Origin: Chloroflexota bacterium
Lineage (GTDB): Bacteria; Chloroflexota; Dehalococcoidia; Lucifugimonadales; UBA3495
Direction: 5' to 3'
Length of the DNA stretch: 64,000 nt
NCBI GenBank assembly: GCA_028875055.1
Contig: JAPPGG010000044.1
Location: 86,032 to 150,031, forward strand
Shown here: one piece after another, positions 1 through 64,000 of the stretch
How the letters are laid out: the number at the start of each line of letters is the position of its first letter
Position numbering within the stretch: position 1 is the stretch's first letter
Program-made: the position numbers and the translations under genes
The notes under the pieces: model-generated
Database searches by the model: none
Told to the model about the DNA's origin: nothing
Seen by the model: the letters and a program-made list of their open reading frames with translations, nothing else

Positions 1-4805
<4,805 letters not shown>

Positions 4806-4839
4806 CTCAAGCTGCAACGGGGGCGCCGGTTTACCGGAC

Positions 4840-5808
4840 ATGAAGGGTCAACCAGACCTTTCCGTTGAACTGGCGCCTACCCATTCCCGGGGCCTTCTTC
4901 TCAAAAACCCCGTAATGGTTGCCTCCGGTACTTTCGGGTACGACGGTTACGGGCGGGGCATCCCCCAGGAAATGGACCTCTCCCGACTGGGGGCGGTCAT
5001 CCCCAAGACCTTCACCCGCTACCCCCGCGAAGGAAATCCCGAACCCCGCTGGTACCCGGAGTCGTACCGGGTCGCCCGTGAAACCGGTGAGCCGGTGCTG
5101 CTCAATGCCATCGGGCTGACGAACCCGGGAATTGAGGCGGGAGTCAGGGAAGTAGCCCCCCAATGGGAGTCCTGGAACGCGACCATGCTGCTGAGCATGT
5201 CGGGTGAGAGCGTAGGGCAGTTTGGCGAGATGGCGGCCATGGCCCAGGGAAAGCCGGGGTTTTCGGCGATTGAGTTGAACCTGAGCTGCCCGAATGTGGA
5301 GCAGGGCGACCTGTTCAGCTACAGCGCTGAAGGGACCTACAGGGCGGTGGACGCAGTGAAGCGACACGCCGAGGTTCCGGTGCTGGCCAAGCTGGCTCCC
5401 AACGTGCCAGACATTGCGCCCATAGCCAGGGCTGCCGTGGAGGCGGGTGCTGACGCGCTGACCATTTGCAATACCATTCCCGCCATGACTATCGACGTGG
5501 AATCCCGCCATCCGACGCTGGGTAACATAACCGGGGGGCTTTCCGGACAGGGACTGCATCCGGTGGCGGTGGCCCTGGTTTACCGGGCGGCCCAGGCGGT
5601 CAGTGTGCCCATCGTTGGCGTGGGAGGTGTCTTTACGGCCAGGGATGCCCTGGAGTTCATTCTGGCCGGAGCGACAGCCGTGCAGGTGGGGAGCGCGAAC
5701 CTGGCAGACCTGTGGGCCCCCTTCAATGTGCTGGACGGTATCAGGTCCTACCTGGGGGAGAGAGGTATCGGCGATATCAAGGAGTTGATCGGGGCGATGG
5801 AAGCCTGA
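4840..5808 (+). CDS. pyrD: Dihydroorotate dehydrogenase, class 1 type
   Basis: About 322 residues. FMN-dependent TIM-barrel enzyme that oxidises dihydroorotate to orotate in pyrimidine synthesis. Visible motifs are the N-terminal LKNPVMVASGTFGYDG, the ELNLSCPNVEQGD loop whose Cys is the catalytic base of class 1 enzymes (class 2 uses Ser), ICNTIPAMTID, the glycine-rich GGLSGQGLHPVA, and the phosphate-binding VGVGGVF and ATAVQVGSAN. A class 1B enzyme would need the PyrK electron-transfer partner, and no pyrK lies nearby. Start: ATG at 4840 matches the family N-terminus; in-frame ATGs at 4792 and 4798, inside the end of rpoC, are alternatives and would give a translationally coupled product. 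The gene follows rpoC in the same direction and is closed by a terminator. Confidence 0.88.
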   Translation: MKGQPDLSVELAPTHSRGLLLKNPVMVASGTFGYDGYGRGIPQEMDLSRLGAVIPKTFTRYPREGNPEPRWYPESYRVARETGEPVLLNAIGLTNPGIEAGVREVAPQWESWNATMLLSMSGESVGQFGEMAAMAQGKPGFSAIELNLSCPNVEQGDLFSYSAEGTYRAVDAVKRHAEVPVLAKLAPNVPDIAPIARAAVEAGADALTICNTIPAMTIDVESRHPTLGNITGGLSGQGLHPVAVALVYRAAQAVSVPIVGVGGVFTARDALEFILAGATAVQVGSANLADLWAPFNVLDGIRSYLGERGIGDIKELIGAMEA

Positions 5809-5843
5809 CGCCGATCAAACGGGCCAATCAAATGGAATGAATT

Positions 5844-5875
5844 AAGGGGAGGGCTGCATTGGCCCTCCCCTTTCT
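5844..5875. terminator. Bidirectional rho-independent terminator
   Basis: GGGGAGGGC (5846-5854), a 7-nt loop, then GCCCTCCCC (5862-5870), flanked by AA on the left and TTT on the right. It sits between the convergent pyrD and clpC genes, so it can end transcription from both sides. Confidence 0.85.
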
Positions 5876-5912
5876 GGTTTGGGGGCGAGTGTCCCCTGTA
5901 ATGCCGGTGGGG

Positions 5913-8360
5913 TTATTCCGCGACTGCGGCCACTTCCGTTTTGGTGAGGGACAGGGCATCGTCGCCCGCGTCAACCACCAGGTGGTCGCCAGTCCGGAAC
6001 TCGCCGGACAGTATCCCCCTGGACAGCGGGTTTTCCAGGTGGCGCTGTATGGCCCTCCGCAGGGGCCTGGCGCCGTACACCGGGTCGAAGCCCTCGTCGG
6101 CCAGCCAGTTTGCCGCCGCCGGGGTCAACTCGAAGGTAATGTCCAGGTCGTCCAGCCGCTGGGCCACGTCATTTACCATCAACCCGACTACCTGAACTAT
6201 CTGTTCGAGGGTCAGCGGGTGGAAAACGATGGTCTCGTCAATGCGGTTCAGAAACTCCGGCCGGAATGCCTGCTTCAACGCTTCGCTCACCGATTTTTCC
6301 AGCGCCTCCCGTTCGCTGTCGGCTGAAGGGTGCGTGGGGTTGAATCCCACACCCGGGCGGTTCAGGTAGCCCGTTCCCAGGTTGCTGGTCATAATTATGA
6401 CCGTGTTTCTGAAGTCCACGGTCCGGCCCTGGCCGTCCGTCAGCCGGCCATCCTCCAGGATCTGCAGCAGGATGTTGAAGACATCGGGGTGGGCCTTTTC
6501 GATTTCGTCGAAGAGGACAACCCGATAGGGACGGCGGCGGACGGCTTCGGTCAGCTGGCCGCCTTCATCGTACCCCACGTAGCCCGGGGGCGCGCCCACC
6601 AGGCGTGATACGGTGTGCTTTTCCATGTACTCGGACATATCCAGCCGCACCATGTTGTCCTCGTCGTCGAAGAGGAACTCGGCCAGGGCCCTGGACAGCT
6701 CCGTCTTCCCCACGCCGGTGGGGCCGAGGAAGATGAAGCTGCCGATGGGACGGCGAGGGTTGCTCAGGCCGGAGCGAGCCCGACGGATGGCCTCGGAGAC
6801 CGCGCGTACCGCTTCCTCCTGGCCCACCAGCCGCTGGTGCAGGGTTTCCTCCATGTGGATCAGGCGGTCGGCCTCGCTCTCCAGCAGGCGACCGGACGGG
6901 ATGCCGGTCCAGCTGGAGACCAGGTCGGCGATGTCCCTTTCGTCCACAATCATGTCAACCTTGCGCTCTTGCCTGAGGTTGTCCTGCTTCTCGCGGAGTT
7001 CTTCCTCCAGGCGCATTCGTTCCGTTCGCAGCTGGGCTGCCTGTTCGTATTTGTTGCGCTGGGCGGCGGCATCCTCCTGGTCGGACAGGCGGCGGACCTG
7101 TTCCTCCAGCTCATGGCAGTCGGGAGGAAAGCCTTCGGCATCGATGCGCACCTTGCTGGCGGCCTCGTCAATGAAGTCGATGGCCTTGTCGGGCAACTGC
7201 CGACCGGTGATGTACCGGTCGCTGAGGCGGGCCGCGGCGACGAGGGCGTCGTCTTCAATCTTAACCTTGTGATGGGCCTCGTAACGGGGCCGCAGGGCCC
7301 TGAGAATCTCCACGGTTTCTTCGACGCTGGGTTCGTCCAGGTAAACCGGCTGGAAGCGGCGTTCCAGGGCGGCGTCTTTTTCAATGTGCTTCCGGTACTC
7401 GTCGAGGGTGGTGGCCCCGATGCACTGAAGTTCTCCCCGCGACAGGGCGGGCTTCAGGAGGTTGCTGGCATCCAGCCCGCCCTCGGCGGCGCCGGCGCCC
7501 ACCATAGTGTGGATTTCGTCCAGGAACAGGATGAACTCGCCCTGCCCCTGCTTTACCTCGTCCATTACCGCCTTGAGCCGTTCCTCAAATTCACCTCGGA
7601 ACTTGGAGCCGGCAACCATGGCGCCCATGTCGAGAGCCAGCACCCGCTTGCCCTTCAGTGAATCGGGCACGTCGCCGCTGGCAATACGCAGCGCCAGTCC
7701 TTCAACGATGGCGGTCTTGCCGACGCCGGCCTCGCCGATGATTACGGGATTGTTCTTCTTGCGGCGGGTAAGGGTCTGGGCCACCCGCCGGATTTCGGTT
7801 TCGCGTCCGATCACCGGGTCCAGCTGGCCCTTGGTGGCCAGCTGGGTCAGATCAATGCTGTACCTTTCCAGGGAACGGTACCGGCTCTCCGCTCGCCGGT
7901 CATCCACCCGGTGAGCGCCGCGGACGGTGGTCAACGCCTGATAGACCTGCTCCTGGTCGATCTTGAACTCCTGCACCAGCCGGGCGGAATCGCCCTGGGG
8001 CTCCCTGATGGCCGCGATGAAGAGATGCTCGACGCTGATGAAATCGTCCTTAAGCCTGCGGGACTCCTCCTGGGCCGTATCCAGCAGGCGCTGAATGCGG
8101 GGAGTGGTGTAGATCTGCCCGGCCTGATTGGCCAGCTTGGGCGAAGCTTCCAGCAGCTGTTCCAGGCGGGCCCGGAAGGCCGGGACGGAAATGCCCAGGT
8201 GTTCCAGGATGCGGGCCGGAATTCCCTCTTCCTGGTTCAGCATGGCCAGCAGTACGTGCTCCACGTCCCACTGGCTGTGGCGGTAGGTCCGCACCAGCTC
8301 CTGGGAGTCCTGGATAACCTGTTGAGCCTGTTCGGTAAAGTCGTCTGATCGCAATGTCAT
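5913..8360 (-). CDS. clpC: Clp/Hsp100 AAA+ ATPase, ClpC-like
   Basis: 815 residues. ATP-driven unfoldase with two AAA+ modules. The N domain (about 1-145) carries two Clp-N repeats. The first Walker A is [13 protein letters not shown] with Walker [16 protein letters not shown]; the second is [14 protein letters not shown] with [14 protein letters not shown]. By name a ClpB would fit the heat-shock context, but three points favour ClpC: the length (ClpB is about 860), a short middle domain with a UVR-like [19 protein letters not shown] stretch, and a VGF tripeptide in the second AAA+ module ([10 protein letters not shown]), the type of loop that docks on ClpP. Start at ATG 8360 with GGAGGTGAG eight bases upstream. 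It is last in the dnaJ-hspR-clpC run and so probably under HspR control. Confidence 0.9.
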
Positions 8361-8471
8361 AGTCTCACCTCCGGGGTCCATCCCAGGGGTCCCAGGGCAT
8401 TTGCCCGCCGCCCCTGGGGATGGCGATGACTAATGTCTGAATATTGCCTTTCTTCGAGTTTATCGGTCCTC

Positions 8472-8828
8472 TTATCTGAACTGCTGCCTTGCAGCAGGGG
8501 AAGGGGCATCAGTGCGTGGCCGGAGCGAGTCGATGGTGTCGTTGAGGCTCCTGATTTCCTGTTCGAGCTCCTCAATGCGGGCCATAAGCTTCAGGGCCAC
8601 CTCGGCTCCGGCCAGGTTCATACCCAGGTCTTCGGTAAGAGTCTTTATGCGGCGGAGGCGCTCAATGTCCGCCTCGGAGTAGAGCCGCTGACGGCCGTTG
8701 GAGCGAGAAGGCCAGATGAGGCCGACCCGCTCGTAATACCGCAGGGTCTGGGCGTGAAGCCCGACCATCCGCGCGGCAATGCTGATAACAAAGCAGGGTT
8801 CCTCGGAGTTATTTCTCTGAAACGTCAT
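8472..8828 (-). CDS. hspR: MerR-family heat-shock repressor HspR
   Basis: 118 residues. MerR-type winged-helix protein: helix-turn-helix start [19 protein letters not shown], then [33 protein letters not shown] and a C-terminal coiled coil ([20 protein letters not shown]). HspR proteins repress chaperone genes and are released on heat shock, with DnaK as co-repressor in actinobacteria. The ATG overlaps the dnaJ stop by four bases (ATGA), so it is translated with dnaJ. A HAIR-like operator in the divergent promoter region upstream fits this role. There is a 111-bp gap before clpC in which I see no clear promoter. Confidence 0.9.
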
Positions 8829-9730
8829 GATTGCACCTTCGCGCTGCCCCGCAGGTCTTTCAGTTTGCGGAACAGTTCCAGTTCCTCGGGGGTCGGGTCG
8901 CTGGGCAGCACCGCCTTGACCGTGGCGTAGAGGCTGCCCCTGTTGCCGGACTGGTTCAGTTGCGGCATGCCCTGGCCGGACAGCCGGAACCGGCGGCCAT
9001 TCTGGGTGCCCGGCGGAACGGTCAACGCCACCCTGCCCGTCAGGGTGGGGACGGTAACTTCCGCGCCCAGGACCAGGTCCTCTACGGGTACATCTATCTC
9101 CGAGTAGAGGTCGCGGCCCTTTCGTTCAAAGCGGGGGTGGTCGATGACCGTGACGGAGAGATAGAAGTCACCATCGCCTCCGCCGGCCGGTATGTGTACT
9201 CGGGAACCCGTGTCCACGCCGGGAGGGACCTTCACCTCCAGCCGGCGGCCATCGGGCAGATTTACCGTTCTGGTGGCGCCCTCGGCGGCTTCGGACAGGG
9301 TGATATCCACCTGGTACTGGGCGGGCGGCTGCCGGTGAGAGGGGCGGTCGGAACCGAAATTGTTGAACAGCCGGTCGAACAGACCGTCGCCGCCAAGGCC
9401 GCCCAGGTCGAAGTCCACACCGCCTGGACTGCCGAAGTCGCCGTTGGTGTAGAAATGGAACCCGCCGCGGCCGCCTCCCCGGGCTTCCGCCTGGTCAAGC
9501 TCGTCGGCATGCATCCAGCGGTCGCCATACTTGTCGTATTTGCGGCGTTTCTCGGCGTCGGAAAGGACGGAATGGGCCTCGTTGACCTGCTTGAATTTAT
9601 CCTCGGCGCCAGGGTCGCCCGGGTTGACGTCCGGGTGATACTGGCGGGCAAGCTTCCGGTAGGCCTGCCGGATGTCCTTATCGCTGGCGTCGCGAGAAAC
9701 GCCCAGGAGTTCGTAATAGTTTGTTGCCAT
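8825..9730 (-). CDS. dnaJ: DnaJ-class co-chaperone (CbpA/DnaJ2 type)
   Basis: 301 residues. N-terminal J domain (about 1-70): [20 protein letters not shown] with the invariant HPD in [16 protein letters not shown], which stimulates the DnaK ATPase. Next comes a glycine-rich segment ([10 protein letters not shown]), then two C-terminal substrate-binding domains ([19 protein letters not shown] and [18 protein letters not shown]). The Cys-rich zinc-finger domain of classical DnaJ is absent, so it is of the CbpA type. ATG at 9730 is preferred to GTG at 9739 because GAGGTG stands at the right distance before it. First gene of the leftward heat-shock operon; dnaK is not in the window. Confidence 0.92.
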
Positions 9731-9768
9731 AATGTTCACCTCTGAGAGGTGCTTCCCTTGATGGTTGA

Positions 9769-9797
9769 ATTATAACGATATACAAGAATAGTGTCAA
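9769..9797 (-). promoter_or_regulatory. sigma70 promoter of dnaJ-hspR-clpC
   Basis: Reading leftward: TTGACA (9797-9792), exactly 17 bases, then TATAAT (9774-9769). Both boxes match the consensus perfectly. It lies 39 bp upstream of the dnaJ ATG. Confidence 0.85.
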
Positions 9798-9825
9798 TGA
9801 ATATTATTGGTCGAGACTAAAGATA

Positions 9826-9854
9826 TTGACAAAAGCCACTCAACTATTTATGAT
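9826..9854 (+). promoter_or_regulatory. sigma70 promoter of hsp20
   Basis: TTGACA (9826-9831), 17 bases, TATGAT (9849-9854). The predicted start site (about 9861) lies immediately before the HAIR-like inverted repeat. The -35 boxes of this and the divergent promoter are only about 28 bp apart. Confidence 0.85.
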
Positions 9855-9866
9855 GGTTTCAGTGGA

Positions 9867-9887
9867 CTTGATATAGAGCATATCAAA
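9867..9887. promoter_or_regulatory. HAIR-like HspR operator
   Basis: CTTGATA, seven bases, TATCAAA; the inner part TTGATAT-N5-ATATCAA is a perfect 7-bp inverted repeat. The known HspR operator (HAIR) is CTTGAGT-N7-ACTCAAG, so arm start and spacing agree. It overlaps the presumed +1 region of hsp20, where a bound repressor would block transcription. A second copy near the dnaJ promoter is not obvious. Confidence 0.65.
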
Positions 9888-9931
9888 GCTACTGCAAAAC
9901 ACAAGTCAATTACAATAGCAGGAGGATCGCT

Positions 9932-10411
9932 ATGATGGTACAGCGCTGGGACCCCTTCAGAGAAATGCGGTGGATGCAGGAAAATATGAACCAGATGCGG
10001 CGGGGCTTCTCGCCGGCCGCAGGCGGGAACGGCGGAACTGCCGGCTGGGCTATTCCCCTCAACGTGGTCCAGGACGATGAGAGCATCGTGGTGTACGCTT
10101 CGATGCCCGGGATTGATCCTGCGGACCTGAACGTGACCGTTGATAACGATGTCTTGACCATCCGAGGTCAGACCGCCACCGAAGGCGAACGGAAGGAAGG
10201 CAATTACCTGATGCGGGAGATGCACACGGGTTCGTTCCAGCGGTCGCTGAGGCTTCCGGACACCCTGGATGTGGACAAAGCCCAGAGCAGCTATGACAAC
10301 GGGGTGTTGACCATTTCCCTGCCGAAGGTCGAGGCCAGGCAGGCGCGCCAGTTGCCGGTCACGGTAGGCGCCAACGGGCATTCAACTGAAGGCGAGACAT
10401 CCGAAGAGTAG
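9932..10411 (+). CDS. hsp20: Small heat-shock protein, Hsp20/alpha-crystallin family
   Basis: 159 residues. ATP-independent holdase that binds unfolding proteins. The alpha-crystallin domain covers about 35-140: IPLNVVQDDESIVVYASMPG, DLNVTVDNDVLTIRG, the conserved GSFQRSLRLPDTLD, and YDNGVLTISLPK with the typical GVL motif. The N-terminal arm is short and Met/Arg-rich (FREMRWMQENMNQMRRG), as expected for oligomer assembly. AGGAGG lies eight bases before the first of two tandem ATGs. Single-gene unit between the promoter/HAIR element and a strong terminator. Confidence 0.95.
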   Translation: MMVQRWDPFREMRWMQENMNQMRRGFSPAAGGNGGTAGWAIPLNVVQDDESIVVYASMPGIDPADLNVTVDNDVLTIRGQTATEGERKEGNYLMREMHTGSFQRSLRLPDTLDVDKAQSSYDNGVLTISLPKVEARQARQLPVTVGANGHSTEGETSEE

Positions 10412-10434
10412 TCCCGCCACACGGCAGCCACGCA

Positions 10435-10466
10435 CGAGGGGCCCATCAGGGCCCCTCGGTTTTTTT
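10435..10466 (+). terminator. Rho-independent terminator of hsp20
   Basis: CGAGGGGCCC, loop ATCA, GGGCCCCTCG, followed by seven T residues. A textbook hairpin and U-tract 23 bp after the hsp20 stop. Confidence 0.95.
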
Positions 10467-10924
10467 GTGGCGAATTGACCCGCAAGAGACTTCTATCCTG
10501 GGTATTCCTGATGCCAGAGAGGGTCTGCAGTCCGACTCTCTTCCGTTACCGTGTCAGCGGCGGCCACCGTTTGGCGATGCCGCTTGGCAGATACGCGCTC
10601 AGATGCTTGGGCCAGGCACGGCGTAACCTTCGTCGGAGCAAGATGACCCTACGGCTGAAGATATCTGTGAAGGGTAGATAGTCGCAGGGGCCCGGAACGT
10701 TTCAAACCGGGCTGCGCCAAGAGCGAGCGAGTCTGACTCTGCATACGGGGCACGCGCGGCAGGGATTCCTGGATGCCGGCGAAACGAGGAATGACGGTTG
10801 TCTGGCAGGGAAACCCCGTCATCCCTGAGCTTCTGCGTCAAAGGCATTTAACTTGTTAGCGGTAAAGGAAGGTGCTACAATCTCTTAGCTGTCCGGGGCC
10901 ACTTCCCGGACCGGGTTCACTCAA
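10467..10924. other. Non-coding stretch before tRNA-Asn
   Basis: About 460 bp without a supportable gene. It holds a palindromic intergenic repeat (10761-10827, listed separately). Short frames here lack ribosome-binding sites and recognisable sequence. Confidence 0.6.
10761..10827. repeat. Palindromic intergenic repeat, GCCGGCGAAA/ATGACG type
   Basis: Contains ATTCCTGGATGCCGGCGAAA, then GGAATGACGG, and a later CCCGTCATCCC that can pair with it. The same words (GATTCC, CCGGCGAAAG, CGTCAT) recur at 40801-40896, which suggests a dispersed repeat family confined to intergenic DNA. Confidence 0.5.
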
Positions 10925-10999
10925 TCCCCAGTAGCTCAGCGGTAGAGCGGGCGGCTGTTAACCGCTAGGTCGCAGGTTCGAATCCTGCCTGGGGAGCCA
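10925..10999 (+). tRNA. tRNA-Asn (GTT)
   Basis: Acceptor arms TCCCCAG and CTGGGGA pair fully; D arm AGCTCAGCGGTAGAGCG; anticodon loop CTGTTAA gives anticodon GTT; T arm GCAGGTTCGAATCCTGC; discriminator G; CCA is encoded. Complete cloverleaf of 75 nt, with a short T-run after it. Confidence 0.96.
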
Positions 11000-11146
11000 C
11001 ATTTTTCCCACCCTGTTTTTCCAGCTACCAGGCGATTTGCCGGTGAAGCTTTGCCCGTTTCCAGGCTGGCGGGCTTTGTGCCGGTGGTTGGCCCCGGAAT
11101 TCTGCGTGGCAGCGCCGGGGCCGAGTGTAAATTCTCCAGTCCGCCT

Positions 11147-12079
11147 TTAGTCGGCAGGCAAGGGTCGGGACTGGCGGCCGGGGCCGCCGGCGCTCTCGCG
11201 AATGTCCCTGGCCGTTGCCTCGTCCACGCCCCTGGGCCAGCGCCGCTTGAGCGGGTCGGTGACCGTCAGGTTGAAGCTGCCAACTCCCTCGACCCCAACT
11301 TCGATGGTGTCGCCGTCCTGCATGGCGCCGAGGCCCTGGTGGTTGGTGCCCATGAACAGGACGTCGCCGGGGCTGATTTCCTCGATAGACGCCACGTACT
11401 CGATGGACTCGGCTATGGAGTGGGCGAGGTCGTCGGTGTTGTAGTTGACGCGCAATTCTCCGTCAACACTAAGGGTGATCTGCAGTTTTTCGGGGTCCGC
11501 GATCTCGTCTTTGGTCACGATGCAGGGGCCCATGGGGCAGAAGGTTGGGTGGGACTTGTGCTCCGCGATGGGAAGGGTGTTCGGGACGCGGCCTCCGCTG
11601 CCCCCTGGCATGCGCGCTGATACGTCCACACCGGCCGTGAAACCAAAGACGCAGTCCATGGCCTCCGAGGCAGGGATGTCCTTTCCGCCCCGGCCAAATA
11701 CCAGGACGAGTTCCGCCTCGTGATGAAAGATGTTGGCATCGACATCGGGCAGGACGACGGCGCCGCCCGGGTTCAGAATGCTGTGCAGCCTCTTGATGAA
11801 ACCCCACATCGGGGAAGGCTCCCGGGCGCCAAACTCACGGAAGTTGCCGCCCATGCAGAGGATCTTGTTGGGACTGGGCAACGGCGCCCGCAGTTGCGCT
11901 CCGGCGACCGTCGCGCCGGTTGATGCACGGTGTTCCAGCTGGGACTTCAGGTCGTCGTAATTGGTGATAAGGTGGACCATGGCTTCCTGTCCGCCGCCGG
12001 GACACAGGTCCCCAACGTCGATAACGCCGGCATCGGTCAGGATTCCGGGCTGGTTGTCGTTGTACATAACGAGCTTCAT
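11147..12079 (-). CDS. Fumarylacetoacetate hydrolase family protein
   Basis: 310 residues. FAH-fold enzymes cleave or decarboxylate beta-diketo acids in catabolism of aromatic compounds. The N-terminal lid domain (MKLVMYNDNQPGIL) is followed by the catalytic domain starting at KILCMGGNFREF. The metal site is in ANIFHHEAELVLVFG (two Glu), with GFTAGVDVSARM, IVTKDEI and SPGDVLFMGTNHQGLG further on. The usual DxSARD signature reads DVSARMPGG, so the substrate cannot be named. Start at ATG 12079 with AGGAGGAAG before it. Divergent from the betaine genes, with no clear functional link to them. Confidence 0.82.
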   Translation of the reverse strand: MKLVMYNDNQPGILTDAGVIDVGDLCPGGGQEAMVHLITNYDDLKSQLEHRASTGATVAGAQLRAPLPSPNKILCMGGNFREFGAREPSPMWGFIKRLHSILNPGGAVVLPDVDANIFHHEAELVLVFGRGGKDIPASEAMDCVFGFTAGVDVSARMPGGSGGRVPNTLPIAEHKSHPTFCPMGPCIVTKDEIADPEKLQITLSVDGELRVNYNTDDLAHSIAESIEYVASIEEISPGDVLFMGTNHQGLGAMQDGDTIEVGVEGVGSFNLTVTDPLKRRWPRGVDEATARDIRESAGGPGRQSRPLPAD

Positions 12080-12415
12080 TGCTTCCTCCTTACTGGCCGT
12101 GTACTGCGAGGATTTGCTGGGTAGCGTACTAGGTACAGGAGCCGACCTCAAGCCCTGAAGCATCTGCGGGAGACAGGGATGTTAAGCGCTTGCCTGGATT
12201 GCCGGTTCGCTACGGGTTGGAAACCAAGCTGCCCCCCACCGCAATCAGCGTTGCGGATCCTGGAGGCCCGGTCCGGGTGGCATAGAGCTGGGGAGCGAGG
12301 GTGGTTGCAGCAACCATTTCAGGCGGTTACGCTGGTGGCTCAGGCCGCCCACCGGCAATGGCAGCGAAGGGCGTCCGGTCCCGCGCTGGAACGATGCCGA
12401 AGGGAGTTCAGGTCA
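12080..12415. other. Intergenic region between divergent genes
   Basis: 336 bp upstream of both the FAH-family gene and the betaine pair. It should contain both promoters, but I found no convincing -35/-10 pair. A reading frame is open from 12179 into the SDMT gene, but the added residues show no resemblance to the family. Confidence 0.45.
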
Positions 12416-13258
12416 ATGTCCCAGAGAGACGTCAATGCTATCGTTTCCAACACCCGCGCCTATTACGACGGTCCCGCCGACGAAATCTACCGGACCATCT
12501 GGGGAGACAATCTCCATCTGGGTGTTCCCTGCGGCGACGAATGTCCCCACCCGGAAGCGATGCAGCACACCAATGAAATTATGGCGGGCGCGGCGCCGCT
12601 GGGACCGGACTCTCGGGTGCTGGACCTGGGCTGCGGCTATGGTTCTACGGCGCGATACCTGGCTGCCAACTTCGGATGCCAAGTTACCGGAACCAACATC
12701 AGTGAGAAGGAACTGGACCTGGCCCGCCAGCGGGCATCAGGGGCGGGCCTGTCCCACCTGTTAACCTTTGAATACGAGGACTTCCATCGCCTGGCCTGCG
12801 CGGACGGATCGTACGACGTGGTCTGGAGCCAGGAAGCGTTCCTGCACGCGGCGGACAAGAACGCGGTCTTGTCGGAATGCCGCCGGGTCCTGAAGCCGGG
12901 GGCAACCCTGATTTTTACGGATGTCCTGGTGCGCCGGGACACCCCGGCAGCGGACAGGGCGAGAATTTACGACCGGGTACAGTCGCCGGACATGTGGGAC
13001 CTGGATGATTATCGGGCAGCCCTTTCCCGCCTGGACTTTTCAATAGCCAGGGAGGAAGACTGGTCGCGGCACGTTGCCCGCTCCTACAGATGGGTGCGCG
13101 ATCGGCTACGCGAGAACCGGGCAGCGCTGCTGCCTCGAATTGGGGCGGACACCATTGACCGTACCCTGGAGGCCCTCTCTTTCTGGGTTGATTCGGCCAA
13201 TGCGGGATACATCGGCTGGGCCATGTTTGTGGCAGGGAAACCTGCTCACACAGCCTGA
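12416..13258 (+). CDS. Sarcosine/dimethylglycine N-methyltransferase (SDMT)
   Basis: 280 residues. SAM-dependent class I methyltransferase. SDMT converts sarcosine to dimethylglycine and then glycine betaine. The N-terminal block AYYDGPADEIYRTIWGDNLH followed by LGVP is characteristic of SDMT. Motif I is VLDLGCGYGSTARYLA, followed by VTGTNISEKEL and DVVWSQEAFLHAADK. The next gene encodes the partner GSMT, which supports the assignment over a generic methyltransferase. ATG 12416 is chosen because family similarity begins just after it; GGGAG lies upstream. No betaine transporter is nearby. Confidence 0.82.
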   Translation: MSQRDVNAIVSNTRAYYDGPADEIYRTIWGDNLHLGVPCGDECPHPEAMQHTNEIMAGAAPLGPDSRVLDLGCGYGSTARYLAANFGCQVTGTNISEKELDLARQRASGAGLSHLLTFEYEDFHRLACADGSYDVVWSQEAFLHAADKNAVLSECRRVLKPGATLIFTDVLVRRDTPAADRARIYDRVQSPDMWDLDDYRAALSRLDFSIAREEDWSRHVARSYRWVRDRLRENRAALLPRIGADTIDRTLEALSFWVDSANAGYIGWAMFVAGKPAHTA

Positions 13259-13295
13259 AAAGGTTGAAGCAGGGCAAAATTAAGGGGAATCACTT

Positions 13296-14066
13296 GTGAC
13301 GGAGACCAACAACACGCCGGTCCCCAGGGACCTGTACAAGGAGCAATATTCGCCTGAATTCGCCGGCCGGTGGGACGAGCTGATCGACTGGCAGCGAAGG
13401 GCGAAGGCGGAGAACCATTTCTTTCGGGACATCCTGAGAGGGCACGGGGTTGAAAGGGTGCTGGATATTGCCTGCGGCACCGGCTACCACGCCGTCACCC
13501 TGAGGGCCGAGGGATTCCAGGTCACGGCGTCCGACGGCGCGCCAAGCATGCTGGTCCGGACCGAGGAAAACGCCAGGCGCTTCGGAATCGACGACCTGAG
13601 GATTGTCGAGGCCGAGTGGACCAGGCTGGGGGAGGTCTTCGGCGGTGAGGAATTCGACGCAGTGATTTGCCTGGGAAACGCGTTCACCCACCTGTTTGAT
13701 GAAGGGGACAGAGTCAAGGCCCTCAGCGAGATATACCGGCTGCTCACGAGGGACGGCATCGCCATAATTGACCAGAGAAATTACGACGCCATCCTGGATA
13801 ACGGTTTTTCCAGCAAGCACCAGTCCTACTACCTGGGGGAGACGGTTGCGGTACGACCGGAGGAATTGAGGGAAGACCTGCTGACCATGCGGTACGAGTA
13901 CGATGATGGCGAAGTCCACTTCCTGACTATCTGCCCCATCCGCCAGGAGTACGTGACCAATCTGCTGCTGGGAGCCGGCTTTCGCAGCGTCAAGCGGTAT
14001 GGAGACTTTGCGCAGGACTACGACTTCTATGAGCCCGATTTCGTGATACAGGTGGCCACGAAGTGA
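13296..14066 (+). CDS. Glycine/sarcosine N-methyltransferase (GSMT)
   Basis: 256 residues. Methylates glycine to sarcosine and sarcosine to dimethylglycine with SAM. Family features in order: FAGRWDELIDWQRRAKAE, motif I VLDIACGTGYHAVTLRAEGF, VTASDGAPSML, then DAVICLGNAFTHLFDE, IIDQRNYDAILDNGFSSKH and the C-terminal GDFAQDYDFYEPDFVIQVA. These match GSMT of halophiles closely, from memory. GTG start at 13296 with AAGGGGA upstream, 37 bp after the SDMT gene, so the pair forms an operon for osmolyte synthesis from glycine. Confidence 0.85.
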   Translation: MTETNNTPVPRDLYKEQYSPEFAGRWDELIDWQRRAKAENHFFRDILRGHGVERVLDIACGTGYHAVTLRAEGFQVTASDGAPSMLVRTEENARRFGIDDLRIVEAEWTRLGEVFGGEEFDAVICLGNAFTHLFDEGDRVKALSEIYRLLTRDGIAIIDQRNYDAILDNGFSSKHQSYYLGETVAVRPEELREDLLTMRYEYDDGEVHFLTICPIRQEYVTNLLLGAGFRSVKRYGDFAQDYDFYEPDFVIQVATK

Positions 14067-14326
14067 GGGGGAGATGACCGCCGAACTCGGGCAATCTTCT
14101 TGAGACCCGGCGGACTGTGGCGGTCGCTTCGGCAGGCTGGGGCGGCACTGGCGCCATATTGGGTGGGCCCGCGCGGTACGGAACTGGTCGCGGTGCGGAA
14201 TGGGTCAAAGAAGACATATCCCTCCGGGGCGGCAAAGTTGACAACGTCCTTGCGCCGTGCTGGAATGGCCCTAACCTGAGTTTGCGGCAAACTATAGCAA
14301 TAGTTTCGCCGGTAGAAGGGGGAAGT

Positions 14327-15376
14327 ATGACTACCCAGGAGACCAGCAACGGCAAGTGCTACGTCTATGTGGGCCTGGCCGGAGAAACCGCCCCGGGCAG
14401 GGTCATCGCCAGCGGCCTGTATCGCATGGCCGAGGGCGACGACGGCTGGGAACTGCTCACCAACGGCCTTCCCGACTCGCCCGCCATCCGGGCCATAGCA
14501 ATACATCCCGGGAGGTCCGGCGCCGTATTTGTGGGCACCCAGGACGGCCCCTACCGCAGTGAAGACCACGGCGACCACTGGGAAAAGGTGAATGTTCCGG
14601 ACCACGGGCTGCCGGTATGGTCGCTGCTCTTCCACCCCCGAGACCCCAACGTAATGTTCGCGGGGTACGAGTCCTCGGAGATATACCGGAGCGACGACGG
14701 CGGGGAGCGCTGGCAGCAACTGCCGGTGAGCGTCCGCTTTCCTGAGGTGACGGTGGGCCCCGGCGCCAATCTGGCCAAGCGGGTGCTGCAGATCGCCGGC
14801 GTTTCCTCCAACACCGATGAGCTGTACGGCGCCATCGAGGTCGGAGGGATTATTCGTTCCCAGGATGGCGGTGAACACTGGGAACAGCTCAGCCACGGGC
14901 AGTACGTCAATGACGACCCGGTGGATATGCACGGGGTGCTGACCAGCAGCTTCCGGCCTGGCAATGTTCTCGGCATCGGCCGTGCCGGAATGTTCCGGAG
15001 CACTGACAAGGGCGACCACTGGGCCAGGGTCCAGATTGACGCTCTGAACGAAAAGGGTCAGACCTACTGCCGCCAGATTCGTGAAGTACCGGGCGACCCT
15101 AAAACCATCTGGGTTGCGGGCGGCGCCAATTTTATGAGCGACCTGGGCGCATTGTTCCGGAGCCAGGATGGCGGCGTGACCTGGGACCGGGTCGAGACCG
15201 GTTTCCAGGCCAACAGCACCTTGTTCGGACTCGCCTTCAACCAGAGGCAGCCGAGCACCATGTTCTGCGCTTCCAGCAACGGACAGGTCTGGGGGAGCGG
15301 CGACGGCGGGGAGACCTGGACCGACCATCCCCTGCCTGAGGGGGCGCGCCAGGTCTATTCCATGGCCTGCGGATAG
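14327..15376 (+). CDS. BNR/Asp-box repeat beta-propeller protein
   Basis: 349 residues. At least five Asp-box repeats (S-x-D-x-G-x-x-W): YRSEDHGDHWEKV, YRSDDGGERWQQL, IRSQDGGEHWEQL, FRSTDKGDHWARV, FRSQDGGVTWDRV and WGSGDGGETWTDH. They are spaced as blades of a beta-propeller, as in sialidases, Vps10 domains or Ycf48-like proteins. No signal peptide or membrane segment is seen, so it is probably cytoplasmic. The catalytic residues of sialidases are not recognisable, and I would not call it a glycosidase. ATG at 14327 after AAGGGGGAAG. The 260 bp before it holds no gene. Confidence 0.75.
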   Translation: MTTQETSNGKCYVYVGLAGETAPGRVIASGLYRMAEGDDGWELLTNGLPDSPAIRAIAIHPGRSGAVFVGTQDGPYRSEDHGDHWEKVNVPDHGLPVWSLLFHPRDPNVMFAGYESSEIYRSDDGGERWQQLPVSVRFPEVTVGPGANLAKRVLQIAGVSSNTDELYGAIEVGGIIRSQDGGEHWEQLSHGQYVNDDPVDMHGVLTSSFRPGNVLGIGRAGMFRSTDKGDHWARVQIDALNEKGQTYCRQIREVPGDPKTIWVAGGANFMSDLGALFRSQDGGVTWDRVETGFQANSTLFGLAFNQRQPSTMFCASSNGQVWGSGDGGETWTDHPLPEGARQVYSMACG

Positions 15377-15389
15377 AATTGCAGTGGAG

Positions 15390-15431
15390 GGGCGGCGCAA
15401 CCCGGGGCAACCGCGCCGCCCGTTTCTTTTT
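15390..15431 (+). terminator. Rho-independent terminator
   Basis: GGGCGGCGC (15390-15398), 14-nt loop, GCGCCGCCC (15413-15421), then GTTTCTTTTT. It closes the BNR gene. Confidence 0.9.
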
Positions 15432-15471
15432 CCGTACGCAACCCATGCCGGCCAGCAAGCGCTGCAGGGGA

Positions 15472-16176
15472 TTACGTCAGCAGGCGTTCGGCCAGCCCGT
15501 AAAAGTCTTCCACGATGATGTCGGGCTGGTACTCCGAGTCCTCGGTGGGAAGGTTGTAGCGGTTCACGTAGCCTCCCCTGAAGCCGCAGGCCTGGGCCCC
15601 AAGAATGTCGAAGGCGTGGGCGGCTACCATCATTATCTCCCCGGGTTCGCACTGCAGGCTTTGCGCCGCCTTCCGGTAGATGCCCGGTGAAGGCTTGAAG
15701 GCCCCAACCTGGTCCACGGATATTATTGCGTCGAATCCCACCGGCACGTTCTTGCCCAGCAGCTCCTCCAGGTACCACTGTTCCCCGTTGGACAGGGCTA
15801 CCAGCTTGTACCTGGCGCCCAGCCTCTCCAGCCCCTCCACCGCGTCGGGATACGGTTGCAGGTCCATGTAAACCTGCATGAACTCCCGCACTCCATCGGC
15901 CGTATGGCTGACGTTGTGCTTCTTCAGGCAATAGACAAAGGCGCGGCGGCAGGTCTCCAGGTAGCCGCTGTGGCCCAGCATCAGCAGGTTGTCCTGGTAT
16001 TGCTCGGTGCGCTGGCGTTCCCGCCACTCCGCATAGAAGGCCTGGCCCGAGAGGTTGGACCCACTGGTCGCCAGGAATTCACCGGCCGGGCCGGCGAGAC
16101 TGCCCGTCAAGTCCATGACGGTGCCGAATATATCGAAAGTAAGGAACTTGACCCGGTCCAGGGATTGGGTCGCCAT
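15472..16176 (-). CDS. HAD-superfamily hydrolase, haloacid dehalogenase type II
   Basis: 234 residues. Motif I is FLTFDIFGTVMD with the nucleophilic Asp. Motif II is KLVALSNGEQWYLEEL (Ser-Asn-Gly); motif III is the Lys in AFKPSPGIYRKA; motif IV lies near IMMVAAHAFDILGAQACGFRG. Asn at motif II and the AHAFD block are typical of L-2-haloacid dehalogenases, which hydrolyse 2-haloalkanoic acids to 2-hydroxy acids. Start at 16176 after AGGAGGGCT. Substrate specificity is inferred from family only. Confidence 0.82.
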   Translation of the reverse strand: MATQSLDRVKFLTFDIFGTVMDLTGSLAGPAGEFLATSGSNLSGQAFYAEWRERQRTEQYQDNLLMLGHSGYLETCRRAFVYCLKKHNVSHTADGVREFMQVYMDLQPYPDAVEGLERLGARYKLVALSNGEQWYLEELLGKNVPVGFDAIISVDQVGAFKPSPGIYRKAAQSLQCEPGEIMMVAAHAFDILGAQACGFRGGYVNRYNLPTEDSEYQPDIIVEDFYGLAERLLT

Positions 16177-16550
16177 ACTCTAGCCCTCCTTTTGAACTGT
16201 GCTGAACTCTTTAGCCTGGTGGCACCTTGGGGACGAAAGCAGAGAGTTTCGCACCTGCGCTGATGTTGGTTGGTAACCGGCGATGGCATTGACTGGCGTG
16301 GAGCCCGCCGCTCAACGCGGGAAGCCGATTGCTGGACAAGATACTAAACCGGCTCTAAAGGGCAGGACCCCAGGGCGAGGGGGATGGTCAAAGGCGGAAA
16401 CAACCGGGATAACTGAGAGCCGTTGAATTTCGTTGATTGGCCCGTAGCCGCCGGGACTGGCGGCGCACGGGAGCGGAGCAGAAACAAGATGTGGAGGCCA
16501 CGAAACTCGCGGCCTCCATTCCCGCGCCGGCGTCGCCACGGAGGACCAGG
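16177..16550. other. Intergenic, no gene seen
   Basis: About 375 bp between two leftward genes. Frames across it are shadows without ribosome-binding sites. I see no hairpin with a U-tract and no recognisable RNA. Confidence 0.45.
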
Positions 16551-16985
16551 TCAGGAGTCTCCGGCATGCTTCCACATGTGGCAGCCGGTAATCCCCAGGA
16601 TGAGGGGCAGCAGGGTATCTACAACGGCCCAGATGACCCAGGACTGGTGGTTTCCGTCCAGGTAGTCGGTGCCATTGGCCAGCAGGGCGAACCAGTTGTG
16701 CAGGAAAAGAATGGAGACACCGGCGGTAACAAAGAAGGCCACGTTGGCCTCGAAGTAGCCGCGAGTCACGCCGTCACTCTCGTCGCCAGCATCCACAGCT
16801 TTCTTTCGCGAATAGTTGTAGTACAACCCGGCTGCCAGGCCGATGAGCATCAGCACGTCCAGCGCCAGCCACACTCCCATGACGTCTATGGTGTCCAGCA
16901 GGAAGTTGTTGATGATGAAGAACACCGCCACCGCAATTGCCAGTAGCATCAGGTAAGCCCCTGCCAGCTTCAGCAATCCAGCCAT
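16551..16985 (-). CDS. Small integral membrane protein, function unknown
   Basis: 144 residues with four hydrophobic segments: LMLLAIAVAVFFIINNFLL (about 12-30), VWLALDVLMLIGLAAGLYY (38-56), VAFFVTAGVSILFLHNWFAL (about 82-101) and VIWAVVDTLLPLILGITGC (about 116-134). A charged loop (YSRKKAVDAGDESDG) separates the second and third. AGGAGG eight bases before the ATG makes it a real gene. I do not recognise the family. Confidence 0.7.
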   Translation of the reverse strand: MAGLLKLAGAYLMLLAIAVAVFFIINNFLLDTIDVMGVWLALDVLMLIGLAAGLYYNYSRKKAVDAGDESDGVTRGYFEANVAFFVTAGVSILFLHNWFALLANGTDYLDGNHQSWVIWAVVDTLLPLILGITGCHMWKHAGDS

Positions 16986-17277
16986 AAAACCTCCTGTTTT
17001 CCGCGTTTCCGCAGGTTGGTTGGTTTAGGGGGACGTGGTTTCCGGAGGAGGCCCGGAGTTAACGCCGTACCCTTCCGCCTATCCAGCATAGCACGATGGC
17101 TGACATCTGGTTCTGCCACAGGCAAACCTTCACTCAGTTTTCCGTGCTCTCGAACGTAGGCGGCCTGCCATCAAGGTGTGGCCCCGGTTGCGTATGGCCA
17201 GAGGCCAGACTAAACTGTGCACCAATCGGTAACCCTGGGCGCCTTCCCTGGCGAATCGGCCATCAGGAGCGGGAATA

Positions 17278-19062
17278 ATGACGACTTCCACCAATAGCCA
17301 TACACCCGGCAGTCAGGGGCCTTATTCCCACCGGCCCATCGTCTGGGGTACCAGGGGAATGGTCGGAGGAGGAACGCAGCTGACGGCCCAGTCGGGAATG
17401 CGCATTCTCTGGCAGGGCGGCAATGCCGTGGATGCGGCGGTGGCCTCGGCCCTTTCCGCCGGCGTAATGGAGCCGACGGCCCATTACACCCTGGGCGGCG
17501 AAGTGGCGTTTCTCTTTTATGACCGTGCCAGCAAGGCGGTGCGGTCCGTGGTAGGGCAGGGCTGGGCCCCACGGCGAGCTACCATTGACCATTATATGGA
17601 GCAATGGGGGGAGATTCCCCCGGGCGTACTGAGTACGACAGTGCCCGGAGTGATCTCGGCGCTGCTGACCATGCTTGGCGAATACGGGACTATGTCCTTT
17701 GGGCAGGTGGCGGAAAGCGCGCTGCACTTTGCCGGCAAGGGGTTTCCGGCCTACCAGCTGTTTGTGCGTACCGTGGCTACCCCGGACCGGGTGGCGAACC
17801 TGCGAAAGCATCCGGAGTCGTCGAAGGTATTCCTTCCCAACGGGCAATTGCCCGAGCTGGGTTCGCTTTTCGTCCAGGCAGACCTGGCCCGCACCATTGC
17901 ACTGATGGCGCAGGCCGAACAGCAGGCTCTGGCACAGGGAGGAACCAGGTCAGCAGGCATCCAGGCGGCCCGGGATGTGTACTACAAGGGCGACGTGGCC
18001 CGCCGCATGGTCAAAGCCCTGCAGGACCTGGGAGGACTGTACGAATACGAGGACTTTTCCGAGTACGAATCTCCCCTGGAAGAGCCCATATCCGTCACCT
18101 ACCGGGGTTATCAGGTCTTCACCAACCGCTCCTGGACCCAGGGAATCAGCCTGCTGCAGACTCTGGCAATTCTTGAAGGGTTTGACCTGGCGGCCCTGGG
18201 ACATAACAGCCCGCAGGCCATTCACCTGCAGGTGGAAGCCCTGAAGCTGGCCTTCGCCGACCGGGAGCGGTACGTGGGAGATCCGGCCTTCGTGGACGTG
18301 CCCTTCGATGGTCTGTTATCAAAGGAATATGCGGCCCTGCGCCGGACATTGATTGATCCCAGCAGGGCTCAAACAAGCTATCCGCCCGGCGATCCCCGCA
18401 AGTTGCTGGCAGTGGACCCAACTTACGTGGCGCAGGCCCCCAGCCAGGAGCCAATGGCCGTGGGCGGAGACGGCGACGGAACGACTTACCTGGCCACGGC
18501 GGACTCCGCCGGGAACCTGGTTTCGGTGACCCCCAGCAGTTTCGGCGCCCTGGCCCAGGGAATGGTGCTTGGAGACACGGGAATCCTGGTGAATTGCCGG
18601 GGCTGCTACTTCTGGCTGGATGAGGACAATCCCAATTCGCTGGCGCCCCGGAAGCGGCCGCGCACAACTCCTTGCACCTTCATCATTCTGAAGGACGGGG
18701 AACCCTTCATGACCCTGGGAACTCCGGGAGGAGACAGTCAGCCCCAGAGCAACCTGCAAACCCTGTGCAACGTGGTCGATTTCGGGATGAATGTTCAGGA
18801 GGCTGTGGAGGCCCCTCGCTTCTGCGGTTACAGTTTCCCTCAGTCTCCCTGGCCGCACGAGGAGTATCCCAACCTGCTAGAGCTGGAAGGGCGGGTCGGC
18901 CAGGACCTGGTTGATGGCCTGAACGACCGGGGCCACCAGGTCCAGGTCATCGGTCCGTGGGGCGTACCCAACGGATTTACGCCCATACTGGTCAATGGGG
19001 TCGAAGGCGTTTACCACGGCGGCGCCGACCCGCGCAAGGAATCGGTGATGCTGGGGTGGTAG
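17278..19062 (+). CDS. ggt: Gamma-glutamyltransferase family protein (Ntn hydrolase)
   Basis: 594 residues, the normal length for this self-cleaving family. The start GGTQLTAQSGMRILWQGGNAVDAAVAS matches the DAAVA signature. The catalytic Thr that becomes the N-terminus of the small subunit is T402 in GDGDGTTYLATADSAGN, followed by LVSVTPSSFG. Family members transfer or hydrolyse gamma-glutamyl groups, typically of glutathione; many relatives act on other acylated amines, so substrate is open. No signal peptide is evident, which differs from periplasmic E. coli Ggt. ATG at 17278; upstream GAGCGGGAATA is a modest ribosome-binding site. Confidence 0.85.
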   Translation: MTTSTNSHTPGSQGPYSHRPIVWGTRGMVGGGTQLTAQSGMRILWQGGNAVDAAVASALSAGVMEPTAHYTLGGEVAFLFYDRASKAVRSVVGQGWAPRRATIDHYMEQWGEIPPGVLSTTVPGVISALLTMLGEYGTMSFGQVAESALHFAGKGFPAYQLFVRTVATPDRVANLRKHPESSKVFLPNGQLPELGSLFVQADLARTIALMAQAEQQALAQGGTRSAGIQAARDVYYKGDVARRMVKALQDLGGLYEYEDFSEYESPLEEPISVTYRGYQVFTNRSWTQGISLLQTLAILEGFDLAALGHNSPQAIHLQVEALKLAFADRERYVGDPAFVDVPFDGLLSKEYAALRRTLIDPSRAQTSYPPGDPRKLLAVDPTYVAQAPSQEPMAVGGDGDGTTYLATADSAGNLVSVTPSSFGALAQGMVLGDTGILVNCRGCYFWLDEDNPNSLAPRKRPRTTPCTFIILKDGEPFMTLGTPGGDSQPQSNLQTLCNVVDFGMNVQEAVEAPRFCGYSFPQSPWPHEEYPNLLELEGRVGQDLVDGLNDRGHQVQVIGPWGVPNGFTPILVNGVEGVYHGGADPRKESVMLGW

Positions 19063-19123
19063 GCCGATTCGACCGGGGCCGGGGCTTAATCAGTAGGGAC
19101 TAACGGCAAAAGGGAGAGTGGAT

Positions 19124-20104
19124 ATGGCAACCCTGGTGACGGGCGGCACCGGTTTCGTGGGGTCCAATATTGTCAGAGAACTGGCGGACCGGGGCCACGA
19201 GGTAGTCAGCCTCGACGTCAGCGCCGCGGACACCCTTAACCGGGACTACCTGGGCGACCTGGAGTCGCGGGTAACCTTTGTCGAGGGCAGTATTCTCAGC
19301 CCATCGGACCTGGAGTCCTTGCGGCAGTCGTACCGAATTGACAAAATTGTCCACGCGGCCGTATTCACGGTCAATCGGGTTGACCTGGAGACTGCCCGCA
19401 GCCGGGATATTGTTGAGATCAACGTTGCCGGGACGGCCAACGTACTGGAGATGGCCAGGAACATCCGGCCCGAGCGGTTTATCTACATCAGCTCCGGCTC
19501 AATGTACGGCATGGCCCGGGCGTCGGACCAGTACTTCAACGAGGATGACCCCTCCAGGGCCGACACCCTTTACGGCATGACCAAGGCTGCCAGCGAGGCC
19601 ATTACCCAGCGCTTCGGCGAACTCCACGGTTTCGCCACCGCCAGCCTGCGCCTGAGCACCCCGTACGGACCCATGGAGCGGGTTACCGGGCACCGGGACA
19701 ATATGTCCATACCTCACCAGTGGACGGGGCGATTGCTGAGGGGCGAACCCATAGCCATAGATCGTTCTGACCCCGGCCGTGATTTCACCTACGTCCTGGA
19801 CATTGCTTCGGGCATAGCGACGGTGGTAGATGCCCCGGAGCTACCCCACGATCGGTACAATATCACCAACGGAGTGTGGGTAACCGGCCAGCAAATTCAG
19901 CAGGTCTTGTCTGAACTCTATTCCGACATAAAGCTGGTGGAGCACGGGGCTGAACCGGTGTCCAATGTCAGCACTTCTCCTTCCCGGGGCCCGCTGTCCG
20001 GCTACCGTCTCTGGCACGATTTTGGCTGGACACCCCGGTATGATCTGGCTTCAGGCCTGAAGCACTATGTAGAGTGGCGGAAGGAATCCGGATTCCTGGA
20101 TTAA
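19124..20104 (+). CDS. NAD-dependent epimerase/dehydratase (extended SDR)
   Basis: 326 residues. Rossmann start TLVTGGTGFVGSNIVRELADRG (GxxGxxG), VSLDVSAADTLN, a Ser in YISSGSMYGMAR and the YxxxK active site in TLYGMTKAASEA. These are features of extended short-chain dehydrogenases acting on nucleotide sugars or similar. The C-terminal half (PHDRYNITNGVWVTG) is family-typical but gives no substrate. ATG 19124 follows AGGGAGA; GTG 19118 is possible. It is 61 bp after the ggt gene. Confidence 0.8.
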   Translation: MATLVTGGTGFVGSNIVRELADRGHEVVSLDVSAADTLNRDYLGDLESRVTFVEGSILSPSDLESLRQSYRIDKIVHAAVFTVNRVDLETARSRDIVEINVAGTANVLEMARNIRPERFIYISSGSMYGMARASDQYFNEDDPSRADTLYGMTKAASEAITQRFGELHGFATASLRLSTPYGPMERVTGHRDNMSIPHQWTGRLLRGEPIAIDRSDPGRDFTYVLDIASGIATVVDAPELPHDRYNITNGVWVTGQQIQQVLSELYSDIKLVEHGAEPVSNVSTSPSRGPLSGYRLWHDFGWTPRYDLASGLKHYVEWRKESGFLD

Positions 20105-20187
20105 TCCCAGTCAACCGGATAAAGCAAAGAGTCCCTTCTCCCCGTCCTCGGGGTCGTCAGGGGCATTCTTGAATCAGGAGTTAAACA

Positions 20188-21111
20188 ATGGCACTGCCGC
20201 CGGATCGAATAGATTACCTGCCCATCACAGACCGTCCGGTCATCAAGTGGCCCAACGACGCCAGGGTTGCGCTGTGGATATCCCCCAACGTCGAACACTA
20301 CGAGTACCACCCGGTCAATGAGGGCGTCCGCAATCCCTGGCCGCGCACCCCCTATCCCGACGTCCAGCAATTCTCCTACCGGGACTATGGGAACCGAATC
20401 GGGTTCTGGCGCATGCTGGAGCCGCTGGACAAGCACGGCATTCGCTGCTGCATTTCCCTGAACCTCGCGGTCCTGGAACACTTTCCCGAAATCGCCGAGG
20501 CCATGATGGAGCGGGACTATGACTACATGAGCCACGGCATTTACAACACCCGCTTTCTTTACACCTACAGTGAAGACGAGGAGCGGGAATTTTACCGGGA
20601 CTGCATCGAAACGCTGAAGCGTCACACCGGCAAACCCCTGAAGGGAATGCTGGGACCGGCCATTTCCGGCACCGTCAGCACCCCGGACCTCATGGCCGAA
20701 GCAGGTCTCATCTATCACACCGACTGGTTCCACGACGATCAGCCCACGCCCATCAAGGTAAATGCTGGCAAGCTGATCTCCGTGCCTTACTCGATAGAGC
20801 TGAACGATTCATCGGTGGTGCGGGACAACCACTATAGCGCCGCCTACTTTGCCGACATCTGCAAGGCCCAGTTCGACCAGCTTTACGAGGAGGGCGCGGA
20901 GAGCGGCCGGGTGATGTGCATTGCCCTGCATCCCTTCATCATCGGCCAGCCCCACCGGGTGAAATACCTGGACGACATCCTGTCCTACATAATGTCCCAT
21001 GATGGCGTATGGCAGACCACCGCCGACGAAATCGCCGATTATTACATTGAGAACTATTATGACGAGGCCATGGCCCACGCCCAGCGTCTGGCTGAAGCGT
21101 CTGGCCGTTAA
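20188..21111 (+). CDS. Polysaccharide deacetylase/PuuE allantoinase-like protein 1
   Basis: 307 residues. NodB-like fold: DARVALWISPNVEHYEYHPV, a GNRIGFWRMLEPLDKHGIRC block, the metal-site region DYMSHGIYNTRFLY, then GPAISGTVSTPDLMAEAGL and a late CIALHPFIIGQPHRVKYLD. Helix-like start and YNTRF instead of the classical HxxxH triad place it with the PuuE allantoinase branch rather than chitin deacetylases. Starts at ATG with CAGGAG before it. It precedes a paralogue and an amidohydrolase in one direction, suggesting a catabolic unit for a cyclic amide or similar compound. Confidence 0.75.
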   Translation: MALPPDRIDYLPITDRPVIKWPNDARVALWISPNVEHYEYHPVNEGVRNPWPRTPYPDVQQFSYRDYGNRIGFWRMLEPLDKHGIRCCISLNLAVLEHFPEIAEAMMERDYDYMSHGIYNTRFLYTYSEDEEREFYRDCIETLKRHTGKPLKGMLGPAISGTVSTPDLMAEAGLIYHTDWFHDDQPTPIKVNAGKLISVPYSIELNDSSVVRDNHYSAAYFADICKAQFDQLYEEGAESGRVMCIALHPFIIGQPHRVKYLDDILSYIMSHDGVWQTTADEIADYYIENYYDEAMAHAQRLAEASGR

Positions 21112-21204
21112 ACGCTTGTTTCAGGAGGTCCTTCCTCCTGGACCGGGGAAGGTCAAAATGGGGGTGAATTGTACCCCCGATGGCGCCCATAGGGAGAATA
21201 AAAT

Positions 21205-22116
21205 ATGCCTGCCCAACGTACCTTCGGTATGGACCATCCTCACCACGAATGGTCCCCGCTCATCAGCCGCCCTGCCCTGCGCTGGCCCAACGGAGCGGCG
21301 GTAGCTCTTTGCGTGGTAATTCCCCTGGAACATATGGAGTGGCAAGCCCCGGAGGGCAGCTTCCAGGTTGCCCGTCTGGCCGGTGGGTCTGCCCCACGGG
21401 ATTTCCCGGACTACGCCCGCCTGTCCCACCGCGAATACGGGCACCGGGTCGGCATTTTCCGCTTGCTCGATGTTTTGGAAAAGCACGGCGTTCGGGCCAC
21501 TATCGCCATGGATGCCATGACCGCTGAACACTATCCATACCTGGTCCGCCACTGCCTTGATAGGGGATGTGAAATTATCGCGCACGGCATTTCGGTCACC
21601 CGGATGATAACCAGCAACATGTCGGAAGCCGAAGAACGCGAATACATCCAGGCTTCCCTGGACGCCTTTCGTTCAGCCACGGGTACACAACCCCGGGGCT
21701 GGTTCGGGCCGGAATACGGCGAGTCCGACCGGACCCCCCAGTTGCTGGCTGAGGCCGGCCTGACCTACGTATGCGACTGGGCCAACGACGAACAGCCCTA
21801 CCCTATGACTACCGGCGAAAGCCCCTTCTTTGCCCTGCCCCTGATGTACGAACTGGATGACGTGGTTTCCATATCCCATAAACTTATGCCCGTGTTTGAG
21901 TACGAGAAGATGCTGGGCGAGAGTTTCGATGTCATGAGAGAGGACGGCGCAGCTACCGGAAGGCTGATGGCGATAAACTGGCACCCCTGGCTGGTGGGAC
22001 AGCCCTTCCGCATCGGTTCCGTGGACCGGGCCCTTTCCCATATGATGAGCCAGGGCGGTGTCTGGTCCGCCACCGGCTCCGAGATAATTGACTGGTATCA
22101 ACAGCAGTCCACCTGA
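21205..22116 (+). CDS. Polysaccharide deacetylase/PuuE allantoinase-like protein 2
   Basis: 303 residues, a diverged tandem paralogue of the gene before it. Shared blocks: RPALRWPNGAAVALCVVIPL, HREYGHRVGIFRLLDVLEKH, EIIAHGISVTRMI, GPEYGESDRTPQLLAEAGLT, AINWHPWLVGQPFRIGS. The similar layout with low identity suggests an old duplication and a possible heteromer or different substrates. AGGGAGAA before the ATG. The following amidohydrolase starts 11 bp after its stop. Confidence 0.75.
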   Translation: MPAQRTFGMDHPHHEWSPLISRPALRWPNGAAVALCVVIPLEHMEWQAPEGSFQVARLAGGSAPRDFPDYARLSHREYGHRVGIFRLLDVLEKHGVRATIAMDAMTAEHYPYLVRHCLDRGCEIIAHGISVTRMITSNMSEAEEREYIQASLDAFRSATGTQPRGWFGPEYGESDRTPQLLAEAGLTYVCDWANDEQPYPMTTGESPFFALPLMYELDDVVSISHKLMPVFEYEKMLGESFDVMREDGAATGRLMAINWHPWLVGQPFRIGSVDRALSHMMSQGGVWSATGSEIIDWYQQQST

Positions 22117-22127
22117 GGAGGCGCCGC

Positions 22128-23678
22128 ATGGCTTCTTCACTGATTCGTGGCAGATACCTGCTCAGCCCAACCTCCAGCGGGGAAACGGCGTCGCTGTATG
22201 ACGCGGCGGTGTACCAGGAAGACGGCGTGATTCGGGAAGTTGGCCCCTGGGATGATCTGCGGGGCCGGTACCAGCCCGATGAGCAAATGGGCGGAATCGA
22301 CTACGCAATCATTCCCGGACTGGTGAATTCCCATCACCACGGTCGGGGAGTCACAACCCTGCAGATGGGCACCTGCGACGACGCCCTGGAATTGTGGATC
22401 CTGGACGGCTGGGGCCGCCGCTCCTACGACCACTACCTGATGACCCTCTACACCGCGCTGAACATGCTGGAGTCCGGTACTACGACGGTGATGTATAACC
22501 ATCCCCAGACGGCCACCGCCACCCTGAGGGAAGATGCCGATGCCGTGCTGCAGGGTTTCCGAGATGCTGGAATGCGGGTGGCATTTTCCAGCTACTTTCG
22601 AAACCAGAACCGCGTAGTTTACGCTGCCGACCAGGACTTTCTTGCCGGTCTGCCGGCGGACCTGGCCGAGGGTGTCAACCGTCACCTGGCAGCCACCGAC
22701 ATGACCGACGACGAGTATTTTGCCTTCTTTGCCGAGATGTACGACCGCTACAACTCGGACCCTTCCGGCAAGGTCAGGGTGCTGCTGAGCCCCAGCAACG
22801 TGCAGTGGAACACGGACGAGTTTCTGCAGCGCACCCGGGAAACGGCATTGCAGTACGACACGCCAATTCACATGCACCTGGTGGAGAGCAACTACCAGAA
22901 GGCCTTTGGATTGAGGACCTGGGGCAAGACGCCGGTGGAACACCTGCATGACCTGGAGTTCCTGGGGCCGGGGCTATCCTGCGCCCATGCCGTGTGGCTG
23001 ACGGAACGGGATATCGACCTGCTGGCCGGAGCGGGGGCCACGGTGTGCCACAATGCCAGTTCCAACCTGCGACTCAAGAACGGCATCGCACCGGTGAATC
23101 CCATGCTGGCCCGGGGGCTGAATGTGGCCATGGGGACCGACAGTACCGCCCTCAACGATGATGACGACCTACTTCAGGAAATGCGCCTGGTAAGCAAGCT
23201 GCATCGCCAGCCAGGCATTGGCGCGGCGGCGATTACCTCCGAGCAGGTGCTGGCCATGGCAACCGCCAACGCGGCCGCTCCCACGGGGTTCGCCGGGGAA
23301 ATCGGGGCGCTGGAACCCGGGCGCAAGGCCGACATGTTGCTGGTGCGGCTATCGGACCTGGAGGACCCTTACCTGGAGGTCAACCTGCCGCCACTGGAAG
23401 CAGTGCTGGGCCGAGCCAGAGCCCGGGATATTGCGAGCGTAATTGTTGATGGAGAGGTTCTTACGCGGGACGGTGTCCACCAGCGGGTAAACAAAGACCA
23501 GATACGGGGCGAACTGCGGGAACAGCTGGCCCGCCCCGTGGAACCTCAAACCCTGGAAACCCGCCGCATGGCCGCCAGGCTGCGGCCCTATGCCGAGGAG
23601 TTTTACCGCGGCTGGGCCGACGAGTCGGGTGGCCCACCTGCAGGACCGCCCCATTACGTTTACAACAGCAGGACCTGA
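22128..23678 (+). CDS. Amidohydrolase, ATZ/TRZ/SsnA-like (cytosine-deaminase-like fold)
   Basis: 516 residues. Metal-dependent hydrolase of the aminohydrolase type. Metal ligands are the His residues in LVNSHHHGRGVTTLQ, the His in PIHMHLVESNYQKA, the His in SCAHAVWLTERD and the Asp in VAMGTDSTALNDDDDLL. C-terminal AAPTGFAGEIGALEPGRKAD is the usual beta-sandwich return. Relatives deaminate or dechlorinate heterocycles; substrate unknown. GAGGAGG before the ATG, tightly linked to the two PuuE-like genes. The product is longer than average (about 450), with extra residues in the middle and at the C-terminus. Confidence 0.82.
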   Translation: MASSLIRGRYLLSPTSSGETASLYDAAVYQEDGVIREVGPWDDLRGRYQPDEQMGGIDYAIIPGLVNSHHHGRGVTTLQMGTCDDALELWILDGWGRRSYDHYLMTLYTALNMLESGTTTVMYNHPQTATATLREDADAVLQGFRDAGMRVAFSSYFRNQNRVVYAADQDFLAGLPADLAEGVNRHLAATDMTDDEYFAFFAEMYDRYNSDPSGKVRVLLSPSNVQWNTDEFLQRTRETALQYDTPIHMHLVESNYQKAFGLRTWGKTPVEHLHDLEFLGPGLSCAHAVWLTERDIDLLAGAGATVCHNASSNLRLKNGIAPVNPMLARGLNVAMGTDSTALNDDDDLLQEMRLVSKLHRQPGIGAAAITSEQVLAMATANAAAPTGFAGEIGALEPGRKADMLLVRLSDLEDPYLEVNLPPLEAVLGRARARDIASVIVDGEVLTRDGVHQRVNKDQIRGELREQLARPVEPQTLETRRMAARLRPYAEEFYRGWADESGGPPAGPPHYVYNSRT

Positions 23679-23718
23679 TAGCCAGGCCAAGGGGCCGGGA
23701 GGCCAAACGAAACGAAAG

Positions 23719-23752
23719 GGGACGGGAGATAATTCCCGTCCCGTTGCTGTTT
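23719..23752 (+). terminator. Terminator hairpin
   Basis: GGGACGGGA (23719-23727), loop GATAAT, TCCCGTCCC (23734-23742), then GTTGCTGTTT. It ends the deacetylase-amidohydrolase unit; the U-tract is imperfect. Confidence 0.7.
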
Positions 23753-23805
23753 CCGGACTGTCTTGCCTCACCGGAGGGACACCGGAGAGACCTCGGCTGA
23801 CCACA

Positions 23806-24801
23806 TTACTCCCAGGTGGCGAAGCCCATGGCGCAACCGGTCCCGGCCGGCGACCGGTAGCAGGGGACGTAGTCCACCACGTCCATATCCAGGTGTTCGG
23901 TGGCGCCGGTCACCACGATCCAGTTGCGTATTTCCGAACTGCCGGAGTTGATCTTTTCCCGGGGCAGGGCCATCAGCTGTTCCATGCTCTTGGCTTTCAT
24001 TCCGGCCAGCGCGGCCTGGTCCAGTTCCTCGTCCACAACGAAGTGGCTGAGGCCGCCGGAAGCCAGGATTCCGACACGGATGTCGCTGGGCCAAGATTCT
24101 ATGGCGTCCTTCAACGCCCGGCCCAGGTTGTAGCAGCGCCTGGGCGTGGGCTGGTTGGGCGGGTAGTAGGTGTTCAGCATTATGGGCACCGTGGGGATGA
24201 TGGCATCGGTCATCAGGCGATTGTACACGTAGCCAAAGGCGTGGCCTATGCCTCCCCTGGCGCGACCTCCCCGCCTGGAATCGAGGAAGCTGGAGCGTCC
24301 CACGTCAAATTCCGCGTCCATCAGGGACTCAATAATGTGGCGGCCCAGGGCGGAGTCGGTTGGGACCTCCCGGTCTTCGGTGTTGTATCCAATGAGATGC
24401 TGACCGCCGGTTGAAGGTCCCGCCTCGTGGCCCGCGACCTTGACCTGTTCTCCCCAATAGACACAGAAGGCGGGCATGTTGTCGTCCAGCAGGTATTCCT
24501 GCTGGTCGTCGCCCACCATTACCAGCACATCCAGGTTTGCGTCATACAGTTTCCTGGACAGGTGGGCGATGGCCCGCTGGTTTTGCTGGTGCCGTTTTTC
24601 GAATTTCTCCGGGGTGATCTCTTTTGCGATCCGATTCGCGTCGCAACGGGCCAGCAACTCCTCGAAATTGGAAGTGATGCCGTCGGTCCCTATCAGCTCA
24701 ATATGGCCCTTGTCCCGTTCCCCCCGGGCGGCCCAACCATCAGCGGGAGTGCTCAACTGGGGGCTATGGGACGAGGCCAGCCCCAAAACCAGATCTGCCA
24801 T
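23806..24801 (-). CDS. Class III extradiol dioxygenase, LigB-like
   Basis: 331 residues. The fold is that of the LigB catalytic subunit of protocatechuate 4,5-dioxygenase, a non-haem Fe(II) ring-cleavage enzyme. Iron ligands would be the His in GLASSHSPQLSTP, a His near EKRHQQNQRAIAHL and Glu/His later; ASGGLSHFVVDEELDQ is the conserved catalytic-His block. No LigA partner gene is adjacent, so it may be a single-chain enzyme. AAGGAG lies ahead of ATG 24801. The natural substrate is not deducible. Confidence 0.8.
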   Translation of the reverse strand: MADLVLGLASSHSPQLSTPADGWAARGERDKGHIELIGTDGITSNFEELLARCDANRIAKEITPEKFEKRHQQNQRAIAHLSRKLYDANLDVLVMVGDDQQEYLLDDNMPAFCVYWGEQVKVAGHEAGPSTGGQHLIGYNTEDREVPTDSALGRHIIESLMDAEFDVGRSSFLDSRRGGRARGGIGHAFGYVYNRLMTDAIIPTVPIMLNTYYPPNQPTPRRCYNLGRALKDAIESWPSDIRVGILASGGLSHFVVDEELDQAALAGMKAKSMEQLMALPREKINSGSSEIRNWIVVTGATEHLDMDVVDYVPCYRSPAGTGCAMGFATWE

Positions 24802-25041
24802 TTTGTAACTCCTTTTTGCCAGGCGTTTGGCCGGTAACGGCCCACCTTAACTTCGTTGGCCCACCCGCGCCTGCTCCGCAACCGGCCCAATTCCTGGTGG
24901 TTTGCCGATTGGTCTGTCATATCCGGTAGTGTACGTTCCAACCGAGTTTCGATGCAATATGGCAGACGGGCTGGCATAATTAACCAGCATTCGCCCCTAT
25001 CATACGGTCGCCAGTTGCATGGCCGGACCAGGAGACTCAAC

Positions 25042-25446
25042 ATGCGAGCCCTCAGCATCCGGCAGCCCTGGGCCTGGCTGGTGGTAAACGGCTACAAGGA
25101 CATCGAGAACCGCACCTGGAGCACGGAATTTCGGGGCAGGATCTACGTCCATGCCGGGCAGCGAATGGTACCCGATGATTATCCCGAACAGCGGGAATAT
25201 ATTGAGGCAGCGGGCATTGTCATCCCTTCTCTGCTGGCTCGAGGGTCAATAATAGGGGAGGTGACCATCACCGGTTGCCGGTCTGCCAGCGACAGCCCCT
25301 GGTTTTGCGGGCCTTACGGGTTTCTTTTGGAGGATCCCGTGGCGTACGAAACTCCGGTTCCTTACCGGGGCCAACTGGGATTCTTTGCAGTGGACGAGAA
25401 TTTTATCGGCCAGGTGGGTTCGGCCACGGAATATGGGAAAGAATAG
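25042..25446 (+). CDS. ASCH-domain protein
   Basis: 134 residues. The start RALSIRQPWAWLVVNGYKDI followed by ENRTW is the hallmark of the ASCH fold related to PUA domains, a predicted RNA-binding or RNA-modifying module. It continues with RGRIYVHAGQR and ARGSIIGEVTITGC. AGGAGA lies before ATG 25042. It precedes a DUF805 membrane protein by one base and is probably co-transcribed with it. Biological role unknown. Confidence 0.82.
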   Translation: MRALSIRQPWAWLVVNGYKDIENRTWSTEFRGRIYVHAGQRMVPDDYPEQREYIEAAGIVIPSLLARGSIIGEVTITGCRSASDSPWFCGPYGFLLEDPVAYETPVPYRGQLGFFAVDENFIGQVGSATEYGKE

Positions 25447-25447
25447 G

Positions 25448-26077
25448 ATGGGACAGGTTCGGCCCGGTCCAGCGGCCTCAAGGCCGATGATGTCGTTGCC
25501 CCAGTCGGTCGGGCAATGCCTCCGCAAATATGCCGCTTTCAGCGGACGCGCCACCCGCGCCGAATTCTGGTGGTGGGCGCTGGCCTGCTACCTGGCCATT
25601 GTCGTGTTGACGGTATTTGACGGCGTACTGACCGCGTTTCTTGTTGCCCTGGGAGTCCCGTTCTTCAGTCCCCTGGGATTGCTCCTCGCAGCTGGCGTAT
25701 TTCTTCCGTCACTGGCTGTCGCCGTGCGGCGGCTTCATGACATTGGCAAGAGCGGCTGGTGGCTGCTGGTTTGGTACGCCATACAACTGGCCGCATCCCT
25801 GGCGATGCTGGTTTCCGTCTTTGTTCTGCTCTTCCTTCCGGTATTTGGCGCTATGGGAGGCAATGGATTCCTGGAAGACTTGAAGGGGTCCAGCGGGGCA
25901 TTATTGATCGCTACTTTGCTGGTTGTTTCCGTGTCGGTGGCCGCAATGGCGCTGGTGGGCGTCTGGGCGCTGGTCTGGCTGGCAAGACAGGGCGAAAGAT
26001 TTCCTAACAGGTATGGCGAGGACCCCAGGGCGTGGAATACTGAGGCCTCGAATGCCGGAGATATGGGCCTGCCATAA
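25448..26077 (+). CDS. DUF805 family membrane protein 1
   Basis: About 209 residues. The family signature is LRKYAAFSGRATRAEFWWWA followed by a first membrane helix, VAVRRLHDIGKSGWWLLV between helices two and three, and further helices (AASLAMLVSVFVLLFLPVF, IATLLVVSVSVAAMALVGVW). DUF805 proteins are inner-membrane proteins of unknown function. The start is uncertain: ATG 25448 gives an N-terminus like that of the paralogue, while ATG 25487 or 25490 gives the minimal domain. It lies one base after the ASCH stop. Confidence 0.8.
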   Translation: MGQVRPGPAASRPMMSLPQSVGQCLRKYAAFSGRATRAEFWWWALACYLAIVVLTVFDGVLTAFLVALGVPFFSPLGLLLAAGVFLPSLAVAVRRLHDIGKSGWWLLVWYAIQLAASLAMLVSVFVLLFLPVFGAMGGNGFLEDLKGSSGALLIATLLVVSVSVAAMALVGVWALVWLARQGERFPNRYGEDPRAWNTEASNAGDMGLP

Positions 26078-26182
26078 CGATTGGGCAAACCCTCCGGCCG
26101 CCCAACCCCCACTGGGGCAAGTGGATGAAGAGCCGCTTAACGGTTAGAATAGCCATTGCACCAAGCCTTACCGAGGAAACCC

Positions 26183-26794
26183 ATGCAGCAAGGCGCCGCA
26201 GGCCAGCCCAAACCAATGATGACCATTCAGGAGTCGGTCAAAACCTGCCTCCGCAAGTATGCCGACTTCAGCGGCAGGGCAACCCGCGCTGAATTCTGGT
26301 GGTGGGTTCTGGTAACTGCCCTGGTCAGCTTTGTCATTAACGCAATTGAGAGCGCGTTTGGGATTTTTGGAGGGAGGTTGTTGCCCATCCCTTATTTCAT
26401 AGGCATTGATCCCCTCAGTACTATCTATACTCTGGCCATATTGCTTCCCGGGCTTGCCGTGACGGTCCGACGCCTTCACGACATTGGAAGGACGGGGTGG
26501 TGGCAACTGGTCTGGATAATGATCGCCCTGGCCGGCTTCATTCCGGTGGCATCGGGCATTGCCCTTTCGGTGACATCGTTGATTTCCAGCGGTTCCGGTT
26601 GGAACGCGCTGGGCGAACCCGCCTTCTGGATTCCTGTTGCCATTGGTTTAGGGCTTTCGGCGCTGGTGTGGTTGGGGTTATTTGTCTGGTGGCTTATCTG
26701 GATGGTGACGCCAGGCCAGCCTGGCCCCAACATTTATGGTCCCGACCCCAGGGTGTGGCCCCCTGAGGCTTCGCCACAGGCGGACGTTTCATAA
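26183..26794 (+). CDS. DUF805 family membrane protein 2
   Basis: 203 residues and a tandem paralogue of the preceding gene. Shared stretches are LRKYADFSGRATRAEFWWWV and VTVRRLHDIGRTGWWQLVW. Predicted helices are near ALVSFVINAIESAFGIFGG, IYTLAILLPGLAVTV, IALAGFIPVASGIALSVTSL and IAIGL-type segments close to the C-terminus. GAGGAAAC before ATG 26183. Divergence between the copies is substantial outside the signature, so duplication is not recent. Confidence 0.82.
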   Translation: MQQGAAGQPKPMMTIQESVKTCLRKYADFSGRATRAEFWWWVLVTALVSFVINAIESAFGIFGGRLLPIPYFIGIDPLSTIYTLAILLPGLAVTVRRLHDIGRTGWWQLVWIMIALAGFIPVASGIALSVTSLISSGSGWNALGEPAFWIPVAIGLGLSALVWLGLFVWWLIWMVTPGQPGPNIYGPDPRVWPPEASPQADVS

Positions 26795-26830
26795 ACTCTG
26801 CCCCTTTGAAAATTCGGTTGGAGACAAGCA

Positions 26831-27241
26831 ATGCCAAAAGTAATTCCGGTATCTGATGAACTGAGCCAGCCTTTCTGGGACGCGGTGAACCAGCGACGCC
26901 TGGCGCTGCAATACTGCACGGCGTGTCAGAAGCTGCAGTACCCTCCCCAGGCGGCTTGCCAGGTCTGCGGCTCTGCCGACAGGCTGGAGTGGAGGGACGT
27001 GGAGGGCAAGGGTCACATCGCGACCTACATCGTTATTGAGGATGGCCGCCTCAACCGGCGAATGCCAGACCAGCCGTACAATCTGGCCCTGGTTACACTG
27101 GATGAGGACCCGACGGTCAATTTTTACTCCAATCTCCCCGGAGTGCCGGCCTACCAGGCGCCAGTTGGGGCTGCCGTGGAGTTGACCTTTGAAGAGGTGG
27201 CGCCGGGCCAGCTGATACACGAGTGGCAGGTGGTGAAATAG
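26831..27241 (+). CDS. DUF35 zinc-ribbon/OB-fold acyl-CoA-associated protein
   Basis: 136 residues. Zinc ribbon YCTACQKLQYPPQAACQVCG (two CxxC pairs, about residues 29-48), then an OB fold (VEGKGHIATYIVIEDG; PYNLALVTLDED). Such proteins act as small subunits beside thiolase-like or ketosteroid-degrading enzymes and help bind CoA substrates. The neighbour 90 bp downstream is exactly such a thiolase-like gene. GGAGA before the ATG. Confidence 0.85.
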   Translation: MPKVIPVSDELSQPFWDAVNQRRLALQYCTACQKLQYPPQAACQVCGSADRLEWRDVEGKGHIATYIVIEDGRLNRRMPDQPYNLALVTLDEDPTVNFYSNLPGVPAYQAPVGAAVELTFEEVAPGQLIHEWQVVK

Positions 27242-27330
27242 ACTGCGCCCCCAGTCAGCCAGTTCAGCGGGGACGACTCCCGGGCCGTCCGGTTCACCAG
27301 ACATAAAGACAGATCTCGAAAGGAAGGATA

Positions 27331-28647
27331 ATGACCAGCAGCAATGATTTTCGATGGCGCCGGGACACGGACGGGCTGGGTGTTTGGGAACACCGGGGCA
27401 AGGTGGCCATCGCCGGCTACGGCCATTCACCCGTGGACCGGCGCTGGGACGGCGTTAACCTGGATGCCACGGTGGGCGCCTACACCATGTTGGCTATCGA
27501 AAGAGCTTTGGAACAGGCCGGAGTAACCATTGACCAGGTGGACGGTATCGTCTGTTGCGACAGCCACATTGCCGGCGGCAGCGGTGGCTCTGCTTCCCAG
27601 TGGGCTCCCCGACCCTACTTCGACCCGCCCTACGACACCGAGTACGGGCTGACCCTGGTCAATGCCCAGTGGCTGATCAACACTATGGGCTTCAAGAACG
27701 TCAGGTTCGCCCCCACCGGCGTGCCGACAATCGGCGAAATGATGGGGATGGCCTCGCAGGCCGTGGGCGACGGCGTCTGCAACACCTGCCTGGTCATCTA
27801 TCCCACCGGCAACCTGGAGGGACGGTACCGCCGTGGCGGCGAGAATGCCGACGACTACGCCCGGGGCGCGCGCCAGTGGACCGTGCCCTGGGGAAATCAC
27901 GGAGGTAACGACTTCATAAATATCTTCCCCCACAACCAGTACTGCCTCAAGTACGGCGGAGAGCATGACGACCTGGCTCCCTTTGTGATCAACCAGCACA
28001 AGAACGGGATGCTCACGCCCTGGGGCTTTAACTACAACAACGGCATCGAGCCAATCTCGGTGGAGGACTACCGGACTTCCCGGTACATTCTGAATCCGCT
28101 CCGTATCTGGGACTGCGACCGCCCGGTGAATGCCTCGGCGGCCTACCTGTTCACCACCGCCGAGCGGGCGCGGGACATGAAATCCCAGCCCGTTTATGTG
28201 TTGAATCACTCCCAGCATAACTTCCGGTTCCGCACCACCCAGCCGGACCTGGATGAGGTGGAAATGTGGACCGACCGGCAGGCAGCCCGCATGTACGAAG
28301 GCGCCGGGCTGGGCCCCGCCGATGTGGACATCTTCAATCCCTACGACGGCTACTCCATAATGACCCAGTTCTTCCTGGAAGGTTTTCAGTGGCACGGGGT
28401 GAAGCGCGGCGATGCCTTCGCCTTCTACGCGGGAGACATCAGCGTCAAGGGCCCCCACCCCTTCAGTTCCAGTGGCGGCAACCTGGGCAATGGCCGGACC
28501 CGCACCGCCATGTACACCGACAGCATAGAGCAGTTGCGGGGGACCGCCGGAGACCGGCAGGTAACGGTAAGGGCGGAAACGGCCCTCTGCGCCTTCACCA
28601 CTCCCAGCAGCGGTGGATGGCTGATGCTGGGGAAGCATCCGTCGTGA
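27331..28647 (+). CDS. Thiolase-superfamily protein (SCP2-thiolase/lipid-transfer type)
   Basis: 438 residues. Begins VAIAGYGHSPVDRRW and LDATVGAYTMLAIERALEQAG, as in thiolase-like proteins paired with DUF35 partners (DitF/ChsH-like sets). The nucleophilic Cys of true thiolases is not clear at the usual point (FAPTGVPTIGEMMG), while the C-terminal HPFSSSGGNLGNGRT keeps the His-Pro/Gly-rich loop. It may therefore perform a retro-aldol or related carbon-carbon cleavage rather than thiolysis. GGAAGGA before the ATG. The pair would be a heteromeric acyl-CoA enzyme. Confidence 0.78.
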   Translation: MTSSNDFRWRRDTDGLGVWEHRGKVAIAGYGHSPVDRRWDGVNLDATVGAYTMLAIERALEQAGVTIDQVDGIVCCDSHIAGGSGGSASQWAPRPYFDPPYDTEYGLTLVNAQWLINTMGFKNVRFAPTGVPTIGEMMGMASQAVGDGVCNTCLVIYPTGNLEGRYRRGGENADDYARGARQWTVPWGNHGGNDFINIFPHNQYCLKYGGEHDDLAPFVINQHKNGMLTPWGFNYNNGIEPISVEDYRTSRYILNPLRIWDCDRPVNASAAYLFTTAERARDMKSQPVYVLNHSQHNFRFRTTQPDLDEVEMWTDRQAARMYEGAGLGPADVDIFNPYDGYSIMTQFFLEGFQWHGVKRGDAFAFYAGDISVKGPHPFSSSGGNLGNGRTRTAMYTDSIEQLRGTAGDRQVTVRAETALCAFTTPSSGGWLMLGKHPS

Positions 28648-28693
28648 CACAAAAGCGCCTGGATGAATACGTACAAAGGAGAAAAACCGGAAA

Positions 28694-29041
28694 TTGACCA
28701 GACTCATCAGTTTTGACATAGATGGCACCCTGGAAGTGGGCGACCCGCCCGGGTGCATTACCCTGGACATGGTCCGCGCCGCCAAGGAGAGCGGGTGCAT
28801 AGTTGGCAGCTGCTCCGACCGCACCGTCAGCAACCAGCAGCGCATCTGGGAAGTCGCTGGCATAGATATGGAGTTCACGGTGCTGAAGCACCAGTTGGAC
28901 TCGGTCAAGGAAAAGTTTCGGGCCGAGGACTATTACCACATAGGGGATACGGACCTGGACCGGCAATATGCGGAACGGAACGGGTTCCATTTCCTGCTGC
29001 CCGACGTGGAAGTGGCGCAACTCTGGGAAGGTGACAATTAG
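28694..29041 (+). CDS. HAD-like phosphatase-fold protein
   Basis: 115 residues. ISFDIDGTLEVGDPPG gives the DxDGT nucleophile motif; GSCSDRTVSNQQ supplies the motif II Ser; YYHIGDTDLDRQYAERNGF is the acidic motif IV. It is short, without a cap domain, so a minimal HAD phosphatase is likely. Start TTG 28694 with AAGGAG upstream; no ATG is available before motif I. The end overlaps the next gene by 11 bases, indicating coupled translation with a SpoU methyltransferase. Confidence 0.72.
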   Translation: MTRLISFDIDGTLEVGDPPGCITLDMVRAAKESGCIVGSCSDRTVSNQQRIWEVAGIDMEFTVLKHQLDSVKEKFRAEDYYHIGDTDLDRQYAERNGFHFLLPDVEVAQLWEGDN

Positions 29042-29801
29042 GGACCGCTCCGGTTACCAGGGCCTGATTGACCGGTACCGCAAGGCCCGCAGCGACTCCT
29101 CGCTGGCGGTGCTGGAGGGGTTTCACTCCCTGAAACATGCTCTCCGGTTCAGGGCAACCATAGTCGAAACCGTTTCCTGTGATTCAGGACAACTCAGTAG
29201 CCTGACTGAATCACTGGCGCCGGACCTCATCGGCGTCCTGGAAAAGGGGGCGACCCAAGTCCCGGAATCCATTTTCAAACAGCTCTCCCCGGTGCCCCCG
29301 TACACGGGCGTCATCTCGCTGGCCCGGCGGCCTGCGTTCGACCTTGCTCGACTGGAGAATCCGGCTCCCCTGGTGCTGCTGGAAAACCCCCGAAGTCACG
29401 GCAACGCAGGGGCGGTGATACGGGTAGCGGCGGCGGCCGGCGCCTCGGGAGTGGTTACGACAGGGGAACACGATCCCTGGCACCCTTCCGCGCTGGTGGG
29501 GTCAGCCGGGCTGCACTTTGCCCTGCCCGTGGTCCGCATTTCCTTGCCGGCCCTGGGTGAATGGCCAGAGTACCTGGCGTCCAGGCAACTGATTGCCGTG
29601 GACCCGGAGGGAAGCCCCCTGGAACCGGGCTCGATTCCAGAAATGAGTGTCCTGGCCTTCGGGACAGAGCGGGACGGGTTGAGCGGCAGGCTGCTGGATG
29701 CCGCTCACCGCAGGATAGCCATCCCAATGGAGCCGGGCGTTTCCAGCCTCAACCTGGCCACGGCGGTGGCCGTTGCCCTGTACACCTGGAGGCTGGGATA
29801 A
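29031..29801 (+). CDS. SpoU/TrmH-family RNA 2'-O-methyltransferase
   Basis: 256 residues. SpoU-type knotted methyltransferase: motif 1 VLLENPRSHGNAGAVIRVAA, motif 2 SVLAFGTERDGLSG, motif 3 IAIPMEPGVSSLNLATAVAV. These form the SAM-binding trefoil knot. The N-terminal substrate-recognition part (LIDRYRKARSDSSLAVLEGF) resembles TsnR/RlmB relatives. GTG 29031 lies within the end of the HAD gene and follows GGGAAG. The RNA target (rRNA or tRNA ribose) is not deducible. Confidence 0.85.
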   Translation: MTIRDRSGYQGLIDRYRKARSDSSLAVLEGFHSLKHALRFRATIVETVSCDSGQLSSLTESLAPDLIGVLEKGATQVPESIFKQLSPVPPYTGVISLARRPAFDLARLENPAPLVLLENPRSHGNAGAVIRVAAAAGASGVVTTGEHDPWHPSALVGSAGLHFALPVVRISLPALGEWPEYLASRQLIAVDPEGSPLEPGSIPEMSVLAFGTERDGLSGRLLDAAHRRIAIPMEPGVSSLNLATAVAVALYTWRLG

Positions 29802-29846
29802 GGGAGCCGTTCCCGGCTGAATCGGTCCGGGAAGGGGACGGACCAA

Positions 29847-30944
29847 TCAGGCGATTCTCACCTTTTCCAGGGCTTCCAGGTCAAACTGCACGCCGTGGCC
29901 CGGGTCTTCGGTGGGGGTGAACCTGCCATTCTCCGGGAGTACCGGGTTCAGGATATAGCCGGTATTGTTCAGGTTAAGTGTAGGCAGGTGTTCGACCAGG
30001 TAACCGTTTGCCGCCCCGCAGCACAGGTGCATGGATATCTCCTCCACCAGGTGCGGCGCCATGGGCAAGTGGTAGGCGTCGGCCACTCGGGCGATGCGCA
30101 TCCAGGGAGTTACTCCGCCTACGCGGCACACGTCGGCCTGTACGAACTGCACGGCGCCCCGCTGGAACAGGTCCAGAAAGCCCTCGGGCATCCATTCACC
30201 CTCGCCGGTGGCCAGGGAGGCGTTCACCGTTCCGCTCAACCTCTCGTAGCCGGCGTGGTCCTCGGCCAGGATGGGTTCCTCCAGCCAGAACAGGTTGAAC
30301 TCCTCCATCGCCCGGGCCCGGGTGATGGCCTCCCCCACCGACCACCGCTGGTTGGCGTCCACCATCAGGGGAGTGTAGGGTCCGATGGCCTGGCGCACGG
30401 CCCGAAGGCGGTCCAGGTCCTCACCCATTCGTTCCCGGCCGATTTTGATCTTGACGCCCCAGTAGTCCTGGTCAACAAAGTTGGTGACCTGGTCCAGCAG
30501 GTCTTCGGTGGAATAGGCCAGGTCCAGGCCGCTCCCGTAGGCGGGAACGCTGTCCCGGTAGCCGCCCAGGATGCGAAACAGGGGCTTGCCCGCGGCCTTG
30601 CCCGCCACGTCCCACAATGCAATATCCAGGGGCGCCAGGGCCACGGTGGTCAGGCCGGACATAGTGATGTTGGGGAAGACGCTCTTCCACATGCGCTCGT
30701 AAAGGCGCTCGATGTATTCGGGGTCCTCGCCGACCAGCCGAGGCGCCAGGAGAGTGTCAATGGCTTCCTTCATGCCGCGGCCGCTGGTGCCGTGGCTGTA
30801 GGTCCAGCCAACGCCTTCAATGCCCTCGTCGGTATGGACGCGGGCCATCAGCAGGCTGGTGGCGTCAATCTGCTGGGTGGAATTGGACAGCCCCGGCTGC
30901 CGCTGGATGCGATAGAGGGCTGTTTCTATCTTCTCAATACGCAA
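29847..30944 (-). CDS. Mandelate racemase/muconate lactonizing enzyme family protein
   Basis: 365 residues, enolase superfamily. The barrel carries WGVKIKIGRERMG (KxK, catalytic Lys), metal ligands in LMVDANQRWSVGE (Asp), FWLEEPILAED (Glu) and ASLATGEGEWMPE (Glu), and late HLVEEISMHLCCG. Reactions start with abstraction of a proton alpha to a carboxylate; dehydration of sugar acids or racemisation are typical. Start is TTG 30944 with GGAGA upstream; the first residues RIEKIETALYRI are standard for the family. Exact substrate unknown. Confidence 0.85.
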   Translation of the reverse strand: MRIEKIETALYRIQRQPGLSNSTQQIDATSLLMARVHTDEGIEGVGWTYSHGTSGRGMKEAIDTLLAPRLVGEDPEYIERLYERMWKSVFPNITMSGLTTVALAPLDIALWDVAGKAAGKPLFRILGGYRDSVPAYGSGLDLAYSTEDLLDQVTNFVDQDYWGVKIKIGRERMGEDLDRLRAVRQAIGPYTPLMVDANQRWSVGEAITRARAMEEFNLFWLEEPILAEDHAGYERLSGTVNASLATGEGEWMPEGFLDLFQRGAVQFVQADVCRVGGVTPWMRIARVADAYHLPMAPHLVEEISMHLCCGAANGYLVEHLPTLNLNNTGYILNPVLPENGRFTPTEDPGHGVQFDLEALEKVRIA

Positions 30945-31118
30945 TGTTAGTCTCCTGGCGCCGGACGGCCTTCACCGGTAACTTAACCCGGGAGAAGCCG
31001 GAATTCGGACCCCTTCCTGTAGCAAGGCGCAGGTCCACAACAAGTCCTCCGGGTTCCTGATTTAAACCGGAGCTGCGCTACCAACCCGATGCGGGCAAAC
31101 AGGGTTCGGCTAGCCCGA

Positions 31119-31979
31119 TTATGCCGGCGCGCCGGCCGGGGCCAGGCAGCGAGCGATGAAATTCTTGATCAGGCCGGTGGCCCGGTCAGACTCGGGCCCT
31201 GGCATGTTGCCAAAGCCGTGCACTTGGTCCTGGAAATATTCCACCTGGATATCCCCGCCGGCGGACCGGTAAGCTTCCTCAAACCGCTGGGGGATGGACA
31301 GGGGCACGTTGTCGTCCCGGGTCCCCTGGATTATGAGGGTTGGCGGCAACACGACCTTTTCGGCCCGTTCCAGGATGTGCTGGGGGTTGCCCTCTTTCAT
31401 GGCTTCCTGGTCGAGGAAGTAGGCCTCGGAGGAAGCGGCCAGCCGTTCGTTATTGGAGTCCTGGGCGTAGAGGTAGCGGGCGTAGGGGTCCAGAACCGGC
31501 CAGCAGCAAACTGTGTAGGCCACCGACGCGTCCTGGCTTTCGCCCTCCGGCAGTTGCAGCGCAACGTACCTGGAGTCGCCGGGTCGCATGGCGGTCAGCA
31601 TCAGGGTATGGCCGCCGCTGGAGCAACCCATGCCGCCCACTGTGTCCGGGTCGGCGTTGAACCGGGCTGCGTTGGCCTTCAGCCAGCGGATGGCGAAGTT
31701 GGTATCCTGCACCTGGGCAGGGTACGGATGTTCGGGAGACAGGCGGAAGTCAATGGCCGCGACAACTATGCCGCTAGCGGCGAGGGCGCGGTTCATGACC
31801 TCGTCGGCGGTGCGGTCGCCCCGGTTCCATGCGCCGCCATGGACATCCACCAGGGCGGGGAAGGGACCGTCGCCCTGGGGCTGAAATATGGTGACCATCC
31901 ATGGAGCCGTTCCGTCGTTTCGGTATTCCAGCTCGTTGACGTTTACTTCGTGCTGCTGGGAGGGATTGTAGTTGACCAT
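31119..31979 (-). CDS. Alpha/beta hydrolase, HSL-like esterase
   Basis: 286 residues. The oxyanion block ALVDVHGGAWNRGDR is typical of the hormone-sensitive lipase family. The nucleophile elbow is GGMGCSSGGHTLML (GxSxG). The acid is likely the Asp in IIQGTRDDNVPLS and the base His is in FQDQVHGFGNMPG. No signal peptide. It lies 24 bp after the selenocysteine-containing glutaredoxin-DinB gene and is probably co-transcribed. A carboxylester or amide substrate is likely; which one is unknown. Confidence 0.85.
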   Translation of the reverse strand: MVNYNPSQQHEVNVNELEYRNDGTAPWMVTIFQPQGDGPFPALVDVHGGAWNRGDRTADEVMNRALAASGIVVAAIDFRLSPEHPYPAQVQDTNFAIRWLKANAARFNADPDTVGGMGCSSGGHTLMLTAMRPGDSRYVALQLPEGESQDASVAYTVCCWPVLDPYARYLYAQDSNNERLAASSEAYFLDQEAMKEGNPQHILERAEKVVLPPTLIIQGTRDDNVPLSIPQRFEEAYRSAGGDIQVEYFQDQVHGFGNMPGPESDRATGLIKNFIARCLAPAGAPA

Positions 31980-32003
31980 TGTCTTTTCCTTTGGGAGCGG
32001 CGT

Positions 32004-32768
32004 TTAGATCAGCGCTTCCGGTGTGAATATTCCGTCCATGTCTTCGGCGGTAGCCCGGTCCTCAGGTGTAACACCCAGGCTGGTCTCCATGAACCAGTAC
32101 ACCTGCTTGAGGTGGTGAGTGCTGTGGCTGATGATGATGTTCAGCAGCTCCACCACGGTTACCTCGCCCCCGTAGTGTGCGGGAACGACGCGGTCGAAGG
32201 CCTCGGTGTTGTCGCTGTTAAGGAAATCCACAATGTCCTGGATGACGCCCTCGGCATATTCTGAGATTTCCTCGGGGGAGTTGACGCCAATCAGCCTTTC
32301 GCGGCAGGCCTGCATGTCGTCGGTAGTCATGCTGCCCGTCCGGTGGCTGATGTAGGCCAGTTCCGGGAATGACATAATGTGGACAATGGTGTCCCGCAGG
32401 GTTTCGGGCCGCCAGGCGACCGGTTCCTTCAGCTGGTCGGGGCTTAGCTGCATGGTGGCACGGATGGCCGCATGAAGTATCCGGTCGTACTTGTCAGCCA
32501 GCCAGCTGGTCCTGCCGGACAAATCCACCTGGGCGTCCAGCTTTAGCGAGGCAATCAGTTTGCGGGGGAAGTAGCCGATGATGATCTCATAGTCATCAAT
32601 CACGGTCACCGGGGCCGATTTCACCCCTCGACTTTCCAGGTACTGCTGGGCCGCGGGTTCGCTGGCGATGTCGTGGTGCTCATACTGAACACCGTTGGAC
32701 GTCAGGAACTCTTCCAACGTCCGGCAGCTGAATCAACCAGGGTTGGTGTAAACGTGAACGCTTGTCAT
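32004..32768 (-). CDS. Glutaredoxin-DinB fusion, predicted selenoprotein (UGA at codon 12)
   Basis: 254 residues when the UGA at 32735-32733 is read as selenocysteine. Seen directly: ATG 32768 with GGAG eight bases upstream, then VHVYTNPG-U-FSC, giving a U-x-x-C redox site where glutaredoxins have C-x-x-C. Downstream, in the same frame, EFLTSNGVQYEHHDI, the cis-Pro block VKSAPVTVI and a C-terminal IIIGYFPRKL complete a glutaredoxin/NrdH-like fold (about 1-80). The rest (about 95-254) is a DinB four-helix domain with metal-ligand His in DTIVHIMSF and IIISHSTHHLKQVYWF. Without recoding, the only open frame starts after the active site, which makes no sense for the fold. A strong hairpin begins 10 nt after the UGA. 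DinB enzymes often use low-molecular-weight thiols, so a thiol-dependent transferase is possible. First gene of a leftward unit with the esterase. Confidence 0.85.
32697..32722 (-). promoter_or_regulatory. Candidate SECIS hairpin for the glutaredoxin-DinB UGA
   Basis: Read leftward: GGACGT, T, GGAA, loop GAG, TTCC, TG, ACGTCC. The six outer and four inner pairs are perfect. It starts 10 nt after the UGA, with the tip about 21-25 nt away, within the range of bacterial SECIS elements. The loop does not show an unambiguous GU start, so the match is structural. Confidence 0.5.
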
Positions 32769-32994
32769 ACTGTTTCTCCGGCTGGGTCTGTATTGATGCC
32801 AGAATAGCGGAATCGCCGGGTTGCCGCAAGCAAGGGACAGGCGAGGAGTACAGGGCTCGCGTAGTGCCTCTCGCCGCCGCGCTCCTGGATGGCGGCGGTA
32901 TAGTATAATTGGCGGGCACAGACCCCCGGAGTTTTCGGGAGGCCAGCCCCCAGGGGGCGGCCATCCGCCACCGAGTTGTCAGGAGCAACCAGAC

Positions 32995-33957
32995 ATGGAT
33001 GAGGAAATCCTGGTACTCGACCAGAAACCCAATGCCCGCTTCCTTATAGCGGGCTGGCGCCGCCAGTGGTCCGATGGCGGAGGCATATCCAGCGGGCTTC
33101 CCCAGTATCTCATTGACCAGTTTGGGGCCACGAAGATAGGGCAGATGGGGAAGTCCATCGAGTCCCTCTGCTACCCCTTCCAGGTTGCCGGCACCCATGA
33201 TTCCTACCGGCCGGCCTGCGCCTTTGACGAAGGACTGCCCAGCGTTGCCATGCACTGGGACAATGACTTCTACGACGCGGGCAGCGGCCTGATTATTTTC
33301 ATGGGGGAAGAGCCGTGGTTCGAGATGGACCTGTACGGCCAGGCCTTTTTCCAGGCGGTCCGGGAGCTGGGTGTGGAGCAGACGGTAACGGTGGAGGGCT
33401 ACAACGGCCCCGCGCCCCCTGACCTGGAGCGGCGGGTAGGGTGCGTGTACAGCCGGGCCGATATGAAAGAGGACCTGGAAAAGTTTGGCATCCAGTTTTC
33501 CAGCTACGGCAGCGGCGGAAGGCAAGGGCCCACCGTGGGGATGGCCCTGGTAAATATGGCCCATTTTTCTCATCCGGACCTGAGGGTTTTCCGGCTGGGA
33601 GCCATGGCGCCCATGTATCCCTTTACCACCCAGGGCAACCGCCAGGTGGGCATAGTGACGGACTACCGGTCATTCTTCGACATCATGCGGCGAATCAAGG
33701 CCATGTTCGGCCTGGACATTGACCTGACCGACCTGGAAACGAGGGGGAATGTGGAGTCGCAGCGGCTGCAGGAGACGCTGGAACGCATTTCAAACTCCAA
33801 CGCGGAAGCCAAGGGCATTATCGATAAGGTGCGGGAGGACTACAGGTTCGAGCCCTTCCGGAATCCGGTGGACATAGACCAGGGATTGGGACGGGCGCTC
33901 GATGATATATTGCGCAATCTTCCTGACTCCCCGGAGCAATCGGAGGAGCGGGGTTAG
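32995..33957 (+). CDS. PAC2 family (proteasome-assembly-chaperone-like) protein
   Basis: 320 residues. FLIAGWRRQWSDGGGISSGL, IGQMGKSIESLCYPFQV and later TVGMALVNMAHFSHPDL and CVYSRADMKEDLEKF are consistent with the PAC2/ATP-grasp-associated fold, found in actinobacteria, Chloroflexota and archaea. Function in bacteria is not established. ATG 32995 after AGGAGC. A TATAAT box at 32904-32909 is a plausible -10, but without a good -35. It starts a rightward run of six genes that ends with the two selenoprotein genes, divergent from glutaredoxin-DinB. Confidence 0.75.
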   Translation: MDEEILVLDQKPNARFLIAGWRRQWSDGGGISSGLPQYLIDQFGATKIGQMGKSIESLCYPFQVAGTHDSYRPACAFDEGLPSVAMHWDNDFYDAGSGLIIFMGEEPWFEMDLYGQAFFQAVRELGVEQTVTVEGYNGPAPPDLERRVGCVYSRADMKEDLEKFGIQFSSYGSGGRQGPTVGMALVNMAHFSHPDLRVFRLGAMAPMYPFTTQGNRQVGIVTDYRSFFDIMRRIKAMFGLDIDLTDLETRGNVESQRLQETLERISNSNAEAKGIIDKVREDYRFEPFRNPVDIDQGLGRALDDILRNLPDSPEQSEERG

Positions 33958-34023
33958 TCCGGCTGTCCGAAACTGTCCCAGCCTAAGTCACCGAAATTTC
34001 AACAGACATATCGGAGGATCCAA

Positions 34024-34806
34024 TTGCGCCTTGAGGGAAAAACCGCGCTGATAACCGGGGCCAGCCGGAATATAGGACGTGAGACGGCCCTGACCTTTGC
34101 CCGGGAGGGGGCCGACCTGGCCCTTTCCTCGTTGCAGAGCCCCCAGGAACTGGAGGAGGTTGCCGCCGAGTGCCGGGAGCTGGGGGTCAGGACTTTCACG
34201 GCCACCGCGGACATTGCGGAGGGAGACCAGTGCCGGAAGCTGGTTGGAGACGCCGTGGATGCCCTGGGGAAAATCGATGTGCTGGTCAGCAACGCAGCCG
34301 TCCGTCCCCACCATCCCCTGCTCACCGTCACCGATGAAGACTGGCACCGGGTGTTTGCCATAAACCTGCACTCCACCTTTTACCTGTCCAAGGCGGTGTT
34401 GCCGGGCATGATGGAACGGGAGACGGGCAGCATTATCGGGATAGGTGGTATGGCGGCCATAACGGGACGGCCCGATACCTCAACGGTTACCGCCGCCAAG
34501 ACCGGGCTGTGGGGTTTCATACGCGCCGTTGCGGCGGAGTTTGCCCAGTACAACATCCGGGCCAACATGGTAAACCCCGGGACTATCGATACTTCCCGGC
34601 GCAATCCCGAATGGTTCGCCAGGGAGTCCCGGCGCCCGACGGGGACCGACGATCAACTGCGCCGTATTCCCCTTGGCCGCCAGGGCACCATCTACGACAT
34701 TGCCAACGCCTGCCTCTTCCTGGCGTCCGACGAGTCTTCTTACATAACGGGTGACCAGCTGAACGTGGTAGGCGGGCGGTACATGGTGGCAGCCCCTTCC
34801 GACTAG
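34024..34806 (+). CDS. Short-chain dehydrogenase-like protein lacking the catalytic Tyr
   Basis: 260 residues. Rossmann signature ALITGASRNIGRETALTFAR (TGxxxGxG), DVLVSNAAVRPHHPLLT (NAA), and C-terminal VNPGTIDTSRRN and SSYITGDQLNVVGGRYM, all typical of SDRs. The usual S-x12-Y-xxx-K triad is altered: the segment reads IGIGGMAAITGRPDTSTVTA followed by AKTGL, so Lys is present but the Tyr position holds Val and the Ser position is uncertain. It may bind NAD(P) without standard activity or use other residues. TTG 34024 with GGAGGATC upstream. Sixty-six bases after PAC2. Confidence 0.8.
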   Translation: MRLEGKTALITGASRNIGRETALTFAREGADLALSSLQSPQELEEVAAECRELGVRTFTATADIAEGDQCRKLVGDAVDALGKIDVLVSNAAVRPHHPLLTVTDEDWHRVFAINLHSTFYLSKAVLPGMMERETGSIIGIGGMAAITGRPDTSTVTAAKTGLWGFIRAVAAEFAQYNIRANMVNPGTIDTSRRNPEWFARESRRPTGTDDQLRRIPLGRQGTIYDIANACLFLASDESSYITGDQLNVVGGRYMVAAPSD

Positions 34807-34860
34807 CCCGACGATGCCATCAATCCCGGGCCGCTTTCCCGTAAGAGTGGAGGTTGAACA

Positions 34861-35277
34861 TTGGCAGACACTGAACGAAAGGTAGTGAGCACCGATCTGG
34901 CTCCCGCGCCGCTGGGCGCCTACTCGCAGGCCATCAGGGTTAAGGCGGGTGAGTTGCTCTATATTGCGGGCCAGGTGGGCGTGGACAGGGACGGCAACCT
35001 GCCGGGGGATGGCGGGATGGCAGCGCAAACCCGCCAGGTGTACGAGAATTTGCGCGGCATTCTGGATTCCGTGGGGGCGTCATTCAGCGACGTGGTGGAG
35101 TTTACCACCTACGTGGTGGGCCGCGAGTCGGTGCAGCCCTTCATGGCCGCCCGGGCCGAAATCTTTCCCTCCCTGTTTCCCGACGGGGACTATCCGCCCA
35201 ATACCCTGCTGGTAATCAGCGGGCTGGTGAGGGAGGAGTTCCTGGTGGAGATCAAGGCGGTCGCCGCCCTGCCCTGA
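34861..35277 (+). CDS. RidA/YjgF/Rid-family protein
   Basis: 138 residues. AP-LGAYSQAIRVKAGELLYI, AGQVGVDRDGNL, AQTRQVYENLRGILDSVGAS and VEFTTYVV follow the family plan of trimeric enamine/imine deaminases. The Arg that binds the substrate carboxylate in true RidA (in an R-x-A-V-x-V context) is missing; the region reads PPNTLLVISGLVREEFLVEI. It therefore belongs to a divergent Rid subgroup of unknown activity. TTG 34861 after GGAGGTTG. Fifty-four bases after the SDR gene. Confidence 0.85.
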   Translation: MADTERKVVSTDLAPAPLGAYSQAIRVKAGELLYIAGQVGVDRDGNLPGDGGMAAQTRQVYENLRGILDSVGASFSDVVEFTTYVVGRESVQPFMAARAEIFPSLFPDGDYPPNTLLVISGLVREEFLVEIKAVAALP

Positions 35278-35318
35278 AGTCGATTTCGTGAACATTACCG
35301 TAAGGACATGCAATTGGG

Positions 35319-35660
35319 GTGAATGAACTAAACCAGCTTCCCTCCGAATCCGATCCGGCTACCCTGGAGGCAATTCATGGGTTGTTCCAGGAAGCCGTTG
35401 CCGACGATTCTTCCCTCTCTCTTCTGAGGGGCTTCAAGGTGGACTTTTCCGGAAATCCGGACTTCCACAAAGTTTACCTGGCAGTCCGGTGCCACTGCGG
35501 CACTGCCGGTCTCATCAGCGTTGAGGTCGCCATGGACAAGACGTTTCCCCAAGTGAGGGAAGCTATGCCCAGCCTTCTCGAAAACGTTCAGATCAAGGCC
35601 GCCATGTTCAGGAATATGTCCTGCGAAATGCACACTCGAATGAGACAAGGTAAGATATAA
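35319..35660 (+). CDS. Conserved-looking hypothetical protein upstream of the selenoprotein FTR
   Basis: 113 residues, unrecognised. Seen: acidic N-terminus, FKVDFSGNPDFHKVYLAVRC followed by HCGTAGLISVEV, and a helical C-terminal MPSLLENVQIKAAMFRNMSC. The three Cys (CHC and one late) and the position 82 bp before the FTR gene make it a candidate partner. It does not resemble the SH3-like FTR variable subunit. GTG 35319 has no strong ribosome-binding site, so the start is uncertain; it reads to a TAA at 35660. Confidence 0.6.
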   Translation: MNELNQLPSESDPATLEAIHGLFQEAVADDSSLSLLRGFKVDFSGNPDFHKVYLAVRCHCGTAGLISVEVAMDKTFPQVREAMPSLLENVQIKAAMFRNMSCEMHTRMRQGKI

Positions 35661-35742
35661 TATAGGCGTTATAACCACTTGCGCGCAGGCTTCCCTGATT
35701 TCTACACATGACAGCCGGCAAGTTTACCAGGGGGAACCCGGA

Positions 35743-36162
35743 TTGCAGCGAAAATTGACCTTTGAACAGGCCCTGAAGGGGGCCAAGGCCTTCTCAGAAA
35801 AATATGTGGAGCGCGGACCTTACGAATTTTTCCCGGAGCCGGAGGTAGTCGAGGTGGTACAGCAGGGGCTGGCCGAAAACCAGGTTAACCACGGTTACCG
35901 CTACTGCCCTTGAATGCCCCTGAGCGGCGATCCCGTTGAGGACCGCAAAAAGATCTGCCCCTGCGACCGGCACCACGAAGACATTAAGCGGGACGGCTTT
36001 TGCATTTGAATGTTCTTCGTAAGCGAAGAGTTTCTTCGCAAGTATGAACAGGGCGAGGACTTTGTCCAGACCATTGATGAAGCGGTTAAGCCCGGAGAAG
36101 GCCTGTTTGACCAGGACTACCAGTCCAAGGCCGACTTCAAGGGTTCCCAGGAAAGCTCCTAG
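35743..36162 (+). CDS. Ferredoxin:thioredoxin reductase catalytic-subunit homologue, predicted double selenoprotein
   Basis: 139 residues when UGAs at 35911-35913 and 36007-36009 are read as selenocysteine. Seen: TTG 35743 after AGGGGGA; FSEKYVERGPYEFFPEPEVV; then YRY-C55-P-U57; 14 residues on, ICPC (C72, C74); 12 on, C87-I-U89-MFF. In known FTR the first, third, fourth and fifth of the six motif cysteines bind the 4Fe-4S cluster and the second and sixth form the redox disulfide. Here exactly those two are UGA and all four cluster ligands are Cys. Bacterial FTR homologues have the same CPC-x14-CPC-(10-12)-CxC spacing. Expected job: pass ferredoxin electrons, one at a time through the cluster, to a thioredoxin or glutaredoxin. 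The next gene encodes such a protein with its own Sec. After U89 the frame stays open to TAG at 36160. Hairpins follow both UGAs. Confidence 0.9.
35924..35946 (+). promoter_or_regulatory. Candidate SECIS hairpin after the first FTR UGA
   Basis: GCGG (35924-35927), bulge CGA, TCC, loop CGTTGA, GGA, CCGC (35943-35946). It begins 11 nt after the UGA with the loop about 21-26 nt away. The loop contains GU and there is a 5' bulge, both found in bacterial SECIS elements. Confidence 0.5.
36023..36039 (+). promoter_or_regulatory. Candidate SECIS hairpin after the second FTR UGA
   Basis: GCGAAG (36023-36028), loop AGTTT, CTTCGC (36034-36039). Perfect 6-bp stem starting 14 nt after the UGA, with a GU in the loop. 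An alternative hairpin closer to the UGA (CTTCG-TAAG-CGAAG) competes with it. Confidence 0.55.
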
Positions 36163-36204
36163 TTTTCCGACCAACTATTCCGGTAGGTTCAAGGAGATCT
36201 GTAA

Positions 36205-36441
36205 ATGGACATCACCGTTTATACTTCCGCTGGTTGAGGCCCCTGCCACATGGTGAAAGTGTATCTTTCACGCAAGGGACTGGAATTCACCGAAAGAAAC
36301 GTATCTGAGGACCAGGACGCGCTGGACTCACTGCTGGCCCTGGGAATCCGGAGCACGCCGGTGACCGTTATCGGCGATCAGAATGTGGTGGGATACAGCC
36401 CGCCCAAGCTGGAAGCCGCCATCAAGGCAGCCAGCGCCTGA
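36205..36441 (+). CDS. Glutaredoxin/thioredoxin-like protein with U-G-P-C site, predicted selenoprotein
   Basis: 78 residues when UGA 36235-36237 is read as selenocysteine (codon 11). Seen: AGGAG nine bases before ATG 36205, DITVYTSAG-U-GPC-HMVKVY, then KGLEFTERNVSEDQDALDSL, the cis-Pro block IRSTPVTVIGDQ and VVGYSPPKLEAAI. The fold is NrdH/glutaredoxin-like while the U-G-P-C site copies the thioredoxin CGPC. Without recoding, the frame would begin at Met-16 and lack the first strand and the active site. The gene lies 42 bp after the FTR gene and is its likely electron acceptor. The gene ends in UGA too, so UGA has both meanings within one mRNA. Confidence 0.9.
36253..36271 (+). promoter_or_regulatory. 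Candidate SECIS hairpin of the UGPC glutaredoxin
   Basis: GTGAAAG (36253-36259), loop TGTAT, CTTTCAC (36265-36271). A perfect 7-bp stem beginning 16 nt after the UGA with GU in the loop, the best SECIS match of the four. Confidence 0.65.
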
Positions 36442-36548
36442 CCGCTCAGCAGCATTGCAATGACGAATGGGCAACCCGCATCGTAATTCCGGCTCAATGC
36501 CGGAGTCACGGGTGATTGCAGGCCCACCGATTCCGAGCGGTTGAACTG

Positions 36549-36986
36549 CTAGTAAAAGTCCTGCTTCCGAAAGTGGTCAACGACGGGTTGCATTATCTGG
36601 TCGTACAGCCGCTGACGGTCCTTCCAGCGAAAGAAGAGCCACCTCACCAGGAAGGGGGCGCCCTTGGACTTGGGTTGCCACGTGATAATCCACTCCGTTC
36701 CGGCTGAAGTCGGGGTGAAAGTGTCGGTGCGGTCGGCCCAGTCAGAGTCCAGGTGCTTCATATCCCGCAGGTGCGGCGGTTCGAAAGTGTAGAGCAGGCG
36801 GGCCTCGACTCCCTCGCTATTGGTGCTGCAGAAAGTGTAGTCCCGGCCGTCCTGGTGCTCCAGCCGGCCATACTTGGATTCAAGCTGGCGGTTGTCGGGC
36901 GCGCCTTGCGCCGGATAAGAAGTCACGTGGGTAAAGACTGCCGCCGGCTCCGCAGGCACCTGGGCTGAAATAGTGATCTTGGGCAT
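36549..36986 (-). CDS. SRPBCC/START-like ligand-binding protein
   Basis: 145 residues. ITISAQVPAEPAAVFTHVTS is the classic SRPBCC start, followed by a beta-rich middle (ARLLYTFEPPHLRDMKH; TEWIITWQPK) and a long C-terminal helix (RLYDQIMQPVVDHFRKQDFY). The family binds hydrophobic ligands in a deep cavity; no partner gene suggests the ligand. Convergent with the selenoglutaredoxin gene. Confidence 0.78.
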   Translation of the reverse strand: MPKITISAQVPAEPAAVFTHVTSYPAQGAPDNRQLESKYGRLEHQDGRDYTFCSTNSEGVEARLLYTFEPPHLRDMKHLDSDWADRTDTFTPTSAGTEWIITWQPKSKGAPFLVRWLFFRWKDRQRLYDQIMQPVVDHFRKQDFY

Positions 36987-36995
36987 TTGTTCCTC

Positions 36996-37032
36996 AAGGG
37001 TGCGCCCGCGACAGGCGCACCCCTTTGCTTTC
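36996..37032. terminator. Hairpin, probable terminator of the luciferase-like gene
   Basis: GGGTGCGCC (36998-37006), loop CGCGACA, GGCGCACCC (37014-37022), with AA/TT extension. It lies between the end of the leftward oxidoreductase gene and the start of the SRPBCC gene. The T-rich side is on the plus strand, so termination efficiency leftward is uncertain. Confidence 0.5.
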
Positions 37033-37051
37033 CGGATGGTTGGCGAAGTCG

Positions 37052-38008
37052 TTACCGCCGGAAATTGGGAATAACCTCGTTTGCCATGATTTCCATCTGG
37101 CGGTAAAGCCCGGCAGCGTCGGGGGAAAGGAAACCGAAAATAAAGTCCCTCACTCCGGCTTCTATTCTGTCCTCAATCCCCTTGATACAGTCCTCGGGCG
37201 TGCCGGTGAGGCACAGGGCCTGGGCGATGTCCTCCGCGCTTCTCTCGGGAGTGACGTAACGCTGGCCCACGTGGGCAACGGCGGCGGCCAGGGCCTCCGA
37301 CTTATCCGTTGCGATGGCGGTGGGCTGGTTCAACCCCCAATGGAAGCCCGTCAAGTCGCGGCCGGCCTCCTGGGCGATGCTGCGAACAGTATCGTTGGTG
37401 GCCTTCAGGCGGCGCACCGTAAAGAGGTAGGGGTACCAGCCATCCCCCAGCAGCGCCGCGCGGCGCATGGCGGGCTCGCTCCGGCCGGCTACCCAAATGG
37501 GCGGATGAGGCTGCTGGTGCGGTTTCGGCAGCAGGGTAACGTCCTCGAAGTCGAAAAATCGGCCGTGGTGCGTCACGTGCTCTTCGGTCCACAGGCGCTT
37601 CATCACTTCCAGCATTTCGTCGGTGCGGCGACCCCGGGAGTTCACGGGGATTCCCAGGGAATCAAACTCGATGCGCGTTCCCCGTTGACCACTGATGCCA
37701 ATGCCGAAGTCCAGCCGCCCCCCGGACACCACGTCAAGGCTGGTGACCAACTTGGAGAGCATGATGGGATGATAGAGGGGAGCAATGACTATTCCCGTCA
37801 TCACCTGGAGGGTCCTGGTGGCGCCGGCGGCGGCTGCCATCATAGGGATGTTCATCAGGGTTGGCCGGGGTGGATTCCCATCCATTACGTGCTCGCCGGT
37901 GGTTATCCGGTCAAAGCCCAGTTCTTCGGCCTTCCGGGCAAACTCCACCACGTCCCAGTAGTTCTCCACGGTGAAATTGCAGCCAAAGGTAATTTGAGGC
38001 GTAGTCAT
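37052..38008 (-). CDS. Luciferase-like (LLM) flavin oxidoreductase, F420-type
   Basis: 318 residues, TIM barrel of the bacterial luciferase class. ITFGCNFTVENYWDVVEFAR, ELGFDRITTGEHVM, LQVMTGIVIAPLYHPIMLSK and LDVVSGGRLDFGIGISGQR are the family blocks; the PPIWVAGRSEPAMRRAALLG stretch is common in F420-dependent members. It may use F420 or FMN. GGGAGA lies before ATG 38008. Substrate unknown. Confidence 0.83.
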   Translation of the reverse strand: MTTPQITFGCNFTVENYWDVVEFARKAEELGFDRITTGEHVMDGNPPRPTLMNIPMMAAAAGATRTLQVMTGIVIAPLYHPIMLSKLVTSLDVVSGGRLDFGIGISGQRGTRIEFDSLGIPVNSRGRRTDEMLEVMKRLWTEEHVTHHGRFFDFEDVTLLPKPHQQPHPPIWVAGRSEPAMRRAALLGDGWYPYLFTVRRLKATNDTVRSIAQEAGRDLTGFHWGLNQPTAIATDKSEALAAAVAHVGQRYVTPERSAEDIAQALCLTGTPEDCIKGIEDRIEAGVRDFIFGFLSPDAAGLYRQMEIMANEVIPNFRR

Positions 38009-38226
38009 TACATCTCCCGGACAAGAGGCTATTGTTCCCGAAGCGGGCCAAAAAGTTGCTGCGGGTATTTTAAGGGGAGGGGTTTGGAGTAGCAAATGCC
38101 GGCCGGGTGCGTTCCCGAATTTCCAGTTGCCGGCTTTTTCAGATGGGAACGGCAAGAGCCGGGAGAATCCACGAACCTCCCTGCCCCTGGCCTGGCTTGC
38201 AGCCCCGCCGCCAACCTCGCTGATTT

Positions 38227-38262
38227 GGTACTGGCCAGCCAATGAAAGGGCTGGCCAGTACC
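38227..38262. terminator. Long perfect hairpin in a 317-bp gap
   Basis: GGTACTGGCCAGCC (38227-38240), 8-nt loop, GGCTGGCCAGTACC (38249-38262). Fourteen perfect pairs but no U-tract on either side. It lies between the DUF3179 gene and the next leftward gene; the rest of 38009-38325 shows nothing else. A terminator or mRNA stabiliser is possible. Confidence 0.45.
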
Positions 38263-38325
38263 CACGTTGCCAGTTGCGGCGTCGCGTGGCCGGGCAGGAT
38301 ATCTATCGGTTTTCTGGCAGGGAGG

Positions 38326-39771
38326 TTATTGGCTTTCCTGGACCACCATGGTATCGGGGCGGAAAGCCGCCCAGGCAAACCAGAAATGATTTGCGTGGAC
38401 CACGGGAGTCAGCTGGCTGCCGGCCAGGGCTCCGGCAACGCCCTGCCCGAAAATGTTCCAGCGAGTGCCGGTCTCCTTGTCCACGAAATCATCGCCCTCC
38501 GCGGCAAAGGTCAGCGCCCGATCGTCCAGGGTTCTCAGAAAGATGCCGGTTGAGCCCACTTCCCGGGAACTGGCTATGGAACGCTGGTCCAGGGCGGAGC
38601 GGGCGCCGGGCTTGAAAAATACCGTCAGGTCTTCCCCTTCGATGGTGTGGTGGACAACCCTCGCTTCTTCCAGGAAGGCGAAGGGGAAGGCAACCGCCTT
38701 GTCCCCCACGGTAACGGCTGCAACCCGTTCCGTTGCGACCAGCCGGTCGTCCTGTTCCCCGGAAAACAGGAAGGGCGACCTGCCGAACTCATCATAGCCC
38801 ACGTAGGGGTTGGCGCCGTAGTTGCGACTGTGGCCCGTGTCCCTGGACAGTACCTGCGCATCCGGGTAGGTGGCCTTGAAGTCCTGCCAGGCCACCAGAA
38901 CTGCGGGCAATATGTCCAGCCGCGCTCCCGTCAGCTCACCCACAATGGCCTCCCCCGTCAACTGCTGCCACCAAGACTGGGTCTGGCGGTCCCACATTAT
39001 CAGGTCGCTGTTTCGCAAGTTGCCGGAGACGCCGAAATCGTAAACCTCGCCGTCCAGGCGACGGTCGAAAGCAATGGCGCTGTTGCAGAGGGGGCAGAAG
39101 GTGGCGGCCACCGGCACTCCGGACAGGGTGTCGTTGACGATTTCGTGCCACGTCAGGATTTGCAGGGGATAGGCCTTGGCCGCTCCGCCGATCTCCAGGG
39201 CAATGACCGGTTCCTTTTCCTCCAGCCAGTCGTCCGCTTCCTCCACTGTGACGAACCTGGGGTCGTCGATGGGAGGTATGCCATCCCTGGGAACTCCCCC
39301 CGAGAATATTTCACTGTAGGGGACGCTGCGCTTGCTGAAGTCGGTCTCCCAGACGCCGACATTGATTCGGGCACGCCGGAGCTCCTCTTCCCAGTCCTGG
39401 TCGTCCATAACAACCGGTTTCGTTGAGGTTGGCGCGGGCGCCGCCCCGGTCGGAGTAGCAGCCTGGACCGGCCTCTCCCGGGGCGTGGGGGCAGCGGTCG
39501 GGACTTTTGTAGCCTCCTGGCTTACGCCCTCGACTGCAGCGACTGTCGGGACTGCCTCGGCCAAGGGCGAAGGGGCCGGGGAAGGTGTGTCGGTGGCGGC
39601 CGGCGAAGTTGCCGGAGCCTGCGAAGGCTGCTGGCTCTCAGTGGTTGGCGCGGCGTCGGTCCCGTCGGGTTGTTCGGCCGGCGGGGCGGCGTTCCCACAC
39701 GCTATGGTGAGGGCGACGGACAGGACAATGATGGGAATGGTCCAAAGAATCTTGGTGGAGAGAAGGCGCAT
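38326..39771 (-). CDS. DUF3179 lipoprotein
   Basis: 481 residues. Lipoprotein signal at the N-terminus (ILWTIPIIVLSVALTIAC, lipobox TIAC, Cys 25) followed by a Pro/Ala/Thr-rich linker of about 100 residues, then the DUF3179 domain: GIPPIDDPRFVTVEEADDWL, LQILTWHEIVNDTL, VAATFCPLCNSAIAFDRRL and the Trp/Asp-rich SWWQQLTGEAIVGEL. CPLC could bind a metal or form a redox pair. The domain occurs in bacteria and archaea without a proven function. The ATG has only a weak ribosome-binding site. Confidence 0.85.
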   Translation of the reverse strand: MRLLSTKILWTIPIIVLSVALTIACGNAAPPAEQPDGTDAAPTTESQQPSQAPATSPAATDTPSPAPSPLAEAVPTVAAVEGVSQEATKVPTAAPTPRERPVQAATPTGAAPAPTSTKPVVMDDQDWEEELRRARINVGVWETDFSKRSVPYSEIFSGGVPRDGIPPIDDPRFVTVEEADDWLEEKEPVIALEIGGAAKAYPLQILTWHEIVNDTLSGVPVAATFCPLCNSAIAFDRRLDGEVYDFGVSGNLRNSDLIMWDRQTQSWWQQLTGEAIVGELTGARLDILPAVLVAWQDFKATYPDAQVLSRDTGHSRNYGANPYVGYDEFGRSPFLFSGEQDDRLVATERVAAVTVGDKAVAFPFAFLEEARVVHHTIEGEDLTVFFKPGARSALDQRSIASSREVGSTGIFLRTLDDRALTFAAEGDDFVDKETGTRWNIFGQGVAGALAGSQLTPVVHANHFWFAWAAFRPDTMVVQESQ

Positions 39772-40030
39772 TTGATGCCTCGTCGGGGGTTTCCTGGTGA
39801 GTGACGGTGGTGAGTCGTCCTGGTATCTAATACGATTCTAGGGCAGGGCTGGATTGAGCTCGCATTTCGAGGTAGCGCCGGCAAGCCTACGCCGGCGACT
39901 ATGGGTCGTCAAGCCGGCCCCAGCGTATCGCACCGGAAGAAATGGGGTTAGAATGTAGCAGAATTCCAGTCCGGCTACCTTGGGCCAGGTTGTCTGGCGA
40001 GGGGGGAACGGACTGACGCTGGAGAGACTG

Positions 40031-40651
40031 ATGGCCACAGAAAACAGGGAGTTGGCGTCCGTGGATCAGGCTGCAATTGACCGGACGGTGGAGAGCCTGA
40101 AGAGCCGGAACGTAGATACGGTGGTTGCCGAGAACGGCGACGAGGCCAGGCAAATTCTGATTGGCATGATTCCCGATGGCGCCGAGGTGTTCAAGAGTAC
40201 TTCCGAAACCCTGGACACCATCGGCTATTCCGACTACATCCGGGAGACGGACCGGTACAGGAACCTGTACACGGAAATTTCCGCGGAGCCGGACAGGGAC
40301 AGGCAGCGGGAGCTGCGCCGCCTGGCCAGTGTTGCCGAGTATTACATTGGCAGCGTCCACGCCATCGCCGAGACCGGCGAGGTGATAGTGGCCAGCGGTT
40401 CGGGCAGCCAGCTTGGGGCCTATGTGTACGGCGCAAAGTACGTGATCTGGGTGTCGGGCGTGCAGAAAATCTGCCCCAGCCTGGACGAAGCGCTGGCGCG
40501 GGTCAAGGGATTTGCCGTGGACCGGCACCACGAATGGGCTGAGTCGCAGGGAAGGCCGGCCGCCCCGCTGGGCAAGCTGACGATTTTCGAAAACGAGCAG
40601 AATACCGACCGCATAAAGATGGTGCTGATCAAGGAGTCGCTGGGCTGGTAG
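40031..40651 (+). CDS. LUD-domain protein (LutC/YkgG-like)
   Basis: 206 residues. DGAEVFKSTSETLDTIGYSD, then VHAIAETGEVIVASGSGSQL and AKYVIWVSGVQKICPSLDEA are the LUD-domain blocks of LutB/LutC lactate-utilisation proteins. Stand-alone LutC-like proteins occur in many genomes. No lutA or lutB is adjacent, so a role in lactate oxidation is not supported by context. ATG 40031 after GGAGAG; a longer upstream frame lacks support. Confidence 0.82.
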   Translation: MATENRELASVDQAAIDRTVESLKSRNVDTVVAENGDEARQILIGMIPDGAEVFKSTSETLDTIGYSDYIRETDRYRNLYTEISAEPDRDRQRELRRLASVAEYYIGSVHAIAETGEVIVASGSGSQLGAYVYGAKYVIWVSGVQKICPSLDEALARVKGFAVDRHHEWAESQGRPAAPLGKLTIFENEQNTDRIKMVLIKESLGW

Positions 40652-41033
40652 CCGGAGTCGCGGCGGGCCCTCCGGGGATGACCTCTAATTCCGCCTCGTG
40701 TCATAGACAGGCTCTGGGAAGTACCGGTAGCCCATGGCCCGTGCTCAGGGTATTGGCCGTAAGAGTCCAGAGCTGGTCGGATTTCCCGTCCAGCCAGCCC
40801 CGTCATACCGGCGAAAGTCGGTAGGCGGATTCCTCGTTACGCTTGACCTGTATTCACCTTCAGCCTTGCCGGATTCCGGCCTGCGCCGAAATGACGAGTT
40901 CCAGACCTGCGTGAGCATCAACTCTGAAATGTTGCCAATGACTGCCCCGGATTGACCCCCCGGCTACCCTTCAATTACCATTAACGCAACAGGCGTTGGC
41001 GCTATCTATACACTTAATTGAGGGAGATTCCAA
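40652..41033. other. Non-coding stretch with palindromic repeat
   Basis: About 380 bp before the VOC gene. It contains the inverted repeat at 40801-40896; otherwise I see no gene. Promoter signals near 41000 (TATACA at 41005-41010) are only suggestive. Confidence 0.5.
40801..40896. repeat. Palindromic intergenic repeat
   Basis: Starts CGTCATACCGGCGAAAGTCG and ends TGCGCCGAAATGACG; the two ends pair (CGTCAT/ATGACG, CGGCG/CGCCG). The interior holds GGATTCC on both sides. Words are shared with 10761-10827. Confidence 0.55.
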
Positions 41034-42278
41034 ATGGCTACTACCTCGGAACGACTATATGACGTTGGCGGCGTGACCATGTCCCGTCCTTTCAAGATCA
41101 GGAGGCTGGGTCACTTCGGTTTCAACGTTTACGACATGGAGGCCGGTCTGCGGTTCTACAAGGACCTGCTGGGCTTCAAGGTTTCCGATCACCTCAATTT
41201 CAAGGGCAACCCCGAGCGGGCGGAAATCCTGAAGGACGTCCCCGAGCGAGACTGCCAGGGCGCATTTATGCACCACGGCGGCGACCACCACTCCTTCGTG
41301 CTGTTCCCCAAGAAGGCCCTGGATGTGCTTGGCAGGGGCAGCGGCCACGAGGGTGACGGCGACGTGACCATCAACCAGATTACCTGGCAGACGGGTTCGC
41401 TGGCCGAAGTGGTGAATGGTCAGAACTACTTTAACGAAACCGGGATTCCCATCCGGCGCACCGGTCGGGATATGCCGGGCAGCAACTGGCACACCTACGT
41501 GTGGGACCCGGACGAAAACATTAACGAGCTTTACTACGGTATCGAGCAAATCGGGTGGCTGGGCCGCAGCAAGCCCCGTCCCATGCATTACCGGGGCTTT
41601 CACGAAGCGCCCACCCTGCCCCAGATGTCTGAAGAGGCTGAGGTGGACGAGGCCGTGGACAAGGGGATAGAGATTTTCTCAGGCACCCGCGACACGGAAA
41701 ACCTGCCGGCGGTCCACGACGTGGAGGGCATCCTGCTGCCGCGGCCCTTCAAAATTACCAAGATTGGCCCCGTCAATCTGTTCGTTCGCGACCTGGACGC
41801 CGCCCGGGCCTTTTATGCCGAGCGGCTGGGTTTCGTGTTGACCGAAGAGGTCATTTTCAACGGGCACCGCTGCGTCTTCATGCGCAACGGCAACGAGCAT
41901 CACAGCCTGGGCCTGTTTCCCAAGGCGCTGCGGGCGGAACTGGACTGCAATCCCCATACTTCCTGCATGTCTTTCGGGGTGGAAGTAGGCACCTACCGTC
42001 AGTTGAAGAACGCCGTGGCCTTCCTGAAGGAGCATGGGGTCAACTTCAGGGAAATGCCGGCGGAGTTGCATCCCGGCGTTGACTACGCGGCCTACGCCCA
42101 GGACCCGGACGGTCACCTGATCATGCTCTATTACTACATGGAGCAGCTGGGCTGGGAGGGCCAGCCCCGGCCGAAGGAACTGCGCCGGGCAGTGGGGTCC
42201 ACCGATGAATGGCCGGAAACCCTGGAGGCCTTGTCGGACACCTACGTGGACCAGGTGTTCCAGGGGCCGCTGGGCTAG
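41034..42278 (+). CDS. Double VOC-domain protein (extradiol dioxygenase/glyoxalase fold)
   Basis: 414 residues with two vicinal-oxygen-chelate modules. The first begins RPFKIRRLGHFGFNVYDMEA with GAFMHHGGDHHSFVLFPKK; the second RPFKITKIGPVNLFVRDLDA with RCVFMRNGNEHHSLGLFPK and PDGHLIMLYYYMEQLG. His in GHFGFN and HHS plus a late Glu fit an Fe(II) site, clearest in the first domain; the first His of the second domain is Asn (GPVNLF). It resembles catechol 2,3-dioxygenase relatives. GAGGGAGA before the ATG. Followed by an MBL hydrolase gene. Confidence 0.82.
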   Translation: MATTSERLYDVGGVTMSRPFKIRRLGHFGFNVYDMEAGLRFYKDLLGFKVSDHLNFKGNPERAEILKDVPERDCQGAFMHHGGDHHSFVLFPKKALDVLGRGSGHEGDGDVTINQITWQTGSLAEVVNGQNYFNETGIPIRRTGRDMPGSNWHTYVWDPDENINELYYGIEQIGWLGRSKPRPMHYRGFHEAPTLPQMSEEAEVDEAVDKGIEIFSGTRDTENLPAVHDVEGILLPRPFKITKIGPVNLFVRDLDAARAFYAERLGFVLTEEVIFNGHRCVFMRNGNEHHSLGLFPKALRAELDCNPHTSCMSFGVEVGTYRQLKNAVAFLKEHGVNFREMPAELHPGVDYAAYAQDPDGHLIMLYYYMEQLGWEGQPRPKELRRAVGSTDEWPETLEALSDTYVDQVFQGPLG

Positions 42279-42412
42279 CCGGTACCGTTCAGACTGACAC
42301 AGAAGGCAGGCAATTCGATGGATTCCCTGTGTGTGGCGCCAAAACAGGGGCAACCAACGGAGTTGCCCTTGTTGCCACAGGGGAAAGGTAATGAACTGCA
42401 GGGGAGGATAGA

Positions 42413-43282
42413 ATGCGCCAGTTGACCAGCAACGTTTACGTGGAGACCGAGCTACGGGGCTGCAACCACGGATTTGTTACCACCTCGGACGGGGTGGTGA
42501 TGATTGACAGTCCTCACAAGCCCTCCGACGCCCTGAAGCTCAAGGCCGAGATTGCGAAACACGGGCAGTTGCGGTATATCATCAACACGGAGCCTCATGG
42601 CGACCACTGGACGGGCAACGCCTTTTTCGACGCGCCCGTGGTAGCTCACGAAGGGGTAAGGACCCGGATCCTCGAAACCGACCTGGACGAGCATATCGAG
42701 CGCGTAGCCAACTTCGGTCCTGAGGAAGGGCCCCTGATGCAGGGCTACCAGCCCAACGTGCCCATCATCACGTTCAAGAACGGCATGACGCTTCGGGTGG
42801 GCGACCATACATTCCGGATGATTCACATGCCGGGCCATACCCTCTATCAGGCAGCCATTGTCATTGAAGAAGAGGGCGTGGTATTCACCAGCGACAATAT
42901 CTTCCACAAGGTCCAGACCTGGCTGCACGAGGCCAACCCGGACCTTTGGCTTACGGCCCTGGAATCGCTGCGGAGGCTGGACGAGGACATATTTGTCCCG
43001 GGCCACGGCGACCTGTGCGACAAGGGCTATCTGGACGAACAGGGTTCCTTCATCATGGAGTGGCGGGACTACGTCAAGGAAGCCATAGACATTGGCATGA
43101 CCCGGGACGAGGCGGCCCTGAACCTCACCAAGTTTGTTGACCGCTACCCCATGGATGTGGGGCAGGCCCACATGGCCCCGATGGTCATGCGAATCAGCGC
43201 CGCCAATCTCTACGATTACCTTACCGGCGCATGGGAGCCGCCCAAGCCTGCCACCCTGGCCCTCCGGCCGAGGGGCTTGTAA
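42413..43282 (+). CDS. Metallo-beta-lactamase-fold hydrolase
   Basis: 289 residues. The metal motif reads INTEPHGDHWTGNAF: the usual HxHxDH appears as E-P-H-G-D-H, so the first His is Glu. Later ligands are in IHMPGHTLYQAAIVI, SDNIFHK and FVPGHGDLCDKGYL. Length and layout resemble quinoprotein-relay/hydrolase MBL proteins. It lies 134 bp after the VOC gene and is probably co-transcribed, so it may act on the ring-cleavage product. Substrate not established. Confidence 0.83.
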   Translation: MRQLTSNVYVETELRGCNHGFVTTSDGVVMIDSPHKPSDALKLKAEIAKHGQLRYIINTEPHGDHWTGNAFFDAPVVAHEGVRTRILETDLDEHIERVANFGPEEGPLMQGYQPNVPIITFKNGMTLRVGDHTFRMIHMPGHTLYQAAIVIEEEGVVFTSDNIFHKVQTWLHEANPDLWLTALESLRRLDEDIFVPGHGDLCDKGYLDEQGSFIMEWRDYVKEAIDIGMTRDEAALNLTKFVDRYPMDVGQAHMAPMVMRISAANLYDYLTGAWEPPKPATLALRPRGL

Positions 43283-43326
43283 GCGGCTGACCCTGGGCGG
43301 GACAGGCTCGATGGGATAAATCAGTA

Positions 43327-43358
43327 CGGGCGGGTCAATTGACCCGCCCGCGATTTTT
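43327..43358. terminator. Bidirectional rho-independent terminator
   Basis: CGGGCGGGTC AATT GACCCGCCCG (43327-43350), a perfect 10-bp stem, then CGATTTTT. It separates the convergent MBL and luciferase-like genes. Confidence 0.92.
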
Positions 43359-43381
43359 GCCCGATCGGTTTACCGGTTCTG

Positions 43382-44566
43382 TCAGGCGGTAGCCGCCTCT
43401 TCCTTCTTTGCCATATAGTGGGGCATTACCTCGGTGGAAAACAGCTCGATGGAGCGCATGGCCTGTTCGTGGGTCAGGTCTCCCCACTGGAAGGAACACA
43501 CGAAATAGTTGGCGCCCGTCGCTACGTACTCATCCATGTACTCGCGGATGGTTGCCGGCGAACCGGCGATGGCGCCAAAGCCCGCGCCCGCACCGGAGTG
43601 GCCGTCGCCCAGGCCGCCACGCAGGCCGGACCTGCGCTGCTGCCGCTCCACGTCTTCCAGGGACGCATCCAGGTCGCGGCGCTCTTCCTGCGGGAGGTCC
43701 CGAGGGGGAGCTGAAGCCGGGCGCGGGTTCATACCTGAGCCATAGAACTGGGTGAGCCCCCGTCGTTCCGCTTCCAGTCTCCTGGGGGTGCCCAGGTTCC
43801 ACCGGTAGGACTCCCAGGCCGGCTGGGCTTCCCGCTGGGCTTCCGCGTCGGTTTCGGCCAGCAGCAGATGGTTGACCAGGCCGATCTTGGGCTCAGTGCC
43901 CTGGGCGGTCAACGTCCCCTTGCCCTGGTGCCTTTCCCATTCTTCCCGGTACCGCCTCACGTTGGCCTCGAATCCATCCAGGGAGCCGACGATGATGGTA
44001 TTCATGCCATCAATGGCCGCGGTTTCCACGTTGCGCATGTACCAGAAAGGCGGGAAGGGGTTCTGCTGGGGGCGCAGCCGCATGGGCAGCTCGTCAAAGT
44101 TGTAAAACTCCCCGTGGAAGTTCAACTCCTCGTGACTCAAACCCTCCTGGATGCAGCGCAGGGTTTCGTAATAGCGGGTCGCGTTGATTTCGACGTCGGA
44201 ATCCTGGCCCCAGAAAAAGGCCTCGAAGACGCCGCCGCGGCCAACGCCCAACTCGAGGCGGCCGCCGCTGAGGTGGTCAAGCATGCTGATCTCTTCGATC
44301 AGGCGAATGGGGTGGTGCAGCGGCAGCACGTAAACGCAGGGGCCAAAGCGCAGGGTAGTGGTACGCTGGGACACGGCCGCCAAAAACACATTCTGGGAAG
44401 GGGCCAGGCTGTGCACCGCCGGCGTGTGGTGCTCGGCCAGATGGTAGGAATAGAAGCCTGCCGACTCCAGCTTTTCCAACTGGGTCAGGCGGAGGTCATA
44501 GATTTCCTGCAAAGTCATGCCGGGGCAGGGTTCTATGTGGTCAAAAACTCCAAACTCTAGTGCCAT
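43382..44566 (-). CDS. Luciferase-like (LLM) flavin monooxygenase
   Basis: 394 residues. EFGVFDHIEPCPGMTLQEIY, FYSYHLAEHHTPAVHSLAPS, TLRFGPCVYVLPLHHPIRLI and LDHLSGGRLELGVGRGGVFE are the class C flavin monooxygenase blocks (LLM). The C-terminal part includes a Gly/Arg-rich loop (RQQRRSGLRGGLGDGHSG). ATG 44566 after AAGGAGAG; the longer reading frame upstream has no support. Substrate unknown; many such paralogues occur in marine Chloroflexota. Confidence 0.85.
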   Translation of the reverse strand: MALEFGVFDHIEPCPGMTLQEIYDLRLTQLEKLESAGFYSYHLAEHHTPAVHSLAPSQNVFLAAVSQRTTTLRFGPCVYVLPLHHPIRLIEEISMLDHLSGGRLELGVGRGGVFEAFFWGQDSDVEINATRYYETLRCIQEGLSHEELNFHGEFYNFDELPMRLRPQQNPFPPFWYMRNVETAAIDGMNTIIVGSLDGFEANVRRYREEWERHQGKGTLTAQGTEPKIGLVNHLLLAETDAEAQREAQPAWESYRWNLGTPRRLEAERRGLTQFYGSGMNPRPASAPPRDLPQEERRDLDASLEDVERQQRRSGLRGGLGDGHSGAGAGFGAIAGSPATIREYMDEYVATGANYFVCSFQWGDLTHEQAMRSIELFSTEVMPHYMAKKEEAATA

Positions 44567-44844
44567 TAAGCTCTCCTTGGCCTTGGTTAAGACAGAATTC
44601 GCCGGGACCAGCGCCCATTTTACTACCAGGGGCACAGCATAACAACTTGGGTTGAAGCGGTGGCGGCAGTTCCCACTCCAGCGGGCCTCACCGATCCCGG
44701 GGCCCCGCTGGACGGCGGGCTTGGTATATCAGGTTCAGGCTGGGAAAGCCTACAGAACGTGAACTATTGCGAGCGGCGTCCCTGACCTCTTGCCCCCCTC
44801 ATAGACGGGCAGGGAGCGCCTGCCGCGCTGGCGGAACCCCGTGG

Positions 44845-46374
44845 CTAGTGTCCCTGCTTGATCAGGTCGGCGGCCCTTTCGGCGATCATGATGGTGGTGG
44901 CGTTGGTGTTGGCCCGGGTTATTTCGGGCATGACCGATGCGTCTATGACCCGCAGGCTCTCCAGGCCGTGAACGCGGCAGTACTGGTCCACCACCGCCAT
45001 TTCGTCGGACTCGGGGCCCATGCGACAGGTCACCGAGGTGTGTCCGGCGATGCCTGAATTCTGCTGCATCCACGAGTCCAGCGCAGCGTCATCGGACAGA
45101 ATTTCGTCGGAGGGGGAGATGCGTTCCCCCAAGAGCCCCTCAAAAGCGGGATGCCGGAAAATCTCGGCGCATTGCCGCAGGGCGGCGCGCAGCCTGACCC
45201 GGTCCCTCTCGTCGGTAAGGAAACGATAGTCCAGGTTTGGCTGGTCCCTAACGTCCGGCGATGCCAGGCTCAACTCACCCTGGCTCAGGGGAAGTTCCAG
45301 CCGGCAGCCAATGCGAATGTCGGGCGTGGTCGGTCCATCCGGGTATGAAGTGGTGGGCTGGACCTGGATGTCGTTGCGGAATTCCGAGCCTTCCGCCGTG
45401 AACCGCAATCCCACCTGGTTGCGAGGGGCGTCGGAGGCCGGACGATTTCCCTCAACCAGCTGGTAGCGGAGGGATATTGACGGGTGGTTCTTCATGTTGC
45501 GGCCCACGCCCGGGAGTTCGTGGACGGAATCTATTCCCAGCGCATTCAGGGCTCCAGCCGGCCCGACTCCCGAGAGCATCAGCAGTTGGGGCGAGGCGAT
45601 GGCCCCCGCGCTGAGGATGATCTCCCCGCCTTCCACGGTGAATTCTTCCCCATTGCTTTCCACCAAAACGCCGGCGGCTTTCTTCCCCTGGAAGAGCAAC
45701 CGCCGGACCTGAACGTTGCCGCGGACGGTCAGGTTCAGGCGGTGACGGCAGTCGTTCAAGTAGGTTAACGCGGTGCTCATCCGGATGCCGCCCGGGTTGT
45801 TCAGGGGAAAGGCCCCCACACCGGTGGCTTCGGGGTGGTTCATGTCCGGGTCTTCAGGAAATCCCAGGGCGGCGCAGGCCTCGTAGAAGGCGGCCTGGAT
45901 GGGCAGCCAGGTGTCGCGGGGGTGGCGCCATACGGGAATGGGGCCGTCGCTGCCATGAAAGTCGTCATGGATGTCGGTGTCGGATTCCAGCCGGCGGAAA
46001 TAGGGCAATACCTTGAGATAGCCCCATTCGTCGTTGCCGGCTGTGGCCCAGGCGTCGAAATCATCGACCAGCCCGCGGAGGAATATCTGGTGGTTGATGG
46101 CGCTGGTCCCCCCGGTGACTCTGCCGCGGGCAACCAGGGCAGGTTCCGCCCGCTGGGGAGTGGAATAACCTATGAAGGACCAGTTATGGGGAGCGTCCTG
46201 TTCCGATGCCGCCTGATTCAGGTCGTGCTTGAGTTCGTCGGGCAGGGCAGCCGGGTCCGGATAGTCGGGGCCGGCCTCCAGCAGCAGCACCGACCGCTGG
46301 GGGTCTTCGCTGAGGCGGTTGGCCAGCACGCAGCCGGCCGAACCGGCCCCCACAATGATGACGTCGTATTTCAT
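44845..46374 (-). CDS. GMC-family FAD oxidoreductase
   Basis: 509 residues. Begins YDVIIVGAGSAGCVLANRLS, the FAD dinucleotide fold; GMC signature 1 lies in LVARGRVTGGTSAINHQIFL and signature 2 in GAIASPQLLMLSGVGPA. The C-terminal catalytic region is GIAGHTSVTCRMGPES with VIDASVMPEITRANTNATT. Members oxidise alcohols (choline, glucose, alkanols). TCRMG and PEITRANTN are closest to the choline dehydrogenase/alcohol dehydrogenase branch. ATG 46374 chosen; TTG 46401 is an alternative. Confidence 0.88.
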   Translation of the reverse strand: MKYDVIIVGAGSAGCVLANRLSEDPQRSVLLLEAGPDYPDPAALPDELKHDLNQAASEQDAPHNWSFIGYSTPQRAEPALVARGRVTGGTSAINHQIFLRGLVDDFDAWATAGNDEWGYLKVLPYFRRLESDTDIHDDFHGSDGPIPVWRHPRDTWLPIQAAFYEACAALGFPEDPDMNHPEATGVGAFPLNNPGGIRMSTALTYLNDCRHRLNLTVRGNVQVRRLLFQGKKAAGVLVESNGEEFTVEGGEIILSAGAIASPQLLMLSGVGPAGALNALGIDSVHELPGVGRNMKNHPSISLRYQLVEGNRPASDAPRNQVGLRFTAEGSEFRNDIQVQPTTSYPDGPTTPDIRIGCRLELPLSQGELSLASPDVRDQPNLDYRFLTDERDRVRLRAALRQCAEIFRHPAFEGLLGERISPSDEILSDDAALDSWMQQNSGIAGHTSVTCRMGPESDEMAVVDQYCRVHGLESLRVIDASVMPEITRANTNATTIMIAERAADLIKQGH

Positions 46375-46422
46375 GACTCCAGCCGTTCCCTTCCTGGCCA
46401 AATATGGCTGCGTTGGCCGATT

Positions 46423-47313
46423 TCAGTCGGGTAGCCCCCGCTGCTCTCCCCGCTCAATGCTGATAATGAGCTCGCACTTCGCTGATGCGTCGCTGCCCTC
46501 GCTGCCGTTGCATTCGTCGCCATTGCCCAGCCCGCCGTCCAGAAAGTCGTCGCCGTAGTGACCTATGAGAGTATCGTCGCCCTCCATTCCCTGGAGGATG
46601 TCGTGGCCTCCGAAGGCCAGCAGGGCGTCATCGCCGCGAGCGCCAATCAGCACGTCGTTGCCGATGCTTCCCAGGATGATGTCCCGGCGATAGAAGCCGT
46701 AAATAATTGCCAGTTCGTCGTCGTCTTCGGAAATGGGGTCGCCGCCGAGGAGGATGTTGTTGCCCTGGTTGCCGGAAAGAAAGTCGCCGCCTTCCTGACC
46801 GATCAGCAGGTCATCGGACTCATCCCCCCGGAGGAAGTCGTTGCCCGGGCCGCCTATAAGCTGGTCAACACCTTCGCCGCCCAGCAGATAGTCATCGCCA
46901 GGGCCCCCGATAATCAGGTTGTCGCCGGAACCGCCGCACAGAATGTCGTGACCGCCCTTGCCGTCGATGCGGTCGTTGCCGGCGCGGCCGAGGATAACGT
47001 CGTTGCCGTCAGTCCCCACCAGGATATCGTCTCCGGGCCCCCCTACCAGGGTGGCGATGGCGCCCAGTCAATAGACGTGCTCCTGCTCGTCGACGTCGTC
47101 CTGGGGCGCATCGGTCTCGGGTTCAAAATCGTCGTCCAGCCAGTACCGCGCCGAAACCTCATGCTCGGCAAAGTCGGCCCAGGACAAAGACTCGGGCCCG
47201 GCCTGGGTAGGGCCGGCGTCGAGGCTGAGCGTTGCCGCAAGGAGAACAATCTGGGCCGCCGCCAGCAACGCCAGGCGCCAGAATCTGTAGCGATTGACCG
47301 GAAAAATTGTCAT
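46423..47313 (-). pseudogene. Secreted RTX-repeat (haemolysin-type calcium-binding) protein split by an in-frame UGA
   Basis: Two segments lie in one frame, separated only by TGA at 47070-47068. The first (47313 to the TGA) has a signal peptide (RFWRLALLAAAQIVLLAATL, then TQA-G) and an acidic linker ending EQEHVY. The second (to 46423) starts LGAIATLVGGPGDDILVGTD and holds about fifteen RTX nonapeptide units (GGPGNDFLRG, GGSGDNLIIG, and so on) that bind calcium and fold after secretion. It ends GLPD. The likeliest reading is a nonsense mutation, or readthrough; no Cys lies near the UGA, so selenocysteine is less likely than in the 32-36 kb genes. No type I secretion genes are adjacent. Confidence 0.7.
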
Positions 47314-47505
47314 TTAAACTCAAGGCAATGGAGCAGTTTTCGTCTCGCCAGGAATACGAGAGGGGAATACTGGAGTTTGAATGGTATCATATGCCCAATT
47401 TTCAAGAAAGCGACAGGCGGGGCAGAAATTTTCGGCGGAAGTCAGATGCCTGCCCACGCCTACTACGCGCGGATTCGGGTCAGACGAGCTGCAGGTGGTG
47501 GGAAC

Positions 47506-49077
47506 ATGGTTGACCTCAAAATAGAGCACGGACAGGTAATCGACGGCAGTGGGAGCCCCGGCTTTTTTGCCACGGTGCTGGTCGAAGGTGAAACGGTATC
47601 AATCTTTCGAGGCGACTCCAGCCACATTGAAGCGGCAAGGGTGATAGATGCTGAGGGATGCGTGGTCTGTCCCGGCTTTATAGACCTGCACTCCCATGCC
47701 GGGCTGACCATACTGGGGGAACCACACCACGACCCCAAGGTAAGGCAGGGAGTAACGACCGAACTGGTGGGAATCGACGGCATTTCCCACGCCCCCTTCA
47801 AGACCCAGGAGGAACTCCACCGTTACATCTGGCTGGATTCGGGGCTCAACGGCTACCCTCCAATGCCGGCCGACTGGCTGACGGTGGCCGAACTGCTGTC
47901 CAAGTACGACAACACCGTCGCCATCAACATCGCATACATCCTGGGCAACGCTCCGGTCCGCATATGGGGTGTGGGATGGAACGACCGGCCCGCCACCGAC
48001 GCAGAAATGGAGGACATGAAGGCGGTTATCCGGGAGGCCATGGAAGAAGGCGCGTGGGGCTTGTCCACCGGCCTGGACTATCCGCCCGGGTCCTATGCCG
48101 ACACCGCTGAACTGGCGGAACTGTCTGCGGTTACCGCCTCCCTGGGCGGGTTCTACCATACGCATACACGGGCCAGCCTGCGTTCCCAGGGCCTGATGGC
48201 TCCCTGGGAGGAGTCGCTGGAGATTGGCCGGCGCAGCGGCTGTCCAATACACCTGACCCACTACCGGCAAAGCGCCCAGGGTTCCGGGAGCCACCTGGAC
48301 TACCTGGGACTGGTGGAGAGGGGACGGGACGAAGGGCTGGACGTGACCTTTGACTGCTATACCTATCCCTATTCCGGCACCACCATCACCATTGGCCTGC
48401 CCCACTGGGCAAAGGATGGAGGACCGGAGAGGCTGATGGCCGCCCTGCGGGACGCAGACGACCGGGAAAGGATGAAGCGGGAAGTGTTGCCCGAACGCCT
48501 GGAAAACAACTGGTTGACCAACTTCACCCAACCGCAAAACAAGCAGTACGACGGCAGGTTGATCACCGACATCGGGGAAATGAGGGGACAGGACCCGGCG
48601 GATGCGCTATTTGACCTGCTGCTGGAGGAGAATCTGGGGATTTCCACCGTCGGCCTGGGAACCAATCCGCAGACCCTGCCGGCATTTGTTTCCCACCCTT
48701 ACGGAATGATTGCCAGCGACGCGATCCTGTTTGGCGAGTATCCCAACCCCAGGACCTACGGGTGCTTTCCCATTGTCCTGGCCGAGTTTGTGAGGGCGGA
48801 GAAACACCTGCGACTGCCGGAAGCCATAAGAAAGATGACGTCCTTCCCGGCCCAGCGGCTGGGCCTGGCAAATCGGGGTCTGCTGCGGGACGGCTTCAAG
48901 GCCGACATTGTGGTATTCAACCCCGACACGGTGAAGACCTACGCCACCCGGGAAGACCCCAGGCATTACCCCGTGGGCATTGAGTACGTGATTGTGAACG
49001 GGCGCATTGTGATCAACCAGGGCGACAACACCGGAGCCCTGCCCGGTCGCTCTTTGAGGAGAGGCAGGCCAGATTGA
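47506..49077 (+). CDS. N-acyl-D-amino-acid deacylase-like amidohydrolase
   Basis: 523 residues. LKIEHGQVIDGSGSPGFFAT is the standard D-aminoacylase start. VVCPGFIDLHSHAGLTI gives the HxH zinc ligands, GGFYHTHTR and CPIHLTHYR add His residues, and the C-terminal RLGLANRGLLRDGFKADIVV is the family end. Members hydrolyse N-acyl-D-amino acids or dihydropyrimidine-like compounds. ATG 47506 after AGGTGGTGGG. The reading frame is open much further upstream, across the antisense RTX gene, but that is a shadow of RTX repeats. Overlaps the next gene. Confidence 0.85.
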   Translation: MVDLKIEHGQVIDGSGSPGFFATVLVEGETVSIFRGDSSHIEAARVIDAEGCVVCPGFIDLHSHAGLTILGEPHHDPKVRQGVTTELVGIDGISHAPFKTQEELHRYIWLDSGLNGYPPMPADWLTVAELLSKYDNTVAINIAYILGNAPVRIWGVGWNDRPATDAEMEDMKAVIREAMEEGAWGLSTGLDYPPGSYADTAELAELSAVTASLGGFYHTHTRASLRSQGLMAPWEESLEIGRRSGCPIHLTHYRQSAQGSGSHLDYLGLVERGRDEGLDVTFDCYTYPYSGTTITIGLPHWAKDGGPERLMAALRDADDRERMKREVLPERLENNWLTNFTQPQNKQYDGRLITDIGEMRGQDPADALFDLLLEENLGISTVGLGTNPQTLPAFVSHPYGMIASDAILFGEYPNPRTYGCFPIVLAEFVRAEKHLRLPEAIRKMTSFPAQRLGLANRGLLRDGFKADIVVFNPDTVKTYATREDPRHYPVGIEYVIVNGRIVINQGDNTGALPGRSLRRGRPD

Positions 49078-49511
49078 TAACTCTGTACTGTTTGCTGGCG
49101 GTTGTTTGCTGTCTGCTGGTTGCGGTGGGATGCGCTGGAATGGAAGCCCCTACACCCATGAAATACAAGACGCCGACGCCCGATCCCGTGGACTTGCCGG
49201 TGGCCGAGGAAGGCTCTGACATGTACATGTCCGGTATGGACCTCTTCCGGGAAAACTGCGCGGTATGTCACGGCGACAAGGCCACGGGCAGCGACACGGG
49301 TCCACCCCTGATTCACGAGTACTACCATACCTACCACCATCCCGACTTTGCCTTTCACGCGGCTGTGATGAGCGGCGTGTCGGCACACCACTGGGAGTAT
49401 GGACCCATGCCCCCGGTTCCCGGGCTGGACAAGGACGAAGTGGACAAGATCATCTGCTATGTTCGCTCGCTGCAAAGGGACAGCGGGATGCCCGTAGTAC
49501 CGGCCTGTTGA
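49074..49511 (+). CDS. Cytochrome c lipoprotein
   Basis: 145 residues. Hydrophobic N-terminus with lipobox (LLVAVGCAG, Cys 22) predicts a membrane-anchored extracytoplasmic protein. One haem site ENCAVCHGDKATG (CxxCH) and a probable Met ligand in WEYGPMPPVPGLDKDEV; the C-terminal helix KDEVDKIICYVRSLQ is typical of class I cytochrome c. TTG 49074 overlaps the stop of the deacylase gene (TTGATAA); GAGGAGAGG lies before it. The coupling hints at a common transcript but not at an obvious shared function. Confidence 0.85.
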   Translation: MITLYCLLAVVCCLLVAVGCAGMEAPTPMKYKTPTPDPVDLPVAEEGSDMYMSGMDLFRENCAVCHGDKATGSDTGPPLIHEYYHTYHHPDFAFHAAVMSGVSAHHWEYGPMPPVPGLDKDEVDKIICYVRSLQRDSGMPVVPAC

Positions 49512-49639
49512 CACTGCTCCCCCGGCGCCTGATGGGCCCAATGAGAATCTCTCCTCAGGCCCGCCGGAAAGGGGCCCTTTGCCCATGGGGTGCGGGCGCT
49601 TAGCCGGACCACGCCGCCCAGCGGTTTCCTGCTTGCTCC

Positions 49640-51019
49640 CTAGTGGACTGGCCCCGGGGGCAGGTTTACCGGGAAGGGCACGTCGGGATAGCGTTCTGCC
49701 AACCTGTTCCAGACCGAGTGTCCTGTTTGTTCCGCGCGTCGCAGGACGTCCTTTTCATCTATAGTCAGGGCTTTACCGTCTCGAAGCAGCCATTTCCCTG
49801 CGACCATAACCGACGAAATGTCTGCCGGCATCCCGTTGTGGACGAAACCCGAGGCTATGCGAAGGGTGGGCACCAGGTGGGCTTTGAATGTGTCCACAAT
49901 GAACAGGTCGGCCTGCTTGCCCACTTCCAGGGAACCCGTCTTGTCGGCCAGGCCCAGTATTCTTGCTCCTCCCTGGGTGGCCCATTCCAGGACATCTTCC
50001 GGCTGGGGAGACATCTGGGAGTTGCGGCGTACCCTTTCGTGGAACAACCCGGCCCGCATTACCTCCACCATGTCCTCAGCCATGTTGTCCGAACCCATTC
50101 CGATGCGACAGCCGGCGGCCTGCAGTTCATGTATGGGCGCAGCCGCTCCACGCCGGGCGGCGATGGCGGCGTTGTTGGAGATGCCCACCCCGTGTTGGCC
50201 GAGGAGCGCAATTTCCCCGGGTGTTACGTACCTGCAGTGTGCCGCCACCAGGTTCGGCCCCAGAAAGTCCTGCGCAAACAGGTAGTGGGTCGGGTCCACG
50301 CCCCTGGTACGCATCAGGGCTTCGATTTCCAGGCGGCTTTGGGAAAGGTGAATGGTGTATCCGATGCCGCGGGCGTCCGCCATGTCTCTCACCGCTCGAA
50401 GCAGCTCGGGAGAGCACAGTTCGGGAGCGTGGGGAGCAAGGAAGCAGAAGACCCGGCCGCCATCGTGGCCATGCCACGAATCCACCAGGTCGGCGCTGCG
50501 CCTCAGCCCCTCCTCCCGCCGGTCAGCCTGAAAATCGAAGGTCCCCTCCCGAACTTGAGCAGGGTTTGCGTCGCTGAAATTGTCGGAAAGGCCCAGCCTC
50601 AGCCCGGTATTGACCAGGCTGTCAGCGAAGGCGCCAACGTTGTCGGCAATTTCCAGCAGGGTTGTGGTGCCGCTGCGTATGGCCTCCAGGGCTCCCAGGG
50701 TCGCGATAACCTGTCGCTCCTCGATGGACAGCAAGGCGCGGGTACTGGTGGGAAACCGCAAAGTCGTGGGAAAACCGAAATCCTCCAGGATACCCCGGTC
50801 CGCTGTTGCCAGGAGGTGGGTATGGCAGTTGACGAGGCCGGGAAATACGGCCTTGCCGCTCCCGTCAACAACCTCCGCCCCGGGGAACTGGGCCAGAATT
50901 TCCTCCGAGGGGCCCAGTGCGATAATTGACGAGTCTCGAACTGCGATGGCCGAGCCGTACAAGACAGTCCGGCCGGCGTCTCCGGTAACGATGGTCGCGT
51001 TTGAGATTATGGTTTCCAT
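49640..51019 (-). CDS. Amidohydrolase, chlorohydrolase/S-adenosylhomocysteine-deaminase-like
   Basis: 459 residues. ISNATIVTGDAGRTVLYGSA start, HxH in LVNCHTHLLATADRG, His in CFLAPHAPELC and HLSQSRLE, Asp in GMGSDNMAEDMVEVM, and C-terminal GLADKTGSLEVGKQADLFIV. A member of the ATZ/TRZ/guanine-deaminase branch acting on heterocycles. GGAGGG directly ahead of ATG 51019. Distinct from the amidohydrolase at 22 kb. Confidence 0.85.
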   Translation of the reverse strand: METIISNATIVTGDAGRTVLYGSAIAVRDSSIIALGPSEEILAQFPGAEVVDGSGKAVFPGLVNCHTHLLATADRGILEDFGFPTTLRFPTSTRALLSIEERQVIATLGALEAIRSGTTTLLEIADNVGAFADSLVNTGLRLGLSDNFSDANPAQVREGTFDFQADRREEGLRRSADLVDSWHGHDGGRVFCFLAPHAPELCSPELLRAVRDMADARGIGYTIHLSQSRLEIEALMRTRGVDPTHYLFAQDFLGPNLVAAHCRYVTPGEIALLGQHGVGISNNAAIAARRGAAAPIHELQAAGCRIGMGSDNMAEDMVEVMRAGLFHERVRRNSQMSPQPEDVLEWATQGGARILGLADKTGSLEVGKQADLFIVDTFKAHLVPTLRIASGFVHNGMPADISSVMVAGKWLLRDGKALTIDEKDVLRRAEQTGHSVWNRLAERYPDVPFPVNLPPGPVH

Positions 51020-51135
51020 GATACCCTCCGCCGACCGTCCGATTGCCTCAGGTCGGCTGACATCAAACTTCGGGTTGGTGTAGGATTGGTCATCATTCCC
51101 ATAGGGAAGAAGGCCCATGGGGAAGAAGGTGCAGG

Positions 51136-51888
51136 TTGAAGCGCGCCCTTATCATACGCCACGCTGCCCCGGAAACGTTAGGGGCCAACTTTACCGGGGT
51201 CCTGGAGGCCTCCGGGTTCGCGCTTGAAGCCCTGGACATCTTCGAGCTGGCCCCGGCATACGGTCCGTTCCCCGCCCCTGACCAGGACGCATTGGACCTC
51301 ATTGTGTCCATCGGTGGGCCCCTTTCCGCCAACGATGAATTTCCGGCATTGGCGCAGGAAATGGCCCTGCTCAAGGATGCCCATGAAGGCGGCATTCCGG
51401 TATTCGCGGTCTGCCTGGGGGCCCAACTGCTCTGCCGGGCGCTGGGTGGAAGGGTTGAGCCTACGGGCGGCTATCAGTTTGGCCTTCGAAAGCTGTCGGT
51501 TACCGAGGCGGGGGACCTGGACCCCGTATTCGGGAATATCCGGGCGCCCCTGGTCCCGACGCTTCACGGTGAGTGTTTCTCCGTTCCCCCGGGCGGCGCC
51601 GCGCTGGCCGAAGGGGATATCCTCTTGCGGGACGGCGGCTTTCGCAGGATAAGCATGGCGTACCACATCGGGAAGTCCTACGGTTTCCAGTTCGAGCCCC
51701 AGCTTACCTACGAGGAGCTGGTGGTCTGGAACCGGGAACTTTACGGCGACTACCTACTGATGGGTGACCGTTTCGACCCGCAGGAGGAGGCTGCGCGCAA
51801 CCTGAGGGAGTTCGCCAGGTTCGCCCCTGTTCATGAGGCCCAGATGGCGGAGCTGCTGCGCGCCTTCCTGGCCAACGCAGGACTGTAA
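51136..51888 (+). CDS. Class I glutamine amidotransferase-like protein
   Basis: 250 residues. The nucleophile elbow is FAVCLGAQLLCRALGG (Cys of GxCxG), with VSIGGPLSANDEFPALAQEM upstream and TLHGECFSVPPGG supplying the His-Glu. The layout is that of stand-alone GATase1 proteins often annotated as GMP-synthase-like. No synthase domain is adjacent. TTG 51136 start; MKRALIIRHAAPETLG is the family N-terminus. Forty-one bp before the ThDP enzyme gene. Confidence 0.8.
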   Translation: MKRALIIRHAAPETLGANFTGVLEASGFALEALDIFELAPAYGPFPAPDQDALDLIVSIGGPLSANDEFPALAQEMALLKDAHEGGIPVFAVCLGAQLLCRALGGRVEPTGGYQFGLRKLSVTEAGDLDPVFGNIRAPLVPTLHGECFSVPPGGAALAEGDILLRDGGFRRISMAYHIGKSYGFQFEPQLTYEELVVWNRELYGDYLLMGDRFDPQEEAARNLREFARFAPVHEAQMAELLRAFLANAGL

Positions 51889-51929
51889 TTGCCGTCGTTC
51901 TTCCCTTCGACTGGAGGAGGTTCCATACC

Positions 51930-53600
51930 ATGCCAGTAATGACCGGCGCCCGCGCCTTCCTGGAGATGTTGAGGGCTGAAGGGATGGATACCATCTTCGG
52001 AAACCCCGGCACCAGCGAAAGCGCCATCATGGCCCTGCTCCCCGAGTACCCCGACCTGCGCTACCTCTTGGCCACCCAGGAAGGGGTTGCCATGGGGATG
52101 GCCGATGGCTACGCCGTTTCAGGCAAGCGGCCCGCGGTGGTTAACCTGCACATTGAAACCGGCCTGGCCAACGGCATCAGCCTGCTGCACCACGCCATGG
52201 ACGGCGGGGTCCCGCTGGTGCTTACCGCCGGCAACAAGGACATCCGAAAGCTGGCTGAAGGCCGCTCCGACCTGGTTGAAATGGTCCGGCAATTCACCAA
52301 ATGGAGTGCGGAGGTTACCCACCCGGAACAGGTGCCCGGGGTTGTGCGCCGAGCGTTCCAGGAGGCGAAGAGTCCTCCCACCGGCCCGGTTTTCGTGGGT
52401 TTTGCGGCCAACGCCCTCGATGGCGAGGCGGAGGTGACCATCACACCGTCCACGGCATGGATCGGGGCGCCGACCCCCAGCGCAAGCGCGGTGGAGGAAG
52501 CGGCGGTTATGCTGGCCGGGTCGGTCTGTCCGGTGATGCTTGTGGGTGACCGCCTGGCCCAGGCGGAAGGGACGGACGCGGCGGTTAAGGTGGCAGAAAA
52601 GTTGGGTGCGAGGGTATATGCCACCTCCATTGCCAGGGCGAACTTTCCTTCGGGACACAGCCAGTTCCTGGGCCGGATCAACCCCACGCTTCCCGCAGGA
52701 AGGCAACTTCTGGCCGATGCGGACGTAATCCTGGCGGTGGGCGCGAACGTATTCTCGGGGTTTTTCTACGTTTCTGGCTCCAGCCTGAGTCCAGGTACAA
52801 AGTTGATTCACCTGGACTCGTCATTGCGAGACATTGGCCGGGTTGAACCCACCGACCTGGCCCTTTTTGGTGACCCCAGGGCCGGGCTGGAAATGCTGGA
52901 GGACGCGCTGGCCGGGCAAATGGACTCGGCAGCGAATGGCCGGGCGGCTGGGCGACGAAGGGCTGTCCAGGATATGAAGGCGTTGAATCAGGCTGGCTGG
53001 GAGGAGAATCTTCGGAAATCCTGGGGCGCGCGACCCATGTCCCCGGAGCGGATGATGCACGAACTCGGGGCAGTCCTCCCCTCAAACGCAATAGTGGTTG
53101 ATGACTCGCTCAGTTCCAAGGATGCCCTGCACGGGGCTGTTAAATTCAACGAAGCTGACAGCATCTACGGGGAAAGGATTGGCGCCATCGGTTGGGGTAT
53201 GGGCGCGGGGCTGGGGGTAAAGCTGGCGAATCCCGACCGTCCAGTTCTGGCGGTAACCGGCGACGGCAGCGCCATGATGACGGTGCAGGCACTGTGGACG
53301 GCGGCCAATTGTGGCATTCCCACGGTTTACCTCGTCTGCAACAACCGCTCATATCGTATCCTCAAGCTCAATATGAACGTTCACCAGAGGGAGATCCTGG
53401 GCAGAACAGTTGAAGAGGGATTTGAGGGCTACGTGGGAATGGACTTTCCCCTGCCTCTCAACATTGCCGGCATTGCCGAGGCCATTGGCGTTTACGGCAG
53501 AACTATCACCGACCCTGAAGAGATAGGACCCGAGATCCGGAGGGCGCTGGACTCGGGCAGGCCAGCCGTGCTTGACGTGGTGATTGACGGAAGACTCTAG
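51930..53600 (+). CDS. ThDP-dependent enzyme, benzoylformate decarboxylase/acetolactate synthase-like
   Basis: 556 residues. Start TGARAFLEMLRAEGMDTIFG with NPGTSESAI; the catalytic Glu is in LLATQEGVAMGMADGYAV. ThDP/Mg site: VTGDGSAMMTVQALWTAANC followed by YLVCNNRSYRILK (GDG...NN). Central domain binds the nucleotide in acetolactate-synthase relatives but need not here. C-terminal half VVDDSLSSKDALHGA and RIGAIGWGMGAGLG are like 2-oxoacid decarboxylases. GGAGGAGG before the ATG. Closest to benzoylformate decarboxylase in layout; substrate inferred. Confidence 0.82.
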   Translation: MPVMTGARAFLEMLRAEGMDTIFGNPGTSESAIMALLPEYPDLRYLLATQEGVAMGMADGYAVSGKRPAVVNLHIETGLANGISLLHHAMDGGVPLVLTAGNKDIRKLAEGRSDLVEMVRQFTKWSAEVTHPEQVPGVVRRAFQEAKSPPTGPVFVGFAANALDGEAEVTITPSTAWIGAPTPSASAVEEAAVMLAGSVCPVMLVGDRLAQAEGTDAAVKVAEKLGARVYATSIARANFPSGHSQFLGRINPTLPAGRQLLADADVILAVGANVFSGFFYVSGSSLSPGTKLIHLDSSLRDIGRVEPTDLALFGDPRAGLEMLEDALAGQMDSAANGRAAGRRRAVQDMKALNQAGWEENLRKSWGARPMSPERMMHELGAVLPSNAIVVDDSLSSKDALHGAVKFNEADSIYGERIGAIGWGMGAGLGVKLANPDRPVLAVTGDGSAMMTVQALWTAANCGIPTVYLVCNNRSYRILKLNMNVHQREILGRTVEEGFEGYVGMDFPLPLNIAGIAEAIGVYGRTITDPEEIGPEIRRALDSGRPAVLDVVIDGRL

Positions 53601-53833
53601 CGGGATGAGGTGGATGAGCTGGTCTGACTTTCGTCTCCCCTCCCAAGAGCGAAGGAGTTTCAGCGAAGCGCCCTGGCTTCCCTGTCCTGCTGATGGTCTT
53701 GCTACTTTGAAGTGCTGACCAGGTCCGCCTGCACCCGAGGGGTTGCACCAGAAAGGCGGGCTTTGGCCGTCCGCTTGCTGCTGGGCTATAATAGGCCGGC
53801 ATCCTCATTTCTTGCTTCACAGGAACCAATTGA

Positions 53834-54985
53834 ATGAGCGCCATTTACCTGGACTATAACGCTACTACCCCTATTGATCCCCGGGTTGTCGAGGCTATGC
53901 TCCCCTATTTGCATGGGTTGTACGGCAATCCCTCCAGCGGCCATTCCTTTGGGCTGGAGGCGCGAAAAGGAGTTGACGCTGCGCGCGGACAGGTTGCAGA
54001 TCTGCTGGGTTGCCAGGCCGAGGACCTGATCTTTACCAGCGGTGGGACCGAGGCTAACAATCACGCCATAAAGGGCGTGGCCCTGGCCCACCGCAATCGC
54101 GGCAACCACATCATTACCTCCAGCATTGAGCATCCCGCGGTTACGGAGGTATGCCGTTACCTGGAAGGCCAGGGCTTTCGTGTGACGTACCTGCCCGTCG
54201 ATGAAACCGGCCTGGTGGATGTTGGTCAACTGGAAAGGGCCCTGACCGGCGAGACAATCCTGGTCACCATAATGCATGCGAATAACGAAGTAGGGTCCAT
54301 TCAGCCCATCGCCGAAATCGCCGAGGCCTCTCACCGTCGGGGGGCTTTGGTACATGCGGACTGCGCCCAGTCAGTCGGCAAGATTCCCGTGAAAATTGTG
54401 GACCTCGGCGTGGACTTGCTTTCGGTTGCCGGCCACAAACTGTACGCGCCCAAGGGAATAGGGGCTCTGTACATCAGGCCCGGAGTGGTACTCGAAAAAT
54501 TCATGCATGGCGCCAGCCACGAGCAAGACCGGAGAGCCGGTACCGAAAATGTCATCGAGATGGTAGGATTGGGGACTGCCTGCCAGTTGATCGAGGAAAA
54601 CCTGTCGCGCTACGCCAGCCACATGCGGGAAATGCGGGACCGCCTGGAGAGTGGCCTGATGGATGCCCCGCCAGCCCTACGAATCAACGGGCACCCCGAG
54701 GAGCGATTGCCCAATACATCCAGCATCAGCTTTAAGGGAGTGGAAGCGGACCGGGTATTGTCGTCCCTGCCTACGGTTGCCGCATCTGCCGGCGCCGCCT
54801 GCCACAGCGACCGTGTAGAGGTGTCCCATGTCCTTGAGGCAATGGGAGTTCCCACAGACTACGCTATGGGGACGCTCCGCTTTTCCACGGGGCGTTTCAC
54901 CACCCGAGACGAAATCGAACGGGCTGTTTCCGAGGTTGCAGGCGAAATACGCAGCCTGGCCTCGACTTCCCCAGCGCATATTTAG
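53834..54985 (+). CDS. Cysteine desulfurase, IscS/NifS family
   Basis: 383 residues. PLP enzyme that takes sulfur (or selenium) from cysteine (or selenocysteine). AIYLDYNATTPIDPRVVEAM start, LIFTSGGTEANNHAIKGV, PLP-Lys 202 in LLSVAGHKLYAPKGIGALYI, and the active-site Cys 323 in AASAGAACHSDRVEVSHVLE. Short loop with Cys preceded by Ala suggests a NifS/IscS-like enzyme. No iscU or mnmA is adjacent. Possible link to selenium supply for the selenoproteins at 32-36 kb is only speculation. ATG is preceded by a weak ribosome-binding site. Confidence 0.88.
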   Translation: MSAIYLDYNATTPIDPRVVEAMLPYLHGLYGNPSSGHSFGLEARKGVDAARGQVADLLGCQAEDLIFTSGGTEANNHAIKGVALAHRNRGNHIITSSIEHPAVTEVCRYLEGQGFRVTYLPVDETGLVDVGQLERALTGETILVTIMHANNEVGSIQPIAEIAEASHRRGALVHADCAQSVGKIPVKIVDLGVDLLSVAGHKLYAPKGIGALYIRPGVVLEKFMHGASHEQDRRAGTENVIEMVGLGTACQLIEENLSRYASHMREMRDRLESGLMDAPPALRINGHPEERLPNTSSISFKGVEADRVLSSLPTVAASAGAACHSDRVEVSHVLEAMGVPTDYAMGTLRFSTGRFTTRDEIERAVSEVAGEIRSLASTSPAHI

Positions 54986-55071
54986 CCAAGTGAACCTCCG
55001 GAGAATGCCCAAGCTGTGGCCTTCCCGGAAGAGCGACTAAGTATCAAAATATATTCTCAGGAGATATTGCG

Positions 55072-56418
55072 ATGACAACTCAAGCCAACCCAGGCGCCCT
55101 GGATGCCGAAACTCTTTCCGGGTTCGACGACGCTTTCCGGTCCCAGCCCAATCATCAGTTGATGCAGAACGTTGTCACCCAGCGCGACGTTAATGAAGTG
55201 GCACTGGACCGGAACATAGTGGCCGGAGCCACCCACAGCTTTTCAACGGTCCTGGATGAATGGGGCGTGACCAACCAGGCCAGATCCGGCCGCTGCTGGA
55301 TGTTCGCGGGGCTAAACCTGTTCCGGTCGGAGACCAGGAACTTGCTGAACGTGAAGGAGTTTGAGTTCAGCCAGAGCTACGTAATGTTCTGGGACAAAAT
55401 GGAGCGGGCCAACTACATTCTGGAAGCCGTGATCGAAACGGCGGACCGCCCCATTGACGACCGTGTGGTGGCCTGGCTGCTGCATCAACCCCTCGGCGAC
55501 GGCGGGCAATGGGACATGTTCGTCAGCCTCGTCCGCAAGCACGGCGTTGTGCCCAAGACTGTAATGCCCGAAACGGAGAGTTCGGGCAATTCCATGCGAA
55601 TGAACTCCGGGCTGAACTACCAGGTTCGCCAGGGAGCGCGAAATATCCGGCGCATCTACGCCGAGGAGGGCGGCCAGGACGCCATGCGCGCCGCCAAGCA
55701 GGAATCCCTGCAGGCCATCTACCAGATTCTCTCCATTCACCTGGGCAATCCGCCGGCGGATTTTGACTGGCAATGGAAGGACAAGGACGGCGAGTTCCAT
55801 CGCGACGGCACAATGACGCCCCTGGAGTTCGCCGAAAAGTACATCACTACTCCCATGGAAGAGTACGTGTGCCTGGTCCACGATCCCCGCCAGGGCAATC
55901 CGCCGGGGCGCACCTACACGGTCCAGTACCTGGGCAACGTAGTGGACGGCACCCGCATCAAGTACCTGAACGTGGACATTGACCTGATGAAGGACATCGC
56001 CATGCGCATGCTGCAGGACGGCAAGCCGGTCTGGATGGGCTGCGATACCGGCAAGCAGATGCACCGCGACAAGGGTCTGTGGGACGCTGACCTGTTCGAC
56101 TACGGCAGCGTCTATGGCGCCGAGTTCGGTATGGACAAGGCCGAACGACTGGAGTTCCACCAGACCGCTATGACGCATGCCATGCTGTTCACCGGAGTGG
56201 ACGTGGTGGACGGCAAGCCCCGCCGCTGGAGGGTGGAAAACAGCTGGGACGACAAGGTGGGAGACAAGGGGTTCTTCCTGATGAACGACTCCTGGTTCGC
56301 CGAGTACATGTTCGAGATTTCGGCGCCCAAGAGCTACCTGCCCGAAGAGCTGCAGCGGGCCCTGGACCTGGAACCGGTAGTGCTGCCTCCCTGGGATCCC
56401 ATGGGCAGCCTGGCTTAA
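55072..56418 (+). CDS. pepC: Bleomycin hydrolase/aminopeptidase C (peptidase C1B)
   Basis: 448 residues, standard length. Papain-like cytoplasmic cysteine peptidase. Active-site Cys 75 in NQARSGRCWMFAGLN; His in TAMTHAMLFTGVD; Asn in WRVENSWDDKVGDKGFF. The family makes hexamers with the active sites inside and trims peptides. Start AGGAGATA before the ATG. Followed by a 360-bp intergenic stretch carrying a MITE-like element. Confidence 0.92.
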   Translation: MTTQANPGALDAETLSGFDDAFRSQPNHQLMQNVVTQRDVNEVALDRNIVAGATHSFSTVLDEWGVTNQARSGRCWMFAGLNLFRSETRNLLNVKEFEFSQSYVMFWDKMERANYILEAVIETADRPIDDRVVAWLLHQPLGDGGQWDMFVSLVRKHGVVPKTVMPETESSGNSMRMNSGLNYQVRQGARNIRRIYAEEGGQDAMRAAKQESLQAIYQILSIHLGNPPADFDWQWKDKDGEFHRDGTMTPLEFAEKYITTPMEEYVCLVHDPRQGNPPGRTYTVQYLGNVVDGTRIKYLNVDIDLMKDIAMRMLQDGKPVWMGCDTGKQMHRDKGLWDADLFDYGSVYGAEFGMDKAERLEFHQTAMTHAMLFTGVDVVDGKPRRWRVENSWDDKVGDKGFFLMNDSWFAEYMFEISAPKSYLPEELQRALDLEPVVLPPWDPMGSLA

Positions 56419-56539
56419 CAGCAAAGGCGGATGCGAGGGTGTGCCGTCGCATCAACCGGCCGGCGCCACTGAATAATCGTAGGGGCAGTCCTTGTGGCTG
56501 CCCTGATCATTTTCTGGGGTAACGCGTAGAGATTCAGCC

Positions 56540-56700
56540 CTTTAAGCCGGGTGTCCGTCAAATTTTTGGGGAATGCCTGGTGGGGCCCCGTTGCAGGCCG
56601 TCGCTGTAGGGGCGCAGGGCCCTGCGCCCCTACCTTAGCTTTCGATATCTGCCCCTATCCAGTTGCTCTACCAAAATCTTGACGGACACCCCTTTAAGCC
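56540..56700. mobile_element. MITE-like element with 9-bp target-site duplication
   Basis: The element is 56549-56691 (143 bp). Its ends are perfect over 13 bp: GGGTGTCCGTCAA (56549-56561) and TTGACGGACACCC (56679-56691); similarity continues to about 21 bp with two mismatches. It is flanked by CTTTAAGCC on both sides (56540-56548 and 56692-56700), a 9-bp direct repeat as left by transposition. It codes for nothing, and its middle is a near-perfect palindrome (TAGGGGCGCAGGGCCCTGCG and on). Non-autonomous element mobilised in trans by an unseen transposase. Confidence 0.82.
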
Positions 56701-56707
56701 AGCAAGG

Positions 56708-56735
56708 TTGCGAAAAGCCGCCAAGTTTATATAAA
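56708..56735 (+). promoter_or_regulatory. Probable promoter of the EF-G-like gene
   Basis: TTGCGA (56708-56713), 16 bases, TATAAA (56730-56735), 45 bp before the ATG. It begins 8 bp after the MITE target duplication, so the insertion lies directly upstream of the -35 box. Confidence 0.5.
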
Positions 56736-56780
56736 ATCGTCCTAACTAGCTGCAGTAATAAGTTAAGGGGGACAAAGGCT

Positions 56781-58829
56781 ATGCCCAATATCGATGCAGG
56801 TAATCTGAGGAATGTGGCGCTGCTGTCTCACAGCGGCGCCGGTAAGACATCCCTTTGCGAGGCTTTGCTGTTCAATACCAAGGCCATCAACCGGATCGGC
56901 AGGGTAGAGGATGGCAATACGGTCTCCGACTACGAACCGGAAGAGGTCAAGCGGGGCGGAAGCATCCAGACCACTCTCATTTCCTGTAGTTGGGACCGGT
57001 ACAAAGTCAACTTCCTGGACACCCCGGGCTACGACGATTTCTTCGGTGAAGTGGTCGGCGCCCTTCGGGTGGTGGAAAGCGCGACCATCCTGTTGCCGGC
57101 TCCCTCCGGCGTTGATGTAGGTACCGAGCGTTCCTGGAGCCAGAGTGAAGAGATGGGCTTGCCCCGGGTGCTGCTGGTCAACAAGATGGACCGGGAAAAC
57201 GCCAGTTTCGCCCGCACCGTGGCCGACATCCAGGGGACATTCGGGAACCAGTGCGTACCCTTCCAGTTGCCCATCGGTGACGCCCAGGACTTCAAGGGCA
57301 TAGTCAGCGTCGTGCATCCCCCCGCCGACATTCCCGCCGAGGTGGCTGGCGATTTCGAAATGGCCCGGGAACGCCTCATTGAAGCGGTCGCCGAAGCCGA
57401 CGACGAACTCGCCGACAAGTATCTGGAAGGCGAGGAACTGACGGACGAGGAAATCATCAACGGCGCCAGGTCGGCAATCCTGGCGGGCGCCCTGGTGCCG
57501 ATCCTGGCCAGCTCCGCCACCCAGAACATCGGAGTGGAAGAGTACCTCGAGTTCGTGCGGGAATTTCTGCCGTCCCCCCTGGAAGGCATGGTTCCCGATA
57601 TGAAGAACGCCAATGGCGAATCCGTGGAGTGTGAAGTCGACGCCGGCGCCCCCCTGGCCTCCTTCGTCTTCAAGACCACCGCGGACCCCTTCGTTGGCAA
57701 GCTTTCCCTCTTCCGCGTGTATCGCGGCACCTTCAAGAGCAATTCGGAAGTCTGGAACTCCAACCGGAACCAGTCGGAGCGCATCGGGCAGCTGTATCTC
57801 CCCAGGGGCAAATCCCAGGAGAACATCTCCGAGGTTGTTGCCGGCGACATGGGCGCCATCGGGAAGCTGGGAGTGACGGTGACGTCCGATACTCTCTGCG
57901 CTCGAGAAAGCCAGGTCACCTTCGACCCCATAGAATTCCCCCGGGGGTACTACAGCGTCGCGGTGGCGCCGGCCACCAAGGCCGACCTGGACAAGATGTC
58001 CACGTCCCTGGCCCGCATAGTTGAGGAGGACCCCAGCCTGAGGTACAGCAGGGACGCCGACACCGGCGACAGCCTGCTGACTGGCCTGGGCGACGCGCAG
58101 ATTGAGGTGGCCATTGAGCGCATCAAGCGCAAATTCGGCGCCGACCTGCTGCTGCGGATGCCCAAGGTGGCCTACCGGGAAACCATCACCCGGGTCATCA
58201 ACACCGAGTACCGCCACAAGAAGCAGTCCGGCGGCCACGGCCAGTACGGCCACGTACTGCTGCGACTGGAGCCCATGGACCGGGACAACGGTTTTGAGTT
58301 TGGCTCGGAGATTGTCGGAGGCCGGGTTCCCCGGGAATACATCCCGGCGGTAGAAAAAGGTGTCGTCAAGTCTATGGAGGAAGGAATCCTGGCGGGATTC
58401 CCCGTGGTGGACCTGAAGACGGTAATCTACGACGGGAGCTATCACGACGTGGATTCCTCCGGCATGTCTTTTGAGATAGCCGGATCCCAGGCTTTCAAGA
58501 AGGGGATGGCCGACGCAAGTCCCATCCTGCTGGAGCCCATCGTCAAGCTGACGGTGAACGTGCCGGAGGCCTACACCGGTGAGGTTATGAGCGACCTCAA
58601 CGGCAAGCGGGGCCGAATTCTGGGCATGAACCCCGGTGACCGCTATACCGTAGTCGAGGCGGAGGTTCCCCTGGCCGAGGTGCAGCGGTACGCCCAGGAT
58701 ATGCGCTCCCTGACCCAGGGGCGCGGCAGCTACCGCCTGGAGTTTGACCACTATGAGCCGGTGCCCGCCAACATCGAGCAGCGGGTTATCGAAGAGACCA
58801 AGCGCCTCAAGGAAGAGGAACGGGTGTAG
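56781..58829 (+). CDS. fusA2: Elongation factor G-like GTPase (EF-G paralogue)
   Basis: 682 residues. Translational GTPase with the five-domain EF-G plan. G1 is ALLSHSGAGKTSLCEALLFN (normally GHVDHGKT-like), G3 NFLDTPGYDDFFGE, G4 LLVNKMDRENAS. Domain IV and the C-terminus (EGILAGFPVVDLKTVIYDGS; LNGKRGRILGMNPGDRYTVV) are typical. The divergent G1 and absence of str-operon neighbours point to the EF-G-II/paralogue class rather than the housekeeping factor. ATG 56781 after AAGGGGGAC; the longer frame from 56679 would begin inside the MITE. Confidence 0.88.
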   Translation: MPNIDAGNLRNVALLSHSGAGKTSLCEALLFNTKAINRIGRVEDGNTVSDYEPEEVKRGGSIQTTLISCSWDRYKVNFLDTPGYDDFFGEVVGALRVVESATILLPAPSGVDVGTERSWSQSEEMGLPRVLLVNKMDRENASFARTVADIQGTFGNQCVPFQLPIGDAQDFKGIVSVVHPPADIPAEVAGDFEMARERLIEAVAEADDELADKYLEGEELTDEEIINGARSAILAGALVPILASSATQNIGVEEYLEFVREFLPSPLEGMVPDMKNANGESVECEVDAGAPLASFVFKTTADPFVGKLSLFRVYRGTFKSNSEVWNSNRNQSERIGQLYLPRGKSQENISEVVAGDMGAIGKLGVTVTSDTLCARESQVTFDPIEFPRGYYSVAVAPATKADLDKMSTSLARIVEEDPSLRYSRDADTGDSLLTGLGDAQIEVAIERIKRKFGADLLLRMPKVAYRETITRVINTEYRHKKQSGGHGQYGHVLLRLEPMDRDNGFEFGSEIVGGRVPREYIPAVEKGVVKSMEEGILAGFPVVDLKTVIYDGSYHDVDSSGMSFEIAGSQAFKKGMADASPILLEPIVKLTVNVPEAYTGEVMSDLNGKRGRILGMNPGDRYTVVEAEVPLAEVQRYAQDMRSLTQGRGSYRLEFDHYEPVPANIEQRVIEETKRLKEEERV

Positions 58830-58868
58830 CCAGGTCTCCCCTGCAGTCAGTCATTCAGGCGACGCAAC

Positions 58869-58907
58869 TGAGGGCGGGACTTCACTCCCGCCCTCAGCTT
58901 TGTTTCA
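58869..58907. terminator. Bidirectional rho-independent terminator
   Basis: TGAGGGCGGGA (58869-58879), loop CTTCAC, TCCCGCCCTCA (58886-58896), then GCTTTGTTTC. Between the convergent EF-G-like and mutase genes. Confidence 0.85.
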
Positions 58908-58958
58908 GGGACTTGTGGCCTGGCAACTGCCGCGAAGCCTTTGCACCCCGCTGCGGAG

Positions 58959-60623
58959 CTAGAACCCCCAACCCGGCTGGTACTCTCCAAACACATCCCG
59001 GAAGACTCCCATCATCTCTCCCAGGGTGGCGTAGGCCCTGACCGCTTCCAGGAGCGGAGGCATCAGGTTTTCTGAACCCCGGGCGGCCTGCTCCAACTCC
59101 CGTAACCTTATGGACACCTGGTGGTTGTCGCGAGTGCGCCGTATCATGTTCAGGTTTTCGATCTGCCGCGCTTCCCCTTCCCGGTCAACGCGGAGGAGGG
59201 GAATGCCTAACTCCTCATCGGTCACGTAGTCATTCACGCCGACGGTTATTCGCTCCTTCCGGTCCTCTTCCCTCTGGTAAACGTATGCGGCTTCGGCAAT
59301 TTCACGCTGGAAGAAGCCCGACTCCAGGGCCGGCACCACGCCACCCACGTCCTCGATCCTGCGGAAATAGTCAATGGCGCCGGCTTCCACCTCCCGGGTC
59401 AGCGATTCCAGGAAGTAGCTGCCGCCCAGGGGATCGACAGTGTCGGTGACGCCGGTCTCGTGGGCAATTATCTGCTGGGTGCGCAAAGCCTGCAGGGCGG
59501 CCTGTTCCGAGGGCAGGGCCCATGCCTCGTCCTTGCCGTTGGTGTGGAGTGACTGGCAGCCGCCCAGGACAGCGGCCAGGGCCTGCAGACCCACGCGTAC
59601 CACGTTGTTCTCCGGTTGCTGGGCGGTGAGGGATGCCCCCGAGGTCTGGGCGTGAAACCTCAGCCAGCAGGACCGCTCGTTCTTTGCGCCGAAGGCGTCG
59701 CGCATCTCCCGTGCCCAGATCCGGCGGGCCGCCCGGTACTTGGCTATCTCCTCGAAAAAGTCATTATGGGCGTTGAAGAAGAAGCTGAGCCGGGGGGCAA
59801 AATCGTCCACGGCCATGCCCCGGTCAATGCACCGCCGAACGTACTCAAACCCGTCGGCCAGGGTAAAGGCCAGCTCCTGGACTGCGTTGGAACCGGCCTC
59901 CCTGATGTGGTAGCCGCTGATGCTGATGGGATTCCAGCGGGGCATATGGCGGGTGGCGAACTCGATGGTGTCCACAACCAGGCGCAGCGATGGTTCCGGC
60001 GGGAAGATATACTCGTTCTGGGCCAGGTATTCCTTCAGGATATCGTTCTGCAGGGTACCGCCAATTTGGTCCAGGGGCACGCCCTGCTTCTCGGCCACCA
60101 CGATGTACATGGCCCAGATGATTGCGGCGGGACTGTTGATGGTCATCGACGTGGTAACCTGCCCCAGGGGAATGCCGTCGAACAGGGTCTCCATGTCGGC
60201 CAGGGAGGACACCGCCACGCCGCACTTTCCAAATTCTCCGGCGGCCCGGTGATCGTCGGTATCGTATCCGTACAGGGTCGGCATATCGAAGGCAGTGCTG
60301 AGGCCGGTCTGACCGTTGTCCAGCAGGAACCGGAATCGCTCGTTGGTCTCCTCCGGAAGCCCGAAGCCGGCAAACATCCGCATGGTCCACAGCCGGTCCC
60401 GGTAGCCCCCCGGATGGACTCCGCGCAGGTAGGGAAACTCGCCGGGCAGGCCAAAGTCCTGCAGATAATCGGCTTCCTGGAGGTCCACGGGGGTATAGAC
60501 GCTCTGCACCGGAATCTGGGACAGGGTCTTGTAAAACGCCTTGCGGCCCGAACTGACAGGGTTTCTGTCCCGCCACCTGGCGCCCTGCTGCCTTATCCGG
60601 TCCAGTTCTTCGGTAGAAAACAC
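58959..60623 (-). CDS. Methylmalonyl-CoA mutase, alpha-chain catalytic domain
   Basis: 554 residues. Substrate-binding TIM barrel of the B12-dependent mutase: [77 protein letters not shown] and [20 protein letters not shown], plus [20 protein letters not shown]. The C-terminal B12-binding domain is absent, so a separate small subunit is expected elsewhere, as in archaea and some bacteria. Interconverts methylmalonyl-CoA and succinyl-CoA (propionate metabolism); a related isobutyryl-type mutase is possible. Starts at an ATG with AAGG-type ribosome-binding site. Confidence 0.88.
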
Positions 60624-60760
60624 TAGCCTTCTCCCTCGGGTGTTGCTGGTACCAGTCTAACTAGGCGGGAAATGGGGCGTCAACGCTGGAAGGCGAGGGG
60701 GGACCGAAGCGAACCGGTGGATGTGTGGGCAGTTGCAGTGCTGGGAGTCTTGCTGGTCAG

Positions 60761-61975
60761 CTATTCCTGCAAGGAAGCAAATCGGCGCCGGCCAACCTTA
60801 ACCGCCGTCCCCGATTCAGGTGCCTGGAACTGGCCGTCTTCGGTCAATTTATGGGAAGGACCCGTGGGCGGGAAAAGTTCGACGGCCCCCTGGTTAATCA
60901 TGCGCTTGCCTTCGCTGACGCTGCCAACCAGGCCCGCCGCTACCAGGGCGTTGCTCCACCGGGGGCCGGTGAGAGACGAGATGGCCACAACCGGCATTTC
61001 TTCGGGAAGAGCCCTCTGCTGCACCACCCGCTCGAAGCGCGCCCTGGCGGCGGTGGCGGAACTCCCGTCGTGGAAAACCCGGGTAATATCTTCTGCCAGT
61101 TTTTTCTTCAGGTCCATGGGGTTAACGGTCTGACCGGCGATGCTGCTGGTCATTTCTTCCAGGTCCCCTTCGGGCGTGTCCGTCAGGAGGTCAAAGTAGG
61201 AAACAATCAGGTCGTCGGGCAGGGACATGATCTTGCCGAACATGTCGTCGGGAGGCTCATCGACGCCCACGTAGTTGTCCAGGCTCTTGCTCATCTTCTG
61301 GACGCCGTCAGTCCCTACGAGGATGGGCATCAGGAAACACTGCTGGGGCCGCTGTCCCATCATTCCCTGCAGCTCCCGCCCAACCAGCAGGTTGAACATC
61401 TGGTCGGTGCCGCCAAACTCCACGTCGGACTCAATGGCCACGGAATCGTAGGCCTGCAGCAGGGGATAGAGCAGTTCGGTTATGGCGATGGGCCGGTGCT
61501 CGGCGAACCGCTTGGCGAAATCGTCCCGTTCAAGGAACTGGGCCACGGTGAAGCGGCCCGTCAGCCCAATTACGTCCGCCAGGGAAAACTTGCCGAACCA
61601 CTCGCTCTGGTACACAACCTGGGCCCGGTCCCGGTCCACCACCTTGAAGAACTGTTGGAGGTAGGACTGGGCGTTTTCCATGACCTCTTCATGGGTGAGC
61701 ATGGGCCTGGTGGCGGAGCGTCCGCTGGGGTCGCCGATTTGGGCGGTCCAGTCGCCCACAATGAGGATGAGCTGGTGGCCCAGGTCCTGCAGTTGCCGCA
61801 GCTTGCGGAGCCCAACGACGTGGCCCAGGTGGATGTCCGGGCGGCTGGGGTCGAAGCCCATCTTCAGCCGCAGGGGCTTGCCCTCCTCCAGCAGCTTGAC
61901 GAACTCCTCTCGCACGATGATGTTGCTGACGCCGCGTTCGGTAACGCGCTTCAAATCCGCCGGACTAATGGCCAT
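60761..61975 (-). CDS. tyrS: Tyrosyl-tRNA synthetase
   Basis: 404 residues. Class I synthetase: HIGH motif in SRPDIHLGHVVGLRKL, GDWTAQIGDPSGRSATRPML, tyrosine pocket in ESDVEFGGTDQMFNLLVGRE and KMSKS in VGTDGVQKMSKSLDNY. A C-terminal S4 RNA-binding domain (ALVAAGLVGSVSEGKRMINQ) follows. The layout matches the TyrRS subgroup with an HLGH-type motif. ATG overlaps the end of ribF by 11 bp. Confidence 0.95.
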   Translation of the reverse strand: MAISPADLKRVTERGVSNIIVREEFVKLLEEGKPLRLKMGFDPSRPDIHLGHVVGLRKLRQLQDLGHQLILIVGDWTAQIGDPSGRSATRPMLTHEEVMENAQSYLQQFFKVVDRDRAQVVYQSEWFGKFSLADVIGLTGRFTVAQFLERDDFAKRFAEHRPIAITELLYPLLQAYDSVAIESDVEFGGTDQMFNLLVGRELQGMMGQRPQQCFLMPILVGTDGVQKMSKSLDNYVGVDEPPDDMFGKIMSLPDDLIVSYFDLLTDTPEGDLEEMTSSIAGQTVNPMDLKKKLAEDITRVFHDGSSATAARARFERVVQQRALPEEMPVVAISSLTGPRWSNALVAAGLVGSVSEGKRMINQGAVELFPPTGPSHKLTEDGQFQAPESGTAVKVGRRRFASLQE

Positions 61976-62903
61976 TGGCGCCTCCCGAAATTGCCAGGGC
62001 GTCCCGGGTATTGGCCACGTCCCGGTTGATCTGTTCTACCAGGGCATCCAGGCTGCTGAAGGTCTCCTGGTCCCGGAGCTTGTCCACAAATTCCACCTCC
62101 AGCTCCCGGCCGTACAGGTCCCCCTCAAAGTCCAGGATGTACACCTCCACCAGGCGATCGGACAGTCCAAAGGTTGGACGGACGCCGATGCTGGTAGCGG
62201 AGGGGAGGCGGACCCCATCGACCAGCGCCCAGGTGGCGTAGATGCCGTCCGCCGGGTGGGCCATCGTCTTGCTGACATCCACGTTGGCCGTGGGAAAACC
62301 CAGGGTGCGTCCCCTGCGGTCGCCGGTAATCACCTCGCCGGACATGGAAAAAGTCCGGCCCAGGAGTTGGTTGGAAACGGATACTTCCCCTTCGGTGAGC
62401 TTCTGCCGGATAACCCTGCTCTTGACCAGCAGGCCGTCCAGGAGAAGGGGCTCCACCACCTCGACGGAGAAGTCCATTTCCCGGCCAAGCTCCGACAGCC
62501 GCTCTGTGTTGCCCTCCCGGTTTCGGCCCAGGGCAAAGTCGGAACCGATTACCAGGCCTTTCATCCTGAGGTTTTCCACCAGCAGCGTAACAAAGTCGCC
62601 GGCTGACAACTGGGCCAGTTCCTCGGTGAAATCCAGGGAAATAATCTGTTCAATGCCCTGCTGGCGAATCAGTTCCTCTTTTCGGTCCAGCGTGGTAATC
62701 AGGGATACCTGCCGGCCGGGCTGGAGGACCGTTACGGGATGGTTGGCGAAGGTGAGTACCATGGGCTGGTACTCGGAACCGGCTGCGGCCTTGAGGTGCT
62801 GCAGGAGGTGAGAATGGCCCCGATGAACTCCATCAAAGACGCCGATGGTTATAACTGTTTCCCTCTGCGGAGAAACACTGTTAAGCCGCTGGCGAAAGTT
62901 CAT
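61965..62903 (-). CDS. ribF: Bifunctional riboflavin kinase/FAD synthetase
   Basis: 312 residues. N-terminal FAD synthetase (nucleotidyltransferase fold): TIGVFDGVHRGHSHLLQHLK, TFANHPVTVL, GSDFALGRNREGN. C-terminal riboflavin kinase: GEVITGDRRGRTLGFPTANV and VEVYILDFEGDLYGRELEVE. Converts riboflavin to FMN and then FAD. Translationally coupled to tyrS by an 11-bp overlap. Confidence 0.95.
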   Translation of the reverse strand: MNFRQRLNSVSPQRETVITIGVFDGVHRGHSHLLQHLKAAAGSEYQPMVLTFANHPVTVLQPGRQVSLITTLDRKEELIRQQGIEQIISLDFTEELAQLSAGDFVTLLVENLRMKGLVIGSDFALGRNREGNTERLSELGREMDFSVEVVEPLLLDGLLVKSRVIRQKLTEGEVSVSNQLLGRTFSMSGEVITGDRRGRTLGFPTANVDVSKTMAHPADGIYATWALVDGVRLPSATSIGVRPTFGLSDRLVEVYILDFEGDLYGRELEVEFVDKLRDQETFSSLDALVEQINRDVANTRDALAISGGANGH

Positions 62904-63140
62904 CCTGACTCTTTATCCTGTGGGGCAGCGTTTACCTACGCGGATGGGGCCGGGATCAGGGCCCTGGCTCGATTCGGATACTAGCATAGGCCCCTAGGAG
63001 CGTCAACCGGAATGCGTTGCGGGTAATAGCGGATTTCGTGACCGCCGGGACGCCCGCAGTTCACGGTTGCGGCGCTATTGATTTCCTTGTGCAATCGGGT
63101 CTCGCCGATTAACATTACCCTCGAACACGCCAAATACAAC

Positions 63141-63161
63141 GCCCCGGATGATGCCCGGGGC
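63141..63161 (+). other. GC-rich hairpin upstream of the cupin gene
   Basis: GCCCCGG (63141-63147), loop ATGATGC, CCGGGGC (63155-63161), 19 bp before the TTG start. No U-tract follows. It could be part of a leader or a 5' stabiliser; the rest of 62904-63180 shows no gene. Confidence 0.4.
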
Positions 63162-63180
63162 TTGACGAAGGAGACGAGAA

Positions 63181-63870
63181 TTGGAACCGATTATCAGGAA
63201 TTACCGTGATCACTATTCCCCTGGCAACGCTGCCAGGTTGATCAACATTGATGACAATCCGCCCACCACCACCCTGAGCTACTCCCACATCCAGCCCGGA
63301 GAGACCAGCAGCCACCACATTCACCCCTGGGAGCATGAGGTGTTCATAATAAAGGGGTCGGGGACCCTGGTGTGCGACGGTGTGAACTACCCCGTAAAGG
63401 CGGGGGACGCCATTTTCGTCCCGCCCAACGTGGACCACTACACGCTGAACGACGGCGGCGAAGGTGACATTGAGCGAATCGAGATAAACCCATTGCTGTC
63501 GTCCAGGAGCGGCGGAGCCAGGAACAATGGCGGGACCGGCACGGGACGGCCGCCGGTCATCAAGAACCTGGCAGACCTGGATACCAGCCCCGGCGCCGCC
63601 AGGCCGGTTCTGACCGCTGAGGACGGGGCCCGCCACTATGTGCTGGCCCACCGGGGAATGGCGGAAGGGGAAGTCAGCCCCAACCACATCCACGAGGGTG
63701 AGCACCTGGCCTACTTCCTGGAAGGGGGCTGCATCCTTACCTGCGACGGGAAGGAATACACGGTCTCCGAGGGGGACGCCATCTTGGTGCCGCCCAACAG
63801 CGAGCATGAATGGAGTCGCAGCGCTGGTAACGTGGCCAACTGGCTGGTCTTCAACCCGGTACGAAATTAG
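63181..63870 (+). CDS. Double-cupin protein
   Basis: 229 residues with two cupin-2 barrels. Domain 1: ETSSHHIHPWEHEVFIIKG (HxH...E) and a later GDAIFVPPNVDHYTLN; domain 2: EGEVSPNHIHEGEHLAYFLE and GDAILVPPNSEHEWSRS. Metal ligands (two His, Glu, His) are intact in both. Cupins with this plan are quercetinase- or sugar-isomerase-like; function unknown. TTG 63181 with AAGGAG nine bases upstream. Confidence 0.85.
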   Translation: MEPIIRNYRDHYSPGNAARLINIDDNPPTTTLSYSHIQPGETSSHHIHPWEHEVFIIKGSGTLVCDGVNYPVKAGDAIFVPPNVDHYTLNDGGEGDIERIEINPLLSSRSGGARNNGGTGTGRPPVIKNLADLDTSPGAARPVLTAEDGARHYVLAHRGMAEGEVSPNHIHEGEHLAYFLEGGCILTCDGKEYTVSEGDAILVPPNSEHEWSRSAGNVANWLVFNPVRN

Positions 63871-64000
63871 CCAGCCGTTATAAGGTCAATTTCGGCTTGA
63901 CGGGTGAAGGTCGAGGTTGGGGGTGACTCCTCTTCCGAGTTACGCCTCTAGGGCGTGTGGACAAAATGGTAACATAGGGGGAGTCAAGGATACGGGTATG
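63871..64000. other. Window end, no gene seen
   Basis: 130 bp after the cupin stop with no reading frame or hairpin that I can support. Confidence 0.5.

Follow-up and report, generated by a model that had tools for sequence, protein, structure and literature searches.

Known FTR selenoproteins

FTR is the textbook case of disulfide cleavage by a [4Fe-4S] cluster in two one-electron steps; as given in the excerpted text of PMC3838966, one sulfur attacks TRX, while the other acts as the fifth ligand of a cluster iron. Selenium-containing forms have been on record since 2008, when a COG4802-type FTR appeared among the new GOS selenoproteins (PMC2398784). The excerpts of that paper count two FTR selenoproteins, one of them with two Sec residues, and describe one FTR read with "two predicted Sec residues exactly corresponding to the two redox-active Cys residues"; the word "operon" is absent from the paper. 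An FTR selenoprotein with a CxU motif is also listed in the accessible tables of PMC9312934 (2022) and PMC13188914 (2026), in the latter together with NF041072 and two Sec residues. The NCBIfam entry NF041072 is a curated equivalog model with the name "FtrB family double-selenoprotein".

The original prediction for the locus described here named no described FTR of such a kind and left proof of novelty to a search. As a double-Sec FTR was published in 2008 and a curated NCBIfam model exists, this claim to novelty falls, and the two later tables, in their accessible parts, speak against it as well. Judged by its sequence, the gene adds one more member to the FtrB double-selenoproteins, a family described before. 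New here are the conserved cassette neighbours of the gene and a natural series of FTR relatives with one and two UGA codons. The reading that we favour, and hold to be quite probable, is that of an FtrB double-selenoprotein, i.e. an FTR-type disulfide reductase with two predicted Sec residues, which likely feeds electrons to an adjoining predicted seleno-glutaredoxin.

The ftrB gene and its active-site positions

The ftrB gene is located at 35743..36162 on the plus strand of the window, which denotes the whole stretch of 64,000 nucleotides of Chloroflexota DNA that was analysed. Its frame of 139 codons starts with TTG, ends with TAG (36160-36162) and contains in-frame UGAs at codon 57 (CPU, 35911..35913) and codon 89 (CIU, 36007..36009), with the middle CPC left intact. 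The frame, its two UGA codons, the intact CPC and the closing TAG had been described in the original prediction, whose coordinates, length, UGA positions and CPC motif proved exact on re-reading. The assignment to the FTR catalytic chain was borne out by an HMM check, in which the recoded frame scored 80 bits against Pfam FeThRed_B (PF02943, cut-off 22) and 231.9 bits against NCBIfam NF041072 FtrB_double_U (cut-off 160), covering positions 2-121 of the 121 positions of the latter profile. A rubredoxin domain is absent from the window protein: no Cys residue follows codon 89 and Pfam gives FeThRed_B only.

The six-position Cys framework of FTR is present in this protein as four Cys residues and two UGA codons. 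When the frame is aligned with structurally solved chains (4tpu, 7pwe, 7bzk, 1dj7), the UGAs face the Cys that closes the first CPC and the one that closes the final CxC, which agrees with the earlier claim that UGA occurs solely at the two redox positions. Conservation and structure alignment make codon 57 the equivalent of the first FTR redox Cys and codon 89 that of the cluster-proximal redox Cys. These positions correspond to the redox-active pair, which in Synechocystis consists of Cys57 and Cys87; the first presumably attacks the partner and the second adjoins the cluster. By analogy with solved FTRs and their residue roles, Cys55, Cys72, Cys74 and Cys87 of FtrB would be the ligands of the [4Fe-4S] cluster. 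The AlphaFold model of FtrB reached a pLDDT of 73, and its active-site region is too weak for distances. All 13 top Foldseek matches of this model were FTR or ferredoxin disulfide reductase chains, at E-values from 1.1e-3 to 1.9e-2 and none at or below 0.001.

The genome that carries the window (98.4% complete) contains one FTR catalytic gene. No match to the FTR variable (alpha) chain (PF02941) was found in this genome, while the control in Synechococcus was positive. An NADPH-type thioredoxin reductase is encoded as well, so that other reduction routes exist.

Selenium states of FTR in the class and the phylum

For an overview of redox-position states, 393 genomes of the window's class were searched. 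An FTR match at E ≤ 0.001 was obtained in 188 of them, and 26 were above the double-Sec cut-off. States were read by motif for the 150 FTR matches listed with their places, weaker matches existing beyond these, and "Sec" in this count means UGA. With the first redox position named first, these 150 class matches comprise 67 Cys/Cys, 57 Cys/Sec, 26 Sec/Sec and no Sec/Cys. A re-check by profile search gave 66, 57 and 26, respectively, for 149 matches, with G008 added as Cys/Cys.

The Cys/Sec proteins fall into a plant-like CHU type (49 matches) and a rubredoxin-fused CYU type (8 matches). Locus L094 and locus L088 are examples of FTRs with a single UGA; the rubredoxin-like domain of the latter, which is of the CYU type, was confirmed by Pfam. 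Behind the UGA of the CHU type there is a separate hairpin, for which two alternative stems occur. Two single-Sec representatives reached no NCBIfam cut-off; in the lone FTR selenoprotein model listed they scored 45 and 51 bits, against the 160 bits needed. With scores so far under the cut-off, genes for single-Sec FTRs may appear in databases cut short or wrongly translated. One locus (L076/L234, genome G025) combines a Sec/Sec FTR with a Cys/Cys FTR of another type, which adjoins it on the other strand.

A survey of 400 genomes of the phylum yielded 30 with a match at 1e-7, including six outside the window's class. One of the six (G406, locus L236, 2641-3492, minus strand) combines UGA at the first redox position with Cys at the second and is fused to two glutaredoxin domains according to Pfam; the other five matches outside the class contained no stop inside the match. 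A rule that Sec never stands alone at the first position is true in 150/150 class matches listed and is broken by L236 outside the class. On account of this exception we do not claim the rule as a law. With the class tally and G406 taken together, each of the four states is represented, and Sec is mostly found on the cluster side.

In a tree of the FTR states, which is unrooted, is built on few columns and leaves out G008, the Sec/Sec proteins form one group (support 96) and Cys/Cys proteins with a CAC motif are nested inside Cys/Sec (support 95). Six state changes are seen in this tree, of which its well-supported branches force only two for Cys/Cys, two for Cys/Sec and one for Sec/Sec. The position of the CAC-type Cys/Cys proteins inside Cys/Sec suggests that Sec has been both gained and lost.

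An adjoining glutaredoxin gene and the conserved cassette

Downstream of ftrB a gene for an NrdH/YruB-like glutaredoxin of 78 residues is located on the same strand (36205..36441). Its CxxC motif is present as UGPC, with UGA at codon 11 (36235..36237) in place of the first Cys; this third UGA of the locus is absent from the original prediction. The protein matches Pfam Glutaredoxin (PF00462) with 51.4 bits (cut-off 22.9) and remains below the cut-offs for NrdH (TIGR02194, 58.1 vs. 85.75 bits) and YruB (TIGR02196, 69.7 vs. 88.55 bits). As none of the NCBIfam models listed for it reaches its cut-off, it is assigned to no named subfamily.

We compared 19 related loci, from MAGs whose names give Chloroflexota, Chloroflexi, Dehalococcoidia or SAR202. 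The glutaredoxin gene lies downstream of ftrB in 19/19 loci, and its UGA is kept in 20/20 sequences including the window. A third gene of the cassette is located upstream of ftrB (35319..35660, plus strand); in its product the motifs CxC and CxxH, a possible Zn site, are invariant. The gene is present in 18 of the 19 loci (not found in L019). When 25 more Sec/Sec loci were viewed with about 1.5 kb on each side, 8 of them had it near ftrB, L068 in opposite orientation. The window copy of this protein has no Pfam match, and its AlphaFold model (orf113) attained a pLDDT of 86.9, yet no fold in the PDB matched it at E ≤ 0.001. A wider neighbourhood is common to the window and loci L009-L012; in the other 15 loci it is mostly different, with the cassette retained.

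A second seleno-glutaredoxin is predicted in the window outside the cassette (32004..32768, minus strand). Here a glutaredoxin with a UFSC motif (UGA at 32733-32735) is fused to a DinB domain, which weakly resembles mycothiol transferase (23.9 bits against a cut-off of 170). The part of the product that is read with table 11 is 97% identical in L011.

The distribution of the cassette glutaredoxin was surveyed in 80 genomes, a close form being defined by 126 bits or more (the next scores were 92 and then 66). Such close forms were present in 11/26 Sec/Sec genomes, 0/25 Cys/Sec genomes, 0/25 Cys/Cys genomes and 0/4 genomes without FTR, and the comparison of 11/26 with 0/54 gives a Fisher p of 7e-7, which ignores kinship. 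All 11 are located within about 1 kb of ftrB (in G298 on the opposite strand). Ten of the 11 genomes belong to the window's order, in which the close form is present in 10/10 Sec/Sec genomes; common descent therefore accounts for part of the link. The glutaredoxin partner is not universal, since 15 of the 26 Sec/Sec genomes are without a close form. In four of these 15, a weaker relative with UGA is encoded elsewhere (45-66 bits), and weaker UGA-bearing glutaredoxins also occur in several Cys/Sec and Cys/Cys genomes. A limited motif pattern, applied to the ftrB neighbourhoods of six of the 15, detected no convincing seleno-redoxin.

Conserved linkage, co-occurrence with the Sec/Sec state, the small number of glutaredoxins in the genome and the existence of FTR-Grx fusions point to the UGPC glutaredoxin as the acceptor of FtrB electrons, which we regard as reasonably likely. 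On a different account the double-Sec FTR is real, the seleno-glutaredoxin is a mere neighbour and the true acceptor is a thioredoxin encoded elsewhere. This would be in line with the absence of the close form from 15/26 Sec/Sec genomes, with the six neighbourhoods in which the limited pattern gave no convincing seleno-redoxin and with a co-occurrence that falls mostly within one order. Nevertheless, we consider it rather unlikely, as 11/11 close forms adjoin ftrB and as, beyond four near relatives, the glutaredoxin is common to the loci whereas the other window neighbours mostly are not. Furthermore, the genome has just three matches to the glutaredoxin family, two of which are found at this locus, and fusions of FTR and Grx are known from 7pwe of Desulfotalea (PDB) and from L236.

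Reading of the UGA codons as selenocysteine

UGA is present at both places in 18/18 relatives that cover both, and none of them has a further UGA where the frame is conserved; the 19th locus, L026, turns into an N gap behind the first UGA and is not in this count. The genome encodes SelA (541.7 bits), SelB (345.2 bits) and SelD (385.5 bits, with one TGA in the gene). Its best tRNA-Sec match scored 67.5 bits and was identified by ARAGORN as tRNA-Sec with the anticodon UCA, and three further, weaker tRNA-Sec matches are above the cut-off. The original prediction had named the residues of clade homologues at positions 57 and 89 and the Sec genes of the genome as checks on its view that the codons specify selenocysteine and are not random nonsense mutations. 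The first check gave UGA at both positions in the 18 relatives that cover them, the second gave SelA, SelB, SelD and tRNA-Sec all above cut-off, and together with the hairpins described below they support that view.

Entries in a protein database differ in how they represent these codons. Among the 16 of 19 hits listed, nine protein predictions (P0002-P0010) have Trp at both Sec positions, which is most simply the code choice of a gene caller (UGA = Trp). Two others (P0014, P0015) terminate at the first UGA. Cys is present at position 57 in the metagenome protein predictions P0011 and P0012, which end before position 89, and Ser at position 57 in one short homologue (P0013), the latter a point against the favoured reading.

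The nine public predictions with Trp are what can be cited for a tryptophan reading of UGA (genetic code 4 or 25), according to which the two positions would hold Trp rather than Sec. However, UGA terminates the window's glutaredoxin, whose orthologues end with TAA or TAG, and also RidA, so there is no wholesale Trp code. In addition, UGA within ftrB and the glutaredoxin gene is confined to Cys positions of the respective families, and the Sec machinery is complete, including the UCA tRNA-Sec. We therefore rejected tryptophan as very improbable. Decay of the gene by two nonsense mutations, for which the two in-frame stops could be taken, is still more improbable and was rejected, because both stops and the protein downstream of them are kept in 18/18 relatives at 66-95% identity, with synonymous change between them. 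On conservation, hairpins, codon choice and Sec machinery, UGA 57 and UGA 89 are predicted to be read as selenocysteine.

Hairpins and codon choice behind the UGA codons

A putative bacterial SECIS element follows each of the three UGA codons of the cassette on the plus strand. The hairpin after UGA 57 (35927..35946) has up to 7 pairs and an apical loop with G at +25. In 37 sequences 95.4% of its cells are paired, without covariation beyond shuffles, and it often differs from the minimum-energy fold. The window copy contains one A-C mismatch and at minimum energy folds into a different hairpin. After UGA 89 a stem of 6 pairs carries the loop AGUUU (36023..36039); here 97.8% of cells are paired in 38 sequences and covariation is weak. 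Locus L076 has a different stem at this place, one register off and still pairing. The putative element behind the glutaredoxin UGA (36253..36271) consists of 7 pairs and the loop UGUAU. The GU-bearing loops after UGA 89 and after the glutaredoxin UGA stand at the usual distance of a bacterial SECIS. At gathering cut-offs, the one Rfam match in the window was a tRNA.

Codon choice is restricted in the same regions. Among 19 ftrB sequences the proportion of same-residue codon differences is 0.135 in codons 94-100, behind UGA 89, the lowest synonymous change of the gene, and about 0.33 in codons 58-69, behind UGA 57, compared to 0.48-0.53 elsewhere. In the glutaredoxin gene, 15.8% of same-residue pairs differ in the hairpin codons vs. 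50.4% further on. This freezing of codons is better evidence for SECIS elements than covariation, which is weak at UGA 89 and missing at UGA 57.

Proposed electron route

The most likely route would lead from ferredoxin to the [4Fe-4S] cluster, on to Sec89/Sec57 and finally to the seleno-glutaredoxin. If FtrB works like the solved FTRs, a cluster bound by Cys55, Cys72, Cys74 and Cys87 would accept single electrons from ferredoxin. Sec89 would adjoin this cluster and Sec57 would attack the active-site selenenyl-sulfide of the partner, and a second electron would then release the reduced partner. The gene linkage suggests that this partner may be the UGPC glutaredoxin. For the active site, the original prediction had proposed a diselenide or selenenyl-based form, which might be more negative or faster.

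A more far-reaching version, which we put forward tentatively, is a wire of three selenium atoms, in which Sec89 would form an Fe-Se bond in an intermediate on the [4Fe-4S] cluster and a dedicated glutaredoxin would receive the electrons of Sec57 at its Sec11. Sec might then have arisen first on the cluster side (Cys/Sec in 57/150 matches listed, in two FTR types) and afterwards at the attacking position (Sec/Sec in 26/150), with Sec/Cys occurring once outside the class.

Comparison with known systems

The natural set of Cys/Cys, Cys/Sec and Sec/Sec proteins and the single Sec/Cys protein makes separate tests of the two redox roles possible, and selenium at the cluster could be used as a label in spectroscopy. 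For the FtrB family, which is reported only from sequence in the literature found, the conserved seleno-glutaredoxin provides a concrete candidate partner.

The closest described proteins are those of NF041072 and the FTR of PMC2398784, which belong to the same family and have Sec at both redox positions in CxU motifs. As far as the excerpts go, there is no difference within the protein itself, and neither a conserved seleno-glutaredoxin neighbour nor an upstream gene with CxC and CxxH is mentioned there.

The cassette glutaredoxin shares its UxxC motif with NrdH/YruB-like redoxins and glutaredoxins (7c10, 4fiw, 1h75) and with the Uxx-star model NF041212. It aligns with 7c10, which is presumably a selenoprotein itself, over residues 2-72 of 78.

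The catalytic chains of plant and cyanobacterial FTR (1dj7, 2puk, 7bzk) have the CPC...CPC...CxC framework and the predicted fold in common with FtrB, at 22-28% identity in the structural matches. In contrast to them, the window gene has UGA for both redox Cys codons, and its genome is without a PF02941 match. The best sequence matches of known structure are 4tpu of Methanosarcina, designated "rubredoxin" in the PDB, and 7pwe, a Grx/FDR fusion of Desulfotalea. Both are Cys/Cys proteins with an extra fused domain, whereas FtrB of the window has two UGA codons and no rubredoxin domain. Grx and FTR are joined in a single protein in 7pwe, while in the window Grx is encoded by a separate gene.
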